Source: Aquimarina macrocephali JAMB N27
Lineage (GTDB): Bacteria; Bacteroidota; Bacteroidia; Flavobacteriales; Flavobacteriaceae
Reading direction: 5' to 3'
DNA length: 64,000 nt
NCBI RefSeq assembly: GCF_000520995.1
Contig: NZ_JACA01000047.1
Coordinates: 1 to 64,000, forward strand
The notes under the pieces were generated by a model. It saw only the letters and a program-made list of their open reading frames with translations. It searched no databases and was not told the origin of the DNA. The first letter of the stretch is position 1. Each line of letters starts with the position of its first letter. Both the position numbers and the translations under genes were made by a program. Shown in pieces: positions 1 through 64,000 of the stretch.

Positions 1-62
1 AATATCAGAAAAGTGATTGTGAAGTAATGATAGATGGTATCTATTCTAAGAGAAACTCATAA

Positions 63-92
63 AAAAACGCCGCAAATTTTTGCGGCGTTTAC
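63..92 (-). terminator. Rho-independent terminator of the susCD operon
   Basis: An inverted repeat with arms AACGCCGCAAA and TTTGCGGCGTT is followed on the minus strand by a run of seven T. It lies just downstream of the SusD stop codon, so it most likely ends the SusC/SusD transcript. Confidence 0.85.
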
Positions 93-110
93 TATCTCTT
101 AAAAGATTAT

Positions 111-1451
111 TTATTCATTTTCTGATAATGGAATAGGAAGTATATTAAATACTTGATCTCCGGTTCTATCAATAGGTAATGTGCTTGATAAGTTATTTCT
201 TCTTAAATCAAACATTCTATGATTTTCTGCCCATAAAGAATATCTTCTCTGATTCAACATTTCTGTATTTAGAGCATCTGCGGTTACTGCTCCTGAGTAA
301 TTTGGTAAACCTGCAGCATTCCTAATAACATCTAGTGCAGTTACTGCATCCGTAAGATTATTAGCTAATATGCTTGCTTCTGCATATACCAAAATTAATT
401 CTTCATTTCTAATAATATCTATTGGAGTAACATTAGTAGCATATAATCTAGTCTCATGAGTCCCTGTAAGACCATCTTGAACACTAGGATCAGGTCTAAC
501 AGCAGTTTTTGTAGTAACTCTTGTATCTCCTGCTTCTGCATCATTAATCCAGCTATCATGTACTATGATTTGATCTCCATTGTTTGGTTCTGTTGCAGAT
601 ACCGATGCTACTCTAAATACTGGGTTAGCTCGATCATTTCCTCCTCCTAATCCAAAGACATACTTTGGCCCAGTAGTCAAACCAGCGGTAAGACTAAAAA
701 ATGAACTCGATAATGATGTTAAAGAACTGCCTCCATCTCCGGCATAAACAGCAGCTACTGCAGCTACCGCTCTATTAAATAAAGCAAATGTACTTGGTGT
801 ATCAAAACCAGCAAATCCACTACTTAAAGTAAATGCAAAAGTACTTCCAGCGTTACTTAAATTTGTATTCGCTTCATCTAATAAACTTCTCACTGCAGCT
901 AATGCTGCATCAAATCCTAAAACCGGACCTAAATTATCTGGATCAGAAATATCTACTCTAGCGGTTCCATAAGATTTTAAGATCTGAACTAATTCATAAG
1001 CCTTCATTGTTTTTGCATATCCTAAATATCCAGATTTTTCTTCTTCCGAAACTACATTAGTATTGGCTACAGCCTCTATCAAAAGACTAGCATTTTTGAC
1101 ACATCTGTAGCTTCCATTCCATTGTGCTGTACTATAAAATGAATTATTATCTAAGGCCACTCCATCTTTTCCTAATAGATTTCCTGTATTTCTAGGATCA
1201 GCATCAAATAAATAAAGTTCGCGTGCCATAGTTCCACTCGCTGTAACTTCTACACCTAATCCATTTCTTGAAGTAGATTCTACTCCTGTTGCAAGTTCAT
1301 TTAATTGTTTTTTTGATGCACCATTAAGGACTCCTACGACACTTGGCCCATTTGGATCTACAACTTCATCTATAGTACATGAAGTTCCTAATAAAGCAAA
1401 AAGTGCTCCGATAATAGTATACTTCATTTTAATTTTAAATATATTTTTCAT
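111..1451 (-). CDS. SusD/RagB-family outer-membrane lipoprotein
   Basis: This is the surface substrate-binding lipoprotein partner of the SusC-like receptor encoded 12 bases upstream. The N-terminus carries a lipoprotein signal ending in LGTSC (Cys25), and the C-terminal region has the usual SusD ending (NEELILVYAEASI, then LWAENHRMFDLRRN). At 446 residues it is slightly short for the family, which often runs 450-600. SusD proteins cap a SusC barrel and capture glycans or peptides for TonB-dependent import. No glycoside hydrolase, peptidase or sensor gene is adjacent, so the substrate cannot be guessed. The second methionine (residue 9) is an alternative start. A strong terminator follows. 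Confidence 0.9.
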   Translation of the reverse strand: MKNIFKIKMKYTIIGALFALLGTSCTIDEVVDPNGPSVVGVLNGASKKQLNELATGVESTSRNGLGVEVTASGTMARELYLFDADPRNTGNLLGKDGVALDNNSFYSTAQWNGSYRCVKNASLLIEAVANTNVVSEEEKSGYLGYAKTMKAYELVQILKSYGTARVDISDPDNLGPVLGFDAALAAVRSLLDEANTNLSNAGSTFAFTLSSGFAGFDTPSTFALFNRAVAAVAAVYAGDGGSSLTSLSSSFFSLTAGLTTGPKYVFGLGGGNDRANPVFRVASVSATEPNNGDQIIVHDSWINDAEAGDTRVTTKTAVRPDPSVQDGLTGTHETRLYATNVTPIDIIRNEELILVYAEASILANNLTDAVTALDVIRNAAGLPNYSGAVTADALNTEMLNQRRYSLWAENHRMFDLRRNNLSSTLPIDRTGDQVFNILPIPLSENE

Positions 1452-1463
1452 TATGTGCTTGTA

Positions 1464-4400
1464 TTAAAAATTAACATTTAAATGAAAGTAAAATTGCTGT
1501 GAACTAGGGAATGGAGTTACCTCAATTCCGCTTGATAGTCCTGCTCCTCCATTTACTGAAACTTCAGGGTCATAACTACTATAATCTGTAATAGTAAATA
1601 CATTTCTAGCAGATACTCCTAATTTTATACCTTCAACAGCATCTCCTAACCAATTAGTAACCGTTTTTGAAGGAAGTCTATAGTATATTGCAGCTTCTCT
1701 TAATCTTAGATAGCCAGCTGGCTCAACAAATCGCAAAGCATCAGCAGTTGATGCCAAACGTGCCTGTCCTTCTGCAGTTTCTAAATCTGGCGACGTTCCT
1801 CCTAAATCTGTTAAGAATCTTGATAAATTCAGGTTTTCACCCCCCTTTTTCCATTGTAATAGAAATGAAACATCCCATTGCTTTAATATCGTTAATTGAT
1901 TATTAAATGACATCTGAAAATCAGGTTCTACGTTCCCTACTTGGGTTAACGTTCCATTAATATTTCCTACTAACTGTGTTACTGGTTTTCCCTCTTCAAT
2001 ATAAAAAGTACCTAAACCTGTACCAAAACCAGCTCCTGGTTGTGCAAATGCAGGAACATCTAATCGAGTAACTTCTGATCTATTTAAATAAAACTGTACT
2101 CCTGTATTCCAACGAAAATTATCGCTATCCAATACATCTGCTCTCACAGCTAATTCTACACCTTCATTTTTAAGATCCGCTAAATTTGTAGTTTCTGTAG
2201 TAAAACCTGAGGAAGCAGGCAGTGATCTAGATAGAATTAAATCACTTACTTTTTTATTATAGTATGTGGCTTCTAAAGAAACTCTGCTATTAAGCAATCC
2301 AATATCAAGACCAACCTCGAATTCTGAAGCTGTTTCTGGCTCTACATTTGGATCCCCTTTTAAACCAGCAACAGATGTTCCTCCATTACCTCCAGTATTT
2401 GAAGAACCTAAACTCGTAAATGTCGCTCCAAAAGAAGCCGGGTTTCCAGTTTCTCCATACGCAGCTCTAACTTTAAATTGGTTAATAACCTCTACACTCC
2501 AAAAATCTAAATTTGCAATATTTACTGCCAAAGAAGCTTTTGGGAATCCATATAGCTTATTAGGATCTCCATTTCTTGAAGATTTATCAAATCTATATCC
2601 CAAGGTTGCTATAAACTGATCTTTATAATTTCCTTCTACCTGAGCAAAATAACCAAAATCTTTTTCAGTTGAGAAGAACTGGTCTATTACCTGGTTTACC
2701 GATTGATCTACATTGGTTTGTCCCCCAGTTAAATCAGAACCACGACTATTTACCAAATTAGATTCCTGATCTAAATAAGTAATACCAAATTGTGTAGTCA
2801 AATCCAAATCACCATTAAGTGAGGTATTGTTCCAAACAGCTATTGCTTGAGCATTGAACTGTGTAAAATTGTTTTTTCCTTGTGCAACAAACCCTTCTTG
2901 ATTTCCAACTTGAGCTTGGTGTGTTTCTGGTACATATACATAGGTTTCATTTGCCAAATAATCAACTCCTCCATTAAGGATAAGTCGAATTCTATTATTC
3001 TCTCTGGTAAACAGTTTAGTATTCAATTTGAATCCTTGTATAATTCTATTATTTGAATCTTCATTTTTTGCTTGATCTCTTACAAAAATTGGATTCCCAG
3101 GATAATTAGGATTATTTGGGTAGTTACCATCAGCATCAGGATATAAATTATTCCACGGACGGGTAAATGCTAATGTATACCCATAACTTAATCCTCCTTC
3201 ATTTTCGTTTCCTGTAAAACTTCTGCTAGAATTACTTCTTACATAGTTTGTAGTAGAGCTAAAATCAAATACATTAGAAATACGATGATCTATATTAGTC
3301 CTTAATGATAATCTATCAAATCCTGTATTTTTGATAATCCCTTCTTCATCTCTATATGATCCTCCTACATAAAATTTTGTCTTCTCATTACCTCCGGTAG
3401 CATTTATTCTAGTATCGGTTATAAAACCAGTATTACCATAGATCTCATCTTCATAATCATAAAGACCTCCATTGGAAGCTATAGTAGCATTATATTTATC
3501 TCGTTCTGCAGCATTAAAAGTAGATTCTACAGATGCTGCAGTCCAAGGTCTTAATCCCAATCTATTTTGAATAACATTAATTCCTGTATCCTGGCTAAAG
3601 CTTATTTTTGTTTTACCACCTTTTCCTCTTTTGGTAGTAATGATAACAACACCGGCATTACCACGTTGTCCATAAATAGCAGCTGCAGAAGATCCTTTTA
3701 ACACCTCAATATTTTCAATATCATTAGGATCCAAATCCGCTAATCTATTCCCTGAATTTTCTTCATTCCCTCTGTTTCCTCCTGAAGCAAATCGTAATCC
3801 AGATGGAATTTCTACATTATTTATATATACTCCATCTACAATAACCAAAGGCTGATTATTACCATTTATAGAAGAAACTCCTCTTAATCTCAATGCAAAT
3901 CCTCCTCCAGGTGCACCTGAGGATGAAGTAATGTTTACTCCTGTAACTTTACCATATAAAGCTCCATCTACAGTAGTTTGTCCAGTATTTCCGACTAATT
4001 CTTCGGCAGAAACCGTTGAAACGGCATTAGCTAAATTCGCTCTCTTTATGGATGAACCTAGTCCTGTTACTACCACTTCTTCTAATGATTCTGTCGACTC
4101 AGCTACTTGAATCGTGATATTTCCTGCAGTTGCTACAGATACAGTTTTTTCTGCAAATCCTAATGCAAATACTTTTAGATTTACTGGTAAACTGTTTACA
4201 GTAATACTAAAGTTACCATCAATGTCACTAGAGGTACCATTATTTGTTCCTTCTTCAATAACATTCATAAAAGGAGCTCCTTCACCAGTACTCTCAACGA
4301 CCACTTTTCCCGTAATGGTCTCCTGAGCCAACAACAAAGTCGGAACAAAAATTAGTAATAGCAAAATCTTCATTTTGCAAAAATGATTGTGTTTTTTCAT
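1464..4400 (-). CDS. SusC/RagA-family TonB-linked outer-membrane receptor
   Basis: A TonB-dependent transporter that imports the ligand held by the downstream SusD partner. The start is set at 4400 (MKKHNHFCKMKILLLL), which gives a normal signal peptide ending before AQETITGKV; the open frame extends 30 codons further upstream without a signal-like start. In order come a carboxypeptidase-regulatory-like beta-sandwich (about residues 25-100), a SusC plug with the signature LVIVDGVYINN, and a 22-strand-type barrel ending in the aromatic HLNVNF. The length of about 978 residues is normal. No anti-sigma factor or specific regulator is adjacent. Confidence 0.92.
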   Translation of the reverse strand: MKKHNHFCKMKILLLLIFVPTLLLAQETITGKVVVESTGEGAPFMNVIEEGTNNGTSSDIDGNFSITVNSLPVNLKVFALGFAEKTVSVATAGNITIQVAESTESLEEVVVTGLGSSIKRANLANAVSTVSAEELVGNTGQTTVDGALYGKVTGVNITSSSGAPGGGFALRLRGVSSINGNNQPLVIVDGVYINNVEIPSGLRFASGGNRGNEENSGNRLADLDPNDIENIEVLKGSSAAAIYGQRGNAGVVIITTKRGKGGKTKISFSQDTGINVIQNRLGLRPWTAASVESTFNAAERDKYNATIASNGGLYDYEDEIYGNTGFITDTRINATGGNEKTKFYVGGSYRDEEGIIKNTGFDRLSLRTNIDHRISNVFDFSSTTNYVRSNSSRSFTGNENEGGLSYGYTLAFTRPWNNLYPDADGNYPNNPNYPGNPIFVRDQAKNEDSNNRIIQGFKLNTKLFTRENNRIRLILNGGVDYLANETYVYVPETHQAQVGNQEGFVAQGKNNFTQFNAQAIAVWNNTSLNGDLDLTTQFGITYLDQESNLVNSRGSDLTGGQTNVDQSVNQVIDQFFSTEKDFGYFAQVEGNYKDQFIATLGYRFDKSSRNGDPNKLYGFPKASLAVNIANLDFWSVEVINQFKVRAAYGETGNPASFGATFTSLGSSNTGGNGGTSVAGLKGDPNVEPETASEFEVGLDIGLLNSRVSLEATYYNKKVSDLILSRSLPASSGFTTETTNLADLKNEGVELAVRADVLDSDNFRWNTGVQFYLNRSEVTRLDVPAFAQPGAGFGTGLGTFYIEEGKPVTQLVGNINGTLTQVGNVEPDFQMSFNNQLTILKQWDVSFLLQWKKGGENLNLSRFLTDLGGTSPDLETAEGQARLASTADALRFVEPAGYLRLREAAIYYRLPSKTVTNWLGDAVEGIKLGVSARNVFTITDYSSYDPEVSVNGGAGLSSGIEVTPFPSSQQFYFHLNVNF

Positions 4401-4741
4401 AATGATTTGTTTAAATGTTTGGTTAAATCTATTAAAAGATATTGATAAAACAATGTTAAAACTAACAATTGTTCGCATAAAAACAGCCAAAACACTACCT
4501 ATTGTGTATTGAAAAACTAAAAAAAGACTTAAAATTTCTGAATTTTTCAGCTTTCCAATTTGATAATTTTATCTACACTTTCTAACTAGTATTTAGTAAA
4601 ATATTGAAACTTTTGTCTCTTTAAGTTTCTGGAGAAGCATTAAAACAATCTATCCCAATTATATTCTCATAAAAACTATCAACCATCTACCATCAACTAA
4701 TCCATAAATCTTCTTATTTTTGCAGCCTTAATATATAACAT
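4401..4741. other. Intergenic region between divergent susC and aspS
   Basis: AT-rich stretch holding the start regions of two divergent genes. A good TAnnTTTG-type -7 box for aspS is visible at 4715-4722. No convincing -7 box for susC, hairpin or conserved RNA was seen. Confidence 0.5.
4715..4722 (+). promoter_or_regulatory. Bacteroidota-type -7 box for aspS
   Basis: TATTTTTG matches the Bacteroidota sigma-A -7 consensus TAnnTTTG and lies 19 bases before the aspS ATG. No clear -33 TTG was found, so this is a sequence-match prediction only. Confidence 0.45.
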
Positions 4742-6490
4742 ATGTATAGAAGTCATTCGTGCGGTGAACTACGCCTCTCAGATATCAAAAAAGAAGTCAC
4801 CTTATCAGGATGGGTGCAAAAGACTCGTGATAAAGGATTTATGATATGGGTTGATCTTAGAGATCGTTACGGCATCACTCAATTAATATTTGATGAAGAA
4901 CGTACTCCAGCATTAATTGTCGAAAAAGCTAAAACTCTCGGAAGAGAGTTTGTTATCCAGATAAAAGGAACCGTAATTGAACGTGAGTCTAAAAATCAAA
5001 ATATCCCTACAGGGGAAATTGAAATTCTGGTGAATGAATTAACGATTCTTAATGAATCTATCGTCCCTCCTTTTACTATAGAAGATCAAACGGATGGAGG
5101 AGAAGATATTAGAATGAAATATAGGTATCTGGATATACGTCGTAATCCTGTGAAAAATAGCTTGATGTTTAGACATCAAGTAGGAATGCAAGTAAGAAAT
5201 TATCTTTCGAATGAAGGGTTTATCGAAGTTGAAACTCCGTATTTAATTAAATCCACCCCCGAAGGAGCTCGTGATTTTGTTGTTCCATCCAGAATGAACG
5301 AAGGACAATTCTACGCATTACCACAATCACCACAAACTTTTAAGCAACTACTTATGGTTGGTGGAATGGATAAATATTTTCAGATCGTAAAATGTTTTAG
5401 AGATGAAGATTTAAGAGCCGACAGACAACCCGAATTCACACAGATAGATTGTGAAATGGCATTTGTCGAGCAAGAAGATATTTTAAACATATTTGAAGGA
5501 CTTACCCGATATTTACTATCAGAAATAAAAGGAGTCAATATTGGTGATTTCCCTAGAATGACCTATGATGAGGCCATGCGAACTTATGGTAATGACAAAC
5601 CCGATATAAGGTTTGAAATGAAGTTTGGTGAGCTTAATGATATTGCTCAACACAAAGAATTTAATGTATTTAATACTGCAGAGTTAGTCGTTGGGATCGC
5701 AGTTCCTGGTGGAGCTTCATATACCAGAAAAGAGATTGACAAACTTATTGATTGGGTAAGACGCCCTCAAGTTGGAGCACTCGGAATGGTATATGTAAAA
5801 TGCAATGAAGATGGTACATATAAATCCTCTGTAGACAAATTTTACGATCAAGATGATCTGGCCAAATGGGCAAAGAGAACCGGAGCAAAAGCTGGAGATT
5901 TAATCTGTGTCCTTTCTGGTCAAACAAACAAAGTAAGAGCACAACTAAGTGCTCTTAGAATGGAACTTGCTGAACGACTAGGATTAAGAAATCCAGAAGA
6001 ATTTGCTCCTCTATGGGTAGTAGATTTTCCATTATTAGAATGGGACGAAGAAACAGAACGCTATCATGCTATGCATCATCCTTTTACTTCTCCAAAACCA
6101 GAAGATATTGCTTTATTAGATACTAAACCAGGAGATGTTCGTGCTAATGCATATGATCTTGTTTTAAACGGAAATGAAATTGGCGGCGGTTCTATCCGTA
6201 TTCATGATAAAGAAACGCAGGCATTAATGTTTGATCATTTGGGATTCACTCCAGAAGAAGCAAAGGCACAGTTTGGATTTTTAATGGATGCTTTCCAATA
6301 TGGGGCTCCTCCTCATGGTGGTATTGCTTTTGGGTTTGATAGATTAGTTGCTATTCTTGGCGGCCAGGAGACAATCCGGGATTTTATAGCTTTTCCAAAA
6401 AATAATAGTGGAAGGGATATTATGATTGATGCACCATCTAATATCGATAGCGAACAGCTCAAAGAATTAAATATAAAACTTGATTTATAA
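4742..6490 (+). CDS. aspS: Aspartyl-tRNA synthetase
   Basis: Charges tRNA-Asp with aspartate in the cytoplasm. The protein has an N-terminal OB-fold anticodon-binding domain (about residues 1-105), class II motif 2 ([15 protein letters not shown], near residues 218-232), the bacterial insertion domain and motif 3 ([13 protein letters not shown], near 528-540). The length of 582 is typical for bacterial AspRS. The start [10 protein letters not shown] matches the family and follows a likely promoter 19 bases upstream. The gene stands alone and is followed by a terminator. Confidence 0.97.
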
Positions 6491-6493
6491 TAT

Positions 6494-6519
6494 AAAATCC
6501 CGCCACGAGCGGGATTTTT
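6494..6519 (+). terminator. Rho-independent terminator after aspS
   Basis: Arms AAAATCCCGC and GCGGGATTTT with a five-base loop, followed by T residues, starting four bases after the aspS stop codon. Confidence 0.85.
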
Positions 6520-6550
6520 ACTACCTTTAAACTAGTTAAGTCAGGTAAAT

Positions 6551-8338
6551 ATGTCTCCCCAAAAAAAAAAGACACTACTCTATAAAGTACTTAAATGGAG
6601 ATATCGCCATATTTCTGACAAAACCTTTATTCTTATTCTAAGCATTCTTGTTGGGTTTACAGCAGGGCTTGTTTCCTTACTATTAAAAAATATTACTCAT
6701 TCAATCCAGGTCGTTTTAGAAAGTGATATCATCTCCTGGCAAGCTTCTTTTTACTTTATCATTCCTATAATAGGTTTACTAATCGTTTATATATTCACAA
6801 AATATGTATTTAAAAGAGATGTAAAATCAGCGATCCCTCTTATTTTACATTCGCTTTCAAAAAAAAATGGAGTCATAAGACCTATTCATGGATATTTACC
6901 TCTCATTCTAGCGCCAATCACAGTAGGTTTTGGTGGTTCGGTAGGGCTTTTGGGTCCAGCAATTAGTTCTGGATCAGCATTAAGCTCTAGTTTTAGCACC
7001 TTATTTCATGTTAATCGAAAAACAAGAGTATTACTTATCGGTTGTGCTTCTGCAGGTGCTATTTCTGCCGTATTCAAATCTCCTTTGGCGGGGCTAGTAT
7101 TTGCTGTAGAAGTATTTAGTTTAGACCTCACATTGACTTCCTTGTTACCCTTACTTTTTGCTTCAGTATCATCAATAATTACCTCCTACTTTTTTTTAGG
7201 TGATGAAGTTTTATTTAGATTTAATGTTTTAGAAAAATTTGATATCTATGATACTCCATTTTACATTATTTTAGGAATCGGAACCGCATTTGCTTCTATA
7301 TATTTTACTAAGATGTATTTTGGAATTCTACATTTTTTTGATCGGTTTTCTAAAAAGATTCATCGGTTATTAATTGGTGGACTTGCTATCGGAGTCATGT
7401 TATATTTTATCCCCCCACTCTATGGCGAAGGTCTTGGTTTTATAAATGGTTTATTACACGGTGATCATCTAACTGCTATTGGCAAAACTCCATTTGACGC
7501 TATGACTAGTAACATATGGATTGTCATAGCTTTATTAACTGGTATTACCATTTTTAAGGCTGTTGCCATGACCGCTACTTTTGCTGCAGGAGGCTCTGGA
7601 GGGATATTCATCCCAACAATGGTCATGGGCAGTGCATTAGGTAATGTAGTATCTAAAGTAATTAATAATCTAGGAATGGGGCTTCATGTTTCTGAAGCCA
7701 ATTTCACACTACTAGGGATGGCTGGGCTTATTGCCGGGGTATTACATGCTCCACTAACTTCAATATTTCTTATTGCAGAAATCACTTCTAGTTATGAGTT
7801 ATTTGTTCCGTTAATGATTACTACTTCAATATCATTTATAATTTCAAAAAACAAAATAGAACATAATATCTACACCAGAGAACTCGCAAAACAAGGTCAT
7901 TTATTAACCCATGACAAGGATCAAACTGTTTTGACTCTAATGAATCTCGAAGATTGTATAGAAACTAATTTTATCCCGGTAAAGCCAAACTATACCTTAA
8001 AGCAACTTTTAAGTGAAGCCGTCGCAAAATCAAATAGAAACCTATTTCCTGTTACTGATGAATCTGATCACCTCATAGGAATGGTTTCACTAGATGACAT
8101 TAGAGATATTATGTTTGACATTACCTTATATCACAAAATAACAGTAGATACCTTGATGGCTCAAACCTCGGTTGCTATAATTTATGAGCATGACAATGCA
8201 AAAACGGTAATGAAAAAGTTTCAGGATACCGGAGCCTGGAATCTACCTGTGATTAAAAACGGTAAGTATTTTGGTTTTATTTCAAAATCAAAACTTCTTA
8301 CTGCATATCGTAGAAAGTTGATTAATTTTACACGATAA
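6551..8338 (+). CDS. ClC-family chloride channel/transporter with C-terminal CBS pair
   Basis: Integral membrane ClC protein of 595 residues. Helices fill about residues 35-440 and two CBS domains follow (about 455-590, with FPVTDESDHLIGMVSLDDI and GAWNLPVIKNGKYFGFIS). The filter motifs are unusual. The segment that normally reads G(R/L)EGP is GLLGP here, so the gating glutamate is Leu134 (codon TTG). The GSGIP-type motif is KSAIP. GSGGIFIPTMVMG near the second filter loop is conserved. In known ClC proteins loss of the gating glutamate uncouples proton exchange and favours passive chloride flow, so this one may be a channel rather than an antiporter; that is inference. It follows aspS after a terminator. 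Confidence 0.9.
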   Translation: MSPQKKKTLLYKVLKWRYRHISDKTFILILSILVGFTAGLVSLLLKNITHSIQVVLESDIISWQASFYFIIPIIGLLIVYIFTKYVFKRDVKSAIPLILHSLSKKNGVIRPIHGYLPLILAPITVGFGGSVGLLGPAISSGSALSSSFSTLFHVNRKTRVLLIGCASAGAISAVFKSPLAGLVFAVEVFSLDLTLTSLLPLLFASVSSIITSYFFLGDEVLFRFNVLEKFDIYDTPFYIILGIGTAFASIYFTKMYFGILHFFDRFSKKIHRLLIGGLAIGVMLYFIPPLYGEGLGFINGLLHGDHLTAIGKTPFDAMTSNIWIVIALLTGITIFKAVAMTATFAAGGSGGIFIPTMVMGSALGNVVSKVINNLGMGLHVSEANFTLLGMAGLIAGVLHAPLTSIFLIAEITSSYELFVPLMITTSISFIISKNKIEHNIYTRELAKQGHLLTHDKDQTVLTLMNLEDCIETNFIPVKPNYTLKQLLSEAVAKSNRNLFPVTDESDHLIGMVSLDDIRDIMFDITLYHKITVDTLMAQTSVAIIYEHDNAKTVMKKFQDTGAWNLPVIKNGKYFGFISKSKLLTAYRRKLINFTR

Positions 8339-8449
8339 AACTCCTAATCCATCATAACATTGTTATAAAAACAAGTATTACTATTATCTGGAGGAGATCT
8401 CAATTTTTAATGAATTTATTTTTACAATACCTAAAAAATACCTAAACGC

Positions 8450-8704
8450 ATGAAATATATTATTAGAATACTTTTTATAGCTATTATCATATTGATATGT
8501 GTTGGATATTATTTCAAAAATTCAGGAGATCATGGTACCGGTGATAAATTAGTTGGGATTGGTATACTAGCTTCTTCTTTTATTCTAATGCCAATTTTTA
8601 TCTATCACAGATGGAAAAATAAAAAAGTTAAAGATTATATGCTTACCGAAGAAAACCTAAAGAAAATGAGGGATTATGAGGCAAATAGGGAAAATAATAG
8701 CTGA
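8450..8704 (+). CDS. Small two-helix membrane protein, unknown function
   Basis: A predicted protein of 84 residues. Two hydrophobic segments are visible (about 4-22 and 34-52), the first preceded by MKYIIR, and a charged C-terminal tail ends in REANRENNS-like sequence. The family is not recognised. It lies between the ClC gene and the cold-shock gene with normal intergenic gaps. Codon use is like that of its neighbours, which supports a real gene. Confidence 0.6.
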   Translation: MKYIIRILFIAIIILICVGYYFKNSGDHGTGDKLVGIGILASSFILMPIFIYHRWKNKKVKDYMLTEENLKKMRDYEANRENNS

Positions 8705-8792
8705 TAAATTTTTAAAATATTCATACTTTGATAACAATTCATAAAAAATTTAAAACTACCTTTATTATTCAAATACTTATTATCTTATTACA

Positions 8793-8990
8793 ATGGAAGG
8801 AACAGTAAAATTTTTTAATGAATCAAAAGGTTACGGATTTATTACAAACGACGAAACAGGAAAAGACATTTTTGTTCATGCTTCAGGAATTGATGGCGAG
8901 GCATTAAATGAAGGTGACAAAGTGGAGTATAATGAAGAAGAAGGAAAAAAAGGGCTTACTGCAGCTAATGTGCGTATAATTCACGGATAG
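8793..8990 (+). CDS. Cold-shock domain protein (CspA family)
   Basis: Small single-domain RNA/ssDNA-binding protein of 65 residues. The RNP1 motif KGYGFI and the RNP2 motif DIFVH are both intact, and the opening MEGTVKFFN is typical of the family. Such proteins melt RNA secondary structure. A terminator follows 25 bases after the stop, so it is transcribed as a single gene. Confidence 0.95.
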   Translation: MEGTVKFFNESKGYGFITNDETGKDIFVHASGIDGEALNEGDKVEYNEEEGKKGLTAANVRIIHG

Positions 8991-9015
8991 AACGCATACT
9001 CCTAAGTTTCAAAAG

Positions 9016-9039
9016 CACTACTGATCGTAGTGTTTTTTT
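9016..9039 (+). terminator. Rho-independent terminator after the cold-shock gene
   Basis: Arms CACTAC and GTAGTG around a TGATC loop, followed by seven T. Confidence 0.75.
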
Positions 9040-9073
9040 ATTTTTAATTAACTCTTGATACAAAAAATTAACT

Positions 9074-9523
9074 TCAGTTAAGGTTTCGTTTTTCAATAAA
9101 AAAGCGGGTAAGTAGTTCTCCACATTCTTTTTCTAAAATACCACCTATAATTTCAGTCTTTGGGTGAAGTTTTGTTCCCATTGCAGCACATCCTCTTCGT
9201 TCATCAACTGCACCAAATACTATTTTTTTGATCTGACTCCAATATAACGCTCCGGCACACATCTGGCAAGGCTCAAGGGTTACATATAATGTGCATTCTT
9301 TAAGGTACTTCCCTCCCAAAAAATTTGCTGCTGCTGTTATTGCCTGCATTTCGGCATGAGCAGTAACGTCATTTAGTAATTCTGTAAGGTTATGAGCTCT
9401 GGCTATAATACGATCTTCAACTACTATAACCGCTCCTATTGGAACTTCATTTTTTTCATACGCCAATTCTGCTTCCTGAAGCGCTTTCTTCATATAGTAA
9501 GAATCATCCAATGGGTCTAACAT
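9074..9523 (-). CDS. tadA: tRNA-specific adenosine deaminase
   Basis: Deaminates the wobble adenosine of tRNA-Arg to inosine. The zinc-dependent cytidine-deaminase fold shows His56-Ala-Glu58 (HAEMQAI) and Pro85-Cys86-x-x-Cys89 (PCQMCAG), and the typical ending RFFIEKR is present. The length of 149 residues is standard. The start at MLDPLDDSYYMKKAL fits the usual flavobacterial N-terminus better than the internal Met11. It converges with the cold-shock gene. Confidence 0.93.
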   Translation of the reverse strand: MLDPLDDSYYMKKALQEAELAYEKNEVPIGAVIVVEDRIIARAHNLTELLNDVTAHAEMQAITAAANFLGGKYLKECTLYVTLEPCQMCAGALYWSQIKKIVFGAVDERRGCAAMGTKLHPKTEIIGGILEKECGELLTRFFIEKRNLN

Positions 9524-9814
9524 CTCAATAACTTAGGATTATACACAAATTTAAACAAATTGGTAAGAAATCCGATTCATAGTAAATAATCCTCAGAGCA
9601 TTCAACTGAAAAAAGTTTATTTCTTATTTATGAACCCTTAAGTTTTTAAAGTAAAACCATTTTTTGTATCCAAGTGATCCATAAACAAGTTTATAGAACA
9701 GACTCCTTTTTGAATATCTATTGCATTAAGAATATCCGTAAAAACATGTTCAAAAACATTAGTTTTGAATACACTTAGCTTCTTTTAATCCATTTCACCT
9801 AAAAACAAATAGAG

Positions 9815-11137
9815 TTAGTTGACAATCAGCCTTTGTGTTCCCAACTTTTCCATACCATTAAACGTTGTAATAAAATAGACACCAGGTACGTAATCAATAA
9901 CATCTAGATAGATGATATTATTTGGAGAAAAAGAAGACGATCCTCTTTTAGTAATTCTTTTTCCAAAAATATCTTGTATTTCATAAGACGTAATGGTGGT
10001 ATTATGAGTTTTAATCGTTACAACATCCATTGCAGGATTAGGATAAATTTTAACAATAGGAGTTTGGGGTTTTAACTCAGGCATTTGCAAGGATAAATTG
10101 TCATTTTTTGTGGTGTTCCCTATGATAAAGGTAGTAGCTTCTATATGATTAAAGTTACCTCCAGAGGCTAAAATCTCACCTCCAGCACTTAGCTTGTAAT
10201 GGCCTCTACCATACTGACAACAAATCCCATCACCATGGCTATCTTTAATAGTAAATGTATACCTTCCTTCTTTAAGACATTCTGTAATCTCTACAGATCT
10301 ATTATAAGGCCCTCCAGAAGCCACAATCTTATTGTCCTGATCCTTAATTTGCCAACGAGTTTCTTCTGGGTATTGGTCAGTTTTTATGACTAATTGCACT
10401 TCTTTACAATTTTTGCCATTATCATAAGCTTCTTGTAATGCATCTATAGGCTCAAAAATATCAGTTGTGATCCAAACATTAAGGTCTAAGGATAGTTTCC
10501 CATAAGAATTATCTGTATCGGCAGAATCAGCAACCCTCAGGTAGGCAGATCCAGAGCTGATTCCATCACTTAAACAACGAGAATCAGCCCCTGGTCTTTT
10601 TGCTCCTTGTAAAGCAGCCATTAATTTATCTGCTAGGCTACCTCTAGTTCTTAAAAAAGCTTTTTCCATGTCTTTAATAACGTCTTGAGAGATTAGAGTA
10701 TTTCCTGCTATTGCATAATTAGTTCCTGTAATGTGCATCCATTTTTCATACATATTTTTTCCTGAAAAAGCAGCACTTCTAGGCTGCCCATTGTTTAAAT
10801 CTACAATGGCATATTGGGTATAATCAGGGTAATCTCCATTTTCAGAAAGCCATTTGGTTATTTGTTTTGGAGAATCACCAGCTTCCATACGCGCAGTAGC
10901 ACGTTTCTGATTCACAGGAAGCCAAAACGCTTGTGTGTTGATAGCCCCAACACCCAAAACAATGACACTTACATCTCTAGCACCATCTTCTGCTTTTATA
11001 CAAGTTGCCCCAGCACTTCCAATTTCTCCAGTGACAGGATCAACAGCAACGATCGAAAAGGTGTGTTGTGCATGCAGCTTTATATTTATAAATAAGGTAA
11101 TACAAAAAAGGAATAATAATCTTAGTATAGGTTTCAT
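9815..11137 (-). CDS. Secreted DUF1028-family protein with type IX sorting domain
   Basis: A 440-residue exported protein. It has a Sec signal peptide (to HAQ at about residue 24), a DUF1028 domain of Ntn-hydrolase-like type beginning HTFSIVAVDPVTGEIGSAGATC, a middle beta-rich region, and a C-terminal Por/T9SS type A sorting domain (IYPNPAMDVVTI through GTQRLIVN). The sorting domain indicates export across the outer membrane by the type IX secretion system. DUF1028 proteins are often called putative peptidases or acyltransferases, but the activity is not established. It stands alone. Confidence 0.85.
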   Translation of the reverse strand: MKPILRLLFLFCITLFINIKLHAQHTFSIVAVDPVTGEIGSAGATCIKAEDGARDVSVIVLGVGAINTQAFWLPVNQKRATARMEAGDSPKQITKWLSENGDYPDYTQYAIVDLNNGQPRSAAFSGKNMYEKWMHITGTNYAIAGNTLISQDVIKDMEKAFLRTRGSLADKLMAALQGAKRPGADSRCLSDGISSGSAYLRVADSADTDNSYGKLSLDLNVWITTDIFEPIDALQEAYDNGKNCKEVQLVIKTDQYPEETRWQIKDQDNKIVASGGPYNRSVEITECLKEGRYTFTIKDSHGDGICCQYGRGHYKLSAGGEILASGGNFNHIEATTFIIGNTTKNDNLSLQMPELKPQTPIVKIYPNPAMDVVTIKTHNTTITSYEIQDIFGKRITKRGSSSFSPNNIIYLDVIDYVPGVYFITTFNGMEKLGTQRLIVN

Positions 11138-11562
11138 AATTTGGTTGTGGTTTTAAGAAATTAATACTGAAGTGGTTTAAGGATTTTCGATCCTAATGAA
11201 GAATAGTAATTTTTATAACGAATTGCAAAAAATTCTAAATTACCTCAGTATATATTTACAACAAAGGACCCTAAAAATACTAATTAACCAGTCTTTTTTT
11301 TGTTAAAAAAACTAAATATAATGTTAAAAATCTTGTGTAGTTATTCTCAACACCTTCAAACATGTTTAAAGAAATATGAACAGAAAATCAATAGTTTGAG
11401 GTTCTGAGTATACCTAAAATCATAACAATATCGAAATATTGGAATTATTTGAAGGAAGGTCATGGTTCTTAAAATATTAATTTATAGAAAATAGGGATTT
11501 AAAACATGCTCTCGCTAATAAAAAATATATAAAGAACCATTACAAAATAGTACTTTTGTGCT
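11138..11562. other. AT-rich intergenic region between divergent genes
   Basis: No open frame, hairpin or RNA gene was recognised in this 425-base gap. It separates the divergent DUF1028 gene and dxs. The only legible element is a -7 box just before dxs. Confidence 0.5.
11551..11558 (+). promoter_or_regulatory. Putative -7 box directly before dxs
   Basis: TACTTTTG fits TAnnTTTG and ends only four bases before the dxs ATG. If used, the transcript would be leaderless or nearly so. No clear -33 element is seen. Confidence 0.4.
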
Positions 11563-13329
11563 ATGCAACAATCATTTCTATCTAATATCAAATATCCATC
11601 TGATCTAAGAAAATTATCTACTGATCAGTTACCCAAACTAGCCAGAGAGCTTCGGGATTTTGTGATCAATATTGTTGCAGCTAAAGAAGGTCATCTCGGA
11701 GCAAGTTTAGGAGTGATAGAGCTTACTATTGCTCTACATTATATTTTTGACACCCCCAATGATCTTCTTGTTTGGGATGTGGGGCATCAGGCTTATCCTC
11801 ATAAAATCCTTACCGGAAGAAAAGATATATTTCATACCAATAGGCAATTGGGTGGTATAAGTGGGTTCCCTAAACGTACTGAAAGTGATTATGATACTTT
11901 TGGAGTTGGGCACTCTTCTACTTCTATTTCGGCTGTATTAGGTATGGCAATTGCATCTAAATTAAAAGGAGATATCACAAAACAGCATGTCGCAATAATT
12001 GGTGATGCTTCTATTGCTAGTGGAATGGCTTTTGAAGGACTTAATCATGCCGGAGTAACCGACACCAATATGCTGGTTATCCTTAATGATAATGCTATCG
12101 GTATCGATCCTAGTGTAGGTGCTCTGAAAGAATACCTTACTAAAGCCAAAATCGGGGTTAGACCTAGAAAAAATAATATTATAGAGGCATTAAATTTTAA
12201 TTATTTTGGCCCTATTGACGGGCATGACCTACCTATGCTTCTCAAAACTTTAGAAAAACTAAAGGCTACAAAAGGCCCAAAACTTTTACATATTATTACC
12301 ACCAAAGGAAAAGGTTTAAAACAAGCTGAAGAAGACCAGGTAAAATACCATGCTCCGGGTAAATTTGATGCTTCGACTGGGGATTTAATTTCAAAAGACA
12401 ATACAGGATTACCACCTAAGTTTCAGGATGTTTTTGGGTTTACTATTCTCGAACTTGCAAGAAAAAATAAAAAGATTATAGGTATTACACCTGCAATGCC
12501 TACTGGGAGTTCTCTAAAATATATGATGGAAGAAATGCCAGATCGGGCTTTTGATGTTGGCATTGCTGAGCAACATGCAGTCACCCTTGCTGCCGGAATG
12601 GCGACACAAGGACTAATTCCTTTTTGCACAATCTATTCTACTTTTTTACAACGTGCCTATGATCAAGTAATCCACGATGTAGCTTTACAAAATTTGCCTG
12701 TAATTTTTTGTGTTGATCGTGCCGGTATTGTTGGCGCAGATGGTGCAACACACCATGGTGTTTATGACATTGCCTATCTTACATGCGTCCCTAATATGAT
12801 TGTTGCAGCACCAGCCAATGAAATTGAGCTAAGACATTTACTTTATACTGCTTCTTTGAGACTAGATCACCCTATAACGATACGCTACCCCAGAGGCAGA
12901 GGGCATATTATCGACTGGGAAGTCCCCATGCAAAAACTAGAAATTGGTAAAGCTATCAACCTAAAAAAAGGTTCCAAAATCTCTCTAGTTTCTACAGGTA
13001 CTATTGCACATAATGTAACCAAAGCCATAGAAGCTATAGAAAAACCAATTAGCCACTATCATTTTTGCTTTATAAAACCTTTAGATATTGATCTACTGAA
13101 ACAAATAGTACAGAACTATGACACCATTATTACTGTTGAAGATGGCGTTATCAAAGGTGGTTTTGGGAGTTCAATACTCGATTTTGCTAATCAGAATGAT
13201 TTTAAAAACAATATTATCACTTTAGGTATTCCTGATCAATTTATTCATCATGGCACAGTAGATCAGCTACATAATATTTGCGGGATTTCTCCTGAAAAAA
13301 TCCTTAACACAATCAAGACATACCTCTAA
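11563..13329 (+). CDS. dxs: 1-deoxy-D-xylulose-5-phosphate synthase
   Basis: First enzyme of the MEP isoprenoid pathway; it condenses pyruvate and glyceraldehyde 3-phosphate using thiamine diphosphate. Visible motifs are GHQAYPHKILTGR (near residues 72-84), a TPP-binding segment GDASIASGMAFEGLNHAG leading to LNDN, and the transketolase motif DRAGIVGADGATHHG (near residues 384-398). At 588 residues it is shorter than the roughly 620-residue enterobacterial enzyme, and its TPP motif reads GDA rather than GDG. It converges with dgt, eight bases apart. Confidence 0.93.
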   Translation: MQQSFLSNIKYPSDLRKLSTDQLPKLARELRDFVINIVAAKEGHLGASLGVIELTIALHYIFDTPNDLLVWDVGHQAYPHKILTGRKDIFHTNRQLGGISGFPKRTESDYDTFGVGHSSTSISAVLGMAIASKLKGDITKQHVAIIGDASIASGMAFEGLNHAGVTDTNMLVILNDNAIGIDPSVGALKEYLTKAKIGVRPRKNNIIEALNFNYFGPIDGHDLPMLLKTLEKLKATKGPKLLHIITTKGKGLKQAEEDQVKYHAPGKFDASTGDLISKDNTGLPPKFQDVFGFTILELARKNKKIIGITPAMPTGSSLKYMMEEMPDRAFDVGIAEQHAVTLAAGMATQGLIPFCTIYSTFLQRAYDQVIHDVALQNLPVIFCVDRAGIVGADGATHHGVYDIAYLTCVPNMIVAAPANEIELRHLLYTASLRLDHPITIRYPRGRGHIIDWEVPMQKLEIGKAINLKKGSKISLVSTGTIAHNVTKAIEAIEKPISHYHFCFIKPLDIDLLKQIVQNYDTIITVEDGVIKGGFGSSILDFANQNDFKNNIITLGIPDQFIHHGTVDQLHNICGISPEKILNTIKTYL

Positions 13330-13337
13330 GCATTTTT

Positions 13338-14681
13338 TTATATCTGCAATCCTTTAATCTTTTGAAATTTTAATAACGCATTACCATCAGTTAAACTCGC
13401 CACATAGTTACTTATCCCGATAAGACGGGTATAGAGATCTACATTTGTATAGTCAAAATTAATGCCTTCGGCTCTCAAAATAAGCTTGTCATAGTTAGAA
13501 CTCTCTCCCTTGTTAAAGTTATCTGTTGCCACACAATAGCGATCTAAAAGAGTAGCAAGAATCTCATATCCCGCGATTTCTTTTTCGGTTACTTCCTGAC
13601 TTTGATAAATCTTAGCAACGCTAATTTTAATGATGTCAGCGATTTGAGCTTCGTATTTACTCTTGTCTATTAATGCCATATCAAAGGTTCCCGATAATAT
13701 AGCTTCTTCATGCTCGATAAAAATACTTGCTGCTTCTCCTATTAAGGTATTAATAGCTAGTGCTCTAAGATAACTTAATCGATCTGCTGTAGTAATAAGC
13801 TTATTATATTTTGAAGTATTGATAGTATCTTTTACCAATTTGATTAAGTATTCTAAAGCATATTCTTCTTCTATCAATCCCAGGTTAATACCATCTTCAA
13901 AATCGATAATAGTATAACAAATATCGTCTGCTGCCTCTACCAAAAAAGTTAATGGGTGACGACTATAAGTAACCTCATCACCTATCTGGTATTGCAATAA
14001 CCCCACTTCTTCTGCTACCTCTTTAAAAAAAGAAGTATCGTTCTGAAAGTACCCAAATTTTTTATGAGCAATATGTGTTGTTGGTTTTTTAGGTAATGAC
14101 TCTTTAGGGTATTTCATAAACGCTCCAAGTGTCGCATACGATAATCTAAGACCTCCTTCTATCCCTTCTCGGGATTCTGTAAGAATTTTAAACCCATTGG
14201 CATTCCCTTCAAAATCAATCAAATCCTGATACTGCTTAGGAGTGAGTTTATCTTTATATCGGTTACCGCTTCCTGTTTTGAAGTATTCTCCTATAGCCTT
14301 CTCTCCAGAATGCCCAAAGGGTGGATTACCAATATCATGTGCTAATGCAGCAGCTGCAACAATAGCACCAAAATCATTAAACTGATATCCATGAACAGCA
14401 ACAAGATGTGGATGTTTTTCTAAAATTTTCTTACCTACTACTCTACCCAAAGAACGCCCTACTACAGATACTTCGAGACTATGTGTTAATCGTGTATGCA
14501 CAAAGCTGGTTTTGGACAACGGAATAACCTGTGTTTTATCCTGTAAACTCCTAAAGGCCGAAGAGAAGATAATGCGATCATAATCGACTTCAAAACCTAA
14601 TCGGGTTTCGTCTTGCTCTTTACGTAATCTTTTATTTCTATCTCCTTGTCGTTTTAAGGACAGGAGTTGCTCCCAATTCAT
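13338..14681 (-). CDS. dgt: Deoxyguanosinetriphosphate triphosphohydrolase (dGTPase)
   Basis: HD-domain enzyme that hydrolyses dGTP to deoxyguanosine and triphosphate, controlling dNTP pools. Metal-binding residues are visible: His67 in TRLTHSLEV and the HD pair His115-Asp116 in ALAHDIGNPPFGHSGE. The start is set at MNWEQLLSLKRQ because the longer frame adds 14 residues with no family match. It lies downstream of nrdA on the same strand but after a terminator. The pairing with ribonucleotide reductase makes sense for nucleotide balance. Confidence 0.9.
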   Translation of the reverse strand: MNWEQLLSLKRQGDRNKRLRKEQDETRLGFEVDYDRIIFSSAFRSLQDKTQVIPLSKTSFVHTRLTHSLEVSVVGRSLGRVVGKKILEKHPHLVAVHGYQFNDFGAIVAAAALAHDIGNPPFGHSGEKAIGEYFKTGSGNRYKDKLTPKQYQDLIDFEGNANGFKILTESREGIEGGLRLSYATLGAFMKYPKESLPKKPTTHIAHKKFGYFQNDTSFFKEVAEEVGLLQYQIGDEVTYSRHPLTFLVEAADDICYTIIDFEDGINLGLIEEEYALEYLIKLVKDTINTSKYNKLITTADRLSYLRALAINTLIGEAASIFIEHEEAILSGTFDMALIDKSKYEAQIADIIKISVAKIYQSQEVTEKEIAGYEILATLLDRYCVATDNFNKGESSNYDKLILRAEGINFDYTNVDLYTRLIGISNYVASLTDGNALLKFQKIKGLQI

Positions 14682-14708
14682 CATATTTCTAAGAAAATTC
14701 GAATATAC

Positions 14709-14743
14709 AAAAAAGGGAAGCATCCTAAGAAAACTTCCCTTTT
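14709..14743 (-). terminator. Rho-independent terminator after nrdA
   Basis: Arms AAAAGGGAAG and CTTCCCTTTT with a 13-base loop. On the minus strand the stem is followed by T residues, 20 bases after the nrdA stop. Confidence 0.75.
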
Positions 14744-14762
14744 GCCCTATATAAATCTAGGT

Positions 14763-17225
14763 CTAAGACCCACACATTAAACAATCGTCTCCTTCGCCTT
14801 CTTTAGATTGTGCAATGATTGCACGAAGTTCTTCTGGAGTAAGAGCTGTTCCTTCTGGTGCAACAGCTTCTTGTTTTGGTTCTTCTTTGGTTGCTTGCGC
14901 TTCCATTACTTGTGCAGCAGCTACGGCTACTTGTTCTGGTTTAGGCTCCTCTTTAGTTTCCTTTTTAAGCGTAAACTTAATTGCATCTACCGCAGATTTC
15001 GTTCTCAGGTAATACATACCTGTTTTTAATCCACTCTTCCATGCGTAAAAATGCATCGAAGTTAATTTGGCCATAGTAGCACCTTCTAAGAACAAGTTTA
15101 AAGACTGAGACTGATCGATAAAATATCCTCTATGACGAGACATATCGATAATATCTTTCATACTCATTTCCCAAACAGTTTTGTACAGTTCTTTTAGATC
15201 TTGCGGAATGATATCTATATTTTGTACTGAACCATTAGCACGCATAATAGCATCCTTAAGGTTATCATTCCATAATCCTAATTTCACTAAATCTTCTAAT
15301 AAGTGTTTATTTACTACGATAAACTCTCCAGAGAGTACACGTCTGGTATAAATGTTACTTGTGTACGGTTCGAATGCTTCATTGTTTCCTAAAATCTGAG
15401 AAGTAGATGCTGTAGGCATTGGTGCAACTAATAATGAGTTACGTACTCCGTTTTTAAGCACTTGCTTACGAAGTTTTGCCCAATCCCAACGACCGCTTAA
15501 TTCTTCATCTTTTATTCCCCATAGGTTGTATTGAAAATCTCCTTTAGATATTGGAGAACCTTCATAAGTTTGATATGGCCCATCAGCTTTTGCCTCTTCC
15601 ATAGATGCTGTTACTGCAGCAAAATATAGAGTTTCAAAAATCTCTTGGTTTAATTTCTTAGCCTCATCACTGGTAAATGGCAAACGCAATTGGATAAATG
15701 CATCAGCCAATCCTTGTACGCCTAATCCAATAGGGCGATGACGCATATTAGAATTTTCTGCTTCTTTTACCGGATAGTAATTACGATCAATTACTCTGTT
15801 CAAATTCTTAGTTACCCGTTTTGTAATCTTAAAAAGCTCTTTATGATCAAACTCTCCGTTTTTCACAAACATTGGCAATGCAATAGATGCCAGGTTACAT
15901 ACTGCTACTTCATCTGGGCTAGTATATTCTAATATCTCTGTACATAAATTAGATGATCTTATAGTTCCCAGATTTTGTTGATTAGATTTGCGATTTGCAG
16001 CATCTTTATACAACATATAAGGTGTACCCGTTTCGATCTGAGATTCTAAGATTTTTTCCCAAAGTTCACGTGCTTTGATTGTTCTTCGTCCTTTTCCTTC
16101 TGATTCAAAACGAAGGTAAGCTTCTTCAAACTCATCACTATGTATATCAAATAAACCAGGGCACTCATTAGGACACATTAAGGTCCATTCTGCATCTTCT
16201 TGTACACGTTTCATAAATAAATCCGGTACCCACATTGCATAGAATAAATCACGTGCACGCATTTCTTCTTTACCATGATTCTTTTTCAGATCTAAGAAAT
16301 CAAAGATATCAGCATGCCATGGTTCTACATATATTGCAAAAGATCCTTTACGCTTTCCTCCACCCTGATCTACATAACGAGCTGTATCATTATATACTTG
16401 TAGCATGGGTACAATACCGTTAGATGTTCCATTAGTACCAGCAATATAAGAACCTGTAGCACGTACATTATGTATAGATAATCCTATTCCTCCAGCAGAT
16501 TGAGAAATTTTTGCTGTTTGTTTAAGTGTATCATAAATACCATCAATACTATCATCTTTCATCGCCAAAAGGAAACAAGATGACATTTGCGGTTTTGGTG
16601 TTCCCGAATTAAATAATGTTGGTGTAGCGTGTGTAAAGTATTTTTTAGACATTAATTCATAAGTCTCTATAGCAGCATCAAGATCATTAAGATGGATACC
16701 GATAGAAACTCTCATAAGCATATGCTGCGGACGTTCAGCAATTGTGCCATTGATTTTTAATAGATAAGAACGTTCTAATGTTTTAAAACCAAAATAGTCA
16801 TAGCCAAAATCTCTATTGTATATAATAGTAGAATCCAACTTTTCCTTATTAGCCATAATTACCTCATATACATCATCGGCTATCAGTGGTCCTTTTTTAC
16901 CGTTTCTTGGATTTACATACTCATATAGGTCTGTAATGACTTCAGAAAAAGTTTTCTTTGTATTTTTATGTAGATTAGAAACAGAGATACGAGCTGCAAG
17001 CTTCGCATAATCAGGGTGTGTTATAGTCATTGTTGCTGCTATTTCTGCAGCCAAATTATCCAACTCACTAGTCGTTACTCCATCATACAACCCTTCTATC
17101 ACTCTCATTGCTACCTTTACAGGATCAACTAGTGGATTAAGTCCATAACATAATTTTCTTACCCTTGCGGTAATCTTGTCGAACATAATTGGTTCTTTAC
17201 GCCCATCTCTTTTTACTACATACAT
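14763..17225 (-). CDS. nrdA: Class I ribonucleoside-diphosphate reductase, alpha subunit
   Basis: Large catalytic subunit of the aerobic ribonucleotide reductase. It has an N-terminal ATP-cone (about residues 1-90, [18 protein letters not shown]), the barrel with [13 protein letters not shown] and the NLCTEI segment, the radical-path motif ending [10 protein letters not shown], and a C-terminal swinging tail ending DDCLMCGS (Cys815 and Cys818). Before the tail is a low-complexity Glu/Ala/Pro/Lys linker (about 755-800), longer than usual. nrdB lies upstream on the same strand with a 370-base gap. A second, oxygen-independent reductase is encoded at 50.6-52.9 kb. Confidence 0.96.
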
Positions 17226-17595
17226 ATTTCTTTTTGGTTTTTAAATTTTCTTCTTAACGAAGAAGTTGATGATAATTCGTGTTACTAATTTTATAATTTG
17301 AAGGTCAAAAATTATATTTCATCTCCTTGAAATTGGATACTAAGAAGAAATCTCTACATCCAAAAATTAGAGTAATTCTATAGATAAAAAATAATAATAT
17401 GACTTTCGTCCCTTTTGTTTTTTTGTGTAGCTTTTCATAAAGCCTTATCAAACTGAGCTAATCTGAATTAAACAGAAGAAATGTTTTTGATTAGCTCAGA
17501 ATGAATATATCTTTATTTTTAAGTATTTTGGATCCAACTTTCGTTGGAATGATAATCTTAAGAAATTAACGTTACACTATTAATGTTCTTTTCGA
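17226..17595. other. Long nrdB-nrdA intergenic region with an inverted repeat
   Basis: This 370-base gap holds no open frame. It contains one perfect 11-base inverted repeat (listed separately) and a short weak hairpin near 17243-17262, close to the nrdA start. No typical NrdR box was seen. Confidence 0.5.
17453..17499. repeat. Perfect 11-bp inverted repeat downstream of nrdB
   Basis: CTGAGCTAATC at 17453-17463 is matched exactly by GATTAGCTCAG at 17489-17499 with a 25-base loop. No T-run follows, so it is not a classic terminator. It may be an mRNA-stability hairpin or a regulator site between nrdB and nrdA. Confidence 0.5.
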
Positions 17596-18573
17596 TTAAA
17601 AATCTGCATCAAAACTTATCTTATTGTCTTCCGTGTCTTTATTAAGCACCCCTGCTTTTTGGTATTCTGAAACTCTTTTCTCAAAGAAATTGGTTTTACC
17701 TTGCAAAGAGATCATGTCCATAAAATCAAATGGATTTGATGTTTCATATTCTTTTTCGCATCCTAATTCTACCAGTAATCTATCGGTAACAAATTCTAAA
17801 TATTGAGTCATTAACTTAGAATTCATACCTATCAAACTTACCGGAAGAGATTCTGTTATAAATTCTCTCTCTATATCTAATGCGTCTATCAGGATTTTTC
17901 TAATTCTATCTTTTGGTACTTTATTTATCAAATGTTTGTTATGAAGATGAACTGCAAAATCGCAATGTACTCCTTCATCTCTTGAAATTAGCTCATTAGA
18001 AAATGTAAGTCCTGGCATTAATCCACGTTTTTTCAACCAGAATATAGAACAGAACGCTCCTGAAAAGAAGATCCCTTCTACCGCCGCAAAGGCAATTAAA
18101 CGTTCTGCAAAAGAATCAGATTCTATCCATTGTAATGCCCAGTCTGCTTTTTTCTTAATTGCCGGAAAATTCTCTAATGCATTAAATAGTATATCCTTTT
18201 CTTTCTCATCCTTTACATAAGTATCGATCAATAAGGAGTATGTTTCTGAATGAATGTTTTCCATCATGATCTGAAAACCATAGAAAAATTTCGCCTCACT
18301 ATACTGTACTTCGTTTATAAAATTTTCTGCAAGATTTTCATTAACAATACCGTCAGATGCAGCAAAAAACGCTAAAATATGTTTGATAAAATATTGTTCA
18401 TCCTCAGTAAGTTTGGTTGCCCAATCCGTAATATCCTGATGCAAATCGATCTCTTCTGCTGTCCAAAAACTAGCTTCGGACTTCTTATACCATTCCCAAA
18501 TATCGTGGTGTTGGATAGGAAAAATTACGAATCGATCTTTGTTTTCTTGCAAAATAGGTTCTACGGCGCTCAT
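17596..18573 (-). CDS. nrdB: Class I ribonucleoside-diphosphate reductase, beta subunit
   Basis: Small radical-generating subunit, 325 residues, with a diiron-tyrosyl centre. The motif [20 protein letters not shown] carries iron-ligand Glu and His residues and the FYGF tyrosine expected to hold the radical, as in eukaryotic-type R2. The second half has [17 protein letters not shown] and a ligand-bearing segment RDEGVHCDF. The C-terminus ends ISFDADF, the usual acidic tail that docks on NrdA. It precedes nrdA. Confidence 0.96.
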
Positions 18574-18960
18574 TCTTTTTTTTTTAGCTGTTTTTTTTTG
18601 AGAATTTCTTATTTCCTAAGGGTATTACAAAGATCAAAAAATAGGTTAAAAGTTCTACGGAAAGTTAACAAACGTTTTCAACAAAGTTTTCAACACGAAG
18701 TGAATTTGCAACAAAAATGATCTTTCACAAAACACACATAACACTTTGTTAATCAAAATATTAAGTGTTTTTTAGAAAATACAGATAATGTGAACATCAT
18801 CTTCAAAAATCTCTTATTTTTCACTTGCTAGCCGAGGTTTTTCAACAGAAAAACAAAGAAGAGAAAATGCACCTGTTTACGGTAAACCCGTAAGCCAAAA
18901 AAACTCTTTTTTTAACAAAAAAAAGAGAGTTATTTATATCTAAAAATATAAAGAAGGGGT
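18574..18960. other. AT-rich intergenic region upstream of nrdB
   Basis: A 387-base gap with no open frame or RNA gene recognised. It must hold the nrdB promoter. An A/T-rich hairpin near its right end (about 18903-18930, arms close to AACTCTTTTTTT and AAAAAAGAGAGTT) probably ends the DUF3109 transcript. Confidence 0.45.
18903..18930 (-). terminator. Probable terminator after the DUF3109 gene
   Basis: An imperfect AT-rich stem of AACTC and T-run facing an A-run and GAGAGTT, with T residues following on the minus strand. The stem is weak because it is mainly A-T pairs. Confidence 0.45.
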
Positions 18961-19530
18961 TTATTTTTTCAATTTTGCTGCCACGTTTTCAAGTTCTATA
19001 TACCAGTCTTCTCCAAATTTTCGGATTAAGGCTTCTTTAACAAATTTATAGATCGGTACTTGAAATGCTTTACCCAATGTACAGGCATCATCACAAATTT
19101 CCCATTTGTGATAATTTACAGCAGAAAACTCGGTATACTCTTGCACTCTAACTGGGTATAAATGACAAGATACCGGTTTTTTCCAGTCAACTTCACCTTG
19201 GTTATAAGCTTCTTCGATAGCACACATAGCTGTTCCTTTTTCATCAAAAATCACATATGCACAATCTGCTCCATCAATTAGAGGTGTTTCTAATTCTCCA
19301 TTAGCAGTTTTAACATGGGTTCCGTAATGCTCGATAGCCTCGACACCTTCTTTTCTCAAATAAGATTTGACGATAGGGTATATCTCTTTAAGCTTATGAA
19401 CTTCTGACTCTTCTAAGGGCGCTCCCGCCTCACCATCAATGCAGCAGGCTCCTTTGCATGCAGAAAGATTACACACAAAGTCTTTCTCTATAATATCCTC
19501 AGAAACTATGGTTTTTCCTAATTGAAACAT
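18961..19530 (-). CDS. DUF3109-family cysteine-rich protein
   Basis: A conserved cytoplasmic protein of 190 residues with a cysteine cluster near the N-terminus (Cys20, Cys25, Cys29, Cys30 in VCNLSACKGACC) and more cysteines in the middle (SCHLYP, ICDDAC). The pattern suggests metal or iron-sulfur binding, as in related YkgJ-type families. The biochemical role is unknown. The start is placed at MFQLGKTIVSEDI, which fits the family N-terminus; the frame opens eight codons earlier. Confidence 0.8.
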   Translation of the reverse strand: MFQLGKTIVSEDIIEKDFVCNLSACKGACCIDGEAGAPLEESEVHKLKEIYPIVKSYLRKEGVEAIEHYGTHVKTANGELETPLIDGADCAYVIFDEKGTAMCAIEEAYNQGEVDWKKPVSCHLYPVRVQEYTEFSAVNYHKWEICDDACTLGKAFQVPIYKFVKEALIRKFGEDWYIELENVAAKLKK

Positions 19531-19611
19531 GCCGCTAAGATAATTCTTATACAAGAGATTTTTTACAATTTATTCACCTTTTTATAATACCTTTATTTAA
19601 TAAAGTCTATT

Positions 19612-19619
19612 TATATTTG
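19612..19619 (+). promoter_or_regulatory. -7 box for the marC-family gene
   Basis: TATATTTG matches TAnnTTTG, 26 bases before the ATG. The -33 region is not clear. Confidence 0.4.
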
Positions 19620-19645
19620 CTCAAAATTTTGAAACCATTTTTACT

Positions 19646-20218
19646 ATGAACTTTGATCTTAAAGAAATATTTACTGCAAGTATGATTTTATTTGCGGTAA
19701 TAGATATCATAGGAAGTATACCTATTATTATTGATTTACGTAAAAAAGTAGGACATATCCAAAGTGAAAAAGCTTCGATTGTTGCTGCTATATTAATGGT
19801 TGTTTTTCTTTTTGTAGGGAAAGAAATTCTAAACCTTATCGGGATCGACGTTAATTCTTTTGCCGTAGCTGGTGCTTTTATTATTTTCTTTCTAGCCTTA
19901 GAAATGATATTAGGTATCCAATTATACAAAGATGATGAGCCAGAAACGGCTGCAGTAGTTCCATTAGCCTTTCCTTTGATTGCCGGAGCTGGTACAATGA
20001 CCTCTATCCTTTCTTTACGAGCAGAATACCACCCAATTAACATAGTAATTGCTATACTAATCAATATTATTTTTGTTTATATTGTTTTAAAATCATCAAA
20101 AAAGATAGAAAAAATAATAGGTAAGCAAGGAATTAATGTGATTCGAAAGATTTTTGGGGTAATTCTACTTGCTATTGCAGTTAAATTATTTGCTACAAAT
20201 ATCAAAGGTCTTTTTTAA
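19646..20218 (+). CDS. MarC-family integral membrane protein
   Basis: A 190-residue inner-membrane protein with six hydrophobic segments. Family features include the opening ASMILFAVIDIIGSIPIIIDLR and a central VVPLAFPLIAGAGTMTSIL. MarC proteins have no firmly known substrate, and the older multiple-antibiotic-resistance link has not held up. The next small gene starts 14 bases downstream and is probably co-transcribed. Confidence 0.88.
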   Translation: MNFDLKEIFTASMILFAVIDIIGSIPIIIDLRKKVGHIQSEKASIVAAILMVVFLFVGKEILNLIGIDVNSFAVAGAFIIFFLALEMILGIQLYKDDEPETAAVVPLAFPLIAGAGTMTSILSLRAEYHPINIVIAILINIIFVYIVLKSSKKIEKIIGKQGINVIRKIFGVILLAIAVKLFATNIKGLF

Positions 20219-20232
20219 AGAAAATTAAACGC

Positions 20233-20433
20233 ATGAAATATTTTATATACTTACTAATTGCTATTGCAACGGGTTTAATCATTTACAATATAACCTATCT
20301 AGATTTTGATGATTTATTTGCTGGTGATAGTAAAACGGCTCTTATTGGCATTTTTTCTTCTGCTTGCGTAGTTCTGTTAATGTCAATCTTGTTGGTTTCT
20401 AAAAACATCCAAAAGAAGAAAAGAGGAAATTAA
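20233..20433 (+). CDS. Small two-helix membrane protein, unknown function
   Basis: A predicted protein of 66 residues with two transmembrane segments (about 3-19 and 38-56) and a basic tail KNIQKKKRGN. It begins 14 bases after the MarC-family gene on the same strand, which suggests an operon. No family is recognised. Confidence 0.6.
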   Translation: MKYFIYLLIAIATGLIIYNITYLDFDDLFAGDSKTALIGIFSSACVVLLMSILLVSKNIQKKKRGN

Positions 20434-20476
20434 TTCCTGAAGCTTTATCAGCTTTGTTTTAACAGCAAAACACTTT

Positions 20477-20782
20477 TTAAAACACAAAGAAGCAAGCGAT
20501 AATCACGGGTGGAATAGAAATTACCATTAGAATCATAAAAAAGTTATGCAGCTTTCTAAATAATAATGCTCGCATTAAGGATTTTTTAAGCTTTATATCT
20601 TCAGAACTATGGATGTGCTCTCTTATTATATCACCAGAAACATAAGAGGTATCAACTAATATATCATGCTTTAAAAAAATAGAAGCACTATTATCCAACA
20701 ACCTAAAAGCAACTGCTATAATAAAGAAAAAAAGCGGAGAGCATATTGCAATAGCTACTAGATATTCTTCAAATTCTGACAT
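20477..20782 (-). CDS. Small membrane protein, unknown function
   Basis: A predicted protein of 101 residues with hydrophobic segments at about 8-27 and 80-100, separated by a charged loop containing SYVSGDIIREHIHSSEDIKLKKS. It starts 14 bases after the S41 protease gene on the same strand, so it is probably the last gene of that operon. The family is not recognised. Confidence 0.6.
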   Translation of the reverse strand: MSEFEEYLVAIAICSPLFFFIIAVAFRLLDNSASIFLKHDILVDTSYVSGDIIREHIHSSEDIKLKKSLMRALLFRKLHNFFMILMVISIPPVIIACFFVF

Positions 20783-20796
20783 ATATCGGATATAAG

Positions 20797-22380
20797 TTAT
20801 TCTTCTTTAGAAAGTGATAATACTTTATTAATCATCGCATCATCTTTATTTATAATTCTTTCAAAAGCTCCAGTTCCAAATAATTGTTGCGCCATTGTCG
20901 CTTTCAAATATTTTTTTAATTGATCTTCATAGTTTTTCAACTCAATTTCTATCCCTCTTTGTCTTGAATATTTTAAAAAATCTTCAGCAAAAGCGTCATC
21001 TATATTGATTTTTTCATTAAACTCATTTTCAGATAAATCATTATAATACGACCTGTTTTTATCAAGTTCTTCGAATACATACCCTCCCATACGACCAGAA
21101 CGTAACATATAATCTAATGTTTCACCAACACGTGTAGTATCTTTACTAACAAATATATCTGGTATAATACCCCCGCCCCCATAAACAATTTTGCCGCCTG
21201 GAGTTTTAAATTTTAGAGAGTCTGCTACCTGAATACTATCTGCACTCTGTAATTCTCCATTTTTATATCGCTCCATATACTCATTAAAATACTCTTTATT
21301 TCCATTAGTATAAGGCTTTTGTATTGATCTCCCGGTTGGTGTATAGTATCTTGAAATTGTTAATCGTATTGCACTACCGTCACCTAATGCCATTTCTCTT
21401 TGCACAAGACCTTTTCCGTAAGAACGTCTGCCAACGATAGCACCTCTATCATTATCTTGAATTGCTCCTGCAAAAATTTCACTGGCAGAGGCAGAGTTTT
21501 CATTGATTAGCACATATACTTTTCCTTGTTCAAAACTTCCTTTATTAGTAGCAAAATTATTTTCGATGGCTCCTTTTTTATTTTTGGTAAACATAATCAG
21601 CACATCATCTTTCAAAAATTCATCCGCCATTTTTAAAGCCGGAGCAATAAATCCTCCTCCATTATCACGAAGATCAATCACCACATTTTCGGCACCTTTA
21701 TCAATTAGCTCATCCATTGCCGTTTTAAATTCTTTATAAGTAGTCTCTGCAAAACGGTTTACTTTTACGTACCCTAATTTATCATCTAACATATAAGACG
21801 CATCTACACTTTGTATAGGTACGCGTCCTCTTTTTACCACAACATCAAATGTGCCTTTACCTTTTCTATATACTCTAAGTTGTACCTGGCTGTTTAGCTC
21901 TCCTTTTAGCCTATTTGCTAATCCATCTCTTATAAGTCGTTCTCCAAATAAGGTGTCGCTATCTGCCATTAATATCCTATCTCCTGCCTTAATTCCAGAT
22001 TTTTCACTTGGCCCTCCTTTTATGGTATTAATCACTGATATTGTATCTCTATAGGGGTAATAACTTACTCCAATACCAATAAAATCTCCTTGCATGTTCT
22101 CTGTAATCTCTTCAAGTTCTTCTGAGGGTATATATATCGAATGAGGGTCCAGGTTTTCTAATATTCTGTTTACCGTAACCTCGACGATACTATCGGTATT
22201 GATTTCATCTACATACTCATAGTCTATATAATCAATAAGCCTATTTAGTTTCTCTTTTTTGGGGTTATATGAAAATAGCTTTGCCGAAGGGTTGCTAAAA
22301 TCAAGTTTACTACCCAAAAATACTCCGGCTCCTACAGCCAAACCCAAAAACAAAGGCAAGTATTTTTTTGAATATCCCAT
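20797..22380 (-). CDS. S41-family carboxy-terminal processing protease
   Basis: Periplasmic tail-specific protease, 527 residues. It has an N-terminal membrane anchor (about residues 7-22), a PDZ domain (about 95-170, FIGIGVSYYPYRDTI and GIKAGDRIL), then the S41 catalytic domain with the nucleophile Ser in NENSASASEIFAGA (near residue 296) and the base Lys in GRRSYGKGLVQ (near 320). CtpA-type proteases trim or destroy envelope proteins. Its ATG overlaps the stop codon of the upstream dCMP deaminase by one base (TAATG), indicating translational coupling. Confidence 0.92.
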   Translation of the reverse strand: MGYSKKYLPLFLGLAVGAGVFLGSKLDFSNPSAKLFSYNPKKEKLNRLIDYIDYEYVDEINTDSIVEVTVNRILENLDPHSIYIPSEELEEITENMQGDFIGIGVSYYPYRDTISVINTIKGGPSEKSGIKAGDRILMADSDTLFGERLIRDGLANRLKGELNSQVQLRVYRKGKGTFDVVVKRGRVPIQSVDASYMLDDKLGYVKVNRFAETTYKEFKTAMDELIDKGAENVVIDLRDNGGGFIAPALKMADEFLKDDVLIMFTKNKKGAIENNFATNKGSFEQGKVYVLINENSASASEIFAGAIQDNDRGAIVGRRSYGKGLVQREMALGDGSAIRLTISRYYTPTGRSIQKPYTNGNKEYFNEYMERYKNGELQSADSIQVADSLKFKTPGGKIVYGGGGIIPDIFVSKDTTRVGETLDYMLRSGRMGGYVFEELDKNRSYYNDLSENEFNEKINIDDAFAEDFLKYSRQRGIEIELKNYEDQLKKYLKATMAQQLFGTGAFERIINKDDAMINKVLSLSKEE

Positions 22381-22811
22381 TATTCTTCTAAATCCGTAAT
22401 CTGTTCTATTTCTACTCCAGCCTTAGCAAGAAATTGCAAACCAGAGTCATCTTTATAACCCATTTGATACACTATGCGTTTTATACCTGCCTGATGAATC
22501 AATTTACTACATTCCTTACATGGTGATAATGTAATATATAATGTTGCTCCTCTACATGACTGAGTAGATGAAGCTACTTTAGAAATCGCATTTGCTTCTG
22601 CATGCAATACATACCACTTTGTATATCCTTCTTCGTCTTCACATGGGTTTTCAAAACCTGTTGGAGTCCCGTTAAATCCATCTGAAATAATCATTCTATC
22701 CTTTACAATAACCGCACCAACTTTTTTTCTTTCACAATGAGATAATTTCCCCCATTCTCTTGCAATTCTCAGATAGGCTTTATCGTACTTCAGTTGTTTT
22801 TTTTTTGACAT
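22380..22811 (-). CDS. Deoxycytidylate (dCMP) deaminase
   Basis: Zinc enzyme converting dCMP to dUMP for thymidylate synthesis. It carries His70-Ala-Glu72 (LHAEANAI) and Pro97-Cys98-x-x-Cys101 (SPCKECSKL), plus the substrate loop GFNGTPTGFENPCED. The length of 143 residues is typical of ComEB-like dCMP deaminases. It overlaps the S41 protease gene by one base. Confidence 0.9.
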   Translation of the reverse strand: MSKKKQLKYDKAYLRIAREWGKLSHCERKKVGAVIVKDRMIISDGFNGTPTGFENPCEDEEGYTKWYVLHAEANAISKVASSTQSCRGATLYITLSPCKECSKLIHQAGIKRIVYQMGYKDDSGLQFLAKAGVEIEQITDLEE

Positions 22812-22896
22812 AAAATAGAATGACTAGTGTATTGATAACAATCAAAGTACGAATATATTATTACGATGTGGCAAATACAACCCTAATCACACTTAT

Positions 22897-23481
22897 TCAC
22901 CAAATTTTATTTGCGATAAGCATGGGGATTACCATTCCTATCACAATAGAAGAAACAACAAGTATCCAATCTCGTTTTGAAAATCGAAAAAAGGTCTGAA
23001 ATATAAAACTAACTATAAGAACAATTAAAACAATAATAATCTGTGCAGCTTCAACACCCAATGCAAATTCAATTAAAGGCAAAATTTTAGAGTTCACATT
23101 ACTGCTAATTGCTCTAAAATAACTAGAAAATCCCAATCCATGAATTAGTCCAAAAAAAATAGTTACTCCATATAAGATTCCTATTTTACTGTTTTTTGAA
23201 GTATTCTTTACAGTAAATACATTAAACAAACCTGCAATCAATATGGTCAAAGGAATCAGAAATTCTATCAATCTCGAATTTACTGATACCACATCATATG
23301 TTGCCAAAAATAAAGACAATGTATGCCCAATTGTAAACAAGGTAACTAACAACAAAATACGTTTCCAGTTATCAAAAGTATATCCTACTGTTAGCGCAAT
23401 TAAAAATAAAATATGGTCATAAGCATGCCAATCCAGCACGTGACCAAAACCCAGCTTTATATAAAGCCAAAACTCTGACAT
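22897..23481 (-). CDS. HupE/UreJ-family membrane protein
   Basis: A 194-residue integral membrane protein. The opening has histidine-containing GFGHVLDWHAYDHILFL and a later GLIHGLGFSSYF segment, both typical of HupE/UreJ proteins proposed to move nickel or a related metal. About six helices are visible. No urease or hydrogenase gene is in the window, so the substrate is open. Confidence 0.8.
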   Translation of the reverse strand: MSEFWLYIKLGFGHVLDWHAYDHILFLIALTVGYTFDNWKRILLLVTLFTIGHTLSLFLATYDVVSVNSRLIEFLIPLTILIAGLFNVFTVKNTSKNSKIGILYGVTIFFGLIHGLGFSSYFRAISSNVNSKILPLIEFALGVEAAQIIIVLIVLIVSFIFQTFFRFSKRDWILVVSSIVIGMVIPMLIANKIW

Positions 23482-23601
23482 AATTTTAGGTTTTGAGGTG
23501 TGGGACTAATGTACAACTAAATACAAGAACGAAGAAATACATGAAAAATTCTTATCAAAAGTTTAAGAAATTCTGAAACAAAACCAACTACCAGAATCAA
23601 A

Positions 23602-23630
23602 AAAACCCAGGAGTATATTCCTGGGTTTTT
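23602..23630 (-). terminator. Terminator after the outer-membrane protein gene
   Basis: Perfect arms AAAACCCAGGA and TCCTGGGTTTT around a six-base loop, with T-runs in both directions. It sits 37 bases after the stop of the minus-strand gene at 23667. Confidence 0.85.
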
Positions 23631-23666
23631 CTTTTATTTATAAAATTTTTCTTTCGAAAAGTATTT

Positions 23667-24926
23667 TCAAAATAACGAATACCCTAAAATCACAGAGAAA
23701 GAACTATAATCAAATATACCACCTATTTCACGGCTTGTTGCATAACGTGCTTCAATACTATATCGATCATTATACTTATATCCAAAACCTACTGCTATAT
23801 TCGTTTTACTTTTTAACTTATTAACGATTGGGGTAGAACTATTATTTCTCAATACAAATGTAGAATCAAACTCGAAGTCTAATACATAAGCAGCATTAAC
23901 AAACAATTTTGACTTATCACTTAGAAACATATAATGCCTTAAACCTATAGGTAATTCTATGGATTTATAATCAACAGTATAAGTTCTGGTATTTGTACCA
24001 AGAAAATTTATGTATTCTATTACTAATTCTGATTTATAAGACTGATAAGTGGGTTCTATAAATATCCCCCATTTGTTTTTATTAAAGGGTAAAATAAACT
24101 CTGCTTCAATCCCAAATCTAAGACCTGATTGATCTTCAAAATTACTAATATCTCTACTATTATTATTTATAACAAAATTAGATAAGTCTACATTGGATTT
24201 AAGAGAAGAAAAATTAATCCCTGGTCTGATCGTAAGGTTAAATAAATCTCTATCTTCTTGTTTACGAGTGTTCACAAAGTTTGGATCCTTACACGCATTA
24301 TATTTTACAAAATACTTTATTAAACTATTTTTCTTATAGTTCGTTTTTACTGCATCACTTTCTTTCATGTTATCACATTTAACATCTGTCCAAAGCTGCT
24401 GTTTATATCGATTATTCTTATCAATTTTATTCGTTCTTTCTTTTGCTACCCCGTTTACTATTTCTTGTGTAACTCTATACGTTTTATAGATTAACTGCTC
24501 TATATCCTTATCACCTACCTGATAAAAGTATCTAATTAAGTTTCCCTCCTCATATTGATATAGGTTTGCTTCACCTTGCACTACATGTTTCAGAAATAAA
24601 GTTGCTTCTTTAAACTCGGGGTTTTTGTTAGCACTTAAATGATTTAATTCCTCGCTTGACATATCAATATTTACAGTTGCTTTTACGTATTTTAGATCAG
24701 AGACTGCAAATTCTTTAATGTTTCTTATATAGTCTATCTTGGCCTCATCATCTTCACTTATTTTATATTCAATCTGGCTCGGATTATCATGCCAATCTAC
24801 ATTTTTAATAAGGCATTCTGTTTTTATTCCATTATTATCAATAAAATATCCCTGCTCAAATTTGATTTGGGCATAACCGGTAATACTTAAGATCATTAAC
24901 AGAAGTAAAAGTGATTGTTTTTTCAT
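23667..24926 (-). CDS. Outer-membrane beta-barrel protein, unknown function
   Basis: A predicted exported protein of 419 residues. The start is placed at MKKQSLLLLLMILS, which gives a clean signal peptide ending at YAQ; the frame is open for 32 further codons upstream. The first half is a soluble domain (IKFEQGYFIDNNGIKTECLI), and the second half has the alternating pattern of an outer-membrane porin-like barrel (FGIEAEFILPF, GLRHYMFLSDKSKLFVNAAYV) ending SVILGYSLF. No ligand can be named. It is downstream of the nos operon but is probably a separate unit. Confidence 0.7.
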   Translation of the reverse strand: MKKQSLLLLLMILSITGYAQIKFEQGYFIDNNGIKTECLIKNVDWHDNPSQIEYKISEDDEAKIDYIRNIKEFAVSDLKYVKATVNIDMSSEELNHLSANKNPEFKEATLFLKHVVQGEANLYQYEEGNLIRYFYQVGDKDIEQLIYKTYRVTQEIVNGVAKERTNKIDKNNRYKQQLWTDVKCDNMKESDAVKTNYKKNSLIKYFVKYNACKDPNFVNTRKQEDRDLFNLTIRPGINFSSLKSNVDLSNFVINNNSRDISNFEDQSGLRFGIEAEFILPFNKNKWGIFIEPTYQSYKSELVIEYINFLGTNTRTYTVDYKSIELPIGLRHYMFLSDKSKLFVNAAYVLDFEFDSTFVLRNNSSTPIVNKLKSKTNIAVGFGYKYNDRYSIEARYATSREIGGIFDYSSFSVILGYSLF

Positions 24927-25116
24927 TTCAATGTTTAGTTTTTGTGTATTTATATGGTTTCTACATTCAATTTTCACATTGCAATAATAGCAAGTCTCAG
25001 TTTCATTTTTCGGAACTGACATAAAAATGTTTTTAGTAAAAATTATTAGGTAGAATTAAATGGTCTGAAAATGAATAGTTGTAGTATACTTGCAAAATAT
25101 TTCTACTCTTTTGAGA

Positions 25117-26325
25117 TCATATTTTGATTGACCTTAAATTAGTTATAAAAATAAAACTAATACCAATCAAGACCACAACACTTGCTATTGAAAGAGTAAT
25201 AAAATAGTGTTCAAAAAAAATAAAATCAAGCCAAATGACGGCCCCTTTATAAAAAATCAATACTTCTGTGAGAGCAAATCCTAAAAGATAGATGTAATAT
25301 CCTTTTTCAGGAATTTTAATAAGTTTAAAATATTCCAAGAATAAAAATAAACTAATGCTTACTACTCCCAAAAAAGTCCAATGTAAATAACCTATAGTAA
25401 AATCTATAATAGTAGTAGCCAGGTTTGCAAAATATGGAAAAGCCGAGATCAATTGTAGTAAAAATTTAATCAGGATAAGAATACCTATTGTTTTTAATAG
25501 TTTTTTTTGAAAACCAGAGAATATGTTGTTTAATACCGTTCTTGATGTTATTAATAGCCTAATAAACATCAAAAATGCTATACACTGAAGCAAGCCACCT
25601 ACTCCTCCCAAAATATAATAAATACCTGCCGGTCTAGTCCATAATACCGAAAGAAAAAAGCTTAAAACAATCCCAAGGTTAATTGCCCTAGAAAAGTTAC
25701 TAAAATCTCTATTAGAGATACGTACCTCTTGGTGCTCAAGAATAAAAATCAACAATCCAAATAAAGCTAGTATCATCCATCCGTTATACTGAAAATGCAA
25801 ATAAAAATAAATAGCCAGTCTATACCAGATAGAATCTGTTCCTAGCGTACTCATTATTGCTCCTAATGCCCAAGGACCAATACTAGAAATAACCATATAC
25901 CACAAAGCAATCTTTATACATTTGTAAGATTTTGCATTCTTAAACTTCTCTGGTATATTTTTAATAAAAAACCAGGTAAACCAATACGAAGCAAAAAGGA
26001 ATAGTGTAGAAAAAGTTATCGAGAATAATGCATATCCCTGAAAAGGGAAACTAAACAACATTCCTAATAAGGTAAATTGGGTAAACCAGAAAATGATTCT
26101 ATATCGTTTATCAACATTACACTTACCTAAATACAATTTGTAAAGTAGGGTTGTTAAACCAATATATACCCATCCTAGTAATGCTATATGGGAGTGTGTA
26201 TGTACAATATATCTATAATCAACAGATATGTCAAAAACGTATAAAAATCTTAAAAAAACACCAAGTGCAGCTGCCAATAAAAAAAAGGCAAGTGATATCA
26301 AGGCATTTTGTTTTGATTTTATCAT
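25117..26325 (-). CDS. Polytopic membrane protein at the end of the nos operon, heme-copper-oxidase-like
   Basis: A 402-residue protein with about 11-12 hydrophobic helices. His42, His44 and His46 in VHTHSHIALLGW resemble the heme-ligand helix of NorB (RTWHTQLAIFW). Further histidines occur in YLHFQYNGW and YLHWTFLG. The complete ligand set of a catalytic heme-copper oxidase (a His-His pair plus a HxH helix) is not seen, so it is likely a heme- or copper-binding relative rather than an oxidase. It starts 32 bases after nosY and is probably the last gene of the nos operon. An electron-transfer or metal-handling role is inference. Confidence 0.65.
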   Translation of the reverse strand: MIKSKQNALISLAFFLLAAALGVFLRFLYVFDISVDYRYIVHTHSHIALLGWVYIGLTTLLYKLYLGKCNVDKRYRIIFWFTQFTLLGMLFSFPFQGYALFSITFSTLFLFASYWFTWFFIKNIPEKFKNAKSYKCIKIALWYMVISSIGPWALGAIMSTLGTDSIWYRLAIYFYLHFQYNGWMILALFGLLIFILEHQEVRISNRDFSNFSRAINLGIVLSFFLSVLWTRPAGIYYILGGVGGLLQCIAFLMFIRLLITSRTVLNNIFSGFQKKLLKTIGILILIKFLLQLISAFPYFANLATTIIDFTIGYLHWTFLGVVSISLFLFLEYFKLIKIPEKGYYIYLLGFALTEVLIFYKGAVIWLDFIFFEHYFITLSIASVVVLIGISFIFITNLRSIKI

Positions 26326-26357
26326 GCAGCAGTTTCTTCAGTACAACAAATATAGCT

Positions 26358-27140
26358 TTAGAAATCCTTTTTCTTAGATTTTCTATAGATGTTGAATGTA
26401 GGTAAAAATACCCAAATAGAAAGTGCGATACAAGATAAAATTACTCCTAAATTAGTACCAAAAAATTTCTGAAAAACTGCACCGGTATACCCTAATAAAG
26501 CAGAAATATCAAGTTTTAATAATATCAAGATCCTAGATAAATCAATAGGGTTAAATAAAGTTACTCCTATTGAAAATTTATCTAATGGGTAGGATTCAAA
26601 CATGATTAATGACATTAAAAAAAGACCATCGTAAATCACCGCCATAAATAACCAAAGCAAAATAGCGTAGCTAAACCCTTTTATTTTGTTTTCATTATAG
26701 AGAGCAATATTAAATGCCAACGCCGTAAAAATTAATGTCAAAAATGTACCCGTAATGAGGAGTAAGGAAAATTCCCAAATCGCACTCGATTGAAAAAGGC
26801 CGTACATGGCAAACGGTAATCCTAATCCTATTACCAAACTCATAGATAATGAAAGCGCTACTCCTAAATATTGCCCAAGAAAAATAGACGATCTCTTAAT
26901 GGGTTGCGCCAAAAGTAATTCGGTAAACTCCTTAGAATTATAATAATACATAACTCCAAAAATAGTTCCGATAAGAGGAACAAGAATAATAATCACATTC
27001 ATCAAAGTAATTACAGCTTTTGACAAATCATTATTCAGGAATAATAATACAAATCCTAATGCCAAATAAAAAAGCAGGTATACATAACTCCATCGGCTAC
27101 GGATAAGGTCGTAAAAACTATATTTTAAAATCTTAAGCAT
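26358..27140 (-). CDS. nosY: ABC transporter permease of the nos cluster (NosY-like)
   Basis: A 260-residue ABC-2 type permease with six hydrophobic segments, beginning MLKILKYSFYDLIRSRW. It overlaps the upstream nosF by eight bases, which is typical of a coupled ATPase-permease pair. NosDFY supports assembly of the copper-sulfur CuZ centre of N2O reductase by energising sulfur or copper supply at the membrane. Confidence 0.88.
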   Translation of the reverse strand: MLKILKYSFYDLIRSRWSYVYLLFYLALGFVLLFLNNDLSKAVITLMNVIIILVPLIGTIFGVMYYYNSKEFTELLLAQPIKRSSIFLGQYLGVALSLSMSLVIGLGLPFAMYGLFQSSAIWEFSLLLITGTFLTLIFTALAFNIALYNENKIKGFSYAILLWLFMAVIYDGLFLMSLIMFESYPLDKFSIGVTLFNPIDLSRILILLKLDISALLGYTGAVFQKFFGTNLGVILSCIALSIWVFLPTFNIYRKSKKKDF

Positions 27141-27840
27141 TATTTTCTTTTAGCAAATTAGCAATCGCATGTTCAAAGTCGTTTTCTTTCGTTTTTTCTT
27201 TTAGGGTGCTTATATTTCCTTTGAAATATACCTTACCCTCGAGAAGAAAAACGATTTCATCGGCAATCTCTTCAACAAAACTCATAATATGAGAAGTGAT
27301 CAAAACTGTTTTTCCTTTTTCTTTTTCTATTTGTATTATTTTTTTAAGCTCTAACAAGGCAATAGGATCAAGCCCTGTAGTAGGTTCATCTAGAATAATT
27401 AATGGGCTATCAAACATTAATGTTAATACTAAATTTACTTTTTGTTTTGTTCCTCCAGATAGGTTACTTAGTTTTTTATCCAGAAAAGGGTTCAATTGAA
27501 AAGAGGATATCAGCGCAGTATCATCTCCAGATTTATTTCGTAAATCTTTGATCATTCTAATCAATTCTTGCACTGTAAGATTTGCAGGGAAATTAGCTAT
27601 TTGCGGTAAATAGTCTATTTGCTCACGATATTTCCAACTTTTCTTAATTGGAGTATTATCAATAAAAATATCACCTTTATTTGGGATAACCATCCCAAGA
27701 ATAGATTTGATCAATGTCGTTTTACCAGATCCATTTGGCCCTAGTATTGCAAATATCCCGCCTTCAGCAATACTTAGATCGACTCCTTTTAAAACCTGAT
27801 TCTTTCCAAAATCCTTATGTAAATTATCAATTTTAATCAT
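27133..27840 (-). CDS. nosF: ABC transporter ATP-binding protein of the nos cluster (NosF-like)
   Basis: A 235-residue ATPase with Walker A GPNGSGKTT (residues 34-42), signature LSGGTKQK, Walker B LIILDEPTTGLD and switch histidine in LITSH. It overlaps nosD by four bases upstream and nosY by eight downstream. It drives the NosDFY complex needed for CuZ maturation. Confidence 0.92.
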   Translation of the reverse strand: MIKIDNLHKDFGKNQVLKGVDLSIAEGGIFAILGPNGSGKTTLIKSILGMVIPNKGDIFIDNTPIKKSWKYREQIDYLPQIANFPANLTVQELIRMIKDLRNKSGDDTALISSFQLNPFLDKKLSNLSGGTKQKVNLVLTLMFDSPLIILDEPTTGLDPIALLELKKIIQIEKEKGKTVLITSHIMSFVEEIADEIVFLLEGKVYFKGNISTLKEKTKENDFEHAIANLLKENNA

Positions 27841-29075
27841 CCTTGTTTTTTCATTAACGGATACTTATCAAGTAAATCATCAGGGGTAAATACAGGCGAT
27901 ACTTTTTCAGAAAAATCAATCATATCAATAAACAAGCTCCTCATTAAGATAATCGTTTCTGGGGTCCTGTTTACGATATATGAAAATAATTTTACCGGCC
28001 TGTAAGGTACATCTCCAACACCATTTTTATCTAAATCATATCCTGTATACCCACTCCAATAATTCTTATCAAATTTGTTGTCATTAAGTTTACTGTTATA
28101 GGAGACATCAAATGAATTATACATAAAGTTATTGTTACTAAATATATTTGCATAACATGCACCACGTACTTTGATGGCCCAACCGTTTTTCACAAAACTG
28201 TTTTTAGTATACTTAATTCGATTAGAGCCTTCGATATTAATCCCTATTGTATTCTCTTTAAAAATGTTTCCTGTTATTTCTGCATCATTGATCTCTTTCA
28301 ACAAAAGACCATAGGATGCTGCTCCCCAGTTTTCTTTAAATGTATTGCTCAACATTTTTATCTTCTTGGAGAACATTACAGCGACACCTGCTCCATTATT
28401 CTCAAACGTATTATTCTCATACAGGTCATTGTTAGAAAACATAAAATGCAACCCATATCGTAAATTATTAGAACTTATATTATTTTTTATTCTACAATCA
28501 TTAGCAAACTCAAGGTAGATACCATCTCTTACATGTGTAATGATATTATTTTCTATGTCTATATTTTGAGAATACCATAGTTGTATACCGTTACCCGAAT
28601 TATATTCTTCTACTGCGTCACCTATAATCTTATTATGAAAAACTCTGCCATCTCTTGATTTCTCTAGATATATCCCAAAGAATAACTTTTCTAGCACTAA
28701 ATTTTGTATCAAAAAGTTTTTGCTTTTTACTACCCGTACAGCCGCATAATCCTCTGTATAACTAGTACCTACATTAATAATGAATAATCCATCTACCGTA
28801 ACATTATCAGAAATCACTTTTATAATTCCTCCTTTTAACTCCCCATCAATTATGGGGTAGTTTTCTCCCAATAATGTCAAAGGTTTATCAATCACAATAT
28901 TAAATTCATTATACTTTCCTTTTTTCACAAGTACTGTATCAAGTGCCGTGGCTATAACTATACCTTTTTTTATTGTTTTTATTTCACAGGAATTACAGAC
29001 CTTTATAGTCTTGCCGAGAAGTAACACTGGCAGAAGAAAGATTGCCAGAAATAGTATTTTCCTGATTTGAAACAT
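27837..29075 (-). CDS. nosD: Periplasmic copper/sulfur maturation protein NosD
   Basis: A 412-residue exported protein with a signal peptide (to about residue 21) and a long right-handed parallel beta-helix built from repeats such as NGIQLWYSQNIDIENNIITH and RYGLHFMFSNNDLYENN. The C-terminal segment NYWSGYTGYDLDKNGVGDVPYRP is a NosD hallmark. NosD hands material to NosZ during CuZ assembly together with NosF and NosY. nosL lies 137 bases upstream. Confidence 0.93.
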   Translation of the reverse strand: MFQIRKILFLAIFLLPVLLLGKTIKVCNSCEIKTIKKGIVIATALDTVLVKKGKYNEFNIVIDKPLTLLGENYPIIDGELKGGIIKVISDNVTVDGLFIINVGTSYTEDYAAVRVVKSKNFLIQNLVLEKLFFGIYLEKSRDGRVFHNKIIGDAVEEYNSGNGIQLWYSQNIDIENNIITHVRDGIYLEFANDCRIKNNISSNNLRYGLHFMFSNNDLYENNTFENNGAGVAVMFSKKIKMLSNTFKENWGAASYGLLLKEINDAEITGNIFKENTIGINIEGSNRIKYTKNSFVKNGWAIKVRGACYANIFSNNNFMYNSFDVSYNSKLNDNKFDKNYWSGYTGYDLDKNGVGDVPYRPVKLFSYIVNRTPETIILMRSLFIDMIDFSEKVSPVFTPDDLLDKYPLMKKQG

Positions 29076-29212
29076 TTATTTATTATTTGCTTTTTCTATA
29101 GGTTAAATCTTAATCACTACGGATCAACATAGAATTCGAATAGTTCCCGGTTTTCATCGGGATAAGTATTTTTATCTATTAGTTATACTGGATGGATAGA
29201 TATATTTCTATT

Positions 29213-29659
29213 TTAATGCTTTAGATGTTCTAAAAGTTCTTCCCAGGTAAATAAATCCCCTCCTTTTTCAGATTTCACTTTTTCTGCACTCGCCTTACTT
29301 TCAAATGAGGTTAAAAACGCTCCCATAGGGCTCGATATATTTTTACTTATCAAAAAAGTAGCTTGTGTTGCATCAATTAATTCTTCTGGAGAATCGTAAT
29401 GATTAGAAAGATAAAGTGAGATCTCTTCTTTGTCTATCTCTGCAACATAATTTATCATACATTCTACTGCATCGAACTTAAATACCTTACCTTTTTTTGT
29501 AACGATCTCGGCAGCATGAATTTTGTCGACAATGGTCATACTGCAATAATGACAATTGTCTTCTCCATAGGCAATTTTTTCCTGTTGAATGTTACATGAG
29601 GAACATGTTATTATTAGTAGTATTAAAAATGCTATTGTGTTAAAACTATTCCTTTCCAT
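29213..29659 (-). CDS. nosL: Copper-binding lipoprotein NosL
   Basis: A 148-residue lipoprotein with lipobox ITCSSC (Cys22). Immediately downstream are the Cu(I)-binding residues Cys36, Cys39 and Met41 in NCHYCSM. NosL is a copper chaperone that supplies NosZ through NosDFY. Its start lies only two bases after the stop of the preceding membrane-protein gene, so the two are translationally linked. Confidence 0.93.
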   Translation of the reverse strand: MERNSFNTIAFLILLIITCSSCNIQQEKIAYGEDNCHYCSMTIVDKIHAAEIVTKKGKVFKFDAVECMINYVAEIDKEEISLYLSNHYDSPEELIDATQATFLISKNISSPMGAFLTSFESKASAEKVKSEKGGDLFTWEELLEHLKH

Positions 29660-29661
29660 TT

Positions 29662-30261
29662 TTATTGATTTTTGAAGTTTTTTTCGCGTTTCCCTACAAA
29701 ATAAGAAATAAAGGTCAGAGCCATTCCTATTGCCAAAAAATATGCCCCTAGTTGAGGGTATGAGTGGGCTCTAAAATTTAAAATATCTTTAGTTCCAAAT
29801 AATGGAGGTTGAAACCCCATAACAGTCCCGTCTGGATTGGTAAATTTCATTATTGCTTTTGGGTCCAAATCATGCCCATAGTCATGCTCCCACAGATAAA
29901 AATCATAAATTCCTGCCAAGGCTAAAATAGCCATTACTATAAACCATCCCAAAAACCATTTATAGTTTGCTTTAAAGGCTAATATAATTCCTAAAAAGGC
30001 CATTACTATAATCACAATAGGAAAAATCCTGAATTCTGGAATCGATTCGGGAATGTATTTCATTCCTACATAATGATTCATCAAATTGATATTCTTAATA
30101 TCATGAGGATGCATGTCTGCGAAATCATTTATGTAGATATCCATTCCTAACGGAGTTGGATATTGAGGAGCTTCTAATGTAATATTCCAAAGAGGAAATA
30201 CGAACAGAAATAAAGGCAACAGTACTCCTACAAGCATTAATATTCTTGATTTCTTCTTCAT
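29662..30261 (-). CDS. Membrane protein directly downstream of nosZ (nosB position)
   Basis: A 199-residue protein with four hydrophobic segments (about 9-25, 82-99, 104-121, 170-187) and a large extracytoplasmic loop carrying histidine/methionine-rich HPHDIKNINLMNHYVGMKY. In clade II nos clusters a membrane protein called NosB occupies this exact place; homology is inferred from position and topology, not proven. The loop could bind copper. It is separated from nosZ by a stable hairpin. Confidence 0.7.
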   Translation of the reverse strand: MKKKSRILMLVGVLLPLFLFVFPLWNITLEAPQYPTPLGMDIYINDFADMHPHDIKNINLMNHYVGMKYIPESIPEFRIFPIVIIVMAFLGIILAFKANYKWFLGWFIVMAILALAGIYDFYLWEHDYGHDLDPKAIMKFTNPDGTVMGFQPPLFGTKDILNFRAHSYPQLGAYFLAIGMALTFISYFVGKREKNFKNQ

Positions 30262-30286
30262 GACTACAATTTTTTTAAGTTGATTT

Positions 30287-30319
30287 AAAAGCGAGAGGGG
30301 ATTTTATCCTCTCGCTTTT
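30287..30319 (-). terminator. Hairpin between nosZ and its accessory genes (attenuator or mRNA stabiliser)
   Basis: Perfect 12-base arms AAAAGCGAGAGG and CCTCTCGCTTTT. On the minus strand only four T follow, so it would be a leaky terminator. It could keep nosZ mRNA levels above those of the maturation genes. Confidence 0.6.
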
Positions 30320-30363
30320 TTGGAAATATAACTAATCTATCTCCTTCCTGGTAGAATCTGAAA

Positions 30364-32331
30364 TTAATCTTCTCCCAGAGACCAGGAAAGTTCTATATCA
30401 GATGATGCAGGTGATACTCTTACATATCCTTGCATCTCTTGATGTAATGCCGAGCAAAAATCAGTACAATAAAATGGCCAGACTCCTACTTGTTTAGGTT
30501 CCCACACAAAAGTTTCTGTTTGCCCAGGCATTATTAGTAGTTCAGAAGTATTGGCTCCGATCATACTCACTCCATGTGGTACATCATAATCTTGTTCTAA
30601 ATTTGTAACATGAAAATAGACCTTATCCCCTACTTTAACTCCTTCTATATTATCTGGTGTAAAATGGCTTCGGATCATAGTCATATATACATGTACTTCT
30701 TTTCCTTCGCGTTCTACTCTTACATTTTCATTATTTTTAATACTATACTTATGTTCATTTTCTTCTAATTTATAGATTTTCTTAGAATGGGGTTTTATGA
30801 GATCAGCTGGTATCCCAGCGGCATAATGTGGTTCTCCAATAGTTGGAAAATCTAATAGCAATTCCATTTTTTCACCTGTGATATCATACAACTGTGCCGA
30901 TTGGGTAACTTCTGGTCCGGTTGGCAGATAACGATCTTTAGTTATCTTGTTCATCGCCAGTACATATTTACCAAATGGTTTTCTAGAGTTTCCTCCCGGA
31001 ATCATCAAGTGGCCTACAGAATAATATGTAGGTTTTCTATCTATTACTTCCCAACTTCCTAGTTTCCATTTTACTACTTCAGAAGAAATAAAGAACGTGG
31101 TATATCCATTTCCTTTACCATCAAACTCGGTATGTAATGGTCCTAGTCCGGCTTGAGAAACAACACCTGCCAATGCATCTTCAAATTTGATAATCGGAAT
31201 TCCATAAGCATCCCCATCAAACTGTTTATTTTCGATAGCCTTAATCATTTTACTAAACGAGTGTACTGTAAGATCGGCAGAAAGTTTACCGTTCCCAACA
31301 ATATATTCTCCCGATGGGTCTACATCACAACCATGTGGTGATTTAGGTGTTGGTAAAAAGTATACTAAACCTGGGCATTCTGCAGGATCTAATACTTTTA
31401 CTTCTTTCTTCATTGTAGAAGTTGCCGTATGTGTTTTCTCATCATATACATTATGTGCATAATTAGCCGGCATTGTTTTAAACTTCCCTTGTTTGATATA
31501 TTCTTCTGCTTTTTTCCAATTGATTGCAGCGATGAAGTCTTTATCATTTTGAGATGCATTTACTTCTAATAAAGAATTTGCTTCTTCTGTATTGTATGTA
31601 GTAAAAAAGAACCAACCATGTGAGGCTCCTCTACCTGGGTGAGCTAAATCATAATTAAAACCTGGTAGTAAAATCTGAAAAGCCATTTCCATATTTCCAT
31701 GATCAGGATCTACACTAATAAAGGATACAGCTCCTTTAAATTTTCCTTTATATTCTTTGATAGCAATATCTTCTTGTGGTACAGGTACAGAAAAACGAGT
31801 TCCTGCTACTACATATTCTGTATTTTCTGTTACAAAAGATGAACTATGATTACCAGCACTATTAGGAACTTCAATTATTTCTGTAGTTTCAAAAGTACTT
31901 AGATCAATTCTTGCAATTCTTGGGGTATTGTTTCCGTTAATAAAAACCCAACGCCCATCAACTTCTCCATTGGTCTGTGATATATCTGGATGGTGAGAGT
32001 CATCCCAAGGTACAAAACCATAAGAGGTATTAAGCATTGGTTTTGTTTCTTCATTATATCCCCATGCTTTTTCTGCATCTTGAGAAAAAACAGGGATTAC
32101 TTTAAATAATCGTCCTGATGGAAGTCCATATACAGATAGTTGTCCACTAAACCCTCCTGAGACAAATGCATAAAATTCATCATGCTCTCCAGGAGCTACA
32201 TAGACTTTTTCTGCAGCATTAGATCCTAATGCTCCATCGGTTATTTTTTTATCTTTATTAATATCTGCACAGCCGGTTATTACCAAGCTAAGTACTGCTG
32301 TAATAAAGAGTATTTGAGATATACGTTTCAT
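30364..32331 (-). CDS. nosZ: Nitrous-oxide reductase, clade II (Sec-exported)
   Basis: Multicopper periplasmic enzyme reducing N2O to N2. The 655-residue protein has an N-terminal Sec-type lipoprotein-like signal ending LVITGC, not a twin-arginine signal, which places it in clade II. The seven-bladed propeller holds the CuZ histidines (segments such as HGCDVDPSGEY and GPLHTEFD). The C-terminal cupredoxin holds CuA with Cys622, Cys626, His630 and Met633 in CTDFCSALHQEM and the earlier histidine in VPHGVSM. The fasciclin lipoprotein gene lies 23 bases upstream. An FNR-like plus Rrf2-like operator module lies at the head of the operon. Confidence 0.97.
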   Translation of the reverse strand: MKRISQILFITAVLSLVITGCADINKDKKITDGALGSNAAEKVYVAPGEHDEFYAFVSGGFSGQLSVYGLPSGRLFKVIPVFSQDAEKAWGYNEETKPMLNTSYGFVPWDDSHHPDISQTNGEVDGRWVFINGNNTPRIARIDLSTFETTEIIEVPNSAGNHSSSFVTENTEYVVAGTRFSVPVPQEDIAIKEYKGKFKGAVSFISVDPDHGNMEMAFQILLPGFNYDLAHPGRGASHGWFFFTTYNTEEANSLLEVNASQNDKDFIAAINWKKAEEYIKQGKFKTMPANYAHNVYDEKTHTATSTMKKEVKVLDPAECPGLVYFLPTPKSPHGCDVDPSGEYIVGNGKLSADLTVHSFSKMIKAIENKQFDGDAYGIPIIKFEDALAGVVSQAGLGPLHTEFDGKGNGYTTFFISSEVVKWKLGSWEVIDRKPTYYSVGHLMIPGGNSRKPFGKYVLAMNKITKDRYLPTGPEVTQSAQLYDITGEKMELLLDFPTIGEPHYAAGIPADLIKPHSKKIYKLEENEHKYSIKNNENVRVEREGKEVHVYMTMIRSHFTPDNIEGVKVGDKVYFHVTNLEQDYDVPHGVSMIGANTSELLIMPGQTETFVWEPKQVGVWPFYCTDFCSALHQEMQGYVRVSPASSDIELSWSLGED

Positions 32332-32354
32332 TGGTTTATCTTTTTATTAGTTTA

Positions 32355-32930
32355 TTAATTTGATGGTGGTAATAATACCTTATCAATAACATGTACAATT
32401 CCGTTTCCGGCAGGAATACTTGCTAAAATTTTGGCTTCGCCAATAAAAACATCTTCGCCTTCTTTGGTTACTTTCACATTTACACCATTAGACTGGCCCA
32501 GTTTTTTAAATTTTTTCAGAAAATCTTTTGAGTAATTACCTGGTGTTACATGGTATTTTAGAATGTTTGCTAATGCGTCTTTATTTTCTGGTTTCAAAAG
32601 ATTCTCTACAGTTCCTTCGGGTAATGCATCAAACGCTTCATTAGTTGGAGCAAATACCATTAAAGGCCCTGCATTTACCAAGGAATTTTCTAAACCGGCA
32701 GCCTGAACAGCTGCCACCAATGTAGTATGATCTTTAGAACCAATTGCTATATTAAGTACATTAGGGGTCGCTTCATCATCTTGAATAAATGCTTGCCCTT
32801 GTTTTTCGGTGGTTTCGGTTACTGTTTTTTTTGGTGTTGAATTTGTTTCCTCTTTCTTAGTTTCTGTTTTACAACTTAGCAAGAAGGTAAAGCTCATTAG
32901 AATTAAAAAAAATGCTTTAGTTGTTTTCAT
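32355..32930 (-). CDS. Fasciclin-domain lipoprotein in the nos operon
   Basis: A 191-residue lipoprotein (lipobox Cys20) with a Lys/Glu/Thr-rich linker and one FAS1 domain (about 55-190, with LVAAVQAAGL, LMVFAPTNEAFDALP and GNGIVHVIDKVLL). FAS1 domains mediate adhesion or protein contacts. Its place 23 bases before nosZ suggests a scaffold or anchoring role for N2O respiration, which is inference only. Confidence 0.85.
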   Translation of the reverse strand: MKTTKAFFLILMSFTFLLSCKTETKKEETNSTPKKTVTETTEKQGQAFIQDDEATPNVLNIAIGSKDHTTLVAAVQAAGLENSLVNAGPLMVFAPTNEAFDALPEGTVENLLKPENKDALANILKYHVTPGNYSKDFLKKFKKLGQSNGVNVKVTKEGEDVFIGEAKILASIPAGNGIVHVIDKVLLPPSN

Positions 32931-32999
32931 AATATTTAGTTTAGTTTATTTTTTGTTGTGTCTATATTGATCTGCACAAAATCTATAAATCCTACTACA

Positions 33000-33503
33000 T
33001 CAAATACTCTGATTTTCAGGTGTTGTAGGGTTGTATCCAAAAACTTTATTTGGCAAAATGGTTCCATGAATATGTAATATGTATCCAATACAAGCAAAAT
33101 GGTGGATTGCATGACTATGAGCTTGGTTTAACCCTCCTCCTAGGGTTGTCGGAATCTCAACCATCCCCATCCCAAGATCATCTTTTATAATAATAGCAAT
33201 ACTGGGATCTAAATCAGAAATACATTCCAGATCAGAAATTATTTTTCTCAAATATCTCTGACCTTCTACTGGGTTTTGTTCTACAATAGTTCCCCTTTTT
33301 CTCTTGGTTAAGTCAATAATTCTAGAATCTATACCATTAACTATACATTTAAAAATATCTAGTATATGACGTAAATGCCCACCTATACTACTGTAATAAG
33401 GCGCTGCAGATGTACTGGAATAAATAGCAGGTGGTAATTCTGCAAATATTTCTTCTGCTTGTTTTAAATTTATTATGGTGGGTTCAACAATCTGCTTTAA
33501 CAT
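33000..33503 (-). CDS. DinB-like four-helix-bundle protein in the nos operon
   Basis: A 167-residue cytoplasmic protein. The histidine pattern (GGHLRHILD near residue 42 and HSHAIHHFACIGYILHIHG near 128-146) fits the DinB/YfiT metal-binding four-helix bundle. These proteins bind Ni, Zn or Fe, and some are thiol transferases. The function here is unknown. It sits between the cytochrome c gene and the fasciclin gene in a run of same-strand genes. Confidence 0.65.
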   Translation of the reverse strand: MLKQIVEPTIINLKQAEEIFAELPPAIYSSTSAAPYYSSIGGHLRHILDIFKCIVNGIDSRIIDLTKRKRGTIVEQNPVEGQRYLRKIISDLECISDLDPSIAIIIKDDLGMGMVEIPTTLGGGLNQAHSHAIHHFACIGYILHIHGTILPNKVFGYNPTTPENQSI

Positions 33504-33550
33504 TCTTTATCCTTAGACAGGTTACAATATTTCCAATAAAGCCTTTTGTA

Positions 33551-34063
33551 CTATCCCTTTTTCAAAGTTCTGAAGTATTCTAAAATGGCTCTAGCTTCTT
33601 CTTCTTTTAAACTTTGATTTGCCATTGGAGACCCATTATGTTCTTTTAGTAACTCTTGAGCCAGTGGATCTTCTTTAATCATTTTTTCAGGATCCAGAAT
33701 CATATTCATAATCCATTCTGGAGTTCGTCTTTCTAAGATACCAACGGGAGCTGGCCCGATAAACTTCTTATGGGTTTTATGACAAGCAGTACATTTTGTC
33801 TTAAAGAGTTCGGCTCCCTGAGCAGCCATTGTTTCGTCAATAGTGGCATCTAATACTAAATTTTTGATTGGCCCAACTCCTTTATTTGTGAGATCAACTT
33901 TTTTTGATGCAGGAGTGCCAGTAGAAACGGGTTTGGTTTCTTTTTTTTGAGTTGTTGTACTCTTTCCTATTTTAATTTGTTCTTCCTTTTTTTCTTCTTT
34001 TCCTCCGCAACTTATTAATAGAGTAACAGCGAATAAAATTATCAATTTGTCTAGTCTAATCAT
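33551..34063 (-). CDS. Membrane-anchored monoheme c-type cytochrome
   Basis: A 170-residue lipoprotein (lipobox LLISC, Cys19) with a Lys/Thr-rich tether and one c-type cytochrome domain. Heme attaches at Cys91-x-x-Cys94-His95 (CTACH), and the likely axial ligand is Met147 in GSPMANQ. The start is set at MIRLDKLIIL because it gives the lipoprotein signal; the frame is open 24 codons further upstream. As first gene of the nos operon, directly behind the operator module, it is a good candidate electron donor to NosZ. Confidence 0.85.
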   Translation of the reverse strand: MIRLDKLIILFAVTLLISCGGKEEKKEEQIKIGKSTTTQKKETKPVSTGTPASKKVDLTNKGVGPIKNLVLDATIDETMAAQGAELFKTKCTACHKTHKKFIGPAPVGILERRTPEWIMNMILDPEKMIKEDPLAQELLKEHNGSPMANQSLKEEEARAILEYFRTLKKG

Positions 34064-34132
34064 TTTAATAGATTTAAGATTATTGTTCAAAAATTCATTT
34101 CTCAAGAGAAATATTATTTTGATTATATCAGA

Positions 34133-34140
34133 CAAAATTA
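34133..34140 (-). promoter_or_regulatory. -7 box of the nos operon promoter
   Basis: On the minus strand this reads TAATTTTG, a match to TAnnTTTG, 70 bases upstream of the cytochrome c ATG. The centre of the type A palindrome lies 29.5 bases upstream of it, the spacing of a class II CRP/FNR activator. Confidence 0.55.
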
Positions 34141-34158
34141 GGTATGGGATAGGGAGAT

Positions 34159-34194
34159 AAATATGACAAAAGTCATATTTCGGACAAATTAGTC
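34159..34194. promoter_or_regulatory. Composite operator (type A + type B) upstream of the nos operon
   Basis: Type A at 34159-34180 has perfect arms AAATATGAC and GTCATATTT around AAAA, the spacing of FNR-family sites. Type B at 34182-34194 reads GGA-N8-TC with inner GAC and GTC. Their centres are 19 bases apart. The same arrangement precedes nirK, nadA and the copper-receptor group. The assignment to a CRP/FNR factor (A) and an Rrf2 factor (B) is inference. Confidence 0.65.
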
Positions 34195-34284
34195 TTTTAT
34201 TTTATGGTTTTCAGAAAATTGAACATAAAATTCTTAACTCGAAGGCTATAAATTAGGGTTCTAAAAGACTACATTTTCTCTTTA

Positions 34285-34905
34285 CTAATGTGCCAACTCA
34301 ATAATTTTATTTACGGTTTCCTTATTGTTTACTCCTAACCCTTCTTGTTGATGGACTAATTCTCCTCCCTGATCAAAAACGCTTATGATGTTAGAGTGTG
34401 AAAAATCCATTGGTGATATTTTTTTGTAATTCACGGCAAGAACAGCTGCAAATTCTCTTGTATCTGATTTAGTGCCTCTAAGAAACAGCCATTGATCAGA
34501 TTCCATTTCGTTCTCAATAGAGAATTTTTTAAGCCTTTCGGGGGTGTCAGTCTCTGGATCAATACTTACTAATAAGAGTTTAATATTCTCTTTTTTAGAT
34601 TCTGGAATTTGAGCTTCTATATCTCTCATATCAGCCACCAATCTCGGGCAGGCTGCTTTACAAGAGGTATAGATCATTACCATTACAAGAACATCTCCTT
34701 TTAATTCTTTGAGTTCTATTTTTTTATTGTCCTGTGTAGTCCAAATAGAAGGCAAATTGTAAATCGAAAGTTCAGAAATAGAAGTGTTATGTTCTTTGGA
34801 TTTAGATTTAGATTCAGACACAGCTACTTCTTCTTGTTTTTTTTCTTTATTACAAGAGCTTAACACAATGATTGCTCCTAATAGTAAAATTTTTATGATA
34901 TTCAT
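34285..34905 (-). CDS. SCO1/SenC-family copper lipoprotein
   Basis: A 206-residue lipoprotein (lipobox Cys18) with a thioredoxin-like fold. The copper-binding set is complete: Cys82 and Cys86 in SCKAACP and His170 in MDFSHSN. Sco proteins deliver copper to CuA centres, and here the candidate client is NosZ or a nearby cupredoxin enzyme. It lies 57 bases after the nirV-like gene and is probably in the nirK operon. The start MNIIKILLLG was preferred over two slightly earlier methionines. Confidence 0.88.
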   Translation of the reverse strand: MNIIKILLLGAIIVLSSCNKEKKQEEVAVSESKSKSKEHNTSISELSIYNLPSIWTTQDNKKIELKELKGDVLVMVMIYTSCKAACPRLVADMRDIEAQIPESKKENIKLLLVSIDPETDTPERLKKFSIENEMESDQWLFLRGTKSDTREFAAVLAVNYKKISPMDFSHSNIISVFDQGGELVHQQEGLGVNNKETVNKIIELAH

Positions 34906-34962
34906 TTTGATCATATTTGATGATTTAACACACATTATGTATTTGAGTTTTATCTTGTGGAC

Positions 34963-35754
34963 TTAAGGAGTTACATTAATATCTTTTACACAACGAAAAC
35001 CCAAGTTCTTGACTGCATAATTTGCTTTCATACTTCCTCTAAAAGCATAGCGCATAAACGCAGCGTAATTCATTAAATCTGAAGCTCCAACAGCTGCACT
35101 GCCGCAAAATAAATTACTATCTTTATCTACATCTTTTCTAGATTCTCCCGATATCAGTACAGAATTAAAATCCAATGTCCATTCCCATACTAATCCATGT
35201 AAATCATATATGCCCCAATAATTTTTAAAAGTAGATCCAATACTGTTATTAAAAGATTTAGGAGTTTCGTACCATTCTAAAATATATTGATTATAGGTTT
35301 CTTTTTTTCTTGCGTCTATAGTCTTATCATCTGCCATTGCAGCGTATTCCCATTCATCAATAGTTGGTAATCTTTTTCCTTGACACTCACAATATTTTTT
35401 GGCGGCAAACCAAGAAATACCTGTTATAGGAGAATTAGGTTTCAATTGATCACTTAGAGTATTATCATCTTTCCAAAGTACCAAATAGTTTTTATCTGCA
35501 AATAACTGCTTTACATGGCTTCGTTTCCATTGTGGGTATTTCTTAACAAATGCTAAAAATTCACTATTTGATACAGGATAAACATCCATTAAAAAATCAT
35601 TGACTTTTACCGCTGTAGAATCAACTCCGTATAGAGGAATATAAACTCCTCCTTTAACAGTAACCATATTTTCTGTTTGTGCTATAACACTATTTAATGT
35701 ATATCCTATACATATAGCAAAAAAGAAAACTATTTTTAAAGGAGGAGTTAGCAT
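34963..35754 (-). CDS. nirV: NirV-like formylglycine-generating-enzyme-fold protein
   Basis: A 263-residue exported protein (signal peptide to about residue 25) with an FGE/SUMF1 fold: MVTVKGGVYIPL, the ITGISWFAAKKYCECQGKRLPTIDEWEYAA segment, WEWTLD and the closing GFRCVKD. NirV proteins of this type sit next to nirK in many denitrifiers, but their role is unsettled. It starts 13 bases after nirK on the same strand. It is not a sulfatase activator by context, as no sulfatase is nearby. Confidence 0.8.
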   Translation of the reverse strand: MLTPPLKIVFFFAICIGYTLNSVIAQTENMVTVKGGVYIPLYGVDSTAVKVNDFLMDVYPVSNSEFLAFVKKYPQWKRSHVKQLFADKNYLVLWKDDNTLSDQLKPNSPITGISWFAAKKYCECQGKRLPTIDEWEYAAMADDKTIDARKKETYNQYILEWYETPKSFNNSIGSTFKNYWGIYDLHGLVWEWTLDFNSVLISGESRKDVDKDSNLFCGSAAVGASDLMNYAAFMRYAFRGSMKANYAVKNLGFRCVKDINVTP

Positions 35755-35767
35755 TTATTCTATAATT

Positions 35768-37243
35768 TTAATGTGCGTTTCTTTTACTTGCAACCATGGA
35801 TGCTGTTACTTCTTTTTTAGAATTTCCCCAACTATTGTATATATAAGTAAGCACATTGGCTACTTCTTCATCTGTTAGGTCTTGTTTAGTCATCACACTA
35901 TTGTATTTTTCACCGTTTACAGTAATTTCTCCTGTTTTACCGTTTAGTATAATATCAATTGCACGGTTTAGATCAGCATTTAAATAATCTGATTTAGCCA
36001 GAGGCGGAAAAGCATTAGGAATTCCTTGACCTTCGGCTTGGTGACAAGCAAAACAAGTTCTCATATAGGTAGCTTTACCAAATTCCATTTTTTCCTGTAG
36101 TGTTTTTGCCGTTTCTTCGGTTTTTACTACACTCTCATCAACGGGCATTTCCTGGATTCCACTTCCTTCTGGTTGATAGACTCCTTCTTCCTGTTTACCA
36201 GAATAGATTTTCTTGTTCTCTTCTCCTTGTACCTTAAGCATTCCTAAGGCACCTTTATTAAATGCTCTAAAAATAGAGTGATCCACCAAAATGAAGGTTC
36301 CCGGAACATCAACTTTAAATTCTACGATAGCTGCACCTCCTGCAGGAACCAGAGTAGTTTGCACATTGGTATTAATAAGGTCACCTCCTTCTACCCTAAC
36401 GACATCAAAAATTTCGCCGATAACATGGAAAGAAGATACAAGGTTTGGCCCACCATTACCTACATATAATCTTATCGTTTCTCCAACATTTGCTGTAATG
36501 GCATTATCACCGGTTAACGAACCTACTTTTCCATTAAAAACCACATAATCTGCATCTTCATCTACAGCTTTTTTCATATCAAAGGGCTGCAATCCTCTTT
36601 CTCCATTCTCTCCTTTGGTATAAAAATCCCCTTGCATTACATAATATTCTTTATCTACCGGTGGAAGACCTTCTTCTGGCTCAACAAGTATTAATCCATA
36701 CATTCCATTAGCAATATGCATCCCTACCGGAGCTGTCGCACAGTGATATACATATAATCCTGGATTTAGTACTTTAAAAGAAAACTGAGCTTCATGTCCA
36801 GGAGCTACAAAAGAAGATGTTGCCCCACCCCCTGGGCCTGTTACAGCATGTAAATCTATATTATGGGGTAATTTGTTATCTGGGTGATTTTTTAAGTGAA
36901 ACTCTACTTCATCCCCAACTTTTGTTCTTATAAAACTTCCTGGTACCGAACCTCCAAACGTCCAATACACATACTTTACTCCATCTGTCATCTCTCCTTC
37001 TTCTTCTAGAACCTCCATATTCACGATAAGCTTCTTCGCTTTTCTTCTTCCTGTAGGTCCAGGAACATTGGGAGGTGAAGTTAATTCGGCAATCATTTCT
37101 TGACTTACAGGAATGCCTTCTGGCCCCAGATAATTCTTTGCCTCTGCTTCTTTGTTTTGTGAGCAGGCAGATAGGATCATCAATAGAACGCCTATAAACA
37201 ATCCTGTACTAGATAACAATACAAATGGTTTTTTTGATTTCAT
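35768..37243 (-). CDS. nirK: Copper nitrite reductase fused to a C-terminal cytochrome c
   Basis: Reduces nitrite to nitric oxide in the periplasm. The 491-residue protein begins with a lipoprotein signal (Cys27). The two cupredoxin domains retain the type 1 copper ligands His127, Cys168, His176 and Met181, the type 2 ligands His132, His167 and His322, and the catalytic Asp130 and His273. A linker at about 341-385 leads to a monoheme cytochrome c (CFACH, residues 397-401; likely axial Met451). The tethered heme can supply electrons directly. Composite operators lie upstream; nirV and sco follow. Confidence 0.96.
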
Positions 37244-37267
37244 ATTCTTACTACTTTTACTATTAAT

Positions 37268-37287
37268 AAAAGACTTTTTTATCTTTT
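37268..37287. promoter_or_regulatory. Type B palindrome in the nirK leader
   Basis: AAAAGA-N8-TCTTTT, a perfect outer palindrome lying between the likely nirK transcription start and the nirK ATG, a position suited to repression. It is the same motif class as sites at norB, nadA, nrdG and the second rrf2. Confidence 0.6.
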
Positions 37288-37293
37288 ATTTTG

Positions 37294-37301
37294 TAAAAAT
37301 A
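37294..37301 (-). promoter_or_regulatory. Candidate -7 box of nirK
   Basis: Minus-strand TATTTTTA, one mismatch from TAnnTTTG. The type A palindrome centre is 30.5 bases upstream, matching the spacing at the nos operon. Confidence 0.4.
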
Positions 37302-37320
37302 AGAATTACTACAGCACATG

Positions 37321-37359
37321 AAATATGATAAATATCATATTTTAAGACTAATTAGTCTT
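37321..37359. promoter_or_regulatory. Composite operator (type A + type B) between nirK and rrf2
   Basis: Type A at 37321-37342 has arms AAATATGAT and ATCATATTT around four bases. Type B at 37344-37359 is the perfect palindrome AAGACTAATTAGTCTT. Centres are 20 bases apart. It lies 78 bases upstream of nirK and about 100 upstream of the divergent rrf2 gene, so it could serve both. Confidence 0.65.
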
Positions 37360-37429
37360 TTATTAAAATACAAGGATAAAAATTAGCAATTATTTAATTC
37401 GGATATTTTTATCCTAATTAAATAATTAC

Positions 37430-37437
37430 TAATTTTG
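37430..37437 (+). promoter_or_regulatory. -7 box of the first rrf2 gene
   Basis: TAATTTTG matches TAnnTTTG and lies 24 bases before the rrf2 ATG at 37462. Confidence 0.45.
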
Positions 37438-37461
37438 CACTATAACTAATTTTTGAATAGA

Positions 37462-37896
37462 ATGTTTTCAAAAGCCTGTGAATACGGAATTAAAGCTGCT
37501 ATCTTTATCGCCTTAAAATCATACCAAGGAGAGCGAGTAAGTCTTAAAGACATTGCTGCCAAAATTGATTCGCCAGAAGCATTTACTGCAAAGATTCTCC
37601 AAAAACTAGCTAAAAATAATATAGTCGATTCTATAAAAGGTGCTGCCGGCGGTTTTGAAATAGAAAAACACAAAATAGCATCAATACAACTTGCAAAAAT
37701 TGTTGATGCAATAGATGGTGATAGTATTTATATTGGTTGTGGGTTAGGTCTCAATAAATGCTCAGAAGATCATCCATGTCCTGTTCATTATAAATTCGCT
37801 TCCGTAAGAGAAGAATTAAAGAAAATGTTAGAATCTACCAACCTTGAAGAATTAGCTCTTGGGATCAAGTCTGGAGCTTCATATTTAAAAACCTAA
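37462..37896 (+). CDS. Rrf2-family transcriptional regulator, NsrR-like
   Basis: A 144-residue winged-helix regulator beginning MFSKACEYGIKAAIFIAL. The recognition helix region SPEAFTAKILQKL is followed by a wing GAAGGFE. The cysteine triad Cys93, Cys100 and Cys106 (CGLGLNKC then PCPVH) matches the iron-sulfur ligand pattern of NsrR/IscR proteins. NsrR proteins lose DNA binding when nitric oxide attacks the cluster. It heads a rrf2-norB-RIC operon divergent from nirK, so NO sensing is the natural inference. The ATG at 37462 is preferred to a TTG nine bases earlier. Confidence 0.85.
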   Translation: MFSKACEYGIKAAIFIALKSYQGERVSLKDIAAKIDSPEAFTAKILQKLAKNNIVDSIKGAAGGFEIEKHKIASIQLAKIVDAIDGDSIYIGCGLGLNKCSEDHPCPVHYKFASVREELKKMLESTNLEELALGIKSGASYLKT

Positions 37897-37915
37897 AAAA
37901 AATTACTCTTAAACA

Positions 37916-37929
37916 GGACAAAATTGTCC
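37916..37929. promoter_or_regulatory. Type B palindrome upstream of norB
   Basis: Arms GGACAA and TTGTCC around two A; in the regulon frame it is GGA-N8-TCC. It is 26 bases before the norB ATG, in the rrf2-norB gap, and could let an Rrf2 protein control norB separately from rrf2. Confidence 0.55.
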
Positions 37930-37954
37930 GAATTAATTTTTCAATATCTAAAAA

Positions 37955-40198
37955 ATGAATAAAGAACGAAAACTATGGCTAGGGTTTACAGCAGTGATAC
38001 TGTTCTCTTTTGGCGTATTGGGTTATTATGGTTATGAGATTTATCAACAATCTCCTCCGATACCCAATAAGATTATTTCATCTGATAACAAAGTTATTTT
38101 CACCGGTAAAGCGATTAAAGAAGGCCAAAATATTTGGCAAAGCATTGGTGGTCAAGAAGTCGGTTCGATCTGGGGGCATGGGGCCTATGTTGCACCTGAC
38201 TGGACAGCAGATTGGTTACATCGTGAAGCTCTGTTTATCTTAAATAAATATGCAAAATCGGATTTCAACAAAAGTTATGATGAAATTAATGAAGAGCAAC
38301 AGGCTGCCTTAAAAATACGATTGCAAAAGGATCTAAGAACTAACACTTATGATAAGGCCAGCAATACAATTTCTATTTCAAAAGAAAGAGTTGAAGCTAT
38401 ACATCATTTAAGTAATTATTATAAAGATCTATTTACCGATGATCCAAAGTTTGATCAATTACGATCAGACTATGCAATCCCAAAAAACACTATTAAAAGT
38501 GAAGAGCGAATGCAAAAAATGAATGCTTTTTTCTTTTGGGCTACCTGGGCTACCGTTACAGAAAGACCCGAGGATGTAATTTCATATACCCACAATTGGC
38601 CTGCAGATGAGTTAGTTGGTAACGTCCCAACTACAAGCCTATACACCTGGTCGGGAGTGAGTATTATTTTATTGATTTTATGTATTGGTGTACTGGTCTT
38701 CTATCATGTCAAATCTGGTGAAGACGAAGATGCTCCTCCTCCATCAGAGGATCCGTTATTAAAACAAGGTATGACACCTTCTATGCGATTAGTTAAAAAA
38801 TACTTTTGGGCTGTAAGCCTTTTAATGGTCGTTCAGATGTTATTAGGTATTGTTACTGCTCATTATGGTGTAGAAGGAAATGGATTTTACGGGATACCTT
38901 TGGATGAAATCCTTCCATATTCTGTTACCCGTACCTGGCATACTCAATTAGCCATCTTCTGGATTGCAACGGCCTGGTTAGCAACAGGGTTATACATTGC
39001 GCCAGCAGTGTCTGGCAAGGACCCGAAATTTCAAGTATTTGGTGTTAATTTTCTATTTATTGCCCTTTTGATTATTGTAGTAGGTTCAATGTTTGGTCAA
39101 TGGATGGGAGTTATGCAAAAGCTTGACCTGATAGAGAACTTCTGGTTTGGACATCAAGGATATGAATATGTTGACTTAGGTAGATTCTGGCAAATCTTTC
39201 TACTTATTGGATTATTTCTATGGCTGACTTTAATGGTTCGCCCACTGCTACCCGTATTGAAGAAAAAAACTGAAGAAAAAAACCTCATCATCATGTTTTT
39301 AATATCCTGTACTGCAATAGCCATGTTCTATGGTGCTGGATTAATGTGGGGCAGACAGACAAATCTAGCGATTGCTGAATATTGGAGATGGTGGGTTGTA
39401 CATCTTTGGGTAGAAGGTTTTTTTGAAGTTTTTGCCACTGTAGTAATCGCTTTCCTATTTGTAAGACTAGGATTATTAAAAACTAAAACCGCTATCCATA
39501 ATGTACTATTTGCTACTATTATATTTATGTCTGGTGGTATTTTGGGTACTTTTCATCACCTATATTTTTCTGGGACTCCTACCGCTATAATGGCTCTGGG
39601 TGCTACATTTAGTGCTTTAGAAGTTGTACCTCTTACCCTTATTGGATATGAAGCTTATCATAATTATAAACTATCTAAAGCAACACGTTGGCTTGAGGAT
39701 TACAAGTGGCCAATCTATTTTATGATAGCAGTAGCTTTCTGGAATTTTCTTGGGGCAGGAATTTTTGGCTTTATTATCAATCCGCCCATTGCTTTGTATT
39801 ATGTTCAAGGGCTTAATACAACCCCACTTCATGCACATACAGCTATGTTTGGAGTTTATGGTATGCTGGGAATAGGCTTAATGCTCTTTGTTTTAAGAAG
39901 CCTATACAGAGACATACTCTGGAATCAAAAATTACTAAAAATTACTTTTTGGTCCTTAAATATAGGATTATTGGCAATGGCCCTGCTAAGCTTATTACCA
40001 ATAGGTATATGGCAAGCACTTGAAAGTATGGATCATGGAATGTGGTATGCCCGTTCTGCAGAACTAATGCAACACCCTACAATGGTTATTTTAAAGTGGT
40101 TACGATCTATTGGTGATATTATTTTTGCAATTGGTATAGTAACTACTTGCTGGTTCGTGTTTGACTTAACATTAAAAAATAAAATAAAACAATTTTAA
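37955..40198 (+). CDS. norB: Quinol-dependent nitric oxide reductase (qNor)
   Basis: Membrane enzyme reducing two NO to N2O with quinol electrons. The 747-residue length, with an N-terminal cytochrome-like extension fused to the NorB core, identifies the single-subunit qNor type. Core ligands are visible: His329 (RTWHTQLAIF), His483 and Glu487 (VHLWVEGFFE), His534-His535 (GTFHHLYF), and His626/His628 (LHAHTAMFG). These fit heme b, heme b3 and the non-heme iron. It follows rrf2 and precedes the RIC gene by 11 bases. Confidence 0.95.
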   Translation: MNKERKLWLGFTAVILFSFGVLGYYGYEIYQQSPPIPNKIISSDNKVIFTGKAIKEGQNIWQSIGGQEVGSIWGHGAYVAPDWTADWLHREALFILNKYAKSDFNKSYDEINEEQQAALKIRLQKDLRTNTYDKASNTISISKERVEAIHHLSNYYKDLFTDDPKFDQLRSDYAIPKNTIKSEERMQKMNAFFFWATWATVTERPEDVISYTHNWPADELVGNVPTTSLYTWSGVSIILLILCIGVLVFYHVKSGEDEDAPPPSEDPLLKQGMTPSMRLVKKYFWAVSLLMVVQMLLGIVTAHYGVEGNGFYGIPLDEILPYSVTRTWHTQLAIFWIATAWLATGLYIAPAVSGKDPKFQVFGVNFLFIALLIIVVGSMFGQWMGVMQKLDLIENFWFGHQGYEYVDLGRFWQIFLLIGLFLWLTLMVRPLLPVLKKKTEEKNLIIMFLISCTAIAMFYGAGLMWGRQTNLAIAEYWRWWVVHLWVEGFFEVFATVVIAFLFVRLGLLKTKTAIHNVLFATIIFMSGGILGTFHHLYFSGTPTAIMALGATFSALEVVPLTLIGYEAYHNYKLSKATRWLEDYKWPIYFMIAVAFWNFLGAGIFGFIINPPIALYYVQGLNTTPLHAHTAMFGVYGMLGIGLMLFVLRSLYRDILWNQKLLKITFWSLNIGLLAMALLSLLPIGIWQALESMDHGMWYARSAELMQHPTMVILKWLRSIGDIIFAIGIVTTCWFVFDLTLKNKIKQF

Positions 40199-40209
40199 AT
40201 AAATAAATT

Positions 40210-40959
40210 ATGGAAACATTAATAAAAACCAAGGTAGGGCAATTCGTTGCAAAGGATTATCGAACTGCTACCGTTTTTTCAAAATATGGAATTGATTTTT
40301 GCTGTAGAGGAGACAGAACATTAGAAGAGGTTTGTAATAAAAATGGGATTGAAGTTGAAACCATTCTGGAAAGTTTGAACGACGTTTTAATCAAAAAAGA
40401 TGATGTTGCTATTGATTATCAATCCTGGCCACTTGATCTATTAGCAGATTATATAGAAAAGAAACATCATCGTTATGTAGAAGAAAGGATCCCGATACTA
40501 CGTCAATATTTAGAAAAACTCTGCAAAGTACATGGAGGACGCCATCCGGAGTTGCTAGAAATTCATACTCTATTTAGTGAAGCCTCTGGTGAACTTGCAC
40601 AACATATGAAAAAAGAGGAAATTATACTGTTTCCTTTTGTTAGAAAAATGGTAAAAAACCTAGAACAAAATCATAACGTGCAACCTCCTCATTTTGGAAC
40701 TGTAGAGAATCCTATTTCGATGATGATGCAGGAACACGATAACGAAGGAGTACGATTTCGTAAAATTTCAGGATTATCAAATAATTATACTCCTCCCGAA
40801 GATGCTTGTAATACATATAATGTTACTTTTTCAATGTTAGAAGAATTTGAAAAGGATTTACATTTACATATCCATCTAGAGAATAATATTTTGTTCCCAA
40901 AAGCAATAGAAATGGAAAAGAAGATTGTAGAAGGATCAAAGTCTTCTGTTGAAGATTAA
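40210..40959 (+). CDS. Iron-sulfur cluster repair diiron protein (RIC/ScdA/YtfE family)
   Basis: A 249-residue protein that repairs iron-sulfur clusters damaged by nitric oxide or oxidants. It has the N-terminal DUF542 domain with Cys31-Cys32 (GIDFCCRGDRTL) and a hemerythrin-like bundle with histidines in KKHHRYVEERIP, LAQHMKKEE, MMQEHDNEG and HLHIHLENNILFP. It is co-transcribed with norB, which fits a nitric-oxide protection role. A strong bidirectional terminator follows. Confidence 0.93.
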   Translation: METLIKTKVGQFVAKDYRTATVFSKYGIDFCCRGDRTLEEVCNKNGIEVETILESLNDVLIKKDDVAIDYQSWPLDLLADYIEKKHHRYVEERIPILRQYLEKLCKVHGGRHPELLEIHTLFSEASGELAQHMKKEEIILFPFVRKMVKNLEQNHNVQPPHFGTVENPISMMMQEHDNEGVRFRKISGLSNNYTPPEDACNTYNVTFSMLEEFEKDLHLHIHLENNILFPKAIEMEKKIVEGSKSSVED

Positions 40960-40967
40960 TACCATTT

Positions 40968-41005
40968 AAAAAACTTCCGGAAAATCGATTTTCCGGAAGT
41001 TTTTT
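40968..41005. terminator. Strong bidirectional terminator
   Basis: A perfect hairpin with arms AAAAAACTTCCGGAAAAT and ATTTTCCGGAAGTTTTTT around a two-base centre, between convergent genes. T-runs exist on both strands. Confidence 0.9.
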
Positions 41006-41024
41006 ATAAATAAGCAAGATTTAT

Positions 41025-41648
41025 TTAATCAAAATCTTTTTCTAACGTAAGTGAGTCTTCAACTATATTCACAAGGTCATTAATAATAGCTTCTCCTTTA
41101 TTTTTATTATACCAGATTTGTAATTCTTTTTTAAAAGTGTCATCTATTTTTCCGTTTTCCTTTTTGTAAGCCAGAACCATATTAGTAGCTACTTGTGATC
41201 TTGGACCCCATATATTTAATACATTACCATCATTATCTGCTATTATCAGTTTAGGTATAGAGCGTGTTCCGTTTGTTAAAAAAAGATCCATAAACTCAGG
41301 ATTATCATCTCGTAACAAGACTTTTAAGTCAATAGCGGGTACTTCTTTTGCTATTTTATTTAAAACAGGAATGGTCTGCGCTCCATCAGCACACCAACTT
41401 TCTATAAGAACAAGCCAGGTTTGCTTTTCTTTCATATCTCGAAAAACTTGTTTGGCTTGCTCTGGGATCGCAAGAGTTTTATCGAGTCTTCGCATTCTGC
41501 TTGCATTTAATTTGGTAAAATCTACACGTTGCTTAACCTGTTCTATTCCTGTTGTACTTTCTTCTTCAACAAGACGATTTATTAGTTCAACATATGCTGT
41601 ATAGGAAATCCCTTTGGCTATACCTTCTTTAATTATTTCATTCGTCAT
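41025..41648 (-). CDS. Thioredoxin-family protein with a single active-site cysteine
   Basis: A 207-residue cytoplasmic protein with a thioredoxin-like fold at about 75-165 (WLVLIESWCADGAQTIPVLNKIA and the cis-Pro segment RSIPKLII). The active site reads WCADGA, so the second cysteine of CxxC is absent. This suggests a mono-cysteine or structural role rather than disulfide reduction. It lies at the end of the nadA-nadB direction but is separated from nadB by the 163-base repeat. Confidence 0.8.
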   Translation of the reverse strand: MTNEIIKEGIAKGISYTAYVELINRLVEEESTTGIEQVKQRVDFTKLNASRMRRLDKTLAIPEQAKQVFRDMKEKQTWLVLIESWCADGAQTIPVLNKIAKEVPAIDLKVLLRDDNPEFMDLFLTNGTRSIPKLIIADNDGNVLNIWGPRSQVATNMVLAYKKENGKIDDTFKKELQIWYNKNKGEAIINDLVNIVEDSLTLEKDFD

Positions 41649-41673
41649 ATCATAATATATTAGGGGTTTGTAT

Positions 41674-41836
41674 TGAACTCATCTTGAGCACTACTTTTGC
41701 CTGCAAAATTTACATTTTGCACCCTGATTTTGTTGATTTTTTTCAACGTAGCCGTAGCTATGCTGAAAAAAACCACCTTCACCATGGTACAAAAGCCAAA
41801 CTTTTCGGCTTAAAACCATTACTCAAGATGAGTTCA
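41674..41836. repeat. Intergenic inverted-end repeat, copy 1
   Basis: A 163-base element bounded by perfect 15-base terminal inverted repeats (TGAACTCATCTTGAG and its complement). The centre has AACGTAGC and GCTATGCT separated by a few bases, flanked by T- and A-runs, so the whole unit can fold as a long imperfect hairpin. A second copy lies at 47557-47715 and shares the ends, a CACCCT-ATTTTG segment, the central motif and ATGGTA. It encodes no protein. The right end overlaps the last codons of nadB. Confidence 0.8.
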
Positions 41837-43415
41837 TTTCTAAAATTTCTAGAGAAGCACTATTATTATCTATGTTAAAATACCCTCCTTTATTTTCTTT
41901 TCTTTCTAAGGATTGCCCTATAATCAAGTGCGCAATATTAATCATGTTTCGTAATTCACATAATGCCGTATTTACCTTCGAATCTCTATAAAGCTCTTCT
42001 ACTTCTCTATACATTAAGTCTAAATGTTCTTTAGCTTTTATCAAACGGTGGTTACTACGTACAATACCTACATAATCTCTCATCAAGGCCTGTAATTGCC
42101 TGATATTATGCCTTATGATAATGTGTTCTTTATTGACATGAGTTCCCTGATCATCCCAATCAGGAATAGATATTGAAACCGATTGCACAGTATTAGAACA
42201 TAAGTATTTGTAACTGTTATGCGCATACACTAAAGCTTCTAACAAAGAGTTTGAAGCTAACCTGTTTGCTCCATGCAAGCCTGTTCTGGAACATTCTCCA
42301 CAGGCAAATAAATTCTGAATAGATGTCATTCCATTTTTGTCAACTTCAATACCACCACATAAATAATGAGATGCAGGAACTACCGGAATCCAATCTTTTT
42401 CTACGTTAACATGATTCGCTGTGCATTTTTTATAAATTGTGGGAAAATGTTTTTTAAAACCTTCTACCTGAAGATGGGTACAGTCTAAATAAACACAAGA
42501 ATCCCCAGATTTTTTAAGTTCGTTATCTATACTTTTTGAGACTATATCTCGGGAAGCAAGTTCTCCTCTTGAGTCATAATCTAACATAAACCTATGTCCA
42601 TTCTTATTTCGTAGATATGCTCCAAAACCTCTTACTGCTTCGGATATTAAGAACGATTGCCCATCTTTATCCTCGTATAATGCTGTTGGATGAAACTGAA
42701 CAAATTCCATATCTTTAATTCTTGCTTTTGCTCTGTATGCCATTGCAATTCCATCACCCGTTGCTATAACAGGGTTAGTAGTATGACCGTATACTTTACC
42801 AATACCTCCTGTTGCTAACAATGTTACTGCGGCTTTTATCGTTTTTATTTCTCCAGTTTTTTGATTCAGAGCGTAAGCCCCATAACAAGAAATATTTTCA
42901 TGACTTTGTATTTGCAATTGATGTTCTGTAATCAGATCAATTGCAAAATGATGACTTAATATACTAACGTTAGGCAATTGATGAATACGAGTTAGTAATG
43001 CTGTTTCTATTTCGCGACCTGTAATATCTTTATGATGAACAATACGGTATTCTGAATGCCCTCCTTCTTTACCAAGATCTAAGTTCCCGTTATAATCTAA
43101 ATCAAAATTAGCTCCCCATTGAATTAAATCATTAAGTCTTTTGGGGCCTTCTTTAACGACCATTTTAACAATTTGCGGATCGCACAAACCGTCGCCTGCA
43201 ATCAAAGTATCTTGTATATGTTTTTGAAAAGAATCTTCTTTAGCATCTAATACTACCGCTACCCCTCCTTGGGCATATTTCGTATTAGATTCATCATCAT
43301 CTGCCTTCGTTATTATACAAACTCTTTTATCTTCAAATTTTTCTGCTACTTTAACCGCAAAAGTTAACCCAGCTGCACCAGAACCGATTACTAAATAGTC
43401 TACTGATATCATCAT
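41823..43415 (-). CDS. nadB: L-aspartate oxidase
   Basis: Flavoenzyme oxidising L-aspartate to iminoaspartate for NAD synthesis, using oxygen or fumarate as acceptor. Its FAD-binding motif YLVIGSGAAGLTFA is at the N-terminus; further family motifs are AQGGVAVVLDAKEDSF, HHKDITGREIET, FVQFHPTAL and SHYLCGGIEVD. The length of 530 is normal. It follows nadA by four bases. The last four residues (MNSS) and the stop codon are supplied by the end of the intergenic repeat, so the native C-terminus may have been altered. Confidence 0.95.
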   Translation of the reverse strand: MMISVDYLVIGSGAAGLTFAVKVAEKFEDKRVCIITKADDDESNTKYAQGGVAVVLDAKEDSFQKHIQDTLIAGDGLCDPQIVKMVVKEGPKRLNDLIQWGANFDLDYNGNLDLGKEGGHSEYRIVHHKDITGREIETALLTRIHQLPNVSILSHHFAIDLITEHQLQIQSHENISCYGAYALNQKTGEIKTIKAAVTLLATGGIGKVYGHTTNPVIATGDGIAMAYRAKARIKDMEFVQFHPTALYEDKDGQSFLISEAVRGFGAYLRNKNGHRFMLDYDSRGELASRDIVSKSIDNELKKSGDSCVYLDCTHLQVEGFKKHFPTIYKKCTANHVNVEKDWIPVVPASHYLCGGIEVDKNGMTSIQNLFACGECSRTGLHGANRLASNSLLEALVYAHNSYKYLCSNTVQSVSISIPDWDDQGTHVNKEHIIIRHNIRQLQALMRDYVGIVRSNHRLIKAKEHLDLMYREVEELYRDSKVNTALCELRNMINIAHLIIGQSLERKENKGGYFNIDNNSASLEILEMNSS

Positions 43416-43419
43416 CCTT

Positions 43420-44364
43420 TTATTTAGAAAGTTCTAACATTCGTACAATAGGAGTTAATGCTTTTTTTCTTATATCCTCTATGACATTTATTTCTGGGGT
43501 TTCATTATGAAGACAATCATATAATTTCTGAAGTGTGTTTACTTTCATATAACCACATTCACTACAAGCACAAGTATTATCCTCTTCGGCAGGAGCAGGA
43601 ATCAAGATTGTATTAGGTACCTTCTTTTTCATTTCGTGTAAAATACCTGCTTCAGTTGCTACTATAAACTTCTCTTTAGGATGTTCTTTTACATAATTTA
43701 TCATCCCTGCAGTAGATCCTACATATTTTGCAGTTTTTAAAATATGCTCTTCAGATTCTGGATGAGCTATAATTACCGACCCTGGATTATTTTTATATAA
43801 ATCCAATAATTTGTCAATACAGAAAGCTTCATGTACTATACAACTGCCATCCCAAAGTAACATATCTCTACCGGTTTGTTTTATGATGTATTTACCTAGG
43901 TTCTTATCTGGAGCAAAAATTATAGGTGTATCCTTTGGTATCGACTCCACAATTTTAAGAGCATTAGAAGAAGTGCAAACCAAATCACTCATTGCTTTAA
44001 TTTCTGCCGAACAATTGATATAAGTAATTACAATATGATCCGGGTGTGATGCTACAAAAGAACCAAATGCATTGGGAGGGCAGGAATCTGCTAATGAGCA
44101 CCCGGCGGTTAAATCTGGTAAAACTACTTTTTTTGCAGGGTTAAGGATTTTCGCAGTCTCTGCCATAAAGTGCACACCTGCAAAGACAATAATATCTGCA
44201 TCAATTTCTGCTGCTTTTTGGGATAGCCCTAAACTATCTCCAACATAATCAGCAACCTCTTGTATTTCTGGCCGTTGATAATAATGTGCAAGGATTACAG
44301 CATTTTTTTCTTCCTTTATTTTGTTTATTTTTTCTTTTAACTCCACTTTTACAATACTATTCAT
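43420..44364 (-). CDS. nadA: Quinolinate synthase A
   Basis: Condenses iminoaspartate with dihydroxyacetone phosphate to quinolinate using an oxygen-sensitive 4Fe-4S cluster. The 314-residue protein has [34 protein letters not shown] and cysteines in AGCSLADSC (Cys89), WDGSC (Cys175) and CACSEC (Cys265-270), which include the cluster ligands. It precedes nadB by four bases. Upstream is the same composite operator found at the denitrification genes, an unusual control for NAD synthesis. Confidence 0.95.
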
Positions 44365-44372
44365 TACATCGC

Positions 44373-44380
44373 GAAAAATA
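44373..44380 (-). promoter_or_regulatory. Candidate -7 box of nadA
   Basis: Minus-strand TATTTTTC, one mismatch from TAnnTTTG. It is 29.5 bases from the type A palindrome centre, as at the nos operon. A start here would make the nadA mRNA almost leaderless. Confidence 0.4.
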
Positions 44381-44401
44381 GAGGTCTTTGAATGTGAATA
44401 C

Positions 44402-44438
44402 TATGACAAAAGTCATAATTAAAGATAAAAAAGTCTTT
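44402..44438. promoter_or_regulatory. Composite operator (type A + type B) upstream of nadA
   Basis: Type A at 44402-44417: TATGAC-N4-GTCATA. Type B at 44421-44438: AAAGA-N8-TCTTT. Centres are 20 bases apart. The only gene starting nearby is nadA at 44364; the other neighbour ends here, so the module most likely controls nadA-nadB. Confidence 0.62.
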
Positions 44439-44473
44439 TTTATGTTATTTCACCATACGACTCATTTATACAT

Positions 44474-44506
44474 CATAAAAAAAGGCCTCTCTTTCGAGTG
44501 GCCTTT
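44474..44506 (-). terminator. Terminator of the copper-receptor group
   Basis: Arms AAAGGCC and GGCCTTT with an inner CT/AG pair, followed on the minus strand by seven T, 21 bases after the lipoprotein stop codon. Confidence 0.8.
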
Positions 44507-44526
44507 CATTAAAATAAAAGAGAAAT

Positions 44527-45375
44527 TTAAAACTCAATTTCAAAAAATAAACTGCTTTCGAGGTTATCCGTGGTAACGTCTTCTCCTTTTAGTACTTCTT
44601 GAGATTCGTTTAATAATTTCAAGTTAATTTTCCAATACCCTGTCATGGTTAGTGATAATTTTCCATTGTACATTTTTGATGCACTATCATAACTCAAATC
44701 TTCATTATTTGGCGAGCTATGATTACCCATACTAGGCATTCGAGGGTCTACTGTAATTTTATAGTTTTCTACTACAGGAAAAGTCATCATGTTTTCCATT
44801 TTAAAAAGCATCGCACTAAAATCATTTACTGCAACTTTTGGATCTACAGGTCCAGCCATAGTCAAAATATAACGAGTACCATCACTACCCATGAATGTGC
44901 TTACTTTTTGTTTACCATCTGCCGGTGATATTACATCTATGGTTTTCTTTGTTGTGAATTCTTCTCCATTAATTTTATAGGTAATGGTAAGATCCCAATA
45001 TTCATCGCCATTGCCTGGCATTTGAAAAACCAAGAATCCCTTAGAAACTGTCTTGTCTTCGGTAACAGTCAAGGTAGATTTTGGACAAGAGTGTTCCATT
45101 TGTGTCATATGCATCATGGGCATCCAAGAAATTTCGGATTGAGAAACATAGTTTTTTGTCGCCATATCTTTAATACGTATATACACTTCATTATATCCAA
45201 TGCTAAAATCGTTCTTCTTAGAATACAATTCTATAGAATGATTGTTAGCATCAAAAGAAGTTACCAGGTTAAATCCTTCCATAGGATTTACTATCATTTC
45301 GTCATCATCAGAACTACATGAAACAAAAATGGTTGAAAGTATGATTACTGTAAAAATTAATTTTATGGTTTTCAT
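44527..45375 (-). CDS. Met/His-rich lipoprotein of the copper-receptor operon
   Basis: A 282-residue lipoprotein (lipobox Cys20). Two Met/His clusters look like extracytoplasmic Cu(I) sites: SWMPMMHMTQMEHSCP (about residues 83-98) and DPRMPSMGNHSS (about 211-222). The beta-rich repeats around them resemble YtkA/FixH-like domains. It starts 24 bases after the OprC-like receptor and is likely its surface or periplasmic copper-capturing partner; this role is inferred from motif and context. Confidence 0.7.
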   Translation of the reverse strand: MKTIKLIFTVIILSTIFVSCSSDDDEMIVNPMEGFNLVTSFDANNHSIELYSKKNDFSIGYNEVYIRIKDMATKNYVSQSEISWMPMMHMTQMEHSCPKSTLTVTEDKTVSKGFLVFQMPGNGDEYWDLTITYKINGEEFTTKKTIDVISPADGKQKVSTFMGSDGTRYILTMAGPVDPKVAVNDFSAMLFKMENMMTFPVVENYKITVDPRMPSMGNHSSPNNEDLSYDSASKMYNGKLSLTMTGYWKINLKLLNESQEVLKGEDVTTDNLESSLFFEIEF

Positions 45376-45399
45376 TTGTTTATTTTTAATTATGTTTTT

Positions 45400-47466
45400 T
45401 TAATTGATTTTGTATGAAAATGTGATGAAGAAATTACGTCCCATTCGAGGAACATTTTTCCAATCTGTATACGTTGAATAGTATTCATCAAAAATATTTT
45501 CTACACCTGCCTTGGCATATACCACATCGTTATTCAGGTAAAAGGTTTTTCCCAGAGTTAGAGAAAAAATGATGTAGGCTGATGTTTTATCTTCGCCAAA
45601 TTCTGGATTAAAATTTATTTGATCTCCAGCACCTTTCATGGTAACTTCTCCTGAAAAACTCCTTTTATTATACTGAATCCCGGATCGATACGATATAGGA
45701 CTTATAAAAGGCAAATTGCGATTGGTATCATCTTTTCCCTGATGGTAGGATACCGAAGCAGACCATCCAAGTTCTGGTATGATTTTGTATTCTGTACTCA
45801 AAGACACATTAACCAAATCGGCATACTCTAGATTTTCATATATTTTTACTCCATCAGCACCAATTGTCATAGTACTAAGTGATTCATTTACCTCACCAAT
45901 AATGTAATTAGGCATTCGAAAAATATTTCCTTCCAGAGCAATTTTTAATTTGGATTTTTCTAACGAAATTTTAGCGTTACCCTCTATAGATTGTTCATTT
46001 TTTAAGTTAGGGTCACCAATATAATCGTGATTATCAAAACTGTTAAAAAGATAAAACCCATATCCTTCTGATACTGATGGTGCTCGTTCTCCATAAGACA
46101 GTCCAGCATTGATGTGAATAGGATCTAAATGTTTATGATATTGCAGCGAAGCACTTTTAAGAAAGCGTGTTTTGGATTCTTCCATATCTGGATAAAAGAT
46201 TCTAAGACTATTAAGTCCAAAATCATCAGCTATAGTATTGTTTTGCACAGCTAATCTCGCAGATAGTTTTAAAGAACTTTTTTTAAAGCTGATCTTATCT
46301 TCAGCATATAAACCTGTATTCCAAGTTCGTACATCGGGCCAAGTAAGCATAAACATAGGGTTCTCATTGGGATTATTGGGGTACATTGTCATTTCTGCAA
46401 GAGACTTATTATAAAACCCGTCCCATTTCATCAAAAAGTGTTGTTTTTTGGTTTTCAAATTCGCTTCAGAGAAAAACCCATACGTATCACTCCATCCCGG
46501 CATATCCATTCGAATAGGTACATCTGGTCTTTGAGAATCATCCATCACATGAGTAACTTTATTAAAGTACACTTTAGACTTCCAATCGCTAAATACACCT
46601 ATAGTATTTTGTTCAAAACCTATAGATGCAATAATTGCACGTGCCAAAGAAACATCCATGGGTAATGCAGGATACCCTACATCTCGTGCTTCATCATAAA
46701 TAGCAGTTGCTGTGAGTGCCTTGTTTTTATCAATCTTATATCCTCCGTTTACAGAGACATTATACTTTGTATATTGAGAAAAATTGATTTCTTCTCCATT
46801 TCCTGCAGTATAGTTTTCCGCTTTGCGATAAATGATATCTCCATCTACATAAAAATCAGAATTTGAATAATTGGCTTCTGCCCCCAGAACCACTAATTGG
46901 TTATTGGTTTCGAATCCATCTTCTAAACTTGCTTTGAATCCTGTTTCTCTAAAATTGCTTTTATCTAACTTCAGATCTATTGCGCCTCCTATACAGTTTC
47001 CATATTCCGACCCTTGTTGTCCCGATGCAACATGGGCTTTAGCAAGGTTGGACACATCTACATAAGAGGTAATAGGATCCATTTTATCTGTACACGCACC
47101 AAAGATTCGCATCCCATCAATAGTAACAGAAAGTCTTTCTGATGTCATATTATTTAACGCAGGTTCCCAAGCATAGGCTCCTCGTTTTATCATACCCACT
47201 TTTTGTGAAAGCTCCAGGTATTCATCTAACGATGATAATGGTTTAGGTTGTTTTTGATAATCCAATTCTTTTCTGGCAGATATCAAAATAACTTCTTCCA
47301 GATTGATTGGCATAATAGTATCTGGCTCTTTGTTTAGGATTTCTTCCTGGGCATTAACCCAACAGGGGGTAATTTGAAAAAGCAGGATATACCATAGCAT
47401 ATTTACCCTTTTAAACGGTGCCCTCAAAACCCTATACAAAGAGGTCACACCAATACTAGTTTTCAT
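45400..47466 (-). CDS. OprC/NosA-like TonB-dependent copper receptor
   Basis: A 688-residue outer-membrane receptor. The plug contains GMIKRGAYAWEPALNNMTSERLSV-type sequence and IDGMRIFGACTDKMDPITSYV, where Cys125 and Met129 form the CxxxM copper-binding motif described for OprC/NosA. The barrel ends FFITFSYKIN. NosA was named as an outer-membrane protein needed for copper supply to N2O reductase, which fits this window. The start could also be Met23 (47400), which gives a more compact signal peptide ending VNAQ. A repeat element separates it from the upstream small gene. Confidence 0.85.
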   Translation of the reverse strand: MKTSIGVTSLYRVLRAPFKRVNMLWYILLFQITPCWVNAQEEILNKEPDTIMPINLEEVILISARKELDYQKQPKPLSSLDEYLELSQKVGMIKRGAYAWEPALNNMTSERLSVTIDGMRIFGACTDKMDPITSYVDVSNLAKAHVASGQQGSEYGNCIGGAIDLKLDKSNFRETGFKASLEDGFETNNQLVVLGAEANYSNSDFYVDGDIIYRKAENYTAGNGEEINFSQYTKYNVSVNGGYKIDKNKALTATAIYDEARDVGYPALPMDVSLARAIIASIGFEQNTIGVFSDWKSKVYFNKVTHVMDDSQRPDVPIRMDMPGWSDTYGFFSEANLKTKKQHFLMKWDGFYNKSLAEMTMYPNNPNENPMFMLTWPDVRTWNTGLYAEDKISFKKSSLKLSARLAVQNNTIADDFGLNSLRIFYPDMEESKTRFLKSASLQYHKHLDPIHINAGLSYGERAPSVSEGYGFYLFNSFDNHDYIGDPNLKNEQSIEGNAKISLEKSKLKIALEGNIFRMPNYIIGEVNESLSTMTIGADGVKIYENLEYADLVNVSLSTEYKIIPELGWSASVSYHQGKDDTNRNLPFISPISYRSGIQYNKRSFSGEVTMKGAGDQINFNPEFGEDKTSAYIIFSLTLGKTFYLNNDVVYAKAGVENIFDEYYSTYTDWKNVPRMGRNFFITFSYKIN

Positions 47467-47556
47467 TAGAATATATTTTATAAATAATTCAACATATAAA
47501 TAAGTTTATGTACATGTATTTGAGGTATATCATACCTTCAAAACAAATACACTGAT

Positions 47557-47715
47557 AGAACTCATTTAAGCTTTTACTTTTTGCTGCAAATTTTTCTTAT
47601 TCACCCTAATTTTGACTTTTTCGTAACGTAGCTATAGCTATGCTCCTCAAAAAAGGATTCATTATGGTAAAAAATCTTAAATTTTCGTGTAAAACAAAAA
47701 ATTCAAATGAGTTCA
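47557..47715. repeat. Intergenic inverted-end repeat, copy 2
   Basis: About 159 bases, with ends AGAACTCATTT and AAATGAGTTC(A) as inverted repeats. It shares with copy 1 the CTGCAAATTT-like block, CACCCTAATTTTG, the centre AACGTAGC...GCTATGCT and ATGGTA. It starts eight bases after the stop of the small Cys-rich gene and sits inside the copper-receptor group. Confidence 0.75.
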
Positions 47716-47722
47716 TATTGAA

Positions 47723-48097
47723 TTATCCAAACTCCGGAGGTGGAGAAATATCTGTAATAAGTAATTTAGAAATTATTTCTTGTGTAGTTTTATAATTGTT
47801 CTCAACTGTATTTTCTGGTTCATTTTTTAAATCGAAATCAAGTAATAGTTGAAAAAAAACAATATGCTGAATCTCATTCTTAGATTTTTTGTCTTTGAAT
47901 GGATTATTTTCTGAGTCGGATTCTTTGGCTAATTGTTTTTTTAAATAGCATTTACCATCACACTTTAATCTAGGCCTATCTTTATTTATACAGAGGTTTT
48001 TTACGATGTAATCATAATTCATGATATACTCTCCTACTGGCCAAAGAGGCTTGATAAGCATCAGGAGAGCAACGAATAGAATTACCTTACTTTTCAT
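47723..48097 (-). CDS. Small Cys-rich protein heading the copper-receptor operon
   Basis: A 124-residue protein with one N-terminal hydrophobic segment and then Cys36, Cys46 and Cys50 (NLCINKD, KCDGKCYLKKQL). The CxxxC pair plus a nearby cysteine suggests metal or thiol chemistry outside the cytoplasm. Its promoter carries a type A palindrome 30.5 bases from a perfect -7 box. The function is unknown; copper handling is inferred from context. Confidence 0.7.
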   Translation of the reverse strand: MKSKVILFVALLMLIKPLWPVGEYIMNYDYIVKNLCINKDRPRLKCDGKCYLKKQLAKESDSENNPFKDKKSKNEIQHIVFFQLLLDFDLKNEPENTVENNYKTTQEIISKLLITDISPPPEFG

Positions 48098-48101
48098 GCG
48101 G

Positions 48102-48109
48102 CAAATATA
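48102..48109 (-). promoter_or_regulatory. -7 box of the copper-receptor operon
   Basis: Minus-strand TATATTTG, an exact TAnnTTTG match, five bases before the ATG at 48097, implying a nearly leaderless transcript. The type A site centre is 30.5 bases upstream. Confidence 0.5.
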
Positions 48110-48131
48110 GCTCCTATTACAGGAAGAAAAA

Positions 48132-48169
48132 TATGATAAAAGTCACAAAAAAGACAAAACGATCTTTTT
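48132..48169. promoter_or_regulatory. Composite operator between the copper-receptor operon and the second rrf2
   Basis: Type A at 48132-48147: TATGAT-N4-GTCACA, one arm imperfect. Type B at 48148-48169: AAAAAGA-N8-TCTTTTT. Centres are 19 bases apart. Type A is placed to activate the minus-strand copper group; type B overlaps the -33 region of the plus-strand rrf2 gene, suggesting autoregulation. Confidence 0.62.
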
Positions 48170-48172
48170 TAT

Positions 48173-48180
48173 TATATTTG
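48173..48180 (+). promoter_or_regulatory. -7 box of the second rrf2 gene
   Basis: TATATTTG, exact match to TAnnTTTG, 18 bases before the ATG and directly after the type B palindrome. Confidence 0.5.
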
Positions 48181-48198
48181 ATCTAAAAAAAAGCTATT

Positions 48199-48648
48199 AT
48201 GCTATCTAACGCTTGTAAATATGCTATAAGAGCAATCCTTTATCTAGCAATACACTCTGATGAGACTCATAAAATAGGAGTAAAAAAAATTGCCGAAGAA
48301 TTAGAGACGCCTCAACCTTTTTTGGCCAAATTATTAAGGCAATTAACCTCTAATAAGTTGGTTTCCTCTACTAAAGGTCCTGGGGGTGGTTTTTTTCTGG
48401 ATAAAAAAAATAAAGAGAAATCAGTTTGGGATGTTATTTGTTGCATCGATGGTACTCATAAATTTGATAAATGTTTTTTAGGACTATCAAAATGTAGCGA
48501 TAAAAATCCATGTCCTGTACATTCTACCGTATCTCCATTTAAGAAAAAAATATTAAATGAATTTAGAGATAAAACGATTTCTAAACTTGTTGAAGAAATT
48601 GAAGTAGAAGGAACCGTAATTTCCTTAAAAGGATTTGATCTAAAATAA
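48199..48648 (+). CDS. Rrf2-family transcriptional regulator, second copy
   Basis: A 149-residue paralogue of the regulator at 37462. It shows the same start (MLSNACKYAIRAILYLAIH), a helix-turn-helix with TPQPFLAKLLRQL, a wing KGPGGGF and the cysteine triad Cys92, Cys99 and Cys105 (CFLGLSKC, PCPVH). It should bind an iron-sulfur cluster and sense nitric oxide or oxygen. A type B palindrome overlaps its own promoter. It is divergent from the copper-receptor operon and convergent with the 597-residue gene. Confidence 0.85.
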   Translation: MLSNACKYAIRAILYLAIHSDETHKIGVKKIAEELETPQPFLAKLLRQLTSNKLVSSTKGPGGGFFLDKKNKEKSVWDVICCIDGTHKFDKCFLGLSKCSDKNPCPVHSTVSPFKKKILNEFRDKTISKLVEEIEVEGTVISLKGFDLK

Positions 48649-48668
48649 TAACTTTACCTAGATATCAT

Positions 48669-50462
48669 TTACAAATCATCAATTTCTGAGTTTATTTGGT
48701 TTAAAGTCATTTTGCTATTATCCAAATCGTTTAAAATTTGAGATTTAGAATTTTCAAAAGCTATTTTTATACTTCCAAAAATGTTTTCATAATAAGAAAC
48801 TCCTTCTTTTAGGTTTTTTACAAATACTGACAAATATTTTTTCTGCTTATCATTTATAGAATGCTTTGTTTCTTCAAGCTTATCTTTTAAAAAATCAATA
48901 TAAATGTTTAGCTCTTTTATAAACATGTTAGGACGATCTGTTCTTACAACTTCATCAGATTCTCCATAAATATGGCTTGTTATTTCTTTTAAACTCATAA
49001 GCTTAGAGAAATAAGCCATATTTGGCCCAGGGCATATCGAAACTCCTTCTCCTTCAACTTTAGTATCTAAGTTATATTTCAGTAACGCAGAAGTTCCCAG
49101 ACCAACACAGGTACATGATTTTTCTGTGATTTGATCAAATTCTCTTTGATAATCTTCCTGAGAAAGACCTTTTTTATCCAGCTCCTTAATTTTTATATGC
49201 TGATATTGTCGTGATGCTGTACATATCCCTTTTTCGGTAAATTCTTTATTTAGAGCAACAAATTTTTTAGGACATGAGCTACCAGGCCTGTTTTTTTCTA
49301 ATAAAGTTAACTTTTCCTGATCTTTTGTATTTCCTTTTAGGCTATTAAATGGTATTCCCAAAGGAGAGATATCACTTAGGTATAAATCATCTTCTTTGGC
49401 TTTTACTAATTTATCTAATGTACTATTATCAACTGTTGTTGCTTCTGGTACCAAAAGAAACGGAGTTCCCCACCCTACTGAATCTACTTTGTAATGTTCT
49501 AATAAAAACTGATGTTCTTCTGCTGTACCCACCCCGCCCTGGGCAGTGATTTTAACAGGTAAAGGAGATTGTGGAACATGTCGGTTTTTACGAGACCATA
49601 CCTCTGCTATAATCTTATGTATTTCAGAAATCAATTCTTCTTTCTGATCTCTAAACTGAGCTAATATTGGCCCCATAAGATATCCATCTGTTGCAAATGC
49701 ATGACCCCCGCAATTAAGTCCGGATTCAATTCTATATTCTGAAACCCATAATCCTTTTTTGGCTAAAAATTTTCCTTGTATCAGGGCAGATCTATAATCA
49801 CTTACTTTTAAAACTATTTTCTTTTTAATTTCTCCGTTCTGGTTTGGATAAAAATCCTCAAACTCTTCCATATAACTATACAGCCTGGGGTTCATCCCGG
49901 CAGAAAGTATTACGGATGAAGATAATTCGCTATTAGCATATCCTCTAAGCGCTGCGTGAGCATCATTATATTTAGAAGATAGTTTCTCTTTTTTTTGATA
50001 ATTTTCTTTATCTACTTTGGTCATGATATTTACATCAATACTGCCCATCGATAAATTGGCTTCTATTAAATCCTTGATTCCTTTAAAATTGAAATCATTG
50101 GATGCTAATCCTTTAAATCGCTGCTTTAGTAGTGAAGTATCTGGTAAAATATTGAAGTATTGTTTCAATTCATTACTACATTCTGTTGTAATATTTTTAA
50201 GTTGATTAAACTTTTTTTCTGCCAGATCATTCATCAAATTAAGATAAGAAGTAATCCTCTTAGCTCTAAAATCTTCTATACTTTCTGTGATTTCATTATA
50301 TGGCATTTCGAATGTATCACAATACATCTTTCTTAGTTTTTCTAATAGAATATCATCAACCAATGAAATAACAGAATCTATTCCCAGATGAGAAACTTTT
50401 AATGGAGTATCAATAGTAAAGCCTATTCCCATTACAGGAATATGAAATGAATGTAGTTTCAT
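48669..50462 (-). CDS. Uncharacterised 597-residue cysteine-rich protein, possible Fe-S enzyme
   Basis: No function is recognised with certainty. The opening HIPVMGIGFTIDTPLKVSHLGIDSVISL and the central ITAQGGVGTAEEHQFLLEHY, VDSVGWGTPFLLVPEA segments look like a TIM-barrel of the nitronate-monooxygenase/enoyl-reductase type. Six conserved-looking cysteines (251 in GLNCGGHAF, 397 in GSSCPKKF, 414, 450, 452 in SCTCVGLG, 477 in ICPGPNM) suggest an iron-sulfur cluster. A type A palindrome lies upstream of a -7-like box, so it is probably induced without oxygen. The C-terminal 100 residues are helical and charged. Confidence 0.75.
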   Translation of the reverse strand: MKLHSFHIPVMGIGFTIDTPLKVSHLGIDSVISLVDDILLEKLRKMYCDTFEMPYNEITESIEDFRAKRITSYLNLMNDLAEKKFNQLKNITTECSNELKQYFNILPDTSLLKQRFKGLASNDFNFKGIKDLIEANLSMGSIDVNIMTKVDKENYQKKEKLSSKYNDAHAALRGYANSELSSSVILSAGMNPRLYSYMEEFEDFYPNQNGEIKKKIVLKVSDYRSALIQGKFLAKKGLWVSEYRIESGLNCGGHAFATDGYLMGPILAQFRDQKEELISEIHKIIAEVWSRKNRHVPQSPLPVKITAQGGVGTAEEHQFLLEHYKVDSVGWGTPFLLVPEATTVDNSTLDKLVKAKEDDLYLSDISPLGIPFNSLKGNTKDQEKLTLLEKNRPGSSCPKKFVALNKEFTEKGICTASRQYQHIKIKELDKKGLSQEDYQREFDQITEKSCTCVGLGTSALLKYNLDTKVEGEGVSICPGPNMAYFSKLMSLKEITSHIYGESDEVVRTDRPNMFIKELNIYIDFLKDKLEETKHSINDKQKKYLSVFVKNLKEGVSYYENIFGSIKIAFENSKSQILNDLDNSKMTLNQINSEIDDL

Positions 50463-50561
50463 TATAATGAATTAAGTTTTGTATCGGTTAATCAATATGT
50501 ATTAGAACTATAGCATCAAATTGCCAATATATATTTTAAAATCTAATACATATGTATCTGT

Positions 50562-50569
50562 CAAAAATC
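50562..50569 (-). promoter_or_regulatory. Candidate -7 box of the 597-residue gene
   Basis: Minus-strand GATTTTTG, one mismatch from TAnnTTTG, 29.5 bases from the type A palindrome centre. Confidence 0.35.
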
Positions 50570-50587
50570 ACGAATGGAATCAGAACT

Positions 50588-50609
50588 AAATATGACAATT
50601 ATCATGTTT
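50588..50609. promoter_or_regulatory. Type A palindrome upstream of the 597-residue gene
   Basis: Arms AAATATGAC and ATCATGTTT around four bases, the same 22-base frame as at nirK and nos. No type B partner is visible. It lies between the nrdD stop and the start of the 597-residue gene, 126 bases before that start. Confidence 0.55.
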
Positions 50610-50625
50610 TAATAACTTCTATGTT

Positions 50626-52482
50626 TTAAGCATGTCGATCAATTTCATATTCTGGTTGTTTTTCTGTCAAAACTTCAATTCTTTTATTTACCAAATTAGG
50701 TTTCGCATGTTGCGTATGATAATGTCTTAATTGATGTTCACTCTGTCGATCAGAACTAAAATTAGATACTCGTTTTAAATATCCTATTACCCGGGTGGCA
50801 TGATCTACATTGTGAGAACCACAGTCATTGCATACAAACAAAGTGCGCTTATCTATATGTGAGCATTCATTACATATTGTAATTCTTATATTAAAACAGA
50901 AATAGTTACATCCTGCTGCAGCTGTTGCATGAATTAGTTTTATAAATCCATCTTTGTTAGGAGTCTCTTCTAGGTTAAGATGAAGTGCAGAACCGCCATC
51001 CAGATATTGTATAATCTCTTTACCATGCAGCATTATTTTATCCAGAGAATTTACTTTATTATCTTCGACGGCATAGAAATATGAGTTATAGCAATCTCTG
51101 GGCACAAATAATCCATCTTCTTTATCCCATTTTGCATTTTTTATCCCCAGATTTTCTGCAGGAACAAATTCTGTGTTAAACATATATCCATATTTTTCTT
51201 TTGCTGCTCTATTTTCTTGATAAATTGCTTTTAGATAGGTATTCACAAAATTCTTATATGTAGTGTTATTGCTTGCTTCGATTCCCTGGCTCTCGGCAGC
51301 TTCTACCATACCATTAATCCCTACTGTTAAAAATTGTTTGTCTAATGCTATAAAACCTGCTTGATAAACAGGCAATAATCCCGCTTCATTATATTCGTCT
51401 ATAAGTTTTCTGTAAGCAACCTGATATTTATGAATCTTTTGTACTTCTTCAACAATATCAGTCTTTTTTTGAATCAGCCGGTTCAAGTTAAGAGTGATTA
51501 CATTTATAGATCCTGTTGCTACCCCTCCTGCACCTAAAGAATAACTAAAGGTATTATCACTAATTTCATTTCGTAAACGACAACAGGATGCTAAACTATC
51601 TGCATTTTCGGATTGGTAAATAAAAAAAGAATTTCCTTCACTTAATTCTTGTGCACACATTTCGGTAAATTCTCTATCGACAGGAGCATCATTTTTTACA
51701 AGCATTGCAGCAGTAACTACAGGAAAAGTAAGTACGGCTCTTTTTCGTTCCTTATTAAACCATTTCATGAAGAATTTTTGTAATTTTTTTACGCTTTCCC
51801 ATTTTGGTTTGGTCATATCGGGAAATACAAAATCTCCAAACATACTATTAAAATAGGCTTCATCGTATAGAGAAATATTCCAGAATACGGATTGGTAACC
51901 TCTTGCGGCAGCGGGTTGATTAACCGCATAAACTACATGTTGTAAATGATTTGCGATACGTTTTTCATGAGTTTGTAAATAATCTTCTCCAAGATCTTTA
52001 ACTGCAAAATGATCAAAATACATCAAAAACTCTACAGTAGCTAATGCTCCGGCAAACTGCGAACTTACTGCAAAGACAAGGTTAACAAACTCACCACAAT
52101 AACTCTCCAGATGTTTTGGAGCTTTACTTTCACCTCCTAATTTTGTGAGTCCGTCTAATAAAAATGGGTACATACTTATAGAAACGCAATATGGTTTTAG
52201 TGAAGTCTCATCGTGTACATATATTTCATGTGATTCTATCTGCCTGGTGTATTCTTCAGCTAGATCATTGCCATACAGAGCAGCTATTTTTTGTTTTACC
52301 AATGCTCTGTTTACTTGTATATTAATGTCTTTATTTAACTCTGCCTCCATCGTTGCAATGTTTTTTGAAGTCACATTGGCATTAGCATCTACTTTGGATC
52401 CATCTGCCGCATTTGTAGAATCCAAATAATGGGTTATAAAATCAATTTTATTTGCTATTTGATCATCTGAAAGTCGTATCAT
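50626..52482 (-). CDS. nrdD: Anaerobic (class III) ribonucleoside-triphosphate reductase
   Basis: Glycyl-radical ribonucleotide reductase, 618 residues, used without oxygen. An N-terminal region is followed by the barrel and a C-terminal zinc site with ICNECSHID and VCNDCGSHN, then the glycyl-radical segment TRVIGYL (near residue 565). The motif usually reads RVCGYL; here Cys is Ile but the radical glycine is kept. The tail after the glycine is unusually long (about 50 residues). It follows nrdG by six bases. Confidence 0.92.
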   Translation of the reverse strand: MIRLSDDQIANKIDFITHYLDSTNAADGSKVDANANVTSKNIATMEAELNKDINIQVNRALVKQKIAALYGNDLAEEYTRQIESHEIYVHDETSLKPYCVSISMYPFLLDGLTKLGGESKAPKHLESYCGEFVNLVFAVSSQFAGALATVEFLMYFDHFAVKDLGEDYLQTHEKRIANHLQHVVYAVNQPAAARGYQSVFWNISLYDEAYFNSMFGDFVFPDMTKPKWESVKKLQKFFMKWFNKERKRAVLTFPVVTAAMLVKNDAPVDREFTEMCAQELSEGNSFFIYQSENADSLASCCRLRNEISDNTFSYSLGAGGVATGSINVITLNLNRLIQKKTDIVEEVQKIHKYQVAYRKLIDEYNEAGLLPVYQAGFIALDKQFLTVGINGMVEAAESQGIEASNNTTYKNFVNTYLKAIYQENRAAKEKYGYMFNTEFVPAENLGIKNAKWDKEDGLFVPRDCYNSYFYAVEDNKVNSLDKIMLHGKEIIQYLDGGSALHLNLEETPNKDGFIKLIHATAAAGCNYFCFNIRITICNECSHIDKRTLFVCNDCGSHNVDHATRVIGYLKRVSNFSSDRQSEHQLRHYHTQHAKPNLVNKRIEVLTEKQPEYEIDRHA

Positions 52483-52488
52483 GAGTTT

Positions 52489-52938
52489 TTAATTTTTAAT
52501 AAATAAGTAATTAAGTCGCTTATTGGTTTTTACTTCTATAAATTGTTGATTGGTTGTTTTGCTATTTAATCCTCCTAGAGATTGATTCCATCTTCCTGTT
52601 TTAATCCAGGTTAATTGAGTTAAAATCTTATCATCCACTTGCTCTAGACCTGTATAAAGACAAGTCTCATATCCTTTCTCTTTGGCATATTTTAGATGGT
52701 TTATTAATTCTTTTTTATACCATTCTCCACCCATGAAAACAACACAGGTGGCAAATCCAGAATACCTATCGAGTATATCTTTGTATTTTTTTTTAGTTAA
52801 TTTTTCCCCACTCCCCTTTTTCCATAAAAAAGGCGAATGACATCCTTTACACCTTAAAGGGCATCCAGAAATACTAAAACATATACTTATTTCCCCTGGT
52901 ACTTCCTGAAGCACTATATGAAAATCATAAAAATTCAT
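52489..52938 (-). CDS. nrdG: Anaerobic ribonucleotide reductase activating protein (radical SAM)
   Basis: A 149-residue radical SAM activase that installs the glycyl radical on NrdD. The cluster motif Cys26-x3-Cys30-x2-Cys33 is in GCPLRCKGCHSP, and VVFMGGEW matches the SAM-binding GGE motif. It is first in the nrdG-nrdD pair and has a type B palindrome 13 bases before its ATG. Confidence 0.92.
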   Translation of the reverse strand: MNFYDFHIVLQEVPGEISICFSISGCPLRCKGCHSPFLWKKGSGEKLTKKKYKDILDRYSGFATCVVFMGGEWYKKELINHLKYAKEKGYETCLYTGLEQVDDKILTQLTWIKTGRWNQSLGGLNSKTTNQQFIEVKTNKRLNYLFIKN

Positions 52939-52950
52939 TATTACACTATT

Positions 52951-52970
52951 AAAAGACCTTTTTATCTTTT
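52951..52970. promoter_or_regulatory. Type B palindrome upstream of nrdG-nrdD
   Basis: AAAAGA-N8-TCTTTT, a perfect outer palindrome 13 bases before the nrdG ATG and next to a TATTTTTA box (52972-52979, minus strand). No type A site is present. A position downstream of the -7 box suggests repression. Confidence 0.6.
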
Positions 52971-53047
52971 ATAAAAATAAGAATAGAAACTCCTTCTTTT
53001 AAATTAATAAAAATGAGTTATTAAAAATGTTATTAACAGGAAGAAAA

Positions 53048-53355
53048 TTATGTTTCTAAAGTCGATAAGTAATCAGAAATTGAAGACTTGTATGATCTTG
53101 AAGAAATAAGTTCTTTATTGTTTTTCAGTCTTAATTGATATTCATTATTACTAGTATATCTACAAGACTTTATATATACTTTATTTACTATTAAAGAGCG
53201 ATGAATTCTTAAAAACTGGAATGTATCCAGGCTATCAAACAAAGCATTCATCGTTATTCTGTACAGATACGTTTTATCTTTCGTAATAATTTGCACATAA
53301 TTACCATCACTTTTAAAATAGATGATATCATCTATGCTAATACTCCCGTTTGGGC
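53048..53355 (-). pseudogene. Truncated LytTR DNA-binding domain gene
   Basis: The frame encodes a nearly complete LytTR domain. Reading back past the first possible start (GTG at 53296) it continues IDDIIYFKSDGNY, the normal first strand, until a stop codon just beyond YSPNGSIS. No ATG exists in that extension and no receiver domain precedes it. It is therefore either the remnant of a LytTR response regulator or a stand-alone domain with an unusual start. Motifs include FLRIHRSLIVNKVYIKS and LISSRSYKSSI. Confidence 0.6.
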
Positions 53356-53381
53356 TATATTACATTCAGGAATTCGGGAAT

Positions 53382-53412
53382 AAAAAAACCTGGAAAAATT
53401 CCAGGTTTTTTT
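53382..53412. terminator. Bidirectional terminator after the PepSY gene
   Basis: Arms AACCTGGAA and TTCCAGGTT with T-runs on both sides, 47 bases after the stop of the minus-strand gene at 53460. Confidence 0.8.
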
Positions 53413-53459
53413 ATTGTTGATCACTAACATTTGCTACTTCTGCAAATTGAGAAACCATT

Positions 53460-55553
53460 TTATGCTATTTGAATATTTTTCCACTTATTCAAATTTATAA
53501 CCAAAAAGATGCTTGCAACCGCCATTAAGAGTAATATAAAAATTTCAGAATAATTAGCTGTTTCATGCATAGTTGCTTCAATAACATGATATACATTAAA
53601 TAAGGTTACAATAATTCCCCAAATAAATGAAATCCATCGAAACCACTTCTTTGATATCTGTACCGTCATTACTGCAAATAAGAAGGCTATACCTTCCATT
53701 AAAATACGCCACTGATGTGCCCAAAAAGGTGTTTCTCCTGTTGAACCTTCAATAAACACTGATTCTTTAAAAAACACATTAGCTAATCCATAAATGTGGT
53801 GAAATATAAATCCAAGGATAATGAATATCCACAATATGATAATTTTTGTTCTCATGGTTATAGAGTCATGATTTCCGTTTTTTATTTCTAATTTACTAGC
53901 TTCCATATTATTGCTATTATTTTGTTTTGCTTTAGCTTTTTTAATTTCTTCAGCTTTTAAAGCTGAAATATTTTTATAATCTATCTGATTTTTATTAAAG
54001 CTACTTTGTGCTTTAACTTGTGGTTGTATCTTAAAATAAAAAACAAGTGAAATTGAAGCAATTATAATCCACAGAACATCGATCAATAAAATTTCAAATT
54101 GATGTTGATTAAAAGTGTTCCATATCCAATTTCCTGATATAATCCCGTTACTAATTGGGATCAGAAATCCAAAAATGGCTCCAAGTAATAAGCTATATTT
54201 ATTGGTTGCATAATTATCTCTCTTAAATCGAAAAAAGAAAATAGCGATCAACCATAGAATAAAATAGAAGTAATAGATCGCGGTTTGCTTATCTTCAAAA
54301 TAGCCATTCGAAAATTTTACAAATAAAAATGCTAACGCAGTCACAGGAAGCATTGATAGGCAAATAGCTAAGTAAATATGACCTACCTTAGCAGTATATA
54401 ATCTTTGGCTAATTGTCATGCTCTTTTTATTGCGAGCTTCAATCCAAATTAAAACTCCCGTAATGATAACAAAGCACGTTATCATTGCTAAAATAAAATA
54501 GATTATTTTCATAGGAGTGCCGCCAAAATCTCCAAAATGTAAGCGACTTATAGTACGTTGAAAATCTTCAGAGTAAACCGTTTTATCAGGGCTTTTCTGT
54601 TCTTCTATTTTTCCCGAAAAGACATCAAGAACAGTGCGACCCGTGCCAATAAAACGTTTATTATCTTCATATTCACCAATTAAAACATATTTCATATTGG
54701 TGCCACCATAGTTTTTTATAAAACCTCTTGTTAGGTGAAAATCGGTCTGATCACTTGTCGTTTTTTTCGAAAAGGCATTAAAACTGGGAATTTCTTTTTC
54801 TGCTCTAGCAATCCACTCGTACGTTTTTCGTTCGGGACGTAAATCCTCCATCAGTTTGGTCTGATTATTATTGTATAAGGTATTAGCTGGAAGCAATACC
54901 AAAATACTTAAGCAAAAATAGGCACCGGTAACTGCAAAAATGAATTGAAAGGGTAATCCTATGACTCCAAGAGCAGTGTGAGCGTCTACCCAAACACGTT
55001 TTAAAACTGATTTTGGATTGAACGTATAAAAATTAGGGATGATTTTTTTCCAATGAACAATAACCCCGGTAACTATAGCAAATAAGAAAAATAGTGCTAT
55101 AAAACCTGCTAGATATATACCGATTGAGGGTAGTTGCGCAAAAAAATGTAATCGATATAAAAACTCTCCCAAACTATATTGCTCTGGATACGTTTTGGTA
55201 TCGATAGAATTAATATCAACATAGAAATAATTAGACTGTTTTCCTTTTTCTGATGCCAACGAGTCTTTGCTCGCTCCCATAAAAACATAAATATGGTCAC
55301 GATCTTCTCCAAAGTTAAGTTGTAAATCTCTACCAGTTAATTGATATTGATCATCCAGCGTTTTTAATATTCTGTCATAATCAATATCACTTCTTTCAAC
55401 ATGACCTATGGATTTTCCTTCTTCCCATATCGCAATTTCTTCTTTAAATAAAGCAAATGCTCCTGCAAAAAATATAATGTATAAAGCAACACTAATTACT
55501 ATACCACTTACAGTATGTGTATTAAAGAATATATTATGATTTCTCTTACTCAT
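53460..55553 (-). CDS. PepSY-associated membrane protein of the siderophore operon
   Basis: A 697-residue integral membrane protein. The first part has the PepSY-TM layout: an N-terminal helix (HTVSGIVISVALYIIFFAGAFALF), a periplasmic PepSY-like region, and VDAHTALGVIGLPFQFIFAVTGAY with conserved histidine. Later helices include RLHFGDFGGTPMKIIYFILA. Related proteins occur beside ferric-siderophore receptors and may reduce iron released from siderophores. The frame overlaps the preceding 100-residue gene by one base. Confidence 0.82.
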   Translation of the reverse strand: MSKRNHNIFFNTHTVSGIVISVALYIIFFAGAFALFKEEIAIWEEGKSIGHVERSDIDYDRILKTLDDQYQLTGRDLQLNFGEDRDHIYVFMGASKDSLASEKGKQSNYFYVDINSIDTKTYPEQYSLGEFLYRLHFFAQLPSIGIYLAGFIALFFLFAIVTGVIVHWKKIIPNFYTFNPKSVLKRVWVDAHTALGVIGLPFQFIFAVTGAYFCLSILVLLPANTLYNNNQTKLMEDLRPERKTYEWIARAEKEIPSFNAFSKKTTSDQTDFHLTRGFIKNYGGTNMKYVLIGEYEDNKRFIGTGRTVLDVFSGKIEEQKSPDKTVYSEDFQRTISRLHFGDFGGTPMKIIYFILAMITCFVIITGVLIWIEARNKKSMTISQRLYTAKVGHIYLAICLSMLPVTALAFLFVKFSNGYFEDKQTAIYYFYFILWLIAIFFFRFKRDNYATNKYSLLLGAIFGFLIPISNGIISGNWIWNTFNQHQFEILLIDVLWIIIASISLVFYFKIQPQVKAQSSFNKNQIDYKNISALKAEEIKKAKAKQNNSNNMEASKLEIKNGNHDSITMRTKIIILWIFIILGFIFHHIYGLANVFFKESVFIEGSTGETPFWAHQWRILMEGIAFLFAVMTVQISKKWFRWISFIWGIIVTLFNVYHVIEATMHETANYSEIFILLLMAVASIFLVINLNKWKNIQIA

Positions 55554-55855
55554 TATACAAAAGGATTATTTTGATTTCCTAAATAATATATCCCAAACAA
55601 TACTATAGCTATTAATATATATAGCAACCAAGCTTTCCATCCATTTTTAAACAAAAAAGGAACAATTAAAAGTGCACACCAAACGATAAACAAAGTAAAT
55701 ATTGAGGTAATTAAAATTTCTTGTGGATTAGGCAACCAAAGCGGTAAACACATATGTAATAATGCAGAAATGATATAACCTCCTAAAATTCCTGCAGAAA
55801 TTTTAGCAAATTGTTGCCAGGGAGATTTATCTAAATATTTTGGGTTTGCTGGCAT
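55553..55855 (-). CDS. Small membrane protein of the siderophore operon
   Basis: A 100-residue protein with three hydrophobic segments (about 16-34, 45-64, 75-92). Its stop overlaps the PepSY gene start by one base, and the next upstream gene ends three bases before it. In Proteobacteria small DUF3649/DUF3325 membrane proteins occupy the same place between receptor and PepSY genes; this may be an analogue. No function is established. Confidence 0.7.
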   Translation of the reverse strand: MPANPKYLDKSPWQQFAKISAGILGGYIISALLHMCLPLWLPNPQEILITSIFTLFIVWCALLIVPFLFKNGWKAWLLYILIAIVLFGIYYLGNQNNPFV

Positions 55856-55858
55856 AAT

Positions 55859-56188
55859 TTATAATGTTAATTCAAGTATTAATAGCACTAAAAATAAAAC
55901 TGAAATCTGTTTGTACGTTACTTTTTTTAATGGAGCTATAATGATGATTAATCCTAAAATTATCATCATCAAAAAAAGCCAAAATAAAATCCCCGATGTT
56001 CTTCCTAAAGAAACAATGGTAATGACTAATGAAACTAATAAAAGTACAACCGCTATAAGCTTTGAAACAACCATGTTTAATTGAATCCATTTTTCAATGG
56101 TTAAATCATAGCTTACCAGTACCTCCTTTGAGGTATGGTATAGTAAAAAACTTCCGAAAAAAATTAATAATACACTAATTGTTATCAT
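55859..56188 (-). CDS. Small membrane protein of the siderophore operon
   Basis: A 109-residue protein with four hydrophobic segments (starting MITISVLLIFFGSFLLYH). The ATG at 56188 is chosen over a TTG at 56206. It is tightly linked to the next gene (three-base gap) and separated from the TonB receptor by a hairpin. Function unknown; accessory role in iron uptake inferred. Confidence 0.68.
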   Translation of the reverse strand: MITISVLLIFFGSFLLYHTSKEVLVSYDLTIEKWIQLNMVVSKLIAVVLLLVSLVITIVSLGRTSGILFWLFLMMIILGLIIIIAPLKKVTYKQISVLFLVLLILELTL

Positions 56189-56203
56189 TCTATCTTTATA
56201 AAC

Positions 56204-56238
56204 CAAACAACTCTAAATAAGATATTTAGAGTTGTTTG
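56204..56238. repeat. Perfect 16-bp inverted repeat between receptor and accessory genes
   Basis: Arms CAAACAACTCTAAATA and TATTTAGAGTTGTTTG around three bases. The T-run on the minus strand is poor, so it may be a leaky terminator or an mRNA-processing hairpin that lowers accessory-gene expression relative to the receptor. Confidence 0.7.
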
Positions 56239-56250
56239 TATTAAAATATT

Positions 56251-58677
56251 TTAAAATTTATATATTAAATTCGCATATATAGCTCTTGGGGTTTGAGGCG
56301 TTATAGTTGACCAACCTTTGTAATATTCTTTATTAAATGCATTATTCAGTTTTAGGCTGATTCTATATTTTTTCGCTTGATAAAAAATAGAAGCATTAGC
56401 AATAGTATAACTCGGAAGAATAAATTCTCCGGTAGATGCATAGTTGATTGCAAAACGTTCACTCGCACCATTGAAGCCTAATCCCAATCCAAAACCATCT
56501 AGTTTACCATTTTGAAATTCATAACTTGTCCAAAAATTATAAAGCGTCTCAGGGCCTGCTTCCAATGGTCTACGATTTAATATTTCTGCATTATCAGATT
56601 TTGTAGTTTCACTATCATTATTGCTAAAGCCTGCTCTAATATTAAGACCATCAATAGGACTAGCATTTACTTCAATTTCAAAACCTCTACTTTCTACTTC
56701 TCCTCCTTGTATTTTATTGAAAGGTGAAGCTGGATCTGTAATAACACGATCTTTTACCTTAATATCATAATAACTCACTGAAGCATTTAATCTATTATTA
56801 AATAAATTAGTCTTAACACCAAATTCTAATTGATTAGCCTGCTCAGGATCAAAAGTCTGTAACGTTTGTGGACCAGCATTCGGATCTCCTACTAAAGCAG
56901 GTTCTACATTAGTAAATCCATTTTGATAATTAGCAAATACAGATAATTTATCCATTATAGGTTGATATAAAACACCAAATTTTGGAGAAAAAGCTGTTTG
57001 GTTAAAATCATCATCAAGATTTGCTAAATCACCTTCATTATCAAACACATCCAACCTTAAGCCTACCATTACTGATAGTGATGGGATGATATTAACAACA
57101 TCAGAAATATAAGCACTGTAAATATGTGATTTAGATTTTATATTAGATATACCTTGGGATTCTAGAGCGGCATCTACACTAGCAGCTGATAACGTAAATG
57201 TATCAGTCTCTACATCTGGTGTAAAAGGATTATCTCCATTAGAACCTCCTTCAGGAGTTATATTTCCATAAAAAGCAAAGCCGCTACTATTATTGGTTTG
57301 TGTTGAGTTAAAGTAATCTATACCCAAAACAACTCTATTTCTAATTGATCCCAACTTAAAATCTCCTGTGAAGTTTTGCTGAATATCTGTTGTTTGAGTA
57401 TTGGAATTTTGTTTACTAATAAAACGAGAAAAAGTATCATTGCCCAAAACTCCAAAATCAAACAAATAAGAATAATATCCTTTTGTAGATGTTGAACTTT
57501 TTGATAATACAGTTTGTGATTGCCATGTATCAGAAAGCTTATAATCCATTTCTACACGATAATTTTGCGTGGGGTTTTCTAAGGTCAATTCATTACTAGT
57601 GAATGACATTTTATAATTATATCCTAGTTCTTCTAAGTTATTCGCTTGAGTCGGTGCACTTCTATTCAAAAACAAAAACATAGGATTGGTTTGCTCTGCC
57701 TGTGAAATTTCTCCATAAAACGAAAAGGATAATTTATTATTAACACGATAAGATAGTGACGGGGCTACAAAAAAAGATTTTCTAAAACCGGCATCTTGAA
57801 AACTCTGTTCTGTAGCATAAGATGTGTTCAATCTAAAATAGATATTATTATTTTTATCCAATGGGGTATTAATATCTCCACTTACTTGATTAAAACCATA
57901 AGTTCCAGATGTAAAAGAAAGTTCGCCTCCAAAGCCTATGTATGGTTTTTTGGTAACAACATTTATAAGTCCTCCATATGAAGTTACGGCACTACCAAAT
58001 AGTGTCGCAGAAGGGCCTTTTACTACTTCAATTCTTTCAATGTTTGCAGCATTAATAGTTCCATTTGTAAGACCTGGTATTCCATTAACCAATTGAGGTT
58101 GTACCGAAAATCCACGTAAAGAATAATATCCGGCTCCATCTCCCCCTCGTCCTGTAGAAGACCATAATTTTTCAACACCAACTGCATTTTTTAATGCATC
58201 TTCAAAATTTGTTACCACCTGTGATTTTAACAAATCTGTGGTAACTGTACTATAAACCTGAGTATTCTCTAGGTCTTTTAAAGGTAGTTTGGCTACATAA
58301 GCTGTTTTTTTTCTTGAAAATTTATTTCTTCGCTCTGCTTCTATTATAACTTCAGCCAAAATTTCATTTCCTTCATATAGGATAATGGCATCAAATTCTT
58401 TAGTTTCATTATTAGATATCGTGAAAGGGATTTCCTTTGTCTTAAATCCTAAATAGGATACAACAAGAATATGATCACCATTTGCAATGTTTGTAATTTC
58501 AAAAGCTCCGTTTTCATCAGATTGCACTCCTTTAGTTGAGTTTTTAATCAGAATATTAACTCCTGATACTGCTGTTTTAGCGTTATCTACAGTTGTTCCT
58601 TTTATATTTCCATTTTGTGAAAAAGAAAAAGAGGTTGATAATAGCAAAGCTAAAATGGTAAGTAATTGATTTTTCAT
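56251..58677 (-). CDS. TonB-dependent siderophore receptor
   Basis: An 808-residue outer-membrane receptor. After a signal peptide (to FSFSQ) comes a carboxypeptidase-regulatory-like domain (about 22-100), then a plug with GAGYYSLRGFSVQPQLVNG and IERIEVVKGPSATLFGS, then a barrel ending RAIYANLIYKF. The plug motif VVKGPSATLFG and the 'Q-L-V-N-G' pattern are typical of ferric-siderophore receptors. It heads an operon with two small membrane proteins and a PepSY protein, and has a palindrome upstream that could be iron-responsive. Confidence 0.9.
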   Translation of the reverse strand: MKNQLLTILALLLSTSFSFSQNGNIKGTTVDNAKTAVSGVNILIKNSTKGVQSDENGAFEITNIANGDHILVVSYLGFKTKEIPFTISNNETKEFDAIILYEGNEILAEVIIEAERRNKFSRKKTAYVAKLPLKDLENTQVYSTVTTDLLKSQVVTNFEDALKNAVGVEKLWSSTGRGGDGAGYYSLRGFSVQPQLVNGIPGLTNGTINAANIERIEVVKGPSATLFGSAVTSYGGLINVVTKKPYIGFGGELSFTSGTYGFNQVSGDINTPLDKNNNIYFRLNTSYATEQSFQDAGFRKSFFVAPSLSYRVNNKLSFSFYGEISQAEQTNPMFLFLNRSAPTQANNLEELGYNYKMSFTSNELTLENPTQNYRVEMDYKLSDTWQSQTVLSKSSTSTKGYYSYLFDFGVLGNDTFSRFISKQNSNTQTTDIQQNFTGDFKLGSIRNRVVLGIDYFNSTQTNNSSGFAFYGNITPEGGSNGDNPFTPDVETDTFTLSAASVDAALESQGISNIKSKSHIYSAYISDVVNIIPSLSVMVGLRLDVFDNEGDLANLDDDFNQTAFSPKFGVLYQPIMDKLSVFANYQNGFTNVEPALVGDPNAGPQTLQTFDPEQANQLEFGVKTNLFNNRLNASVSYYDIKVKDRVITDPASPFNKIQGGEVESRGFEIEVNASPIDGLNIRAGFSNNDSETTKSDNAEILNRRPLEAGPETLYNFWTSYEFQNGKLDGFGLGLGFNGASERFAINYASTGEFILPSYTIANASIFYQAKKYRISLKLNNAFNKEYYKGWSTITPQTPRAIYANLIYKF

Positions 58678-58709
58678 TTATTATAATTAATCGGTTTAGG
58701 GAATTATTC

Positions 58710-58726
58710 TTATTTATTCTAAATAA
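58710..58726. promoter_or_regulatory. Candidate iron-responsive operator of the siderophore receptor
   Basis: TTATTTA and TAAATAA are exact inverted arms around TTC, 33 bases before the receptor ATG. Its AT-rich 7-3-7 form could be a Fur-type site, but this is a guess from position and symmetry. Confidence 0.35.
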
Positions 58727-59010
58727 ATATAATACACATGCCGCAAATCTATTAAGAATGATTATAAATAAAAATATTCTATGATGTTTTTTTAAATATT
58801 TTACTGGTATCAAGTAAAAAGCATACTGTCAAATTAGAATCATTAGTAGAATATAATCTGTATTAAATATGTTGTGGTACTCAAAAAATTTGAAGTCTTT
58901 ATTAAATTTATATAGAAAGATTAAAGGTCACAATATTCGCAGCATTTTTTTAATCCTTATTCGAGGTATTAAGGATTAATCATTGATTAACAACGCTATA
59001 AGTATTAACA

Positions 59011-59046
59011 AAAAAACCTCTATACATGAATTATGTATAGAGGTTT
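59011..59046 (-). terminator. Strong terminator between the DUF4386 and siderophore genes
   Basis: Arms AACCTCTATACAT and ATGTATAGAGGTT, five-base loop, and a run of seven T on the minus strand. Confidence 0.85.
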
Positions 59047-59242
59047 CTAAACAAAATAGTGCTAAAGTAGGGACTAGTATCGAACTTTTTCTTCGAAGTT
59101 TATCCTCTGCTTCAACATTCAATCACATTACAAAATGCTTGTTTTCTATGCTTTTTTGCACAAAGCTAAAACTCAAATTCAAAGTGTGTAATATATATTA
59201 CGAAACTCTTACTTACGCCTTTTGTGCTTTCTTATATTTTCT

Positions 59243-59929
59243 TTATCCGTGTATTTTTACAGATACTCTTTTGTCAAATCCATTTACTAATAACCATATC
59301 CCTAGAACTAATTCTAACAGCGCTGTCGGGACATTCAAAATTAGGTATTCAGCTGTGATAATTTCAATAACCTGAAATAAAATCAAAATACTTGCTGCCC
59401 CTGATAATAAAGTACCTATTAACCCCCAAACTGAAAGCCATTGAGGAATTAGTTTCGATTTCATTAGTAAAATATATAACATGAAATTCCCTATACATAA
59501 CACCAAAACCATGAATACATGGTTTATATAATCTCGCATAATTTTGAACACATTCCCTAAAGCTTTTAAATCCAAGGTGCTATTAGGCGAATTATATACA
59601 AATTCTTGACTTAAGGCTAAAATTGACAATAATAATATTGTTCCAAAAATTACGAGTGTTGCCGAAATTATCCTAAAACTCAAAAACCCAATTGCTAAAC
59701 TACCATCAAACCTTTTGATAATAGGATATAATAAAATAGCAATTCCTAAATATGCAAGTGACATAATAAATTGAAAGAAAGCATCAGTTATTACATTATT
59801 AGAATTTGCAGCTGCCTCTGTTAAATACTTTGTAGAATCAATTGATGGTGCTATACTAAAAACCCCAGCAACCATACCAGCTATAAATAGCAAACCTGCC
59901 AATCTTACTTTACTTTTTATCAAATACAT
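59243..59929 (-). CDS. DUF4386-family membrane protein
   Basis: A 228-residue integral membrane protein with about six helices, opening RLAGLLFIAGMVAGVFSIAP and including a conserved MRDYINHVFMVLVLCIGNFMLY segment and IPQWLSVWGLIGTLL. The family is widespread but has no known function. It stands alone, ending about 200 bases before a terminator. Confidence 0.85.
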   Translation of the reverse strand: MYLIKSKVRLAGLLFIAGMVAGVFSIAPSIDSTKYLTEAAANSNNVITDAFFQFIMSLAYLGIAILLYPIIKRFDGSLAIGFLSFRIISATLVIFGTILLLSILALSQEFVYNSPNSTLDLKALGNVFKIMRDYINHVFMVLVLCIGNFMLYILLMKSKLIPQWLSVWGLIGTLLSGAASILILFQVIEIITAEYLILNVPTALLELVLGIWLLVNGFDKRVSVKIHG

Positions 59930-60151
59930 GAGCCATTTTTTTTGCTATAAAACTTTTTTTAATAAGTATAAATATTCAATAAGTAACAAAAAACACGACT
60001 AACTGGTTTTTTAATTTTGTACAAAAGTACAAAGCAAAAGCAAAAAACATATTAATTTATCTAAAAGCTTTTGAAAGCTTTTTGTTAAAAATATCAATTC
60101 CGGTTTCTGATGAAAAGTATTCAATTATTAATCTTGATCAACTAACAGGAT

Positions 60152-60406
60152 TCACTGCTCCTTCAGCTTATTTGCAAATAACACTGCAAGTTCACCAAGG
60201 TTATTGGCTTTATAAAATTCTCTTGCTGAAGCTTTCAATGATAGTTCTTCCAGCATCCTTGCAATGAGTTCTGCTCGACCAATAGAATCCATTCCGAGAG
60301 GAGACAGCATTGAAGAGCGTATGATAGGACCATGCGCTATGTCTAAAGAGATATCAGCTACATGAGTAGCTATCAAATCAAAAATGTCGTTTTCGTTCTT
60401 ATCCAT
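60152..60406 (-). CDS. Acyl carrier protein, donor-ACP-like (AcpK type)
   Basis: An 84-residue carrier protein with the phosphopantetheine Ser41 in LGMDSIGRAEL. The following EELSLKASAREFYKANNLGELAVLFANKL resembles AcpK-type free-standing ACPs of trans-AT polyketide beta-branching cassettes (which show RAEIV...LSLQ...NIGELA). No HMG-CoA synthase homologue is in view. It is the last gene of the polyketide cluster end, 48 bases after the PPTase gene. Confidence 0.82.
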   Translation of the reverse strand: MDKNENDIFDLIATHVADISLDIAHGPIIRSSMLSPLGMDSIGRAELIARMLEELSLKASAREFYKANNLGELAVLFANKLKEQ

Positions 60407-60454
60407 AATCTATAATTTAATTTGAATTAATTTTGAGTTAATTTATTAGTTAGG

Positions 60455-61114
60455 TTAAACCAGATGTGATTTATAAAAATTCACATCATGCATTTTAAAT
60501 GTTGATAATTGATTGGTTGTTAGTGCTGCACTATAACCGTTAGTGAACACAAAATCTTTTACAAACCACAATTTATCGTCAAAATGGACAGTATTATTCT
60601 TCACCTCAAGTTCATTCAGAGGTATATAAAATCCTCGTCCATCCGCCTTAATCACACTTTCTTTAATTGTCCAATATTTATAAAACGCTTTTAACGGGCA
60701 ACTTGCACCGTTAATTTCATCCCACTGATCAGGAGTCATTAAATTCGTGAAATCTTTAAGGTTTCTCTTTCTATTTTCTTCAATATCAATACCAAGCCTG
60801 ATATTTTTCCCTATCGCACAAATCACAAAATCACCAGAATGAGATATATTAAAATCATATCCCTTCAAGGTTAAATATGGCCGTTTGTGTGTGCTATAAG
60901 CGATAAGGTCCCAAATATTATTTTCTATATGATAGCTCTTTAGTGCTTCAATCAATAATAAGCGTCCTAACAAGTGTGCATGTCTGTCCTGCCAACGAAT
61001 GTATTGTGAATTTTTTTTTCTCAAATCTGGCGGTAGCAATGATAGGTAATCCGAAAAAAGACTTTGCTCCATCGGATTTTTAAAGGATGTAAAAAATATA
61101 TCTATTGATTGCAT
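60455..61114 (-). CDS. 4'-phosphopantetheinyl transferase (Sfp type)
   Basis: Activates carrier proteins by adding phosphopantetheine from CoA. The 219-residue protein has the substrate-binding NISHSGD, the magnesium-binding GIDIEENR and the catalytic WTIKESVIKADGRGF motifs. The ATG at 61114 is chosen; the upstream TTG start overlaps the previous gene. It lies two bases after the phosphatase-superfamily stop and probably primes the polyketide ACPs. Confidence 0.9.
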   Translation of the reverse strand: MQSIDIFFTSFKNPMEQSLFSDYLSLLPPDLRKKNSQYIRWQDRHAHLLGRLLLIEALKSYHIENNIWDLIAYSTHKRPYLTLKGYDFNISHSGDFVICAIGKNIRLGIDIEENRKRNLKDFTNLMTPDQWDEINGASCPLKAFYKYWTIKESVIKADGRGFYIPLNELEVKNNTVHFDDKLWFVKDFVFTNGYSAALTTNQLSTFKMHDVNFYKSHLV

Positions 61115-61116
61115 TC

Positions 61117-62046
61117 TCAAATCTTTTCAAACTTAGTAATAGAGGCCGTATTAAATAGTTTTGAAAATATGGTATTGAATATTTCATCAATAGCTCTCAC
61201 TTTTAAAAAGTGATGTGCTTCTTTACCAAAGAAAATAAACGGAACCTCATTTTTACTGTGACCGCCAAAAGAAAGGTCTTCAATATTCCCATGGTCACTG
61301 GTAATTAAAACATGAGTATTTTCTGGTTTATCATGAATTACTCCACTAAGAAATTCATCAAACATCTCCAAAAACATAATGGATTTATTCATATCCTTTC
61401 TATGCCCTATTAAGTCGGGTAAAAAACATTCATATAAAATTAAATCATGATCTTTTGTTAAGTTCTTTAAATTTTCTCCGGCTATAAATGGAGTTATTAA
61501 AGGTATTTTATTATTGGGCACATCTTGTAAAGTAAGGTTTGTAATATCCCAATGTACAGCTCTGCCTTCAATAAGGTCATTCATAGTATTAAAACTATTT
61601 TTGGCTGCTAATACGCAACGTGTAGTCACACTGTAATTTGGAGAATTCGTATCAAAAGATTTGAAAAAACCATCGGTATAGGAGTTAGCAAAAATGCTTT
61701 TGATATAATTCTCATTGGCGTATTTAAAAATTGATCTTTTATTGATCAATGATATCAATTGATCATTTGGATACGCCATCAAATGATGTCCTAAAAATGC
61801 CTGAGCATTATATCCGGTAAATAAAGATGACTGCCCTGTCGCGCTTTGAGGTACTCCTTCAACTCCCAGGCATGCATCAATACCTTTCACCAGAAAATTT
61901 TGCTTTACAACATTTGTGGTATTGGTTAATACCTCGCCAACTAGGTTAAACATTGTTGGCATTAAAGCTCTGGTAAATGGGTTTGATTCTACATTTTTTC
62001 CTAAGCCAACTCCATCTAAAAAAATAAATATTAATTTATTTTTCAT
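61117..62046 (-). CDS. Alkaline-phosphatase-superfamily metalloenzyme in the polyketide cluster
   Basis: A 309-residue protein of the phosphopentomutase/phosphoglycerate-mutase-like metalloenzyme group. Likely metal and nucleophile residues are Asp11 (FLDGVGLG), Thr69 (PQSATGQSSLFTG), the DLIGHRKDM pair, TSDHGNIED and GGHSKNEVP. It may cleave or move a phosphate on a polyketide intermediate or product. Its ATG directly abuts the stop of the acyltransferase gene (TAAATG), so it belongs to the cluster. The substrate is unknown. Confidence 0.75.
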   Translation of the reverse strand: MKNKLIFIFLDGVGLGKNVESNPFTRALMPTMFNLVGEVLTNTTNVVKQNFLVKGIDACLGVEGVPQSATGQSSLFTGYNAQAFLGHHLMAYPNDQLISLINKRSIFKYANENYIKSIFANSYTDGFFKSFDTNSPNYSVTTRCVLAAKNSFNTMNDLIEGRAVHWDITNLTLQDVPNNKIPLITPFIAGENLKNLTKDHDLILYECFLPDLIGHRKDMNKSIMFLEMFDEFLSGVIHDKPENTHVLITSDHGNIEDLSFGGHSKNEVPFIFFGKEAHHFLKVRAIDEIFNTIFSKLFNTASITKFEKI

Positions 62047-63237
62047 TTAACTCCTTTGAACAGGTTTCACTTCTCTTAGATCAAAATATCCATTATACCC
62101 TTTGATATATACTGCTGCTCGATGCCCAAATAATATTGTGGCTTCTGATCTGGTTTCCAGTTCATTTTCATAAAAGTCTGAGATTACCCTTGTTCCTACC
62201 GGGTAAACTTCGTTCCATTGTTCGACAAGTTTAGTCGGGTCTGATAGCTTCTTTTGTTTTGCTTTTTTTGTTACCGATTTGTTTTTTTTAACTGGTTTGG
62301 TCGCTTTCTTTGAACTACTAGGTGCTGCTTGGGAACGTTTTTCTTGATTGGTCTCTGCTTTTTTACCGGCCTGTTCCTTAACCGTTTTTGCATAATCTCT
62401 TTTGATATACCCCATCAATTTGGTCAGTACATCTCCTACTCCCAGTTCTTCAAATTCCATCTCTCCCTGATGCAGCAAATATGTCATGCTTTCGGACCAT
62501 CTTACACTGTTGGATAACTGATCTATTAAATGCTGAGCTACATTACCATGTGCATAAGGCTTTCCGGTAACGTTAGCAACTACATCGATTTTTGGTTTGT
62601 AAAACCTTGTCTTCTTTGCAAACTTTTCAAATTCAGCAGCTGCTTCTTTCATATAGCGTGAGTGAAATGCACCACTGGTGTTTAAAGGTATAAACATGAT
62701 ATCTGCTTTTTCAAAAAATGGATGTGCCTTATCAATATCTTCTCTTAAACCTGAAATAACAATCTGAGAAGAGGCATTTAAGTTGGCTATATCAATAGTA
62801 ATCAGGTTTGCATCCTTAAGTATTTCCAGAATTTTTTCTTCTGAAGAATTTAAAATAGCAGCCATTCCTCCATTTTTAGCCTGGCTCATGAGTTCGCCTC
62901 TCTTTTTAACTAGCTTAAGACCGCTTTCAAAACTAAACACGCCAGAGGCCTGCAATGCATTATACTCACCTAGACTATGGCCTGCTAAAAAATCTGGTTG
63001 TTTTTCTCCACCCTTAATTTTCTTCTGATAAGACAAAGCATTCACAACATATAGTGCTGGTTGAGTGTATTGTGTTTGATTCAACTGATTTTTGGGATCT
63101 TCTAAACAAAGTTCCTTAATAGAATATCCCAATATTTTATCCGCTTTCTTTGTTAACGCAGGAAACTCATCAAAAAGCGTCTCTCCCATTCCTTTTCTTT
63201 GGGAGCCCTGCCCAGGAAATACATATGTTTTCTTCAT
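62047..63237 (-). CDS. Trans-acting malonyl-type acyltransferase with C-terminal extension
   Basis: A 396-residue FabD-like acyltransferase of trans-AT polyketide type. The catalytic Ser88 is in AGHSLGEYNAL and His192 in GAFHSRYM. Residues 1-280 form the AT fold. A Lys-rich linker (about 285-330) joins a small C-terminal domain (VEQWNEVYPVGTRVISDFYENELETRSEA), which also occurs on some trans-ATs and may dock on the megasynthase. It loads extender units onto ACPs in trans, or edits them. Confidence 0.85.
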   Translation of the reverse strand: MKKTYVFPGQGSQRKGMGETLFDEFPALTKKADKILGYSIKELCLEDPKNQLNQTQYTQPALYVVNALSYQKKIKGGEKQPDFLAGHSLGEYNALQASGVFSFESGLKLVKKRGELMSQAKNGGMAAILNSSEEKILEILKDANLITIDIANLNASSQIVISGLREDIDKAHPFFEKADIMFIPLNTSGAFHSRYMKEAAAEFEKFAKKTRFYKPKIDVVANVTGKPYAHGNVAQHLIDQLSNSVRWSESMTYLLHQGEMEFEELGVGDVLTKLMGYIKRDYAKTVKEQAGKKAETNQEKRSQAAPSSSKKATKPVKKNKSVTKKAKQKKLSDPTKLVEQWNEVYPVGTRVISDFYENELETRSEATILFGHRAAVYIKGYNGYFDLREVKPVQRS

Positions 63238-63276
63238 TTTTATCTTGTTTTTTATATTAGGTTTATAATTTTAATT

Positions 63277-64000
63277 TTATCTTCTTTTTAATACGATCGA
63301 AGTATTTATTCCACCAAAACCAAAAGAGTTACTCATTGCAACATCAACCTGATAATCAACAGCTGCAGTACCACAAAACTGTAAATCGTTACAAATCGGG
63401 GTTTCCAGATTTTTATTTGGATGTAGAAATCCTTGTCTCATTTGTTCAACTGTGGCAATTGTCTCTACTATGCCTGCCGAATACAAACAGTGCCCTGTTA
63501 ACCCTTTGGTAGAATTTAACCACAGATCAGATGTATGATCTTTAAAAACTTTGCTAATAGCTTCTGCTTCAGTTTTATCTCCTAAGGGAGAAGAGCTTCC
63601 ATGAGTATTTATATAATCAACATCTGAAACTGATAACCCAGCTTGATTTAACGCTGAAAGCATCGCTTTTGCTTCGCCATTTACATTTGGATTAGCAGAA
63701 CTATTGCTATCAAGGTTCAATCCATAACCTTTGACTTCCGCCAGGAATGGAATGCCTCTTTTAGTAGCACTTATTTCTGATTCTAGAATTACACTGGCAC
63801 TAGCTTGTCCATAAATAAAACCTTCGTGTTGTGCATCAAAAGGGCGGCAGGATTTTTCTGGTTGATCTATATATTTCTTACCTCCCATAGCTCCAATGTT
63901 AATAAAACCTTGAATATCCATTGGGGAAAGGTCAGCAACAACACCCGTCACTAAACACACATCAACCAGACCTGAGTGAACAAGCTGATATCCTTTTATA
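63277..64000 (-). CDS. Ketosynthase, partial at the right edge of the window
   Basis: The frame is open to the window end, so the N-terminal half with the active-site Cys or Ser is missing. The visible part reads ...GYQLVHSGLVDVCLVTG, then LSPMDIQGFINIGAMGG, and contains the two catalytic histidines in INTHGSSSPLGDKTEAEAI and STKGLTGHCLYSAGIVE, then ends NSFGFGGINTSIVLKRR. The LSPMD-x-QGF segment resembles decarboxylating KS proteins (PksF-like) of beta-branching cassettes. The catalytic residue would decide this. Confidence 0.85.
   Translation of the reverse strand, partial: IKGYQLVHSGLVDVCLVTGVVADLSPMDIQGFINIGAMGGKKYIDQPEKSCRPFDAQHEGFIYGQASASVILESEISATKRGIPFLAEVKGYGLNLDSNSSANPNVNGEAKAMLSALNQAGLSVSDVDYINTHGSSSPLGDKTEAEAISKVFKDHTSDLWLNSTKGLTGHCLYSAGIVETIATVEQMRQGFLHPNKNLETPICNDLQFCGTAAVDYQVDVAMSNSFGFGGINTSIVLKRR

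Follow-up and report, generated by a model that had tools for sequence, protein, structure and literature searches.

OprC of Pseudomonas aeruginosa and NosA of P. stutzeri are TonB-dependent barrels with a CxxxM motif in the plug and an HxM motif in the barrel wall, and the copper ligands of OprC include H323 and M325, the counterpart of this HxM (PMC8610252). A link to N2O reduction was claimed for NosA, which was reported to be important in one strain of P. stutzeri; a later report on a nosA knockout in another strain described no effect on NosZ (PMC8610252). CutF of Rhodobacter capsulatus is a protein of fewer than 150 aa with a CxxxC motif and a C-terminal PP, encoded by the first gene of a copper operon with an RNA stem before the next gene. 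In Bordetella, the CruR-bfrG(crtA)-bp2921 operon combines a copper-sensing leader with a copper TonB-dependent receptor and one more gene. CrdA of Helicobacter pylori, with a YtkA-like domain (PF13115), has a Met-rich loop containing MPxM.

In this study, a stretch of 64 kb from Aquimarina macrocephali JAMB N27 (contig NZ_JACA01000047.1 of GCF_000520995.1, positions 1 to 64,000; genome 6.06 Mb), hereafter the window, was analysed. Three minus-strand ORFs lie exactly where a copper-acquisition operon had originally been predicted, namely, a leader of 124 aa (47723..48097), an OprC-like TonB-dependent receptor of 688 aa (45400..47466) and a lipoprotein of 282 aa (44527..45375). The leader and receptor are separated by 256 nt (47467..47722, minus strand), and this gap measures 98–362 nt in close relatives. 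The predicted operon was confirmed as an observation, and its reading as a copper importer is supported at the genome level by the copper site, fold, co-occurrence with nosZ and common promoter type. OprC, NosA and CutF-like leaders are already known; the identification of this leader as CutF-like and the pairing of RNA around its stop with RNA ahead of the receptor are new here, and no prior description of a leader, receptor and lipoprotein module beside nosZ was found in the literature searched. The module resembles the Bordetella operon in gene order, whereas the Bordetella leader has RAPP and CXXC motifs and is Rho-dependent.

We consider it likely that the module imports copper and is turned on together with denitrification, with copper probably adjusting its output through the leader. 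This explanation is based on sequence, predicted fold, conservation, synteny, a common promoter type and RNA pairing beyond chance, from which we infer transport, the order of copper transfer, the identities of the regulators, and pausing and its direction. The feeding of NosZ by OprC/NosA is disputed; here the receptor, lipoprotein and putative sensor travel with nosZ in many genera under a common promoter type, and this genomic link makes the question directly testable. The answer bears on whether copper limits the removal of the greenhouse gas N2O in copper-poor waters.

Receptor and lipoprotein

The plug motif CxxxM was correctly predicted at Cys125 and Met129 (codons at 47080..47094, minus strand, by alignment with OprC). 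The second half of the OprC copper site, His306-x-Met308 (46543..46551, minus strand, same alignment), is present too and had been absent from the original prediction. All 44 aligned receptors, that of the window included, carry the complete CxxxM-HxM site (C125, M129, H306 and M308); L038, with an in-frame stop, was left out of this count, and a second alignment left out L038, near-duplicates and L014. Sequence relatives in the PDB at E ≤ 0.01 were six OprC sequences only (best E 3.2e-20), and the 13 best structural matches of the predicted fold were all OprC (Z 38.3–39.5, rmsd 2.3–2.5 Å, 21–23% identity in structural alignment). The best NCBIfam model was TonB-copper (TIGR01778), but the score of 126.3 bits lies below the curated cut-off of 472.45, and the receptor is therefore termed OprC-like rather than a member by this model. 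It also differs from OprC and NosA in its operon, which further encodes a leader and a lipoprotein of two domains and often lies beside nosZ. Grouping with siderophore or vitamin receptors was rejected on NCBIfam models, PDB sequence relatives and fold matches, whose best hits all point to OprC. A receptor of the CrtA (BfrG) type was likewise rejected, because conserved Cys or Met residues are absent from CrtA receptors (PMC12914433), whereas C125, M129 and M308 are invariant among the receptors aligned here.

In the lipoprotein, a lipobox Cys20 is followed by two predicted beta-sandwich domains of the CrdA/YtkA type. Both Met/His clusters claimed for it are present and conserved in the member alignment: cluster 1 covers residues 86–95 (45091..45120, minus strand), and cluster 2 covers residues 211–219, PRMPSMGNH (44719..44745, minus strand), which align to a Met-rich stretch of CrdA. 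All 38 aligned members have M88, M90, H95, M213, M216 and H219, and 36 of them have M93. The first domain resembles CrdA in predicted structure (Z 13.0 over 105 of 108 residues), and matches ranking under CrdA resemble generic Ig-like folds. The YtkA domain scored 21.2 bits in the lipoprotein of the window against a cut-off of 25.9, and 35 of the 38 members match it at E ≤ 0.01. Unlike CrdA and YtkA, the lipoprotein has two domains, a lipid anchor and His in its Met clusters, and is joined to an importer.

Linkage with nosZ and promoter architecture

A cluster running from a cytochrome c gene to nosZ-nosL-nosD-nosF-nosY occupies 26358..34135 on the minus strand; NosZ and NosD were recognised by NCBIfam models, and the remaining genes are, as we take it from their sequences, cyt c, nosL, nosF and nosY. 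Among 33 genomes of the genus, the receptor (E ≤ 1e-20) occurred in exactly the 10 with nosZ, kinship being ignored. Across 249 genomes of the family, nosZ was found in 37 of the 40 with a receptor of at least 45% identity, compared with 83 of the remaining 209 (odds ratio 18.7, kinship again ignored). Receptors of at least 41% identity lay within 14 kb of nosZ in 25 of the 249 genomes, always on the same strand; these represent 25 of the 42 nosZ-positive genomes with such a receptor, the other 17 having it away from nosZ in the assembly. The receptor class of 41–44% showed no link, with nosZ in 5 of 11 family genomes. The class of at least 45% is absent from 83 of 120 nosZ-positive family genomes, and 41 of the 120 have no receptor relative at E ≤ 1e-20 among a maximum of four candidates scored per genome; the module is therefore not required for NosZ in general.

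In 20 regions chosen for a nearby nosZ, the module precedes cyt c-nosZ in nine, follows nosY in nine and lies further off in two. At most an Rrf2 gene was recognised between the module and cyt c-nosZ in the nine regions of the first kind, and Rrf2 relatives occupy this position in L126, L127, L130 and L133. The original prediction coupled copper import to both NirK and NosZ; the exact match in the genus upholds the tie to NosZ, and the role of NirK as a main partner is weakened. One genome (G011) has nosZ and the receptor with no nirK match. The module thus appears, from gene content, to be tied to NosZ more than to NirK, although the receptor is most frequent in family genomes having both nosZ and nirK.

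The predicted promoter elements upstream of the leader were also recovered. The type A site TGACTTTTATCA, a CRP/FNR-like palindrome that would suit a regulator of this class (48134..48145, minus strand), starts 36 bp before the -7 box TATATTTG (48102..48109, minus strand), which itself begins 12 bp upstream of the leader ATG. A type B palindrome, AAAAGAY-N6-RTCTTTT without mismatch (48149..48168), may be an operator for an Rrf2 (NsrR-like) protein, and a divergent Rrf2-family regulator is encoded at 48199..48648 on the plus strand according to profile matches. A further type A site lies before the cyt c-nosZ operon (34164..34175). The type A pattern is only mildly enriched in the window (9 sites against 4.6 expected, with 9 or more in 3 of 100 shuffles), as is the type B pattern with up to two mismatches (10 sites against 5.2 expected, with 10 or more in 5 of 100 shuffles). 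Three of the 13 exact TATGAY-N4-RTCATA sites in the genome fall in the window. Genome-wide, a search for the longer type A form that tolerated one mismatch gave no enrichment (179, compared with 200 for the reversed control), and the type A claim is therefore based on the promoters of the module and of nos.

The pair of TGAY-N4-RTCA placed 34–36 bp before TAnnTTTG occurs upstream of the module in 15 of the 20 nos-linked loci and is missing in five. In comparison, 500 rounds of mononucleotide shuffling gave none, and among the remaining 174 ORF starts of these loci 2 had the pair; the two sets of module-promoter loci share eight genomes. Of 19 cyt c-nosZ promoters in relatives, 14 have the pair at a spacing of 35 bp. 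L142 is not included because its cytochrome starts at the end of the region, and in L127 and L141 the site was found where the BLAST match to the cytochrome begins. As judged from these motifs, one promoter type with equal geometry serves both the module and cyt c-nosZ in many genera. Seven CRP/FNR-type HTH matches occur in the genome, none of them tied to the type A site.

Leader protein and predicted RNA stem

A small Cys-rich protein had been placed at the head of the group; its first position holds, and 'Cys-rich' is a loose term for three Cys in 124 residues. The leader has an N-terminus that is hydrophobic as judged by eye, the motif C-x9-C-x-G-x-C from C36 to C50 (47948..47992, minus strand) and the end SPPPEFG, in which P119–P121 (47735..47743, minus strand) are followed by three more codons before the stop. 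C36, C46, G48, C50, P120 and P121 are invariant in 30 leader members. The Cys motif and a C-terminal PP, located 2–4 residues before the end, were found in 42 of 42 homologues. In a second set, all 80 leaders have PP within the last 12 residues, and only PP is independent evidence here because the set was chosen by the Cys-motif pattern; the background is 15 of 277 ORFs of at least 150 aa in the window and 20 regions. At least two contigs, matched by length, are common to the sets of 42 and 80. The gene after the leader in the 80 loci was, by BLAST, a receptor in 33, a lipoprotein in 16 and without class in 31. Leaders of L009–L011 were missed in narrow regions and found in all three in wider ones (L155, L143 and L133).

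Published CutF-like leaders are defined as having fewer than 150 aa, PP in the last 15 residues, CxxxC, an N-terminal signal peptide and a same-strand gene within 1000 nt downstream (PMC9973294). In the protein described here, the length is 124 aa, PPP stands at 119–121, CxxxC is formed by C46 and C50, and the receptor follows 256 nt away on the same strand. It is better read, by this resemblance to the published description, as a putative CutF-like regulatory leader. No Pfam family was found for it; membership of DUF2946, the family of CutF and CruR, was rejected after a Pfam search of 30 members gave no match to this family at E ≤ 10, a search in which HMMER filters drop most weak matches. 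The leader further differs from CutF in heading an importer rather than an oxidase, and its predicted stem arm overlaps its stop codon.

This 5' arm region takes in 12 nt at the end of the leader ORF and the 12 nt beyond it (47711..47734, minus strand), and the 3' arm, approximate and taken from the duplex of L001, lies upstream of the receptor start codon (47481..47497, minus strand). Pairing between the RNA around the leader stop and that ahead of the receptor start is stronger than expected by chance (z -6.0 against shuffles and -4.7 against other loci), in a test of duplex energies only. Single loci reach p ≤ 0.05 in only 7 of 33. One of four control placements deviates too (z of -2.4 relative to shuffles and -3.1 relative to other loci) and another slightly (-1.6 in both). 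The test left out 14 near-duplicates among 47 gap regions, as well as loci with a gap of at most 60 nt or a next ORF not reaching 600 aa.

Proposed mechanism and alternative explanations

The module would act as a three-gene copper importer of flavobacterial N2O reducers serving the cyt c-nosZ cluster. A CRP/FNR-type activator would turn it on during nitrogen-oxide respiration through the promoter type of the nosZ operon, and an Rrf2 repressor probably also controls it. The OprC-like receptor would take up ionic copper via CxxxM-HxM, TonB would drive it into the periplasm, and the two-domain lipoprotein would receive it en route to NosZ, NirK and other copper enzymes. During synthesis of the CutF-like leader, copper bound to the Cys motif may shorten or lengthen a ribosome pause at the terminal PP; the length of this pause would decide whether the stem between the leader stop and receptor start regions opens. 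If the leader acts as CruR does, copper should reduce receptor output. This full combination of a denitrification activator at a nearly leaderless promoter with a nascent-chain copper sensor whose pause opens the stem is a tentative proposal, somewhat short of an even chance. If it is true, the copper supply of the N2O sink would be set by the sink itself, independently of general copper homeostasis. The locus also offers a concrete Bacteroidota case of possible nascent-peptide copper sensing.

The receptor might instead be a general one, supplying respiratory oxidases or other copper enzymes and merely lying near nos genes in some genomes. OprC is present in non-denitrifiers (PMC8610252), a Bizionia receptor with the OprC motif is listed near CcoG, a P-type ATPase and NosL (PMC11213822), and the three genomes with the class of at least 45% but no nosZ, the unlinked 41–44% class and the 17 genomes with a distant nosZ point the same way. 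This explanation is nevertheless unlikely given the exact match in the genus, where 23 genomes are without the receptor though presumably all have oxidases, and given the same-strand adjacency and common promoter geometry. Import of a siderophore, haem, a vitamin or zinc is very improbable: weak matches to haem-receptor models (TIGR01785, E 3.4e-19) and ZnuD as the next fold match (Z 37.0) are set against four OprC copper ligands in every aligned receptor, OprC as the best match by sequence and fold, a copper-type partner lipoprotein and the nos linkage.

The small protein could also be a working periplasmic copper-binding protein or chaperone with a structural PP end and no regulatory role, a reading that we regard as less probable than the regulatory leader yet more serious than the two above. 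Its hydrophobic N-terminus and Cys motif would suit such a protein, and, according to PMC10987492, translation arrest had not been directly demonstrated for CutF or CruR. The middle of the protein is poorly conserved, unlike the invariant Cys motif and C-terminal PP, and its first place in the module and the pairing of its stop region with the start region of the next gene also argue for the regulatory leader. CutF genetics showed that both motifs are needed (PMC9973294), and in CruR, expression depends on RAPP and control by copper on CXXC (PMC9426467).

Probable copper-import module and its genomic link to N2O respiration

Three genuine open reading frames in the same direction on the minus strand, encoding a 124-aa leader protein (47723-48097), a 688-aa TonB-dependent receptor (45400-47466) and a 282-aa lipoprotein (44527-45375), lie in a denitrification region where NirK, NosZ, NosD, RIC/YtfE, NrdD, NrdG and two Rrf2 regulators were named by NCBIfam, which also assigned NosZ to the Sec-dependent clade II type. 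NosL, NosF, NosY, SCO, fasciclin, qNor, NadA, NadB and a SUMF1-like protein are names that we assume, each given without a family match above the cut-off. The SUMF1-like protein (34963-35754), situated between nirK and SCO and weakly matching SenA/EgtB models, is kept beside nirK in two related loci (L138 and L144). A 597-aa protein without a Pfam match (48669-50462) adjoins the module; in L140, a 67% relative is located downstream of nosY and upstream of the leader.

Of 33 genomes of the genus, ten carry the receptor, and exactly these ten also carry nosZ; one of them had no nirK match. Another member, G232, has neither receptor nor nosZ. Across the 249 family genomes, a receptor of at least 41% identity was found in 51, of which 42 carry nosZ, and one of at least 45% in 40, of which 37 carry nosZ. 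The latter occurred in 20 of the 30 genomes with both nosZ and nirK, 17/90 with nosZ only, 2/18 with nirK only and 1/111 with neither. Among the 42 genomes with nosZ and the receptor at the lower threshold, the receptor lies within 14 kb of nosZ on the same strand in 25, far off on the nosZ contig in 2 and on other contigs in 15. Gene order was compared in 20 regions picked for a nearby nosZ, only homologues of window genes being sought: the module precedes cyt c-nosZ in nine (with an Rrf2 gene between them in four), follows nosY in nine (with an extra gene in one) and is further away in two. The flavobacterial nosZ-L-D-F-Y order has been reported from Kordia (PMC7477175).

The gene group that the original prediction took for a copper-acquisition operon tied to N2O respiration is genuine, and that interpretation has good support at the genome level. 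Among the openly licensed PMC papers listed by the literature searches, none was recognised as a description of the joint module beside nosZ. The new element is the leader and its RNA; copper transport, copper response and an effect on N2O are predicted.

Receptor and lipoprotein

OprC sequences were the sole PDB matches of the receptor at E <= 0.01 (phmmer, best E 3.2e-20). The CxxxM motif (Cys125, Met129) ascribed to the receptor was confirmed by this alignment, in which C125/M129 correspond to the OprC CxxxM and H306/M308 to its HxM; C143, M147, H323 and M325 are the copper ligands of OprC (PMC8610252). All four residues were kept in 44/44 aligned receptors, our own included, the most distant being ~21% identical. 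The AlphaFold model (pLDDT 83.6, pTM 0.82) best matched the fold of OprC (Z 38.3-39.5 across 591-597 residues), followed by ZnuD (Z 37.0). Judged by sequence and model, the receptor is OprC-like, a name chosen because the top NCBIfam model was TonB-copper but its score lay far below the cut-off. A receptor with the OprC motif has been reported from Bizionia (PMC11213822). L013-L016 and the matches of ~25% identity make up another OprC-like class, whose plug contains ACPNRMD. CxxxM-HxM and an upstream leader were present in all four loci read, and 39 of the 50 family genomes carrying this class have nosZ.

The two Met/His clusters claimed for the lipoprotein were likewise upheld: Cys20, M88, M90, H95, M119, M213, M216, H219 and M244 are invariant in 38/38 aligned lipoproteins, and M93 is kept in 36. 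Its model (pLDDT 91.0) contains two beta-sandwich parts. The first resembles the copper protein CrdA in fold (Z 13.0, 2.6 A, 105/108 residues, 15% identity), and a profile search aligned the second Met/His cluster to a Met-rich CrdA stretch (E 0.0055); the CrdA motif, which includes MPGM, is a proposed Cu(I) site (PMC9182242). YtkA was matched at E <= 0.01 by 35/38 members, the window's own falling below the Pfam cut-off.

Promoters and shared sites

The type A site (TGAY-N4-RTCA) and -7 box (TAnnTTTG) were compared in leader promoters. Of 23 promoters from loci arranged as in the window, 7 of them from the genus, 21 have a mismatch-free pair at 35-36 bp, against 0/4 for the distant receptor class. 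Pairs at 34-36 bp occurred in 15 of 20 nos-linked loci, a set overlapping the leader promoters (23 + 4) by eight genomes. Such spacing agrees with an activator bound around -41. For cyt c-nosZ promoters, a pair at 35 bp was found in 14/19 and the type A site alone in 17/19. In 11 of the 15 nos-linked pairs, the box begins 12-13 bp upstream of the leader's start codon, and the mRNA may therefore be nearly leaderless.

An exact type B palindrome (AAAAGAY-N6-RTCTTTT) precedes nirK, the leader and nrdG (52951-52970 for the last). Type A and type B sites (44404-44415, 44420-44439) precede nadA. Together with the nrdG site, they raise the possibility that genes for NAD synthesis and for anaerobic DNA precursors belong to the regulon. 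The orphan gene at 48669-50462 also has an upstream type A site (50593-50604).

Leader protein and its RNA

A leader homologue was located upstream of the receptor or lipoprotein gene in 42/45 loci, and the remaining three also showed one once wider regions were inspected. Among 30 members, C36, C46, G48, C50, L52, P120 and P121 are invariant; 42/42 homologues carry the Cys motif and have PP placed 2-4 residues from the end. PP fell within the last 12 residues in 80/80 of the best 80 of at least 585 leader relatives, the scan covering named genomes of Arenibacter, Zobellia, Aequorivita, Flavobacterium, Chryseobacterium and others; the background for PP near the C-terminal end was 15/277 ORFs. 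CutF-like proteins are defined as short, with CxxxC, PP near the end, a signal peptide and a neighbouring copper gene, and their survey reports many in Bacteroidota and counts TonB-type genes as one of the most frequent kinds of neighbour (PMC9973294). The window leader has this Cys motif and PP, and CruR, like it, is the first gene of an operon with a copper TonB-dependent receptor (PMC9426467). The leader is therefore probably within the known CutF-like class, although no Pfam model fits. A second homologue in the same genome, on another contig (L147:1483-1869), ends in IDHPPEYLFS and heads another TonB-dependent receptor, in which no CxxxM was seen in the 385 residues read.

RNA pairing was computed between a 24-nt arm, made up of the final 12 nt of the leader ORF and the 12 nt that follow, and the 45 nt immediately upstream of the receptor. 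The mean over 33 non-duplicate loci was -9.50 kcal/mol, whereas dinucleotide shuffles gave -7.43 (0/300 as strong) and arms swapped among loci -7.61 (0/5000 as strong). Four control placements gave z of -0.3, -1.6, -2.4 and -0.2 against shuffles and -0.5, -1.6, -3.1 and -0.6 against other loci, the third being the receptor's first 45 nt. Taken singly, 7/33 loci reached p <= 0.05. A ribosome paused at the leader PP would mask the 5' arm of the predicted stem. The leader-receptor gap (47467-47722 in the window) ranges from 98 to 362 nt across the genus (L004, L006), apparently through inserted stretches.
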